This document shows, in pieces, positions 1 through 20,723 of a stretch of 20,723 nt of DNA. The stretch comes from a virus. The position numbers were made by a program, and so were the translations under genes. Location of the stretch: the IMG/VR virus record IMGVR_UViG_3300034279_001641, positions 1 through 20,723 of that record. One strand, 5' to 3'. A model generated the notes under the pieces. The model had not been told where the DNA came from and did not search any database. It saw nothing but the letters and a program-made list of their open reading frames with translations. The first letter of the stretch is position 1. Each line of letters opens with the position of its first letter.

Positions 1-160
1 CAATAAAATTCAATGCGTCATCCATGTTGGTAAAATACCGCATGGTCAGGCGTTTGTTGTAAATATCATTGACAAAGATATAGCACACAGATGCATTGTG
101 GTTGACTGATAGGTGTATGTGAGCCCATCCGTTGGCAGCAAAGAAGTCGCGTTGTTGCAT
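1..160 (-). CDS. Hypothetical protein, 5' part only (runs off the left edge)
   Basis: An open reading frame on the minus strand begins with ATG at 160-158 and stays open to the window edge, giving 53 codons. The visible N-terminus starts MQQRDFFAANGWAHIHLSVN and looks like a small mixed alpha/beta domain. I do not recognise the family. There is no Shine-Dalgarno sequence. Four bases upstream of the ATG lies AATAAATA, which matches the T4-type late promoter, so the mRNA may start at or next to the ATG. The gene is divergent from tRNA-Gly, with only 12 bases between them. It could be a late gene, as could the other leftward gene in the window. Confidence 0.6.
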   Translation of the reverse strand, partial: MQQRDFFAANGWAHIHLSVNHNASVCYIFVNDIYNKRLTMRYFTNMDDALNFI

Positions 161-175
161 CAAGTATTTATTGCG
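161..175 (-). promoter_or_regulatory. T4-late-like promoter element (AATAAATA) for the leftward gene at 160
   Basis: On the minus strand the sequence reads CAATAAATACTTGATG, and ATG is the start codon. T4-type late promoters have TATAAATA ending about 5-6 nt before the start of transcription. Here that would place the transcript start on the initiation codon. The element overlaps the 5' end of tRNA-Gly. Confidence 0.45.
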
Positions 176-246
176 GGGTTGGTATAGTGGTTGTGCTCTA
201 GCCTTCCAAGCTAGTGAGACCGGTTCGATCCCGGTACCCCGCTCCA
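173..246 (+). tRNA. tRNA-Gly (anticodon TCC)
   Basis: The 7-bp acceptor stem GCGGGGT/ACCCCGC is perfect. The anticodon stem CTAGC/GCTAG encloses the loop CTTCCAA, giving anticodon TCC, which reads GGA. The T arm ACCGG-TTCGATC-CCGGT is canonical and the CCA end is encoded. It lies 17 nt before the radical SAM gene, so the tRNA and that gene may share a transcript. Confidence 0.95.
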
Positions 247-263
247 TAGTTAGAAAGTAAATC

Positions 264-2387
264 ATGACTGATATAGTTTTTTTATCAATACCTTATGCTT
301 ACGTAAACAGCCCGCCATTGGGCATCAGTGTGCTAAACGGTGTTGCAAAAGCTCATGGGTTTACCGCTCGATCAGTTGACCTAGCATTGGAGCTATCCAA
401 AGCTTGTGCCAGTGTTGACAAAGACTTTGAAGATATACAAATCAAAATGAGATCCCCAGAATCTCTGACAGTAGATCCATTTGTGGACAAGTTTTTTGAC
501 CAATGGATTGATACCGTGTTGTCTTGGAATCCCAGATACATTGGTATCAGTGTGTTTTCGTTCTACATGCATTTTAGTGCATTTTATCTATGCAGCAAGC
601 TCAAACAAAGACACAGCAATGTCAAAATTGTGCTGGGCGGTGCAGGTGTCGGCACCCCTACCATCAAAGAAGTAGCAACGATTGCAGGCGCAACCACAGG
701 GCAACAAATGGTCACGTATGGCGAGTTTATGAAAATAAGAAAACTCGCCGACCATGTTATTGTTGGTGATGGCGAACAGGCCATTGTAGATCTGTTGTCT
801 GGTAACGCTGAGCAAGACAATGTTAGTTTTAATTTGGCAGATTACAATCAGGAACTACCGTTTTCAAATTTTGATGACTTTGATCTCCGAGATTATCCTG
901 GCCAACTAGGCAGAGGCTATCCGCAATTGCCTATCTTTACTAGCAAAGGCTGCGTGAGGAACTGTGATTTTTGCGATGTAAACTTGGTTCAACAAAGGTT
1001 TCGTTTTAGACAAGGTGCAAACGTTGTCAAAGAAATGATGTATCTGGCCGACAGATACAACATACGAGATTTTAATTTTACAGATAGCTTGGTCAACGGA
1101 AGTATAAAATCCATGATCGAGTGGGTCACTGAATTGGCTGAATACAATCGAGCCAACCCAGACAAAAAAATAACATGGTCAGGCAGCTGGATATGCAGGC
1201 CCATTGGGCAGATCAAAGAACACATATACAAACTGTTGGCCGAGAGTGGCTGCGAAACGCTGTCCATCGGAGTCGAAAGTGGCAGTAACCATGTGCTTGA
1301 GGCCATGGATAAAAAAACCAACGTTGAAGCGTTGATGCATGAGACTGCTATGTTTCACAAGCACAACATAAAGTTTATTACTTTGTTAATTGTTGGACAC
1401 TGGGCCGAACGATGGGAAGACTTTTTGGCTACCATTTATATGTTGTATAGACTCAAAAAGTATGTCAAAACTGGTAACTTTGTGGCAATAGCATTTGGCC
1501 CTACTATGACAGTGATTCCCGGCTCTCCAATGGATCGCAGCCCTGAAATAAATCAACTGGACGTGGTTCATCCCAGTATTTGGTGGACTCCGGTCAACCC
1601 CAGTCTGACTGCCAAAGAAAGATATTTTAGATTGTTGTTGTTGGAAAAATTCTCTGCAGAATTCAATCTTCCATTAATGGATCGTGTGCTGCCGTATGTA
1701 AACAATTTTTTTCAAAAAAACATCGATCAAGTTGACAGTTTTTACAGAGAAAAAACACTCAACATAGATCGTCCAGAACAACACGCAGAATTTTATTTAA
1801 AAAACTTTGACCGGCTGGTGGAACTGATAGAATCAGCACATCCAGCCCAGCCGCATCGAGTGGAACTGGAGATCAAGTCCCACTCCACTCACAGTGATCC
1901 AGGAATGATAGTGAGTTTCAATGATCAAATCTTGTATGATCAATTGGTCACAGAAGGCAGTCATTCCTTTGTGTTTGACAATTTAAACACAGAGTTGTAT
2001 AATACAGTTTCAATCAAGTTTACCAACAAGGGTGCAAATGACACTATTGTTGATCAAACTGGAAAAATTATCAAAGACAAGTTCTTGGAGATAGTTAAAT
2101 TTTCAGTCAATGATGTTGACTTGATTGGTGACATTGAATTTTATCAACAGCGATGTGAGTACATTGAAAATGATCAAAAGATCATGCCAAGATTTGGTTT
2201 TTGGTTCAACAACTCAACTCTGTCGTTGAACTTTGAGAAAAATTTTGATAGTTGGTATCATATTCACAGCAAGAAAAACACAGAATTCACCGCAAATATT
2301 ATAACTACAGCATCGTTGAAATCAACAGTGGATGATAATATTCATCGACAACAACTAATAAGTTTTTTAGACAAATTAGATTATTAA
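264..2387 (+). CDS. B12-binding-type radical SAM protein with an unknown C-terminal domain
   Basis: This 707-residue protein has the layout of a cobalamin-binding radical SAM enzyme. Residues 1-180 form a Rossmann-like region, with IGISVFSFY near 93, VLGGAGVGTP near 123 and GDGEQAIVDLL near 168, as in B12-binding relatives. The radical SAM cluster motif CxxxCxxC is at C230, C234 and C237, followed by a TIM-barrel-like region with the SIGVESGS motif. Such enzymes cleave S-adenosylmethionine to a radical, but the substrate cannot be read from sequence. Residues from about 540 onward form a beta-rich domain I do not recognise. No classic DxHxxG B12-ligand motif is visible, so cobalamin may not be bound. 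The stop codon directly abuts tRNA-Val. No strong ribosome binding site precedes the ATG. Confidence 0.85.
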   Translation: MTDIVFLSIPYAYVNSPPLGISVLNGVAKAHGFTARSVDLALELSKACASVDKDFEDIQIKMRSPESLTVDPFVDKFFDQWIDTVLSWNPRYIGISVFSFYMHFSAFYLCSKLKQRHSNVKIVLGGAGVGTPTIKEVATIAGATTGQQMVTYGEFMKIRKLADHVIVGDGEQAIVDLLSGNAEQDNVSFNLADYNQELPFSNFDDFDLRDYPGQLGRGYPQLPIFTSKGCVRNCDFCDVNLVQQRFRFRQGANVVKEMMYLADRYNIRDFNFTDSLVNGSIKSMIEWVTELAEYNRANPDKKITWSGSWICRPIGQIKEHIYKLLAESGCETLSIGVESGSNHVLEAMDKKTNVEALMHETAMFHKHNIKFITLLIVGHWAERWEDFLATIYMLYRLKKYVKTGNFVAIAFGPTMTVIPGSPMDRSPEINQLDVVHPSIWWTPVNPSLTAKERYFRLLLLEKFSAEFNLPLMDRVLPYVNNFFQKNIDQVDSFYREKTLNIDRPEQHAEFYLKNFDRLVELIESAHPAQPHRVELEIKSHSTHSDPGMIVSFNDQILYDQLVTEGSHSFVFDNLNTELYNTVSIKFTNKGANDTIVDQTGKIIKDKFLEIVKFSVNDVDLIGDIEFYQQRCEYIENDQKIMPRFGFWFNNSTLSLNFEKNFDSWYHIHSKKNTEFTANIITTASLKSTVDDNIHRQQLISFLDKLDY

Positions 2388-2463
2388 GCCTGGTTGCGCA
2401 GAGAGGTTATGCATCTCCTTTACACGGAGAACAATGTCAGTTCGAGTCTGACACCAGGTACCA
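2388..2463 (+). tRNA. tRNA-Val (anticodon TAC)
   Basis: The acceptor stem GCCTGGT pairs with ACCAGGT, with a G-U pair at 1-72. The anticodon stem TCTCC/GGAGA holds the loop TTTACAC, giving TAC, which reads GUA. The T arm GTCAG-TTCGAGT-CTGAC is canonical and the CCA is encoded. The tRNA begins at the base after the upstream stop codon. Confidence 0.93.
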
Positions 2464-2479
2464 AATTTTGAAAGACAGT

Positions 2480-2632
2480 ATGAAATTATTCGAAGCAACT
2501 GTAAGACGACCCGACGGTTCGGAGTTCAAGGACCGTGTGGGTGCAAACGATGCGCAAGAAGCTCGCCTGCTGCTACAACAGCGACACGGACCCAGGGCAG
2601 TGCCGTTTTTGCCTCGAATAATTCCCAGTTAA
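2480..2632 (+). CDS. Hypothetical 50-residue protein between tRNA genes
   Basis: A 50-codon frame starts with ATG 16 bases after tRNA-Val and stops 6 bases before tRNA-Pro, filling the gap exactly. The product (MKLFEATVRRPDGSEF...) is basic and ends PRIIPS. I do not recognise it. Only a weak GAAAGA-like ribosome site is present. The leader TTTTGAAAGA-x-AGT-ATGAA is nearly repeated before the ORF that follows tRNA-Leu(CAA) at 3950, which supports this start. Confidence 0.6.
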   Translation: MKLFEATVRRPDGSEFKDRVGANDAQEARLLLQQRHGPRAVPFLPRIIPS

Positions 2633-2638
2633 TATTTT

Positions 2639-2712
2639 CTCGGTATGGTGAAATGGTATCACTGAACGTTTGGGACGTTCGAGCGTAGGTTCGATTCCTG
2701 CTACCGAGACCA
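2639..2712 (+). tRNA. tRNA-Pro (anticodon TGG)
   Basis: The acceptor CTCGGTA/TACCGAG is perfect and starts with C1, typical of bacterial tRNA-Pro. The anticodon stem GAACG/CGTTC encloses TTTGGGA, giving TGG, which reads CCA. The T arm GTAGG-TTCGATT-CCTGC is canonical and the CCA is encoded. Confidence 0.95.
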
Positions 2713-2720
2713 AAAACAAC

Positions 2721-2812
2721 GGAAAGTAATGCAGCGGGGATGGTCCTGCGACTGGCCTTGAAAACCAGGTTCTCTTAACAGGGATGGGGTTCGACTCCTC
2801 TGCTTTCCGCCA
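2721..2812 (+). tRNA. tRNA-Ser (anticodon TGA)
   Basis: This is a 92-nt class II tRNA. The acceptor is GGAAAGT/GCTTTCC with discriminator G and an encoded CCA. The anticodon arm CTGGC-CTTGAAA-ACCAG gives TGA, which reads UCA. A long variable arm (GTTCTCTTAACAGGGAT) is present, as expected for serine. Small irregularities are a C-A at 31-39 and a T-T at 49-65. Confidence 0.93.
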
Positions 2813-2837
2813 ATAAGTAAGTGCAAAGGACACAGTG

Positions 2838-3017
2838 ATGGAAAATAAAACACGACTATTTGAAAACAAGATCACACTTGAGCGCTACATCTGCGACAAC
2901 ATCCGAATGGTTCGAAAACTAGAAGGACATGAGTTTCTGAGTGTACGGCGTGAGGGCGAGACTCGCAGATTCTTGATTCGTCGAGACAGTCTGCAAGAAG
3001 TAGTTGACGTCAATTGA
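2838..3017 (+). CDS. Hypothetical 59-residue charged protein
   Basis: An AAAGGA ribosome site lies 7 bases before this ATG; a GTG one codon upstream is an alternative start. The 59-residue product is highly charged, rich in Arg and Glu (LERYICDNIRMVRKLEG in the middle, RRFLIRRDSLQE near the end). Function is unknown. It sits between tRNA-Ser and tRNA-Arg, and its 3' end contains the promoter for the tRNA-Arg group. Confidence 0.65.
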   Translation: MENKTRLFENKITLERYICDNIRMVRKLEGHEFLSVRREGETRRFLIRRDSLQEVVDVN

Positions 3018-3032
3018 CGTTGATGTTACAAT
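3004..3032 (+). promoter_or_regulatory. Sigma70-type promoter upstream of tRNA-Arg
   Basis: TTGACG at 3004-3009 and TACAAT at 3027-3032 are separated by 17 nt. A second TTGACG at 3014 is too close to serve as the -35 box. The expected start, near 3039, is the first base of the mature tRNA-Arg, so the tRNA may need no 5' leader trimming. Confidence 0.7.
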
Positions 3033-3038
3033 AAACAA

Positions 3039-3113
3039 GTCCCCATAGTTCAATGGATAGAACAAGTTCCTCCTAAGAATTAGATACAGGTTCGATTCCT
3101 GTTGAGGACACCA
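3039..3113 (+). tRNA. tRNA-Arg (anticodon CCT)
   Basis: The acceptor GTCCCCA pairs with TGAGGAC with one C-A mismatch at 5-68. The D stem is GTTC/GAAC. The anticodon arm AGTTC-CTCCTAA-GAATT gives CCT, which reads the rare codon AGG. The T arm ACAGG-TTCGATT-CCTGT is canonical and the CCA is encoded. Confidence 0.92.
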
Positions 3114-3118
3114 AACAT

Positions 3119-3202
3119 GCGCTAGTGGTGGAATGGTATACATGCTGGTCTTAGAAGCCAGTGCCGAAAGGATTGTGAGTTCGAGTCTCACCTGGCGCAC
3201 CA
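3119..3202 (+). tRNA. tRNA-Leu (anticodon TAG), normal class II
   Basis: The acceptor GCGCTAG pairs with CTGGCGC. The anticodon arm CTGGT-CTTAGAA-GCCAG gives TAG, which reads CUA. The variable arm TGCCGAAAGGATT is long, as expected for leucine, unlike the other two leucine tRNAs here. The T arm GTGAG-TTCGAGT-CTCAC is canonical and the CCA is encoded. Confidence 0.94.
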
Positions 3203-3251
3203 TATTCTCCTTTGCTGACGGAGTACAATAGGACAAGTAGTCAGCACACTC

Positions 3252-3325
3252 AGGTCATTAGCTCAAAGGCAGAGCGGTGCATTGACATTGCACATACAGC
3301 GGATCGTTACCGTTATGACCTACCA
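3252..3325 (+). tRNA. tRNA-Val (anticodon GAC) with a non-canonical T loop
   Basis: The acceptor AGGTCAT/ATGACCT is perfect, with an A1-T72 first pair. The D stem is GCTC/GAGC. The anticodon arm GTGCA-TTGACAT-TGCAC gives GAC, which reads GUC and GUU. The T stem AGCGG/CCGTT is intact, but the loop is ATCGTTA instead of TTCGANN, so T54 and A58 are swapped to A54 and T58. CCA is encoded. It is otherwise complete and probably functional. Confidence 0.82.
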
Positions 3326-3331
3326 AACAAC

Positions 3332-3407
3332 TCCCAGGTGGTGGAATGGCATACACACCGGCCTAAGAAGCCGTTCGCTGCGAGTTCGAGTCTCGCCCTG
3401 GGCACCA
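3332..3407 (+). tRNA. tRNA-Leu-like (anticodon AAG) with a short variable arm
   Basis: The acceptor is TCCCAGG/CCTGGGC with a T1-C72 mismatch. The D arm is almost the same as in the other two leucine tRNAs. The anticodon arm CCGGC-CTAAGAA-GCCGT gives AAG, with a mismatch at 27-43. The variable region is only TCGCT, whereas leucine tRNAs normally have a long arm. The T arm GCGAG-TTCGAGT-CTCGC and CCA are intact. The mismatches and lost arm suggest a decaying or atypical gene. Confidence 0.7.
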
Positions 3408-3413
3408 AACTAT

Positions 3414-3448
3414 AGCCTCTTCTGGTTTGAATCCTGCAGGGGCTACCA
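3414..3448 (+). other. tRNA-like minihelix: acceptor stem plus T arm plus CCA, no D or anticodon arm
   Basis: AGCCTCT at 3414-3420 pairs over all 7 positions (one T-G) with AGGGGCT at 3438-3444. The 17 bases between are a T arm (TCTGG, loop TTTGAAT, CCTGC) with two mismatches. Discriminator A and CCA follow at 3445-3448. It is therefore a 35-nt acceptor/T-arm minihelix six bases after tRNA-Leu(AAG). It may be an internally deleted tRNA gene or a small RNA that mimics a tRNA end. Confidence 0.65.
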
Positions 3449-3594
3449 TTTTTGCAAACAACAAACTCTGGCAGAAGGTAAAACCCCAAGTGGCGCTGAT
3501 GTATCTGCTTGGAAAGTTGATTGAGTGAGAGGCTCATATACGCACCGATTGCGCACACACGCTTCTGGAGATATCGGATTGTTTGCAGTTTTTA
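3449..3594 (+). other. Gene-free stretch after the tRNA island, with a possible coding remnant
   Basis: No convincing start codon with a ribosome site is present. One frame, open through the minihelix and ending in TGA at 3526-3528, reads smoothly as FANNKLWQKVKPQVALMYLL then GKLIE. It could be the 3' end of a lost gene, but could also be chance. No tRNA or strong hairpin was seen. Confidence 0.25.
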
Positions 3595-3623
3595 TTGACA
3601 GGAAATTCCCAATACATTATAAT
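3595..3623 (+). promoter_or_regulatory. Sigma70-type promoter immediately before the ORF at 3630
   Basis: TTGACA at 3595-3600 and TATAAT at 3618-3623 are spaced by 17 nt, close to the perfect consensus. The expected transcription start, about 7 nt downstream, coincides with the ATG at 3630, and no ribosome binding site lies between. The downstream sequence CAACACAT resembles the ATACACAT seen after other promoters here. Confidence 0.8.
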
Positions 3624-3629
3624 CAACAC

Positions 3630-3845
3630 ATGTACAAGATAAATCAACAAGAATTTGCCAATCTGGAGTTGGCAATGGCGTATGCCAAGCAACTAGACAA
3701 GTTTGTGACTATTGTAGGTCCTGACTTTGAAGTGTGCGGCTGTTTTGGCGTAGACAGCATACAGAACGGACTGTGTCCCGATGGTGTTGCGTACGACTGG
3801 AACAAGACCAGCCGAATCGGCGCAGCCAAGCGAGTTCGTGCATAA
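3630..3845 (+). CDS. Hypothetical 71-residue protein, possibly leaderless
   Basis: The product, of the pattern 'NLELAMAYAKQLDKFVTI' then 'GPDFEVCGCFGVDSI', looks like a small one-domain phage protein; the function is unknown. The ATG lies 6 nt after the TATAAT box, so the mRNA would begin at the start codon. An internal ATG at residue 16, preceded by GGAG, is an alternative start giving 56 residues. I prefer the upstream start because the first 15 residues (MYKINQQEFANLELA) read as part of the same domain. The stop is 9 bases before tRNA-Leu(CAA). Confidence 0.65.
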   Translation: MYKINQQEFANLELAMAYAKQLDKFVTIVGPDFEVCGCFGVDSIQNGLCPDGVAYDWNKTSRIGAAKRVRA

Positions 3846-3854
3846 ATTACAGTA

Positions 3855-3930
3855 GCTCCGGTGATGGAATGGTATACGTGCTGGATTCAAAATCCAGATT
3901 TTGTGGGTTCGAGTCCCACCTGGAGCACCA
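3855..3930 (+). tRNA. tRNA-Leu (anticodon CAA) with a short variable arm
   Basis: The acceptor GCTCCGG pairs with CTGGAGC (one G-T). The anticodon arm CTGGA-TTCAAAA-TCCAG gives CAA, which reads UUG. The T arm GTGGG-TTCGAGT-CCCAC is canonical and CCA is encoded. The variable region is only ATTTT, so this is a class I-sized leucine tRNA. The stems are otherwise clean and the gene is probably functional. Confidence 0.88.
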
Positions 3931-3949
3931 AGTTTTTGAAAGAAGTAGT

Positions 3950-4420
3950 ATGAAGAAAATCAACCTAGAAGAAGTCAAGGCATTTATTGAAGCACAAGGC
4001 CCGGAGACCAAAATCTATCTGGGTTGCGACTCAGAACGACTCAAAGTCAACAGCGAATGGCATGCTGACTATGTGCTGGCCATTGTGGTTCATATCAATG
4101 GCAACAACGGTTGCAAGATCTTTGGTGAAGTACATCGCGAACGTGTGTGGGATCAAAAGCCCGGAAAACCTGCTATGAGACTCATGACCGAAGTGTATAA
4201 AGTTTCGGAACTGTACTTGAAGTTGGCTGAAGTTCTGGAAGGACGCCATGTTGAAGTTCACTTGGATATCAACCCCGACGAACACTATGGCTCAAGCTGT
4301 GTTATCAGTCAAGCTGTGGGCTACATCAAAGGCACTTGCAATGTGGTTCCGTTTGTGAAACCATACGCTTTTGCTGCCAGCTATGCGGCTGACCGTTTCA
4401 AAGGATTCAAGGTTGCTTGA
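3950..4420 (+). CDS. RNase H-fold protein of the DUF458/YkuK type
   Basis: The 156-residue product resembles the DUF458 (YkuK) branch of the RNase H-like fold. The visible features are a first strand with an acidic residue (KIYLGCDSE, D27), a central VEVHLDINPD (H104, D106) and a C-terminal 'VGYIKGTC ... VKPYAFAAS' stretch typical of the family. Members are predicted nucleases, but their substrate is not established. Upstream of this ATG the frame runs back through tRNA-Leu(CAA) and is not coding. The leader TTTTTGAAAGAAGTAGT resembles the one before the ORF at 2480. The gene sits directly between the tRNA island and the structured gene-free region, so a role in RNA processing is possible but unproven. 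Confidence 0.72.
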   Translation: MKKINLEEVKAFIEAQGPETKIYLGCDSERLKVNSEWHADYVLAIVVHINGNNGCKIFGEVHRERVWDQKPGKPAMRLMTEVYKVSELYLKLAEVLEGRHVEVHLDINPDEHYGSSCVISQAVGYIKGTCNVVPFVKPYAFAASYAADRFKGFKVA

Positions 4421-4431
4421 GTCTGTCCAAA

Positions 4432-4465
4432 TACACTAGACTTTTAATTGAGTCTAGTGTACAAT
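4432..4465 (+). promoter_or_regulatory. Perfect 10-bp inverted repeat overlapping a weak promoter
   Basis: TACACTAGAC (4432-4441) and GTCTAGTGTA (4452-4461) are exact complements around a 10-nt loop. A weak promoter is superimposed: TAGACT (4438-4443), 16 nt, TACAAT (4460-4465). Its start would fall near 4472, exactly where the structured RNA begins. The repeat could be an operator. It could also be the terminator of the upstream gene, since AATTAGTTTTT follows. Confidence 0.45.
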
Positions 4466-4729
4466 TAGTTTTTGCTGATGCAGAAATGCATTGGCCGGTA
4501 AGGTAAAAGTAGATTAGAACGGACTTGCTTGGCTTCATGCCAAGTTCAGCCCATAAAGCTGAAATCTACAATGGCAATCGTCTGAAAAACGATCGTGTTT
4601 GTGTGCTCCAATTCCAAAATACAATGCATATTGATAATTGGAAATACATAGACCCCTGTGCTTTGAATTTTGTTCTTTGCTTGTGATATTCCTTAACCGG
4701 ATATCGTTGCATTTTGCACTGTCTGTTAC

Positions 4730-4762
4730 TTGACTTTTATCTTACCACCCTTGCATTACAAT
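4730..4762 (+). promoter_or_regulatory. Weak promoter before the coiled-coil gene
   Basis: TACAAT at 4757-4762 is a good -10 box, but the best -35 (TTGACT, 4730-4735) is 21 nt away, too long for a strong promoter. A start near 4769 would give a leader of only about 7 nt. Confidence 0.35.
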
Positions 4763-4775
4763 CAAAAGGCAACAA

Positions 4776-5348
4776 ATGAAAATTACTCTACGCAAAGCAA
4801 ACGCACTGCAATTGGCCATTGGCGAAGCAGTCAAAAACATTGACATCAACACTGACGTCAAGATCAACGAATTCCAACACGGTGAATCTGAAATTGCTCG
4901 TGTTGCCACAGAGTTCCGTGAAAATCTAGCCCGCCGCACACAACTGATGGATGCGATGTACGCAATACGCAAGGCTGTGAGCACTGCCAACGCAGGTGCT
5001 GGAGTTGATGTCAAATTGGCCGACGTAGCCATGCTGGAAAAGCAGGTGCAGTTCTACAACGGCCTAGCCGGCAAAAAGATTCGTGAAGATGCAGTGGTTG
5101 TTGCAGGTCAACTGACCAAGCTTCGTGAAAGCAAGGACGACTCTCGTCGTAGCATTTACGGCTACGCTAGTACTGTTGACACTAGTGTGTTGACTGCGGA
5201 AGACATCCGGGGTTTCCGAACCGCGGCTGCTACTGCAAAGAAAGCCAAGCAAAAACTGCAAGATGAGCTGTTGGAAATCAACGTTCGTACAGAGATTGCA
5301 ATTGCACAAGATGCAGTGCAGTTTCTAACTGCAGAAGGTTTGATTTAA
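4776..5348 (+). CDS. Hypothetical alpha-helical, coiled-coil protein (190 residues)
   Basis: The product is almost entirely helical by composition, rich in Ala, Lys, Glu, Gln and Arg. The pattern 'FRENLARRTQLMDAMYAIRKAV' is typical of coiled coils and recurs in the C-terminal third (TAKKAKQKLQDELLEINVR). There is no signal peptide or membrane segment. It may be a virion or tail accessory protein or a helical adaptor, but I do not recognise the family. AAAAGG about 6 bases before the ATG is the ribosome site. A strong hairpin terminator follows, so this gene ends a transcription unit. Confidence 0.75.
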   Translation: MKITLRKANALQLAIGEAVKNIDINTDVKINEFQHGESEIARVATEFRENLARRTQLMDAMYAIRKAVSTANAGAGVDVKLADVAMLEKQVQFYNGLAGKKIREDAVVVAGQLTKLRESKDDSRRSIYGYASTVDTSVLTAEDIRGFRTAAATAKKAKQKLQDELLEINVRTEIAIAQDAVQFLTAEGLI

Positions 5349-5360
5349 AATGTTGAATAC

Positions 5361-5430
5361 GTCCCCGGATCGCGACACAAGACCTTTTGTCAATGTTTTG
5401 TGTTCGCCCTGGGGCTTTCTTTAATTTTTT
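5361..5430 (+). terminator. Long imperfect hairpin followed by a T-rich tract
   Basis: CCCCGG (5363-5368) pairs with CC-T-GGGG (5408-5414). GCGACACAA (5372-5380) pairs with TTGTG-T-TCGC (5398-5407), with single-base bulges. CTTTCTTTAATTTTTT follows. It ends the unit with the coiled-coil gene, just before a late-type promoter. Confidence 0.75.
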
Positions 5431-5431
5431 A

Positions 5432-5451
5432 GATAAATATTTGCATAGGAG
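5432..5451 (+). promoter_or_regulatory. T4-late-like promoter (GATAAATA) with a normal leader
   Basis: GATAAATA at 5432-5439 is followed by an expected start near 5445. The short leader carries AGGAG (5447-5451), 8 bases before the ATG at 5460. It is placed right after a terminator, as expected of a true promoter. Confidence 0.5.
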
Positions 5452-5459
5452 ATATTATT

Positions 5460-5777
5460 ATGATTGCTACTAAAATTATTTGGCCTGTTAAATATAACTG
5501 GCCACAGGCGGCCGAACTTGGTGAAGAATATACGGTAAAAATGGAAGGGCTGCCAGATGTGGCAAAAAATATTGCTCCAGACTTCGACAGCAAGTTAACA
5601 CTTTTTATAGAAAACAACGACGGTCGTAGGACATCCTATAGAACGTGGCCTACTGAGGAATCAGCTCAACTCTGGATCGATTACATGGTGGCTAATTTTG
5701 ATGGCATTTTGGCTACAATAGTTAATCAAATTGAAGTTCCAGAAAATTCTGTAGATTGGACGTCTCCGAACGCTTGA
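5460..5777 (+). CDS. Hypothetical 105-residue protein
   Basis: A small acidic protein with many aromatic residues (IIWPVKYNWPQAAELGEEY near the start, YRTWPTEESAQLWIDYM near 60-76). There is no membrane segment. AGGAG 8 bases before the ATG fixes the start. It is preceded by its own terminator and late-type promoter, so it may be expressed later than its neighbours. Family not recognised. Confidence 0.72.
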   Translation: MIATKIIWPVKYNWPQAAELGEEYTVKMEGLPDVAKNIAPDFDSKLTLFIENNDGRRTSYRTWPTEESAQLWIDYMVANFDGILATIVNQIEVPENSVDWTSPNA

Positions 5778-5824
5778 TCATTAAAGAAGATTGCGATATA
5801 TTAGGTATATCAACAAACACTGCA

Positions 5825-6112
5825 ATGAGTAACGAACTAGCAAAATTTATCAATTCGCAACGCAGGCTCAGAGAGCAATCTGCTATAGCAAAACAACGCA
5901 AAATTGCCAAAGCTCACGGTTTCCCCACAGGGCCTGAACATCGCCTGGCCAAGATACATGCCACCACATGCGGTGATTCCAACTGTGCAATGTGTGGCAA
6001 TCCTCGAAAGTTTTTCGGGGAGAAAACCATTCAGGAACAGAGATTGTTCCAGGATACAGAAAAAACTTCAGATCGACACAGCAACGGTATTACACCAAAG
6101 GACCTAGAATGA
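5825..6112 (+). CDS. Small Cys-rich protein with a CGNPRK-type motif
   Basis: The 95-residue protein has a basic helical N-terminus (residues 1-30). It then has a compact motif with three cysteines, C49, C54 and C57, in 'TTCGDSNCAMCGNPRK', followed by 'GEKTIQEQRLF'. This Cys cluster plus NPRK looks like a small metal-binding knuckle, a pattern I associate with uncharacterised phage proteins. The frame can be extended to a TTG at 5756, but that extension overlaps the C-terminus of the previous gene, so I use the ATG at 5825. There is no clear ribosome site. The stop overlaps the next start (ATGA). Confidence 0.65.
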   Translation: MSNELAKFINSQRRLREQSAIAKQRKIAKAHGFPTGPEHRLAKIHATTCGDSNCAMCGNPRKFFGEKTIQEQRLFQDTEKTSDRHSNGITPKDLE

Positions 6113-6378
6113 GAGCACCCAAAGATCCCGCAGCCGGACTCAGCAACGAGGCCGCAGTAGAAGCAATTGGTAATCGTTACGACCTAGTGCTGGTAGCGGC
6201 ACGCCGAGTACGAGAACTACACCGAGGTGATGCCATTCGAATTGAAGAAAATCGACATGGTGCTACAGTAACCGCACTTTTGGAAATTGAACAAGGCAAA
6301 GTGGGCTTGGACTACTTGTTAAAAGAGTCCAATGTGGAGATCAAACGTCAACATCGGGCCACTAGAACATTTAGTTGA
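6109..6378 (+). CDS. rpoZ: RNA polymerase omega subunit homologue (RpoZ-like)
   Basis: The 89-residue product carries the core of bacterial omega. IGNRYDLVLVAARRVREL at residues 20-37 matches the E. coli segment IGNRFDLVLVAARRARQM in most positions. 'EENRHGATVTALLEIEQGKVG' spans about 46-66 and aligns with the second conserved block of omega. Omega binds the C-terminal part of the beta-prime subunit, helps RNA polymerase assemble and takes part in ppGpp binding at the omega/beta-prime interface. The N-terminal MRAPKDPAAGLSNE and the C-terminal tail (from about 70) differ from the host type. The start overlaps the upstream stop (ATGA), so translation is probably coupled. The next promoter overlaps its 3' end. 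Whether it replaces or alters host omega is unknown. Confidence 0.88.
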   Translation: MRAPKDPAAGLSNEAAVEAIGNRYDLVLVAARRVRELHRGDAIRIEENRHGATVTALLEIEQGKVGLDYLLKESNVEIKRQHRATRTFS

Positions 6379-6404
6379 CCAATAAATCCCGGGCGTGTTA
6401 TAAT
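6375..6404 (+). promoter_or_regulatory. Sigma70-type promoter for the phosphatase operon
   Basis: TTGACC (6375-6380), 18 nt, TATAAT (6399-6404), with TG one base before the -10 box (extended -10). The -35 box overlaps the stop codon of rpoZ. The leader ACTACATTAGGAG carries a good ribosome site for the ATG at 6424. Confidence 0.85.
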
Positions 6405-6423
6405 ACTACATTAGGAGAACAAC

Positions 6424-6897
6424 ATGCCCTGGATTGAAAACGTCGCGGCCGCCGACATCCCTTTGCGGTTCCATCACGAAGCTGGCCCAAACAGCATGCT
6501 GATTCAGATCATGGATCCATGTCCCACATGGTGGCCCACTCCTGCTCATGAGTTCCGAGAGATTCACAAGTTTGAATTCATGGACGTGGAGCGTGATGAC
6601 AAGTGGCCCAATGAAGTCAAGATTACCCAAACTCAAGCTGAAGAAATTGTTCGCTTGTTACAACATGCACTAGACAATCGCATGAACGTGGTTGTGCATT
6701 GCATGGCTGGTTTGTGCAGATCAGGTGCTGTAACTGAAGTTGGTGTGATGATGGGATTTGATGACACCAAACGTTTTCGCAGTCCCAATCTACTAGTTAA
6801 GCACAGCCTAATGAAGGTACTGGGCTGGACTTACGATGAAAACGAAAAGCCCAACGTGGACGACTGGCGTACATTTAAACTAGGATGGGAACAATAA
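6424..6897 (+). CDS. Tyrosine/dual-specificity phosphatase-fold protein
   Basis: The 157-residue product has the P-loop phosphatase signature HCMAGLCRSG, which fits HC(X5)R with the nucleophile C93 and R99. Enzymes of this fold remove phosphate from phosphotyrosine, phosphoserine/threonine or small phosphate esters through a cysteinyl-phosphate intermediate. A general-acid Asp is probably D54, D58 or D59 in 'FMDVERDDKWP'. AGGAG precedes the ATG by 6 bases. The gene begins a unit with the kinase-like gene (TAATG overlap), so a phosphatase and a kinase-like protein are translationally linked. Whether the substrate is protein or nucleic acid cannot be told. Confidence 0.83.
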   Translation: MPWIENVAAADIPLRFHHEAGPNSMLIQIMDPCPTWWPTPAHEFREIHKFEFMDVERDDKWPNEVKITQTQAEEIVRLLQHALDNRMNVVVHCMAGLCRSGAVTEVGVMMGFDDTKRFRSPNLLVKHSLMKVLGWTYDENEKPNVDDWRTFKLGWEQ

Positions 6898-7361
6898 TGC
6901 CGACTGTGTATGTGTTAGTAGGTGTGCCAGGATCAGGTAAAAGTACCTGGATCAAGAATCAAGATTGGACTCAAAATTGTGCAATAGTAAGCACTGATGC
7001 GTTCGTGGAACAAGAAGCACAACGTCAAGGCAAGACCTACAACGAAGTGTTCAACGACTACATGCCTACTGCTGTGGAGCTGATGGCAGATCAAGTGGTT
7101 GCTGCCAGAGAAGCAGGACAGGACATTATTTGGGACCAAACCAGTACTACTGTAGCCAGCCGTCGAAAGAAGTTCAACATGCTGCCTAACTATCATGCTG
7201 TGGCTGTGGTGTTCTACACTCCTTCTCATACGGAACTGGAGCGTAGGCTCGCCAGCCGTCCAGGCAAGAACATTCCCTGGAATGTAATGCAGGGCATGAT
7301 ATCCAGCTTGAAGTTACCTACTGAAGAAGAAGGCTTTGACGAAATCTGGTACGCAGATTAA
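6897..7361 (+). CDS. Polynucleotide kinase-like P-loop ATPase
   Basis: The 154-residue protein starts with Walker A GVPGSGKST (residues 9-17), then VSTDAF with D34, a likely catalytic acid as in T4 Pnk-type kinases, 'IIWDQTSTTVASRRKK' near 78-92 and a lid-like arginine stretch (ERRLASRPGK). This is the AAA_33 / polynucleotide-kinase kinase-domain layout, without the C-terminal phosphatase domain of T4 Pnk. Such enzymes phosphorylate 5'-OH ends of RNA or DNA. In T4, Pnk repairs tRNA cut by a host anticodon nuclease; that role here is conjecture, and no RNA ligase is visible in the window. The ATG at 6897 overlaps the upstream stop; an in-frame ATG four codons earlier is an alternative. Confidence 0.82.
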   Translation: MPTVYVLVGVPGSGKSTWIKNQDWTQNCAIVSTDAFVEQEAQRQGKTYNEVFNDYMPTAVELMADQVVAAREAGQDIIWDQTSTTVASRRKKFNMLPNYHAVAVVFYTPSHTELERRLASRPGKNIPWNVMQGMISSLKLPTEEEGFDEIWYAD

Positions 7362-7384
7362 CTGTTGTGGCAGTGCAACATACC

Positions 7385-7410
7385 AAAGCCCAGTTTGACT
7401 GGGCTTTCTT
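7385..7410 (+). terminator. Rho-independent terminator with a promoter -35 box in its loop
   Basis: AAAGCCCAG (7385-7393), loop TTTGA, CTGGGCTTT (7399-7407): a perfect 9-bp stem followed by CTTTT. It ends the phosphatase-kinase unit. The loop and the first stem base carry TTGACT of the next promoter. Confidence 0.8.
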
Positions 7411-7423
7411 TTGAGTGTATAAT
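7395..7423 (+). promoter_or_regulatory. Sigma70-type promoter nested in the terminator
   Basis: TTGACT (7395-7400), 17 nt, TATAAT (7418-7423). The -35 box lies in the terminator hairpin. The expected start, near 7430-7431, coincides with the ATG of the metallophosphoesterase. Confidence 0.75.
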
Positions 7424-7430
7424 AACAATT

Positions 7431-7979
7431 ATGAAAACATATATCACCAGTGACCTGCATTGGGGTCACAAGAACATCATGAACTTTTGCCCTGTGTCGC
7501 GGGCCAGGTTCCGCAATGATGTGGACTACATGAACGAAGCCATGGTCCGAGAATGGAACGACTTGATCGAGCCCCAAGACTTGGTGTACATTCTGGGCGA
7601 TGTGGCATTCTTGCCAGCTCCGAAGGCAGTGGAATACATGCGCCGTTTGAATGGGCGCAAGATCCTGGTGCAAGGCAACCATGATCGCAAGCTACTACAA
7701 GACGCTGGCTTTCGTGGTTGCTTTGAGGAAATTCATCACTACTTGGACATCAACTACAATGGCACCAAGGTTGTGATGCTACACTATCCTATTGCAGAGT
7801 GGGATCAGATGCATCGCGGTGCAGTTCACTTTCATGGTCACTTGCATGGTGGCGAGAGCGGCATGGAACGGTATCGTTGCAGAGACATGGGCATTGATGC
7901 TACTGGGCAGATTGCCATGCTGATGGAAGATGCTATCCGTGACGCCATGCGGGGCGAGATCAAAGGGCATCACAAGTAA
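7431..7979 (+). CDS. Calcineurin-like metallophosphoesterase, possibly leaderless
   Basis: The 182-residue protein has all the metal-binding motifs of the calcineurin-like fold in order: D8 and H10 in TSDLHWGH, GDV with D57, GNHD at 82-85, H118 in LHYP, and GHLHG at 136-140. Such enzymes hydrolyse phosphomono- or diesters with two metal ions. Compact phage members of this type may act on nucleotides or small phosphodiesters; the substrate is not readable. The start is placed at this ATG because the first conserved motif begins 6 residues later. There is no ribosome site, and the TATAAT box ends 7 nt before the ATG, so the mRNA may have no leader. Confidence 0.87.
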   Translation: MKTYITSDLHWGHKNIMNFCPVSRARFRNDVDYMNEAMVREWNDLIEPQDLVYILGDVAFLPAPKAVEYMRRLNGRKILVQGNHDRKLLQDAGFRGCFEEIHHYLDINYNGTKVVMLHYPIAEWDQMHRGAVHFHGHLHGGESGMERYRCRDMGIDATGQIAMLMEDAIRDAMRGEIKGHHK

Positions 7980-8003
7980 TACTTTTGTAGTACTTGATTT
8001 TGG

Positions 8004-8032
8004 TTGACCAAAATTGCCCTTTTTGCTACAAT
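8004..8032 (+). promoter_or_regulatory. Sigma70-type promoter (conserved phage module)
   Basis: TTGACC (8004-8009), 17 nt, TACAAT (8027-8032), with TTTTGC before the -10 box and ATACACAT after it. It is nearly the same as the promoter at 10350. Confidence 0.85.
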
Positions 8033-8059
8033 ATACACATAGACAAAAAGGAGAACGAA

Positions 8060-8203
8060 ATGACAATAGCAGATTTGATAGCACTATTGCAACAATTGCC
8101 ACAAGATGCAGAAGTTTGGCTTTCGCAGAACGGTGGCGAGTATGAAGGCGACATGAGCGGCGATGTTGAAATCACAGAAGGCCGCGTGACATTTTTAGAT
8201 TAA
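8060..8203 (+). CDS. Hypothetical 47-residue protein
   Basis: A short acidic protein starting MTIADLIALLQQLPQDAEVW. Residues 2-14 look like one helix, followed by a beta-strand (AEVWLS) and an acidic beta hairpin. The pattern 'LIALLQQLPQDAEVW' is typical of a small family found in many phages and mobile elements whose function is unknown. AAGGAG lies 6 bases before the ATG. It is first in an operon with the alarmone hydrolase, 10 bases downstream. Confidence 0.7.
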   Translation: MTIADLIALLQQLPQDAEVWLSQNGGEYEGDMSGDVEITEGRVTFLD

Positions 8204-8213
8204 GGAGAGCAAT

Positions 8214-8750
8214 ATGGAAGGGTTCACAATGGAACAAAGCGGCATGGATGTTGTGCGCAAGGCACAGGTCTATGCCCAGGCAGCTCACGCCGCAGTTGGG
8301 CAACGGCGCAAGTACACCGGTGAGCCCTATATCGTTCACCCTGCTGAGGTAGCAAAGATTGTAGCAGGCGTTCCAGGTAGTACTCCCGATATGGTCGCGG
8401 CTGCTTGGTTGCACGATGTTGTGGAAGACACTGGTTGTACATATACCGATGTGCATATGGCTTTTGGTGCTGACATTGCTGCCTTGGTTGGCTGGCTCAC
8501 TGATGTAAGTCAACCGCATGATGGCAATCGTGTTGTTCGCAAGGCCATGGACCGTGAGCACAGTGCCCGGGCGCCAGCCGAAGCACAGACTATCAAGCTC
8601 GCTGACCTTATCAGTAACAGTCGAAGCATCGTGAAGCACGACCCGGCTTTTGCTCGGACTTACCTCGAAGAAAAGCGCATGCTTCTCGCTGTAATGACCA
8701 AGGGCGACCCGGGACTTTACGCAGAAGCTAGCAAGTACGTAGGAGTTTAA
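8214..8750 (+). CDS. Small alarmone hydrolase (MESH1/SpoT-type HD domain)
   Basis: The 178-residue protein matches stand-alone (p)ppGpp 3'-pyrophosphohydrolases. RRKYTGEPYIVHP has H42, WLHDVVEDTG has the HD pair H67-D68 and the ED pair E71-D72, and IKLADLISNS has D131 and N135. These are the residues expected to hold the metal and the nucleotide in MESH1-like enzymes. There is no synthetase domain. Its role would be to remove ppGpp, or to hydrolyse a related nucleotide, during infection; that is inference. AAGGAG 6 bases before the ATG supports this start; a second ATG five codons in is possible. It is cotranscribed with the small genes on both sides. Confidence 0.85.
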   Translation: MEGFTMEQSGMDVVRKAQVYAQAAHAAVGQRRKYTGEPYIVHPAEVAKIVAGVPGSTPDMVAAAWLHDVVEDTGCTYTDVHMAFGADIAALVGWLTDVSQPHDGNRVVRKAMDREHSARAPAEAQTIKLADLISNSRSIVKHDPAFARTYLEEKRMLLAVMTKGDPGLYAEASKYVGV

Positions 8751-8752
8751 AA

Positions 8753-8950
8753 ATGAACCAACGAATTCAAGAGTTAATGAAGCAAGCAGGTACTGATACC
8801 AGCGGCAAGTGGATGGGCACGGAGCATGCAGAAAAACTAGTGGAGTTGGTTGTGGAAGAATGCAACCAGTATGCTCTCAGGAATTGGGAGCATGGCCACC
8901 TGCTAGGACAAGACTTAAAAATATATTTTGGTTTTGGGGCGGATGAATGA
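8753..8950 (+). CDS. Small conserved phage-type protein, 65 residues
   Basis: The product (MNQRIQELMKQAGTDTSGKW at the start, EKLVELVVEECNQYA in the middle, LGQDLKIYFGFGADE at the end) matches a family common in phages: a leading helix, a conserved 'EKLVELVVEEC' helix and a short tail. The function is unknown. The ribosome site AGGAG lies 7 bases before the ATG, and the stop overlaps the next start (ATGA). Confidence 0.75.
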   Translation: MNQRIQELMKQAGTDTSGKWMGTEHAEKLVELVVEECNQYALRNWEHGHLLGQDLKIYFGFGADE

Positions 8951-9123
8951 AAGACGAATCACATCTTCCTGTTGCAGAACAAAGTCTAATATATCGACTT
9001 CGCAAGCGAGCAGAGATTAGACGCAACATCAAAGATCGTAAAAGTGTGCAGGAAGGTGCCGCTGATAGAATTGCCGATTTGTTGGAAGAAGCTGCCAACG
9101 AGATTGAACGTTTATCTAAGTAA
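8947..9123 (+). CDS. Hypothetical 58-residue helical protein
   Basis: The protein is helical and charged, with 'YRLRKRAEIRRNIKDRK' and then 'AADRIADLLEEAANEIERL', a likely coiled coil. It is the last gene of the alarmone hydrolase operon. Its final 12 bases overlap, tail to tail, with the leftward glycosyltransferase-like gene. Translation probably restarts by ATGA coupling. Function unknown. Confidence 0.65.
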   Translation: MKDESHLPVAEQSLIYRLRKRAEIRRNIKDRKSVQEGAADRIADLLEEAANEIERLSK

Positions 9124-10278
9124 AATCTGCTTTACCCTTGCAAGATCAATATTTTGCAAGGGTAATTCTTTTCCATCTACTCTGCCGTTGTTCCACAATC
9201 GAACACATGTTTCAAAGTTATTGACTAATTCGTCCACAATCAGATGCCTAAATCCTGACCACAAGTGGTCAAAGTTGTGTTCTAGTACTGTTTGCATTTC
9301 CTGGTGCATTTCTCGCAAGTCACTATCACTCATGGCACTCAGGCGTTGAGTTTGGTCTACTATGGCCTGCAGTCTTTGATCTGGATCCTGTATGTTGTCG
9401 TAGCTTTCGTCAATCCACTGATCAAACGTTTGGAATCCGTAGCTTTTTAGATAAGCAAGATTACCAGGTGCCGCAGCCAACATAAAGGGACGTTGGGCCA
9501 CAATGGGTTTGAATATTTTTTCTGTGAGATGCAGCTTGTCGTGATAGAACACAGTTTCTGTTACAATGTGCCACAGTCCTGATTTCCACAATTCAAACTC
9601 CTGATGTCCAAAATTAGCACTCAAGCTTCCAGTGCTGGTCTCACAATCTAGAGTCAATGGGTGTTCTAGATGTTGTGCAATCAGCTCACGAGCAGTGTCA
9701 CTGAGTCTAGTGTCAGGGCTGATTAATTCTTGTTGCCAAGTTCCGTATTCAGTATGACCAAGATGCAGACTTACATGTCCGCGATCCAACAACTGTTGAT
9801 CAGCCAAGCGGGCCACAAGGTTTAGTCGATAACTGCGGTCATTGGTATGCAGTCGGTTCAGTGTGATGTAGGGACGAGACCAGTCAATCTGTTGATCAAA
9901 GTACCGACCATCCTGATACCAGTCCAAGGCAGCAAATCCATGAAAAAAATAGTACCAATTTTGGTAGTTGTGTTCCTGACATAGATATTTTTTTGTATGG
10001 CTGATTTCGCTGTTAGCCAAAAGTTGCAACAATTTAGAGGATGTAAATATGGTTAAATTATTAACACTATCAGTATGTATAGGCTCTTGGTCAAAATAAT
10101 AACATGTGTTCTCCATCGATGATTTTTTTCGATATCTGTACTGACTTGTGGAGTATCGTCCTATATAAAAATCTTTCAGATCAACTGATCCAAACTCCTG
10201 AAACATAGCATCTTGCAAATTCAAAGGCTTCAACAGGTGTTGATGCAGAATATAGTAAAAATTTTCAATGGAAAACAT
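9112..10278 (-). CDS. Glycosyltransferase-like protein, leftward
   Basis: This 388-residue protein has a poorly conserved N-terminal half and a C-terminal half with a nucleotide-sugar-binding-like block: 'ETVFYHDKLHLTEKIFKPI' (241-259), then 'RPFMLAAAPGNLAYLKSYGF' (263-282) and 'WIDESYD'. This TEKxxKP plus 'GNLAYL..GF' pattern resembles the C-terminal domain of GT10/fucosyltransferase-like proteins found in aquatic phages. The acceptor is unknown. Together with the epimerase and aminotransferase at the right end it suggests sugar modification. It is one of only two leftward genes. It has no ribosome site but has TGTAAATACTAG just upstream, close to the T4 late consensus, so it is probably a late gene. 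Confidence 0.7.
   Translation of the reverse strand: MFSIENFYYILHQHLLKPLNLQDAMFQEFGSVDLKDFYIGRYSTSQYRYRKKSSMENTCYYFDQEPIHTDSVNNLTIFTSSKLLQLLANSEISHTKKYLCQEHNYQNWYYFFHGFAALDWYQDGRYFDQQIDWSRPYITLNRLHTNDRSYRLNLVARLADQQLLDRGHVSLHLGHTEYGTWQQELISPDTRLSDTARELIAQHLEHPLTLDCETSTGSLSANFGHQEFELWKSGLWHIVTETVFYHDKLHLTEKIFKPIVAQRPFMLAAAPGNLAYLKSYGFQTFDQWIDESYDNIQDPDQRLQAIVDQTQRLSAMSDSDLREMHQEMQTVLEHNFDHLWSGFRHLIVDELVNNFETCVRLWNNGRVDGKELPLQNIDLARVKQILLR
9132..9172 (+). terminator. Perfect 12-bp hairpin terminator inside the opposing gene
   Basis: TTACCCTTGCAA (9132-9143) and TTGCAAGGGTAA (9154-9165) are exact complements with a 10-nt loop, followed by TTCTTTT. It ends the rightward alarmone hydrolase operon, yet lies within codons near the 3' end of the leftward gene. 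Confidence 0.75.
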
Positions 10279-10285
10279 AGTGATC

Positions 10286-10296
10286 TAGTATTTACA
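10286..10296 (-). promoter_or_regulatory. T4-late-like promoter (TGTAAATACTA) for the leftward gene
   Basis: The minus-strand sequence TGTAAATACTAG (box at 10289-10296) matches the T4 late consensus TATAAATACT except at the second base. The box ends 10 nt before the ATG at 10278, so the leader would be only a few bases. Confidence 0.5.
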
Positions 10297-10321
10297 ATTG
10301 TAATACTTGAGTACTACATTT

Positions 10322-10348
10322 AAAACCCTACACTATGTAGGGTTTTTT
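10322..10348. terminator. Perfect 11-bp hairpin with a T tract between divergent units
   Basis: AAAACCCTACA (10322-10332), loop CTA, TGTAGGGTTTT (10336-10346), then TT. It lies between the leftward gene's promoter and the next rightward promoter, and could insulate the two units in both directions. Confidence 0.75.
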
Positions 10349-10349
10349 A

Positions 10350-10378
10350 TTGACTAAAATTGTGCATTTTGCTACAAT
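10350..10378 (+). promoter_or_regulatory. Sigma70-type promoter (conserved phage module)
   Basis: TTGACT (10350-10355), 17 nt, TACAAT (10373-10378), with TTTTGC before and ATACACAT after. It is almost identical to the promoter at 8004. Confidence 0.85.
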
Positions 10379-10408
10379 ATACACATGTCAACAAAACAAG
10401 GACCTGCA

Positions 10409-10588
10409 ATGAGCAAGATGAGCGAGCTAGCAATGGACATCGAGTACCTGTTAAAAGAAGGCAAGAGCTTTGCTGAAATTGCCCGTGAACTGGAAATTCC
10501 AGTCCACTTTGTTGTTGAATCCCAAACTACACTGTCTGCTGACACAGACGGCAACGAGTGTAGTCCTTTTGCAACAATCAACAGTTAA
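10409..10588 (+). CDS. Small helix-turn-helix protein, 59 residues
   Basis: The protein contains a likely helix-turn-helix: 'IEYLLKEGKSFAEIARELE' then 'IPVHFVVES', which fits helix 2, the turn and the recognition helix of small DNA-binding regulators. It may bind DNA as a regulator, but this is prediction only. The start at 10409 is preferred because AAGGA lies 8 bases upstream. An upstream ATG at 10385 is in frame, but it falls within the ATACACAT start of the promoter module. A promoter for MoxR begins just after the stop. Confidence 0.7.
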   Translation: MSKMSELAMDIEYLLKEGKSFAEIARELEIPVHFVVESQTTLSADTDGNECSPFATINS

Positions 10589-10595
10589 AAAATTG

Positions 10596-10624
10596 TTGAC
10601 CAATAAATCCAACACTGTTACAAT
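10596..10624 (+). promoter_or_regulatory. Sigma70-type promoter for the MoxR gene
   Basis: TTGACC (10596-10601), 17 nt, TACAAT (10619-10624), TGn-extended. TTGACCAATAAATCC is the same as at 6375. The leader, about 35 nt long, contains GAAAGG before the ATG at 10666. Confidence 0.85.
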
Positions 10625-10665
10625 AACAGCTTGAACAGTTAATTTCCCACCCCGAAAGGTAATAC

Positions 10666-11751
10666 ATGTCAGATAGTCGCACAGTCACCTCCGCCCAGGC
10701 ACGCAAGAGCCTGCTCAAAGCATTCAGCGTCAAGCGTCCTTTGTTCCTGTGGGGTCCTCCAGGCATTGGCAAGAGTGAATTGGTTGAAGGCATTACTCGA
10801 GATCTTAACGGTCTCATGATTGACCTGCGCCTGGGTCAGATGGAGCCCACAGACATTCGTGGTATCCCGTTCTACAACAAGGACAATGGCAAGATGGATT
10901 GGGCTCCCCCAGTTGAATTGCCCGACGCAGAAACTGCGGCTCAGTATCCTATTGTGGTGCTGTTCTTGGACGAGTTGAACAGTGCCGCACCCTCTGTTCA
11001 AAGTGCCGCTTATCAACTTATTTTGAACCGTCGCATTGGCAAATATGTATTGCCCGACAATGTGGTTATGGTGGCCGCCGGCAACCGTGAAAGCGACAAA
11101 GGTGTCACTTACCGTATGCCTACTCCGCTTGCCAATCGTTTCATTCACCAAGAAATGAAGGTGGACTTTAACTCTTGGCAGACTTGGGCTGTGGAGAACA
11201 AGATCCACAAGGACGTGGTTGGTTATTTGAGCTTTGCCAAGCAGGACTTGTACGACTTTGATGCTAAGTCTGCATCGCGAGCTTTTGCTACTCCACGTAG
11301 TTGGAGCTTTGTGAGTGAGCTGTTGAGTGATGATACTACAGAAGACGACACTATCATGAACCTGATTGCAGGTACTGTAGGCGAAGGTCTTGCTGTGAAG
11401 TTCATGGCTCACCGCAAGATCGCAAGCCGCATGCCCAATCCTGTGGACATCTTGAAGGGCAAGGTGACTGAACTCCAGGTCAAAGAAGTCAGTGCCATGT
11501 ACAGTTTGGTGATCTCCATGTGCTACGAGCTCAAAGGTGCAGTTGAAAACAAGCCTGCAGACAAGGAGTTCCACGAAATGGCCGACAACTTCCTGGGCTA
11601 CATGATGAAGAACTTTGAGACAGAACTGGTTGTTATGGGTGCTCGTATTGCTCTTACCACATACGATCTTCCGTTCCTGCCTACCAAGCTCAAGAACTTT
11701 GATGAGTTCCACAGCCGATACGGCAAGTACATCCTGCAAGCTTCTGCTTGA
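10666..11751 (+). CDS. MoxR-family AAA+ ATPase
   Basis: The 361-residue protein has Walker A GPPGIGKS (30-37), Walker B VVLFLDELN (97-105, D102 and E103), sensor 1 AAGN near 137-140 and a likely arginine finger in PLANRF (R158), followed by a helical lid. MoxR-type ATPases work with VWA-domain partners as chaperones or remodellers of target complexes (RavA-ViaA, NorQ-NorD, CbbQ-CbbO are known pairs). A VWA/metallopeptidase protein is encoded 1.8 kb downstream and is the likely partner. The gene has its own promoter and terminator. What it remodels is unknown. Confidence 0.9.
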   Translation: MSDSRTVTSAQARKSLLKAFSVKRPLFLWGPPGIGKSELVEGITRDLNGLMIDLRLGQMEPTDIRGIPFYNKDNGKMDWAPPVELPDAETAAQYPIVVLFLDELNSAAPSVQSAAYQLILNRRIGKYVLPDNVVMVAAGNRESDKGVTYRMPTPLANRFIHQEMKVDFNSWQTWAVENKIHKDVVGYLSFAKQDLYDFDAKSASRAFATPRSWSFVSELLSDDTTEDDTIMNLIAGTVGEGLAVKFMAHRKIASRMPNPVDILKGKVTELQVKEVSAMYSLVISMCYELKGAVENKPADKEFHEMADNFLGYMMKNFETELVVMGARIALTTYDLPFLPTKLKNFDEFHSRYGKYILQASA

Positions 11752-11761
11752 TAGGTCATCG

Positions 11762-11790
11762 ACAAAAGGGGCTCCGGCCCCTTTTGTTTC
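11762..11790 (+). terminator. Strong rho-independent terminator after MoxR
   Basis: ACAAAAGGGGC (11762-11772), loop TCCG, GCCCCTTTTGT (11777-11787), an 11-bp perfect stem with TTTC after it. It lies 10 bases after the MoxR stop codon. Confidence 0.9.
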
Positions 11791-11796
11791 TATATC

Positions 11797-12138
11797 ATGA
11801 TATACCACGTAACCAAATTGGATTATCGGCATAGCCACAAACATAGTTTTGATTACATGCTGGAATTCTCCAAGAACACACGAGTCGGCACTGGCGTGCT
11901 AGACTTTGATCGTAGTCGACGTTGGATGAACCAGACTTGGGGATGGAGTCAAGATGTTGATACTCGTAGCCGACTGAAATTCCGCAAAGCAGATCCTGCC
12001 AATACAGTAGTCCAGGAAGATGACATCAATACCCATTGGGCTTACTCAGTAGAGTATAAACAGTATCGCATCTACTTAAATAGTGACAAAGAACTAAATT
12101 GGTTTGTATTGGCACACCCACATGAAAGTAACAGTTAA
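11797..12138 (+). CDS. Hypothetical 113-residue protein
   Basis: The protein is aromatic-rich and polar, with a beta-strand-like C-terminus (YKQYRIYLNSDKELNWFVLA). No known motif was seen. It begins 10 bases after the MoxR terminator, with no ribosome site and no clear promoter, so its expression is unexplained; read-through is possible. The pattern 'RIYLNSDKELNWFVLAH' is echoed by 'LDFYSDSAQSWFQLKYL' in the next gene, hinting that the two are diverged paralogues. It overlaps that gene by 17 bases. Confidence 0.65.
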   Translation: MIYHVTKLDYRHSHKHSFDYMLEFSKNTRVGTGVLDFDRSRRWMNQTWGWSQDVDTRSRLKFRKADPANTVVQEDDINTHWAYSVEYKQYRIYLNSDKELNWFVLAHPHESNS

Positions 12139-12418
12139 AAAGAACCTGATCATCTTTCACAGTCCCGGAGAGTGGTCAGATGTTTATGCTCAGATACTGC
12201 AACAATACGGCATGGGCATGGCTGTAAGGCCGCGTCTGAAACGTGAGTTGGGTTTTGTATACAGGTATCATAGGGGTCTTGTGCCCAACCCAAACCCCCG
12301 AAAGGACGGTCCCACCATGCACTACGAAGACCAAGTACACTTGGACTTCTATTCAGATTCTGCACAATCTTGGTTTCAGTTGAAGTATTTAAATCTTAGT
12401 ACTCAAGTATTACCATGA
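12122..12418 (+). CDS. Hypothetical 98-residue protein, possible paralogue of its neighbour
   Basis: The product begins MKVTVKKNLIIFHSPGEWSD and ends with a strand-like YSDSAQSWFQLKYLNLS. It is basic in the middle, with a Pro-rich loop (GLVPNPNPRKDGPT). There is no recognisable domain. The start lies within the last codons of the upstream gene; a longer frame back to 12104 is possible but has no advantage. A 265-base gap with promoter-like repeats follows. Confidence 0.6.
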   Translation: MKVTVKKNLIIFHSPGEWSDVYAQILQQYGMGMAVRPRLKRELGFVYRYHRGLVPNPNPRKDGPTMHYEDQVHLDFYSDSAQSWFQLKYLNLSTQVLP

Positions 12419-12624
12419 TATTTGCAAGATCTTGTAGCAAACCCGCAGATCGCGTGATTTTTGATGGTCGCAGGCGTGCTAAGTTGTTGATTTATATAGG
12501 GTTTTGATGCGCTAAAATCCCTGCTTTTGCTACTGTGAGCACTATAGCAAGATCTTCATGAAATATTGCTGTAAAACGCCCAAGATCTCAAAAATGTATA
12601 CTATTTGCTACAGGCACAAAACGG
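12419..12624 (+). repeat. Gene-free stretch with decayed promoter-like repeats
   Basis: No plausible gene is present. GCAAGATCTT occurs at about 12424 and 12547, and AAGATCTC once more. Two sequences resemble the real promoter at 12625: TTTTGCTACTGTGAGCAC near 12525 (with a TTGATG 21 nt upstream of TACTGT) and ATTTGCTACAGGCAC near 12604. An imperfect hairpin GGGTTTT/AAAATCCC lies near 12500-12521. This looks like tandem copies of a promoter that have partly decayed. Confidence 0.4.
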
Positions 12625-12653
12625 TTGACCAAAAACCCCCATTTTGCTATAAT
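12625..12653 (+). promoter_or_regulatory. Sigma70-type promoter (conserved phage module)
   Basis: TTGACC (12625-12630), 17 nt, TATAAT (12648-12653), with TTTTGC before and ATGAACATA after. The leader holds AAGGAG for the ATG at 12684. Confidence 0.88.
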
Positions 12654-12683
12654 ATGAACATAGTAAGAAATAAGGAGCCACAA

Positions 12684-13058
12684 ATGACAGCATTTACATC
12701 TTGGGAAGACATGACAACTCTTGAGCAGTATGCCTGCACTTATTGGGATATGTACAAAGATGCGTTTGGTATCCGCCCTCGTGGCATTGATACTTCTGCC
12801 TGGACAGAGGCAGATTACCTTGCTGAGTTCAAACAGTTGGGTGAGATCATTGACCGTGAAGAGACTGCTCGTAAAGAAGCCGGGATCAAGGCGGTTGAGT
12901 TGTTTGAACGCCGTGTTGCTGAATTGATCAGCATTGGTGCCAAAGACTACAACATGGCCATGCGTTGGATCCACGAAGCTGAAGAGACCAACGGTGACAA
13001 TGATTTTCTTGCCTGGACCTTGGGCTTGCCCTATCAGTACTTCCGCAAAGCGGCTTAA
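12684..13058 (+). CDS. Conserved phage-type hypothetical protein, 124 residues
   Basis: A conserved-looking N-terminus has the pattern 'YACTYWDMYKDAFGIRPRGID', which I associate with a widespread but uncharacterised phage family. The rest is helical and acidic (EETARKEAGIKAVELFERRV). There is no membrane segment. AAGGAG lies 7 bases before this ATG, so the longer upstream extension of the frame is not used. It is the first of three tightly linked genes ahead of the metallopeptidase/VWA gene. Confidence 0.78.
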   Translation: MTAFTSWEDMTTLEQYACTYWDMYKDAFGIRPRGIDTSAWTEADYLAEFKQLGEIIDREETARKEAGIKAVELFERRVAELISIGAKDYNMAMRWIHEAEETNGDNDFLAWTLGLPYQYFRKAA

Positions 13059-13068
13059 GGAGAACAAA

Positions 13069-13272
13069 ATGGGAACACCACTATACATGGAACTAGGCGA
13101 TGCTTGCCGCATCGTGCAGGAATACGCTGATCACCACACAGGCGGAGACATCCTGGCAGGATTGCAGGACATGGAGTGCTGTTACGATGATCTTGACAAA
13201 GAAGACAGAGTCGCGTATAATATGTTTATGACAGCAGGACGCAAAATGATAGCACCAAAGGAAACAATATGA
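13069..13272 (+). CDS. Conserved phage-type hypothetical protein, 67 residues
   Basis: A small acidic helical protein: 'MELGDACRIVQEYADHH', 'LAGLQDMECCYDDLDKED', then 'AYNMFMTAGRKM'. The pattern is typical of small phage proteins of unknown function. AAGGAG precedes the ATG by 7 bases. Its stop codon overlaps the next start (ATGA). Its 3' part contains a strong promoter (13193-13221). Confidence 0.72.
   Translation: MGTPLYMELGDACRIVQEYADHHTGGDILAGLQDMECCYDDLDKEDRVAYNMFMTAGRKMIAPKETI
13193..13221 (+). promoter_or_regulatory. Internal sigma70-type promoter within a coding region
   Basis: TTGACA (13193-13198), 17 nt, TATAAT (13216-13221), all inside the gene at 13069. It would start transcription near 13228, about 40 bases before the ATG at 13269, with AAAGGA in the leader. 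Confidence 0.65.
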
Positions 13273-13502
13273 TTAAAGAACAAGCACAATCTGGTTACTA
13301 CACTGAACGTCATGGCGGTCCCTACGATCGCGGCATGGCTGACAGCTATTACGGTCGTGACTATATGCCGCATTACTTTGTGAGAGACACTCACCGCAGT
13401 CCTAGAATTGACATGGCGCAGATGACTCCAGCAGAGATTGTGGCCTACACCGCAGGGTATCGTGACAACGAAGCACGTGGCGACAAAAAATCGTGGGATT
13501 AA
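13269..13502 (+). CDS. Conserved phage-type hypothetical protein, 77 residues
   Basis: Rich in Tyr, Gly, Arg and Asp: 'GGPYDRGMADSYYGRDYMPHYF', later 'MTPAEIVAYTAGYRDNEARG'. The ordered motif GPYDRG-ADSYYGR ... MTxxEIxAYxAGY.xNE is one I associate with many phage genomes, without known function. It is probably cytoplasmic. It uses both an internal promoter and overlap coupling with the previous gene. Confidence 0.78.
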   Translation: MIKEQAQSGYYTERHGGPYDRGMADSYYGRDYMPHYFVRDTHRSPRIDMAQMTPAEIVAYTAGYRDNEARGDKKSWD

Positions 13503-13506
13503 TAGT

Positions 13507-13535
13507 TTGACCGATAAATTGTCTTCAGCTATAAT
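13507..13535 (+). promoter_or_regulatory. Sigma70-type promoter for the metallopeptidase/VWA gene
   Basis: TTGACC (13507-13512), 17 nt, TATAAT (13530-13535), followed by ATACATA. The leader carries AAGGA before the ATG at 13560. Confidence 0.87.
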
Positions 13536-13559
13536 ATACATATTGCAACAAGGACACCT

Positions 13560-14831
13560 ATGACAACCAGTACACAGACCAAAGACGACAAGAAAAAGTT
13601 CGCTAACCTGTTGGGGCCTACCGATGCCAAAGTTGACCGCGAGGTTCGCGAAAAGCTGATCACAGCCCGTGTGGGCTTGCTACTTCGTGCCAGCTTTTTT
13701 GGCAACTTGGCCACCCGTCTCAAACTGGTCAACGCCGACGAATGGTGCGGTACAGCGGCCACAGACGGTCGCCACTTCTATTACAATAGCCGTTTCATCA
13801 ACATGCTTCGCCCCAAAGAGATCGAGTTCTTGTTTGGACACGAGGTCTTGCATTGTGTTTACGACCACTTTGGTCGTCGCGGCAATCGTGACCCACAGTT
13901 GTTTAACATTGCCAACGACTTTGCTGTAAACGCAGACTTGATCAAGCACCGTGTGGGCGAAAAGATTACTACAGTGCCTTGCTTGCATGATCCCAAGTAT
14001 GACGGCATGAGCTCAGAAGAAATCTATGATCTCTTGTACGAAAAAGCAGACAAAATTAGTCTTGGCGACTTGTTGGACAAGTTGATCGACGAGCACCTGG
14101 ATGGCGAAGGCGATAGCGACAGTGATGGCAACGGTGACAAACAAGGCAAAGGCCGTCCACAACTTAGCGAAGCAGATCGCCAGGCCATCCGCGACGAGAT
14201 CAAAGAAGCTATGCTGGCTGCGGCTGCCACAGCAGACGGTGCAGGCAACATTCCGGCCGGCGTCAAGCGTCTGATTCAAGAGCTTACAGAGCCCAAGATG
14301 AACTGGCGTGAACTGCTTCGCATGCAGTTGGAATCTACCATCAAGAGCGACTACACCTGGATGCGAGCCAGTCGCAAGGGCTGGCACATGGATGCAGTTA
14401 TGCCCGGTATGAAGCTGGATCCCATGATTGATATTGCTGTGGCTCTAGACGCATCTGGTTCGATCTCTGAGAGCATGCTCAAAGACTTCCTGGGCGAGGT
14501 GCAAGGTATCATGGACTCGTTCCCTGCATATCGAATCCACGTTGTGACTTTTGACACTGAAGCATACAACCCTGCTCAGTACAATTCGGAAAACTTGGAT
14601 GACATCTGCGATTACGAAGTCACAGGCGGTGGCGGCACAGACTTTGACTGTGTGTTCAACTACTTGAAAGAAAACGAGATTGAGCCCAAGCGACTTGTGA
14701 TGTTCACAGACGGCTATCCGTTTGGTAGTTGGGGTGACGAAAACTACACTGACACCGTGTTTATATTGCACGGCACCACAACTATTGTGCCACCCTGGGG
14801 CCAATATGCTTACTACGAGGAAAGCAAATGA
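13560..14831 (+). CDS. Metallopeptidase-like/VWA protein (DUF2201 type), likely MoxR partner
   Basis: The 423-residue protein has two parts. Residues 1-130 form a DUF2201-type metallopeptidase-like domain with zinc motif HEVLH (H94, E95, H98) and a downstream 'NIANDFAVN'. After an acidic linker (about 180-200, rich in Asp and Gly) comes a VWA-like domain with an altered MIDAS motif, DASGS at 297-301, GGGGTDF near 360 and a conserved TDG. Such proteins pair with MoxR ATPases. A MoxR gene lies upstream at 10666, separated by five small genes. Whether the HExxH site is active cannot be told. The stop overlaps the next start. Confidence 0.87.
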   Translation: MTTSTQTKDDKKKFANLLGPTDAKVDREVREKLITARVGLLLRASFFGNLATRLKLVNADEWCGTAATDGRHFYYNSRFINMLRPKEIEFLFGHEVLHCVYDHFGRRGNRDPQLFNIANDFAVNADLIKHRVGEKITTVPCLHDPKYDGMSSEEIYDLLYEKADKISLGDLLDKLIDEHLDGEGDSDSDGNGDKQGKGRPQLSEADRQAIRDEIKEAMLAAAATADGAGNIPAGVKRLIQELTEPKMNWRELLRMQLESTIKSDYTWMRASRKGWHMDAVMPGMKLDPMIDIAVALDASGSISESMLKDFLGEVQGIMDSFPAYRIHVVTFDTEAYNPAQYNSENLDDICDYEVTGGGGTDFDCVFNYLKENEIEPKRLVMFTDGYPFGSWGDENYTDTVFILHGTTTIVPPWGQYAYYEESK

Positions 14832-15013
14832 TTGAGATGCGTTGGTTGGTACCTGTAGAAGGCGCCAAGGTGCTACAGTATCGGCAACAATATGATGCTA
14901 CCATTCGGGCACTGCCCGTAGGTGGGTCGATTAGTACTGGTACTATAAACATGCAATGGTCGGAGTGGTGTGAAGTGCCTGTTGTGGCTGAACGTGATCC
15001 CAGTTATCCTTGA
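14828..15013 (+). CDS. Conserved phage-type hypothetical protein, 61 residues
   Basis: The product has the pattern 'MRWLVPVEGAKVLQYRQQYD' and 'WSEWCEVPVVAERDP'. It resembles small conserved phage proteins with a 'W.dVPVV' motif; function is unknown. GAGGAAA precedes the ATG, which overlaps the stop of the VWA gene (ATGA), so it may be cotranslated with it and relate to the same system. Confidence 0.7.
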   Translation: MIEMRWLVPVEGAKVLQYRQQYDATIRALPVGGSISTGTINMQWSEWCEVPVVAERDPSYP

Positions 15014-15015
15014 AA

Positions 15016-15023
15016 AATAAATA
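15016..15023 (+). promoter_or_regulatory. T4-late-like box AATAAATA before the small membrane protein
   Basis: AATAAATA (15016-15023) ends 5 nt before the ATG at 15029. There is no ribosome site, so the transcript would be leaderless if this is a promoter. It overlaps the ATG at 15023. Confidence 0.35.
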
Positions 15024-15028
15024 TGACC

Positions 15029-15121
15029 ATGAATGAAATTATTGCTATAATAGTCATGATAGTTGTAGTAGGAATAGTACTATGGGATATGCACAGGAAT
15101 AAAGAAGATGAACCTAAATAA
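15029..15121 (+). CDS. Tiny single-pass membrane protein, 30 residues
   Basis: MNEIIAIIVMIVVVGIVLW is almost wholly hydrophobic and forms one membrane helix, followed by a charged tail DMHRNKEDEPK. An in-frame ATG two codons earlier (15023) is an alternative start. Such micro-membrane proteins can be toxins, holin helpers or modulators of host membrane complexes; which applies here cannot be told. There is no ribosome site; an AATAAATA box sits just before the ATG. Confidence 0.55.
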   Translation: MNEIIAIIVMIVVVGIVLWDMHRNKEDEPK

Positions 15122-15127
15122 TCTGTT
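15113..15127 (+). promoter_or_regulatory. Possible late-type box CCTAAATA before the ORF at 15137
   Basis: CCTAAATA (15113-15120) lies 16 bases before the ATG, with GGAG within the leader, the same layout as at 5432. It is weakly supported because it overlaps the 3' end of the previous ORF. Confidence 0.25.
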
Positions 15128-15136
15128 GGAGTTTTT

Positions 15137-15517
15137 ATGTTTAGTGTGTTGAAATTTATTTGGATTGTGTTTAAGGCCTTTCCTGCCCTGCTGAATGTGG
15201 ATCGCAATGCCCTGGCTCATGTGCCCAGTCCTACCAAATACCTGGCCATGATCTTGCTGAGTTGTTTTTGGTGCTTGGCATTTGGCTTATACATTGGCGA
15301 ACTACTAACCATTGGCTACAACATGCTGGGACATGTGGCCATTGTCACAATGGTGTTTGTGACTTGGTATGTGTTCCGCAGTCTAAATCACACCAATGCT
15401 CGCGGTGCCGACTACTTGCGTATGCCCGACTACTCAAGCCGCTGTGATGAAATGACTGACGAACAACGCCGGGCTTCTGCGGCTCGTGCTGATGCACTGC
15501 TGAACCAGCGTGTTTGA
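15137..15517 (+). CDS. Membrane protein, 126 residues
   Basis: There is a hydrophobic N-terminal segment (residues 3-20) and two clear membrane segments, about 35-57 (YLAMILLSCFWCLAFG) and 63-82 (VAIVTMVFVTWYVF). A polar tail from residue 85 includes ADYLRMPDYSSRCDEM and a helical 'EQRRASAARADALL'. No known domain was seen. It may act in the host inner membrane, for example as a holin-like or exclusion protein, but nothing proves this. GGAG lies 5 bases before the ATG. Confidence 0.72.
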   Translation: MFSVLKFIWIVFKAFPALLNVDRNALAHVPSPTKYLAMILLSCFWCLAFGLYIGELLTIGYNMLGHVAIVTMVFVTWYVFRSLNHTNARGADYLRMPDYSSRCDEMTDEQRRASAARADALLNQRV

Positions 15518-15535
15518 AACAAAAGGAAGGTTTGT

Positions 15536-15733
15536 ATGAGTATTGATAAAATCTCCGAGTGGAATAACCAAGTTTACCAACGAACTGAGATAAAGAAAGC
15601 GGACCAACGTCACAACGAGGCAGTGGTTGAGCAACAACAGACCAAGGCACGCCGAGAACAGGACGATTTGAAGCGTATTGAAATGAACCGGTACATGAAT
15701 CGTGCTGGACAAAACGTAGACAGGATGGCCTAA
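15536..15733 (+). CDS. Hypothetical 65-residue charged coiled-coil protein
   Basis: The protein is nearly all Glu, Gln, Lys, Arg and Asn, with 'QRHNEAVVEQQQTKARREQD' as a coiled coil. It lies among membrane-protein genes and could be a cytoplasmic partner. AAAGGAAGG precedes the ATG. Stop and next start overlap (TAATG). Function unknown. Confidence 0.65.
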   Translation: MSIDKISEWNNQVYQRTEIKKADQRHNEAVVEQQQTKARREQDDLKRIEMNRYMNRAGQNVDRMA

Positions 15734-15867
15734 TGCAAGACTTTCTCAACGCATTAAATTGGTTTGCGTTAGGTCTCATAGCAGGATACTTCTGGCATCC
15801 CATTTGGGAAATAAGCAAGAAAATTTTTACAGAGGCCATTAAGGCCAAACAGGAGTGGCGTAAATGA
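15733..15867 (+). CDS. Single-pass membrane protein, 44 residues
   Basis: A membrane helix spans about residues 8-27 (LNWFALGLIAGYFWHPIW), followed by a basic amphipathic tail (ISKKIFTEAIKAKQEWRK). There is no signal peptide. Start and stop overlap both neighbours (TAATG and ATGA), which supports it as a real gene. Role unknown; the short hydrophobic segment plus Lys-rich tail resembles holin- or spanin-sized proteins, without proof. Confidence 0.65.
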   Translation: MQDFLNALNWFALGLIAGYFWHPIWEISKKIFTEAIKAKQEWRK

Positions 15868-16052
15868 CAGATCGTTTTGATTTTGAGCAACAAATTATGA
15901 GTTGCTGGGGCATGGTTGATGACGTCAAGTTGTTGGCCAAGCGAGGAGCCGAGAGTGCCGATTTTGAGGCATTGTCTGCTGTTTATCATCATAAGTTTGA
16001 AGAACTGTTTGAACAGTTTGAAACTCTTGTACACGAAAGGAAACTAACATGA
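15864..16052 (+). CDS. Conserved phage-type hypothetical protein, 62 residues
   Basis: The pattern 'DRFDFEQQIMSCWGMVDDVK' at the N-terminus followed by a helical 'HHKFEELFEQFETLV' is one I associate with small proteins of many aquatic and T4-like phages of unknown function. GGAG precedes the ATG by about 8 bases. It overlaps the flanking genes by 4 bases each. Confidence 0.75.
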   Translation: MTDRFDFEQQIMSCWGMVDDVKLLAKRGAESADFEALSAVYHHKFEELFEQFETLVHERKLT

Positions 16053-16228
16053 GTGCTTTTAGAACATGGTATATTACACACCAAACTGCTATTACTTGGT
16101 TTGTTATTGGTATCTGCGTTATGGCAGGATTGAGTTCGCTGGCGGTTGGAAACTATGTTAACGCCGCAATTAATTTTGCTATTGCTGGTGTTAATTTCTT
16201 CCTATCGGGTCACAAGATGAAAATGTAA
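16049..16228 (+). CDS. Two-pass membrane protein, 59 residues
   Basis: Two hydrophobic helices, about 13-33 (TAITWFVIGICVMAGLSS) and 37-54 (VNAAINFAIAGVNFFL), flank a short turn and end in a basic tail (SGHKMKM). The layout fits a class II-like holin or a small membrane effector, but there is no sequence signature for either. AAAGGAA precedes the ATG; the stop overlaps the next start (TAATG). Confidence 0.65.
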   Translation: MSAFRTWYITHQTAITWFVIGICVMAGLSSLAVGNYVNAAINFAIAGVNFFLSGHKMKM

Positions 16229-16467
16229 TGGGCAATCAATCAGATTACTTTAATCGCATAGGTTACCAACCTGTGTGGTACCTAGGCGATCGTGTGTTTG
16301 GACATTGGAACGGTATTCCTTTTGTTGGAACTGTGGGTAACGATACTGTGATCAACCACATAGAAGGTCCTCGTATTACTGTGCATTTGGATTTGCCTAT
16401 CAAGTATCAAGGCAATGTACATCATGTAGTGGTGGTCACACACCAAGACATCAAGGCATACAAATGA
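16228..16467 (+). CDS. Conserved phage-type hypothetical protein, 79 residues
   Basis: The protein looks like a small beta-barrel: 'WYLGDRVFGHWNGIPFVGTV', then 'VHLDLPIKYQGNVHHVVVV'. The pattern GDRVxG..xGxPFxGTVG...LDLPIK is one I associate with several phages. The barrel could bind RNA or another ligand, but this is speculation. No membrane segment. It overlaps the next gene by 4 bases. Confidence 0.72.
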   Translation: MGNQSDYFNRIGYQPVWYLGDRVFGHWNGIPFVGTVGNDTVINHIEGPRITVHLDLPIKYQGNVHHVVVVTHQDIKAYK

Positions 16468-16661
16468 ATCGAGAAGAAATCATTACCAGCATGTGCATGA
16501 CCTATCGACACGATTACGGCTTGCACAAGGACGATAAAGATCCTCCATGGATCTGCGGAATGACCAAATCAGAACGCGAAGGTCTGTGGCGCACAATGGC
16601 CCAGATTTTTGACAACAACATTGAGCCTTATGTGGCCGCTTGGCAGTCGGCCCACAAATAA
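16464..16661 (+). CDS. Conserved phage-type hypothetical protein, 65 residues
   Basis: The protein starts MNREEIITSMCMTYRHDYG and contains 'GMTKSEREGLWRTMAQIFDNN', a pattern common to small phage proteins of unknown function. It is helical and cytoplasmic. AAGG lies 8 bases before the ATG. Confidence 0.72.
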   Translation: MNREEIITSMCMTYRHDYGLHKDDKDPPWICGMTKSEREGLWRTMAQIFDNNIEPYVAAWQSAHK

Positions 16662-16667
16662 AACAAC

Positions 16668-16763
16668 ATGGAAACTATAGGAATCTACGGTGATAGCTGG
16701 GCTGATCCCAATCACGGGCATGATTTGCCATATGACTGCAGAGGCCAACGAAATTGTGTATAA
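16668..16763 (+). pseudogene. Truncated SGNH/GDSL-hydrolase start (31 codons)
   Basis: METIGIYGDSWADPNHGHD carries a block I motif (GDSWAD) as in phage SGNH/GDSL hydrolases. The frame then ends in TAA after 31 codons, whereas family members run to well over 150 residues. It overlaps, out of frame, the ORF at 16732. It is therefore most likely the stump of a deleted hydrolase gene. It could be translated as a short peptide, but the missing catalytic Asp and His rule out activity. Confidence 0.5.
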
Positions 16764-16869
16764 TCATATGTTGCACAGATTACAACACGGATCATGGTCA
16801 GACACACCATTTACAATTCATTATCAGTCTGGTCCAGATTATTACTGGGACATGACACAAAAATTTTGA
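16732..16869 (+). CDS. Hypothetical 45-residue protein, or a remnant
   Basis: The frame starts MTAEANEIVYNHMLHRLQHG and ends 'SGPDYYWDMTQKF'. The pattern 'YNHMLHRLQHGSWSDTPF' looks like a small conserved phage protein. It overlaps the truncated hydrolase start by 32 bases in another frame. There is no ribosome site. It is either a small gene that kept its sequence after a deletion fused it to the hydrolase stump, or a remnant. Confidence 0.45.
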   Translation: MTAEANEIVYNHMLHRLQHGSWSDTPFTIHYQSGPDYYWDMTQKF

Positions 16870-16901
16870 TGCGTAATAAAATTGCCACCAGCAATTTTCG
16901 T

Positions 16902-16909
16902 ATTAAATA
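16902..16909 (+). promoter_or_regulatory. T4-late-like box ATTAAATA before the ORF at 16915
   Basis: ATTAAATA ends 5 nt before the ATG, as at 15016. There is no ribosome site, so a late transcript would start on the ATG. Confidence 0.4.
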
Positions 16910-16914
16910 TCTGC

Positions 16915-17121
16915 ATGGAAAACGCTCAACTAACACTTACTGACATTATTTCGGTCAAGCACTTGATCGATGCTGCTTGCACTCGTGGCGCATTCAAAGC
17001 ACACGAAATGCAATCAGTTGGAGAACTCTACAACAAGATCACTCGTTTTGTTGACGAAACTCAAGCACAGATTCAGGCCCAACAGCCCGTAGAATCTACC
17101 CCAACCCCTTTAGGAGAATAA
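16915..17121 (+). CDS. Conserved phage-type hypothetical protein, 68 residues
   Basis: The pattern 'LTLTDIISVKHLIDAACTRG' then 'AFKAHEMQSVGELYNKITRF' is one I associate with a family in many T4-like and aquatic phages; its role is unknown. The tail is Gln-, Pro- and Thr-rich. The ATG lies just after an ATTAAATA box. The start could be extended to a TTG at 16882, but that extension reads through the box. The next gene starts 2 bases after the stop codon. Confidence 0.78.
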   Translation: MENAQLTLTDIISVKHLIDAACTRGAFKAHEMQSVGELYNKITRFVDETQAQIQAQQPVESTPTPLGE

Positions 17122-17122
17122 C

Positions 17123-17854
17123 ATGCTCAAGCATATTGGACGACACGGTGACCGCAAGGTTGCAATCTTGTTTAGAGAAGTACCAGGTGAAGACCACATG
17201 TGTCTGGTAATTTATCCAGAAACATTACCCACACACATTCATGACTCAATCATGAAGACACTGGAAAGCACAGTAGGCCAGCAAGCCAACAATCTTGCTG
17301 ATGCATTGCATCGCGGTATCTTGCCCGATGGCCGTCCACAACTAGAGGCCTTGCACCGCGAAGGCATGATCAAGAAGATCCCCAGCAATCAGGTGATTGT
17401 GACTCCCAACGCTACCAGTTCAGTCAAGCTGGACGAACTCAATCGTATTGTGCGCGAAATGGAAACTGGTGACGATGCTCGTAAACGTTTACAGCAGTTG
17501 GACAACAGCAAAGGCATGGTAGCCCCTGATGTCAAACGCAGTGCTGAAGCAGAATTCAAACGTGGCCAACAGGCTCCCATGAGCAAGAGCTTGGCTGCAA
17601 ACACTGACTCTGCCTTGGACGACAAGACCTTGGCTATCAACATGTTGTCGCAGGCCAAGAAGATGGAAGTAGAAGCCAAGGGCATGATTGCCGAAGCTGC
17701 CAGAATGAAAAAAGATGCACAACGCATGCACCCCAGTGTGCGTGTTGATGCCTACGAACAGTCGGTTGCAGTACAGACCGAAATAACGCCAGCTGTACCG
17801 GCTCCACGTCGCGGTCGCAAACCCAAAGTGGTAGCGTCTGATGCAGTTCAGTGA
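17123..17854 (+). CDS. Hypothetical 243-residue protein with a basic AT-hook-like tail
   Basis: The N-terminal half (about 1-120) is a folded domain beginning MLKHIGRHGDRKVAILFREV, with LPDGRPQLEALHREG and IKKIPSNQVIV. Residues 120-205 are helical and charged (coiled-coil-like). The C-terminus has RRGRKPK (229-235), an AT-hook-like DNA-contacting motif. It could bind DNA or a nucleoprotein, but the family is not recognised. AGGAG in the end of the previous gene serves as ribosome site. It overlaps the next gene by 14 bases. Confidence 0.75.
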   Translation: MLKHIGRHGDRKVAILFREVPGEDHMCLVIYPETLPTHIHDSIMKTLESTVGQQANNLADALHRGILPDGRPQLEALHREGMIKKIPSNQVIVTPNATSSVKLDELNRIVREMETGDDARKRLQQLDNSKGMVAPDVKRSAEAEFKRGQQAPMSKSLAANTDSALDDKTLAINMLSQAKKMEVEAKGMIAEAARMKKDAQRMHPSVRVDAYEQSVAVQTEITPAVPAPRRGRKPKVVASDAVQ

Positions 17855-18143
17855 TGAGTTCCTGGACCGATGGGAAGACATTATTAATGAGGTCAACAAG
17901 ACCGATGTTCCATTGGAATGCATCAAGAAAGTGATTGTGCGACTAGCTGGTAAAAAGCAACGCACAATCAACTTACACACTCTACGCAAACAAGGTCTAG
18001 ACATGGACGAGATTGAACATGTGCTGACTAGAACCTTGGCAGAGTTTGAAGATCAAATACGCGATGTTGACTTTGTTGTGGACATTGCCGCTGTTGCCCA
18101 AATAGTACAACCCGAAACCGACAAACTCCTTAACGGACTATAA
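17841..18143 (+). CDS. Hypothetical 100-residue protein
   Basis: The protein is helical and acidic, with 'RWEDIINEVNKTDVPLECIKK', 'INLHTLRKQGLDMDEIEHVL' and a C-terminal 'VDFVVDIAAVAQIVQPETDK'. The C-terminal pattern appears typical of a conserved protein in T4-like and aquatic phages, of unknown function. The start lies inside the end of the previous gene. The stop is 4 bases before thyX. Confidence 0.75.
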   Translation: MQFSDEFLDRWEDIINEVNKTDVPLECIKKVIVRLAGKKQRTINLHTLRKQGLDMDEIEHVLTRTLAEFEDQIRDVDFVVDIAAVAQIVQPETDKLLNGL

Positions 18144-18146
18144 ATA
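18139..18146 (+). promoter_or_regulatory. Exact T4-late consensus TATAAATA at the thyX start (doubtful)
   Basis: TATAAATA at 18139-18146 is a full match, but it includes the stop codon of the previous gene and ends 1 nt before the thyX ATG. A transcript from it would start about 4 nt inside thyX, so it cannot serve that start codon. It may be chance, or it may serve a downstream gene. Confidence 0.25.
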
Positions 18147-18147
18147 T

Positions 18148-18822
18148 ATGGATGTCAAACTTGTCTCCTATTCGCAGCCAACCCAAGACTTTGCCTCCCA
18201 GGGAGTTGATGATGCCCAGGAACTCATTGCCTACTGTGCCAGAGTCTCCAATCCAGCCAACCAGTTCAATACCGAAACTTCAGAGAAGCTCATTAGGTAC
18301 CTCATACGACACCAGCACTGGAGTCCTCTCGAGATGGTTTCAGCTTGTATGGAGATTGTTACTACCAGGGACATCGCTCGTCAGATCCTCCGTCATAGAA
18401 GTTTCAGTTTCCAGGAATTCAGTCAACGATACGCCGATCCCACCGCCGAACTCGAAAGTGCGTTTGTACTACGAGAATGTCGACTCCAGGACACCAAAAA
18501 TAGACAAAACAGTGTAGAGACTGATGACACAATGCTGGCCAACGAATGGCATCGTGCCCAAGAACGAGTGCTCTATGCTGTAAAGCGTGAATACGAATGG
18601 GCCATTAAAAACGGTATTGCCAAAGAGCAAGCCCGTGCTGTGTTGCCCGAAGGTCTTACAGTTAGCCGCATGTATATGAACGGTACCTTGCGATCTTGGA
18701 TTCACTTTATCGAACTGCGATCAGGCAATGGTACGCAAAAAGAACATCAACTGATTGCTCTTGCATGTGCTCGAGCTATTGCCGAAATCTTCCCAATGGC
18801 TAACGATATTGTTGCAAAATAA
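18148..18822 (+). CDS. thyX: Flavin-dependent thymidylate synthase
   Basis: The 224-residue protein has the ThyX signature RHRX7S: R82-H83-R84 and S92 in RHRSFSFQEFSQRY. Other family blocks are 'WSPLEMVSACMEI', 'AYCARVSNP' and 'RSWIHFIELRSGNGTQKEHQ'. ThyX makes dTMP from dUMP with methylene-tetrahydrofolate, FAD and NADPH, and supplies the phage with thymine nucleotides. The length is close to the family norm. The start MDVKLVSYSQPT is the expected ThyX N-terminus. There is no good ribosome site upstream. Its 3' end contains the -35 box of the next promoter. Confidence 0.95.
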   Translation: MDVKLVSYSQPTQDFASQGVDDAQELIAYCARVSNPANQFNTETSEKLIRYLIRHQHWSPLEMVSACMEIVTTRDIARQILRHRSFSFQEFSQRYADPTAELESAFVLRECRLQDTKNRQNSVETDDTMLANEWHRAQERVLYAVKREYEWAIKNGIAKEQARAVLPEGLTVSRMYMNGTLRSWIHFIELRSGNGTQKEHQLIALACARAIAEIFPMANDIVAK

Positions 18823-18840
18823 TCGTGATTGTGTTATAAT
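18812..18840 (+). promoter_or_regulatory. Sigma70-type promoter at the end of thyX
   Basis: TTGCAA (18812-18817), 17 nt, TATAAT (18835-18840), TGn-extended. The ATG of the next gene follows 5 nt after the -10 box, so the transcript would be leaderless. Confidence 0.75.
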
Positions 18841-18867
18841 GTTGTATGGCATTAACACACAATCACG
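18824..18867 (+). repeat. Perfect 11-bp inverted repeat around the -10 box and start codon
   Basis: CGTGATTGTGT (18824-18834) is the exact reverse complement of ACACAATCACG (18857-18867). The left arm fills most of the promoter spacer and the right arm lies in codons 4-8. The 22-nt centre holds TATAAT and the ATG. It may be an operator, or a hairpin in read-through RNA from thyX. Confidence 0.6.
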
Positions 18868-19181
18868 CTGTTGAAAGCACCCACTGGACGCCGTCAGAAG
18901 TTAAAATTGTTGACGGCGTCGCCGTGAAGTACATGGATATTCTGGTGCATACGTTTAGGTTAGGTGATGTAGAAGATCCTGACATCTATGCAGCTGAACC
19001 TATTTGGGCATGGCAACAAAGTGCAGCCGGTTGCTGGGTAATGGAGCATGCTGTGGAAAAACCTTACTGGACCCGCCGCACAGACTATCAAAGTTACGGA
19101 TATGAGTTCAAGATTATTGCTCGACTCAGTGTAGCAGATGCAGTATTTTTCAAGTTGAAGTATGTGGGAACAAAAAATTGA
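18846..19181 (+). CDS. Conserved phage-type hypothetical protein, 111 residues
   Basis: The pattern 'YMDILVHTFRLGDVEDPDIY' and 'AAEPIWAWQQSAAGCWVMEH' is one I associate with many phages without known function; 'YGYEFKIIARL' and a C-terminal 'FFKLKY' also fit. The start is 5 nt after a TATAAT box and lacks a ribosome site. An inverted repeat surrounds it. It overlaps the next gene by 20 bases. Confidence 0.8.
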   Translation: MALTHNHAVESTHWTPSEVKIVDGVAVKYMDILVHTFRLGDVEDPDIYAAEPIWAWQQSAAGCWVMEHAVEKPYWTRRTDYQSYGYEFKIIARLSVADAVFFKLKYVGTKN

Positions 19182-19437
19182 ATATGTAGACGCCGAAGTT
19201 GTGCTGCCACCGCCTGTGAGAAAACAGGTCTGGGACGGTGAACAGTTTGTGCCAATGACATTGTACAAATTCAAAGGCTGGCCCGGAATGCAAGCAGAAA
19301 ACTGGTTGCTCAAAAGTTTTGGTCACGCAGGAACATATAAAAACGGACGGTATTGGGATTACAGTAGAGCAGGCGATTTTACTGTGATGGACGAAAAAGT
19401 CTATGTATGGTATCAAATGAAATGGGGAAATAAATGA
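19162..19437 (+). CDS. Hypothetical 91-residue protein
   Basis: A small aromatic-rich protein, ending 'GRYWDYSRAGDFTVMDEKVY' and 'WYQMKWGNK'. It starts within the last codons of the previous gene and ends in an ATGA overlap with the epimerase. No membrane segment. I do not recognise the family. Confidence 0.68.
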   Translation: MWEQKIEYVDAEVVLPPPVRKQVWDGEQFVPMTLYKFKGWPGMQAENWLLKSFGHAGTYKNGRYWDYSRAGDFTVMDEKVYVWYQMKWGNK

Positions 19438-20402
19438 AAATATTAGTAACAGGCGGGCATGGACTGATTGGGCACAATGTGGTGCAACGTCTTCAAGCAC
19501 GTGGCGAAACAGTCAGTGTCATAGACACGCACACCACATACGGAATCATTCCACAGACAGAAATTGATTACTTGATTGGTGAGCGACTCAAGAAAATTTC
19601 TGATCACACATACTACAATCAGTGTGTCACAGACAGCTACGAAATTGATCATATTGTAGAAAAAGAAAAGCCCAAGGTGATCATTCACTGTGCCAGCTTT
19701 CCTAGACAGAAAGTGGTCAATGCCAACCCTGCACACGGCGCTGATGTCATGATGCGTGGCTTGATCAACTTGTTGGAGAGTGCCAAAAAGCACGGTGTAG
19801 AACGTTTTGTTTACATCAGCTCTAGCATGGTGTACGGAGATTTCGAAGATCAAGTCTTGGAAGATGATGTGTGTGCTCCACAAGGACAGTACGGCATCAT
19901 GAAACTAGCAGGGGAATGGCTTGTTAAAGATTATGCAAGAAGAACAGGCATGGAGTATGTTATCATCCGTCCGTCGGCAGTGTATGGACCGTTGGATGTG
20001 GAAGACCGTGTTGTTGCAAAGTTTATGCTCACAGCCATGCGTGGCAACGTTCTCCGAGTCAACGGTGCGTCAGAAACACTTGACTTTACGTATGTTGATG
20101 ACGCCGCGGACGGTATTGTTGCGGCTGCGACTAGGATCATGTGTCGCAACATGGTGTTCAACATCACCAAGAGTCATAGTGTTACACTACTAGAAGCTGC
20201 CGAAATGATTGTTAAAATTGTGGGCAAAGGTGAGATTGAAGTACGAGACAAAGATGCAGACTTCCCCAGCCGTGGCGCACTAAACATTGATCGTGCAAGA
20301 ACTATATTAGGATATGATCCCAAAGTTGATGTAGAACAAGGATTCCGTGAATACTATGACTGGCTTTCGAATTCCGTTTACTGGTCTCCAAAGACAGTAT
20401 AA
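19434..20402 (+). CDS. NAD-dependent sugar-nucleotide epimerase/dehydratase (extended SDR)
   Basis: The 322-residue protein has the extended SDR layout. The Rossmann GxxGxxG motif is at G7-G10-G13 (TGGHGLIG), the catalytic triad region has S130/S131 (VYISSS) and Y153xxxK157 (YGIMK), and 'RPSAVYGP' follows. Such enzymes act on UDP- or other NDP-sugars; the exact sugar cannot be told. An aminotransferase gene overlaps its end, so the pair may make an amino sugar for surface or DNA modification. GGGGA precedes the ATG, which overlaps the upstream stop. Confidence 0.88.
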   Translation: MKILVTGGHGLIGHNVVQRLQARGETVSVIDTHTTYGIIPQTEIDYLIGERLKKISDHTYYNQCVTDSYEIDHIVEKEKPKVIIHCASFPRQKVVNANPAHGADVMMRGLINLLESAKKHGVERFVYISSSMVYGDFEDQVLEDDVCAPQGQYGIMKLAGEWLVKDYARRTGMEYVIIRPSAVYGPLDVEDRVVAKFMLTAMRGNVLRVNGASETLDFTYVDDAADGIVAAATRIMCRNMVFNITKSHSVTLLEAAEMIVKIVGKGEIEVRDKDADFPSRGALNIDRARTILGYDPKVDVEQGFREYYDWLSNSVYWSPKTV

Positions 20403-20723
20403 CAACCTACGCACCGAGATACTGGATGCCACGGACCAGGTGTTGCAATCTGGTCAGCTCATGAACGGACCATGGACTCACAAGTTTGAAAACTGGTTAT
20501 CTGTCAGGAACGGGGGCAAAGATGCTGTAACTTGCCACTCAGGCACTCAGGCCCTGGAAATCATAGCAGAATACTGGCGTGGGCTAGAACTAACCAACAA
20601 ACCGCCAAGAGTGTTGATTCCCAGCTTGACGTTTGTGGCCACTGCCAATGCGTTCTTGCGAGCTGGTTGGGATATCTACTTTGTTGATGTAGATGTCAAC
20701 GGTTTGCTTGACCTTGACAAAAT
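20356..20723 (+). CDS. DegT/DnrJ/EryC1-type aminotransferase, 5' part (runs off the right edge)
   Basis: From the ATG at 20356 the frame is open to the edge (122 codons). The N-terminus 'FTGLQRQYNNLRTEILDATD', then 'SGQLMNGPWTHKFENWL', 'TCHSGTQALEI' and 'VLIPSLTFVATANAFLRAGW' are the classic N-terminal blocks of PLP-dependent sugar aminotransferases. The lysine that binds PLP lies beyond the window. It overlaps the epimerase by 47 bases in another frame. Together they probably convert a keto-sugar nucleotide to an amino sugar. Confidence 0.85.
   Translation, partial: MTGFRIPFTGLQRQYNNLRTEILDATDQVLQSGQLMNGPWTHKFENWLSVRNGGKDAVTCHSGTQALEIIAEYWRGLELTNKPPRVLIPSLTFVATANAFLRAGWDIYFVDVDVNGLLDLDK

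What the first reader, a model, noticed from the sequence alone, without database searches (positions are those of the whole stretch)
4432..4727. Candidate structured noncoding RNA next to the tRNA island
A 355-base stretch has no gene but can form a long-range helix (4495-4503 with 4691-4700), a three-way junction (outer stem 4509-4515/4563-4569, two hairpins within), a GAAA-tetraloop hairpin at its start, further hairpins and a possible pseudoknot (4518-4524 with 4721-4727). A weak promoter within a perfect 10-bp inverted repeat would start the RNA exactly at the first hairpin. I recognise no known family. The neighbour at 3950 is a predicted RNase H-fold nuclease.
Basis: partly seen in the sequence, partly recalled or inferred. 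Interest (0 to 1): 0.75.

Follow-up and report, generated by a model that had tools for sequence, protein, structure and literature searches.

The report
Phage RNA with UUG-repeat array, partner protein
Between two genes of a large freshwater phage lies a previously undescribed folded RNA of about 280 bases that displays evenly spaced U-U-G triplets; related RNAs sit beside the same small, uncharacterised protein gene in several unrelated groups of large phages, so the two probably form one RNA-protein particle.

Summary
The gap 4421-4775 (355 nt) folds far better than shuffles (z -7.15). It is conserved as DNA in dozens of IMG/VR contigs, with strong compensatory change in seven helices. The 'pseudoknot' (4518-4524/4721-4727) is a genuine nested helix (P2), and the true closing helix P1 is 4497-4510/4733-4746. 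The RNA probably spans about 4468-4750. In relatives its 5' end follows either a sigma70-type promoter or, 0-1 nt away, a tRNA CCA end. Its hallmark is an array of NUG units (mostly UUG) every 7 nt: six in a row, plus two in the P6 loop. No Rfam family matches. The RNA tracks the next gene (4776-5348, 190 aa, no Pfam family), not the RNase-H-like gene: it lies beside essentially every homolog with enough flank, upstream or downstream. The pair also occurs, RNA unannotated, in cultured Caulobacter/Brevundimonas jumbo phages (period 7) and in Eneladusvirus/Mimasvirus/Munch-type jumbo phages and Vibrio phages (period 8). Best explanation: a trans-acting RNP in which the RNA displays regularly spaced sites for several copies of its partner protein. 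Binding and function are untested.

The parts
4433..4460 (.). inverted repeat (10-bp arms 4433-4442 / 4451-4460) over the promoter -35 region and spacer; role unknown (operator or upstream terminator)
   Evidence: direct reading; other near relatives keep a palindrome of different sequence here
4437..4465 (+). sigma70-type promoter: TAGACT 4437-4442, 17 nt, TACAAT 4460-4465
   Evidence: same position and spacing in relatives, up to TTGACA-17-TATAAT
4468..4750 (+). the noncoding RNA (predicted extent; 5' motif GUUUUUG, 3' end after closing helix P1)
   Evidence: conserved block in 36 non-redundant relatives; z -7.15; 5' end inferred from promoter or tRNA CCA position
4474..4495 (+). P0 hairpin 4474-4482/4487-4495, GAAA loop
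   Evidence: permutation z -11.8
4497..4510 (+). P1 closing helix, 5' strand (partner 4733-4746)
   Evidence: z -12.0; all 14 pairs with changes on both sides; 4510:4733 significant in tree-based null
4518..4524 (+). P2, 5' strand (partner 4721-4727)
   Evidence: z -8.5; 95.5% paired
4528..4544 (+). P3 hairpin (GGCUUCAUGCC)
   Evidence: z -15.1
4545..4563 (+). P4 hairpin, present in close relatives only
   Evidence: gaps in most members
4577..4593 (+). P5 hairpin (family loop motif CUUGAAAA)
   Evidence: z -13.4
4597..4653 (+). P6 hairpin (4597-4605/4645-4653; 4608-4613/4636-4641); loop holds two NUG units 7 nt apart (4624-4626, 4631-4633)
   Evidence: P6b z -9.0; 4609:4640 significant; P6a 97% paired
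4656..4716 (+). NUG array: CUG 4656, UUG 4663, 4670, 4677, [P7 hairpin 4685-4689/4701-4705], UUG 4707, 4714
   Evidence: period-7 runs absent from shuffles, uninterrupted runs of 6 in members without P7; column conservation
4685..4705 (+). P7 hairpin inserted between the 4th and 5th unit; absent in some relatives
   Evidence: z -11.0; absent e.g. in L097
4721..4727 (+). P2, 3' strand
4733..4746 (+). P1, 3' strand; followed by a T-run in many relatives
4776..5348 (+). partner gene: 190-aa helical protein, no Pfam family, homologous to CcrColossus gp272 and GAP32_372
   Evidence: linkage; structure model pLDDT 88, pTM 0.63; no Pfam

Best explanation
The locus encodes a two-part RNP module of large phages: a discrete noncoding RNA of about 200-290 nt and a 170-200-aa helical protein encoded next to it. 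The RNA's ends are brought together by long helices P1 and P2; inside, hairpins hold out single-stranded NUG units (mostly UUG) at a fixed pitch: two in the P6 loop and five or six in a row near the 3' end, every 7 nt here and every 8 nt in other phage groups. The array most likely works as a ruler that loads several copies of the partner protein side by side, and the resulting particle acts in trans during infection, probably in the tRNA/translation programme in whose gene island it lies. Shown here by sequence: the RNA fold, the array, its defined 5' context, linkage to the protein. Inferred: transcription as a discrete RNA, binding of the protein to the NUG units, its copy number, any role in translation.
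For: Fold: z -7.15; covariation score 0.423 vs 0.215 shuffled and 0.09-0.14 when slid; per-helix permutation z from about -8 to -15 for P0, P1, P2, P3, P5, P6b, P7, and -5.6 to -9 among representatives at <65% identity. Array: period-7 NUG runs of 4 (interrupted by P7) to 6 in freshwater phages and 5-6 in Dolichocephalovirinae, period-8 runs of mostly 5 in the other jumbo-phage group; mean about 2.1 in shuffles. Discrete RNA: 12/36 members begin 0-1 nt after a tRNA CCA end, 12 or more have a promoter 2-4 nt before the same 5' motif. Acts in trans: RNA lies before the gene in most freshwater phages but after it in L098, L101, L118, L123, L128, L138, L140 and others and in all cultured phages checked. 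Partnership: RNA found beside 27 of the 31 homolog loci listed by nhmmer; of the 4 misses three are cut by the contig end and the fourth (L265) has the array about 200 nt downstream. 2x2 in 80 neighbourhoods 57/0/2/21, both exceptions explained. Distant homologs found by structure or profile in Vibrio phage Vp_R1 and Erwinia phage pEa_SNUABM_47 then proved to have the array too. The Klebsiella phage homolog ENKO_435 is annotated as seen by LC-MS/MS in a preparation the authors say retains complexes above 300 kDa (PMC11218385).
Against: No expression, binding or phenotype data. Conservative pair-by-pair testing with a tree-based null gives only two individually significant pairs. Permutation tests do not fully remove relatedness. 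Genetic linkage does not prove binding. The partner's fold (elongated helical, BAR-like arrangement) is not a known RNA-binding fold. The RNA-to-RNA relation between period-7 and period-8 groups rests on shared architecture and gene partnership, not on alignable sequence. Several jumbo-phage RNAs could be 3' parts of the gene's mRNA.
Confidence: 0.7

Rival explanations
1. Sponge: the partner protein is a phage translational repressor or RNA chaperone, and the RNA titrates it with many NUG sites, as CsrB does for CsrA.
For: Repeated identical short sites and linkage to one small protein fit a sponge.
Against: A sponge needs no fixed pitch, yet spacing is exactly 7 or 8 nt; the RNA carries large conserved non-repeat elements; always one RNA beside the gene.
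Confidence: 0.15
2. Decoy for a host factor: the NUG array captures a host protein, initiator tRNA or ribosomal subunit, and the linked protein only stabilises the RNA.
For: Location in tRNA islands (35/36); NUG triplets are start codons.
Against: The pitch differs between phage groups while the linked protein is constant; hosts are very diverse (Caulobacter to Vibrio).
Confidence: 0.1
3. Cis-regulatory leader: the RNA is the 5' untranslated region of gene 4776 and controls its translation, by a ligand or by its own protein.
For: In the window and most freshwater relatives it ends 3-30 nt before the start codon.
Against: In many relatives and in all cultured phages checked it lies downstream of the gene or up to 1.6 kb away, and in 12 members it begins at a tRNA end.
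Confidence: 0.04
4. DNA element (iterons, replication or packaging site) that happens to fold.
For: Regular direct repeats recall iterons.
Against: Compensatory changes in RNA helices including G-U steps, one orientation relative to the gene (41/41 on the same strand), promoter or tRNA end at its 5' side.
Confidence: 0.01

Closest known systems
GOLLD RNA (Rfam RF02032)
   Same: Large structured RNA of phages in tRNA islands; found near the partner gene in L281 and L101 and on the same loci in L123, L150, L171
   Different: Different RNA: no Rfam match to the element itself; the GOLLD model has 416 positions and is a separate gene nearby; no NUG array is known to me in it
CsrB/RsmZ-type sponge RNAs
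   Same: Many copies of a short single-stranded motif for a small protein (inferred here)
   Different: NUG instead of GGA, fixed pitch, closed by long helices, partner encoded alongside; no Rfam match
TRAP-binding leader (11 (G/U)AG repeats)
   Same: Regularly spaced trinucleotides, a protein-binding ruler
   Different: Pitch 7-8 rather than about 5 nt, NUG, trans-acting position, unrelated protein (comparison from general knowledge)
ROOL / OLE large ornate RNAs
   Same: Large conserved noncoding RNAs of unknown role; OLE has protein partners
   Different: No model match

Membership tests
Any Rfam 15 family | match at or above the curated gathering score | tested here: not met
   none for the RNA in the window or in 23 further loci incl. 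cultured phages; only chance-level hits at E<=10
GOLLD | RF02032 model match over the element | tested here: not met
   GOLLD is found elsewhere in the same loci, never on this RNA
Csr/Rsm sponge RNA | match to the Rfam models of CsrB/RsmY/RsmZ type | tested here: not met
Cis-regulatory leader / riboswitch | constant position in the 5' UTR of a regulated gene | tested here: not met
   RNA before or after the gene
Retron ncRNA | linked reverse transcriptase | tested here: not met
   constant neighbour has no reverse-transcriptase or other Pfam match
tmRNA / tRNA | ARAGORN or Rfam detection | tested here: not met
New family proposed here (NUG-array RNA) | closing helix, P6-type loop with NUG pair, 5-6 NUG units at pitch 7 or 8, partner gene within about 1.6 kb | tested here: met
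New family proposed here (NUG-array RNA) | partner protein binds the NUG units | not testable with these tools
   needs biochemistry

The most novel reading that the evidence does not exclude
A so far unknown class of viral RNP machine, spread over at least four lineages of large dsDNA phages and perhaps giant viruses of protists (fold matches in Yasminevirus and Catovirus), in which an RNA with a molecular ruler of NUG units templates the ordered assembly of a dedicated protein.
Probability: 0.55. Interest if true: 0.92.

Novelty: categorically new. Interest (0 to 1): 0.86.

Why it matters
Conserved RNA-protein pairs in phages are rare, and this one recurs in jumbo phages of alphaproteobacteria, enterobacteria, vibrios and unknown freshwater hosts, so it probably matters to infection. 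It gives a testable partner for an unexplained RNA of phage tRNA islands, and a repeated-motif RNA whose pitch switches between 7 and 8 nt offers a natural experiment on how a protein reads RNA spacing. Cultured phages with it exist, so it can be tested now.

Tried and rejected
Rfam at gathering and at E<=10: nothing. Pattern scan of 84,980 bacterial/archaeal genomes with a strict motif: 0; protein search there found only two MAG contigs. RNase-H neighbour as partner rejected. Single-pair covariation with a Fitch/tree null was underpowered: two pairs. Partner-protein function from PDB: 3kdq (unknown function) stands first (Foldseek E 8e-3, Z 10.8 over 141 residues, rmsd 7.1) but helical bundles give such Z by chance. 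Literature searches for heptad UUG RNAs, phage structured RNAs and the jumbo-phage review gave no description. Idea that UUG units capture tRNA-Leu(CAA), which lies upstream in the window: weakened because Brevundimonas phages use CUG/GUG/AUG units.

Full report
OBSERVATION. The window is a 20,723-base virus record with eight tRNAs. The gap between the RNase-H-like gene (3950-4420, PF04308) and the next gene (4776-5348) is 4421-4775, 355 nt. Folded as RNA it gives -106.6 kcal/mol against -74.5 +/- 4.5 for shuffles, z -7.15. Rfam has no match.

RELATIVES. tblastn-confirmed scans with the two flanking genes, a DNA pattern scan of viral contigs and profile iteration gave 49 distinct RNA sequences, 36 after removing those at least 90% identical. 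Rows align over the whole element. A strict pattern has no match in 84,980 prokaryote genomes.

STRUCTURE. The consensus is: 5' GUUUUUG, hairpin P0, closing helix P1 (window 4497-4510/4733-4746), inner closing helix P2 (4518-4524/4721-4727), hairpin P3, an optional P4, hairpin P5, long hairpin P6, a single-stranded NUG array interrupted in most members by hairpin P7, then P2' and P1'. On 35 sequences 83.3% of cells pair (about 40% when the partners are slid by 1-3 columns), 53 of 67 pairs have changes on both sides, and the covariation score is 0.423 against 0.215 in shuffles. Exchanging 5' and 3' strands between sequences destroys pairing: z -11.8 P0, -12.0 P1, -8.5 P2, -15.1 P3, -13.4 P5, -9.0 P6b, -11.0 P7, and still -5.6 to -9 among representatives under 65% identity. 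A stricter pair-by-pair test with a null evolved on the tree left two significant pairs, 4510:4733 (UA 18, GC 17, 35/35) and 4609:4640.

THE ARRAY. Near the 3' end nearly every member has NUG units at an exact pitch. In the window: CUG 4656, UUG 4663, 4670, 4677, then hairpin P7, then UUG 4707, 4714. Members without P7 have six in an unbroken run. The loop of P6 holds two more, 7 nt apart. The spacer letters vary while the UG letters stay. Period-7 runs of five or more were not seen in shuffles.

ENDS. In 12 of 36 members the RNA begins 0-1 nt after the CCA of a tRNA, and in 12 (plus L097, L049, L052 and L025, read by eye) a sigma70-type promoter ends 2-4 nt before the same GUUUUUG motif; 35 of 36 have a tRNA within 1.5 kb. 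Two unrelated ways of making the same 5' end indicate a discrete RNA. Many members have a T-run just after P1', so P1 may double as an intrinsic terminator (inference). In the window itself P1' is followed by ACCC and the ribosome-binding region of gene 4776, so read-through into that gene is likely.

PARTNER. Clustering of neighbours put one family first: homologs of gene 4776, 41 of 50 loci, always on the same strand. Reading the sequence directly showed the gene after the RNA in L019 and L033 too; others without it are mostly contig ends. The RNA lies 3-30 nt before the gene in most freshwater phages and after it in others. Anchored on the protein instead (335 relatives), 27 of the 31 loci listed have an nhmmer hit nearby; three of the four misses (L190, L196, L249) are cut by contig ends, and the fourth, L265 (27% identity), has a five-unit array about 200 nt downstream. 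In 80 neighbourhoods of the RNase-H-like gene the two occur together 21 times, neither 57 times, RNA alone never, gene alone twice: L010 is truncated, and L073 holds a divergent copy visible by eye.

OTHER PHAGES. tblastn found CcrColossus gp272. An unannotated gap of 284 nt follows it, with six UUG units at pitch 7 and a closing helix GGTGGAAGCGG/CCGCTTCCACTC (z -4.97). CcrPW and Brevundimonas phages are the same, with CUG, GUG, UUG and AUG units. A structure model of the window protein (pLDDT 88) matched viral models in CcrColossus, Erwinia phage pEa_SNUABM_47, Vibrio phage Vp_R1 and, more weakly, the giant viruses Yasminevirus and Catovirus. Profile search confirmed the Erwinia and Vibrio homologs (E 1.8e-8, 5.5e-9). 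Their downstream gaps hold P1-closed RNAs with NUG at pitch 8. The same is seen in CBB, GAP32, XbC2, Kaldavass, Munch, 7t3 and fENko-Kae01, each with a five-unit array, and in SJSY21 with four; PG07 has a clear 16-bp closing helix but only three units in register. In all proteins aligned R65, D163 and N169 are invariant.

INTERPRETATION. Linkage in both gene orders excludes a plain leader; regular pitch argues against a simple sponge. I conclude that RNA and protein form an RNP, with the array as a ruler for several protein copies. The tRNA-island location suggests a role in translation or tRNA supply, but that is inference.

LIMITS. No RNA or binding data exist here. The homology of period-7 and period-8 RNAs rests on architecture plus the shared gene. 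Hosts of the freshwater phages are unknown.

Noticed in passing
L281:648-1065; L101:4951-5415; L123:7549-8012; L150:4568-5028; L171:9349-9813: GOLLD RNA (RF02032) lies in the same tRNA islands as the new RNA and its partner gene in five of 23 loci checked, in PG07 directly upstream of the gene.
   Followed up: partly
L097:9635-10220: Permuted tmRNA (RF04321) in a phage contig, about 3.7 kb downstream of the new RNA.
   Followed up: no
window 4433-4460: Palindrome over the -35 and spacer of the RNA promoter; close relatives keep a palindrome with different sequence (e.g. CACTAGGCAG..CTGCCTAGTG, ACAGTTGC..GCAACTGT).
   Followed up: partly
BFVD A0A5K0UAD2 (Yasminevirus), A0A1V0SA40 (Catovirus): Giant-virus proteins with a fold similar to the partner protein (TM about 0.65, E 5e-5 to 8e-5); whether an RNA lies beside them is unknown.
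   Followed up: no
PDB 3kdq: Corynebacterium protein of unknown function is the best solved structural match of the partner protein.
   Followed up: partly
L150:499-585: tRNA-Sec-like match (48 vs gathering 47 bits) in a phage tRNA island.
   Followed up: no
window 3950-4420: RNaseH_like (PF04308, phrog_11311) gene is widespread in large phages, mostly without the RNA nearby.
   Followed up: yes
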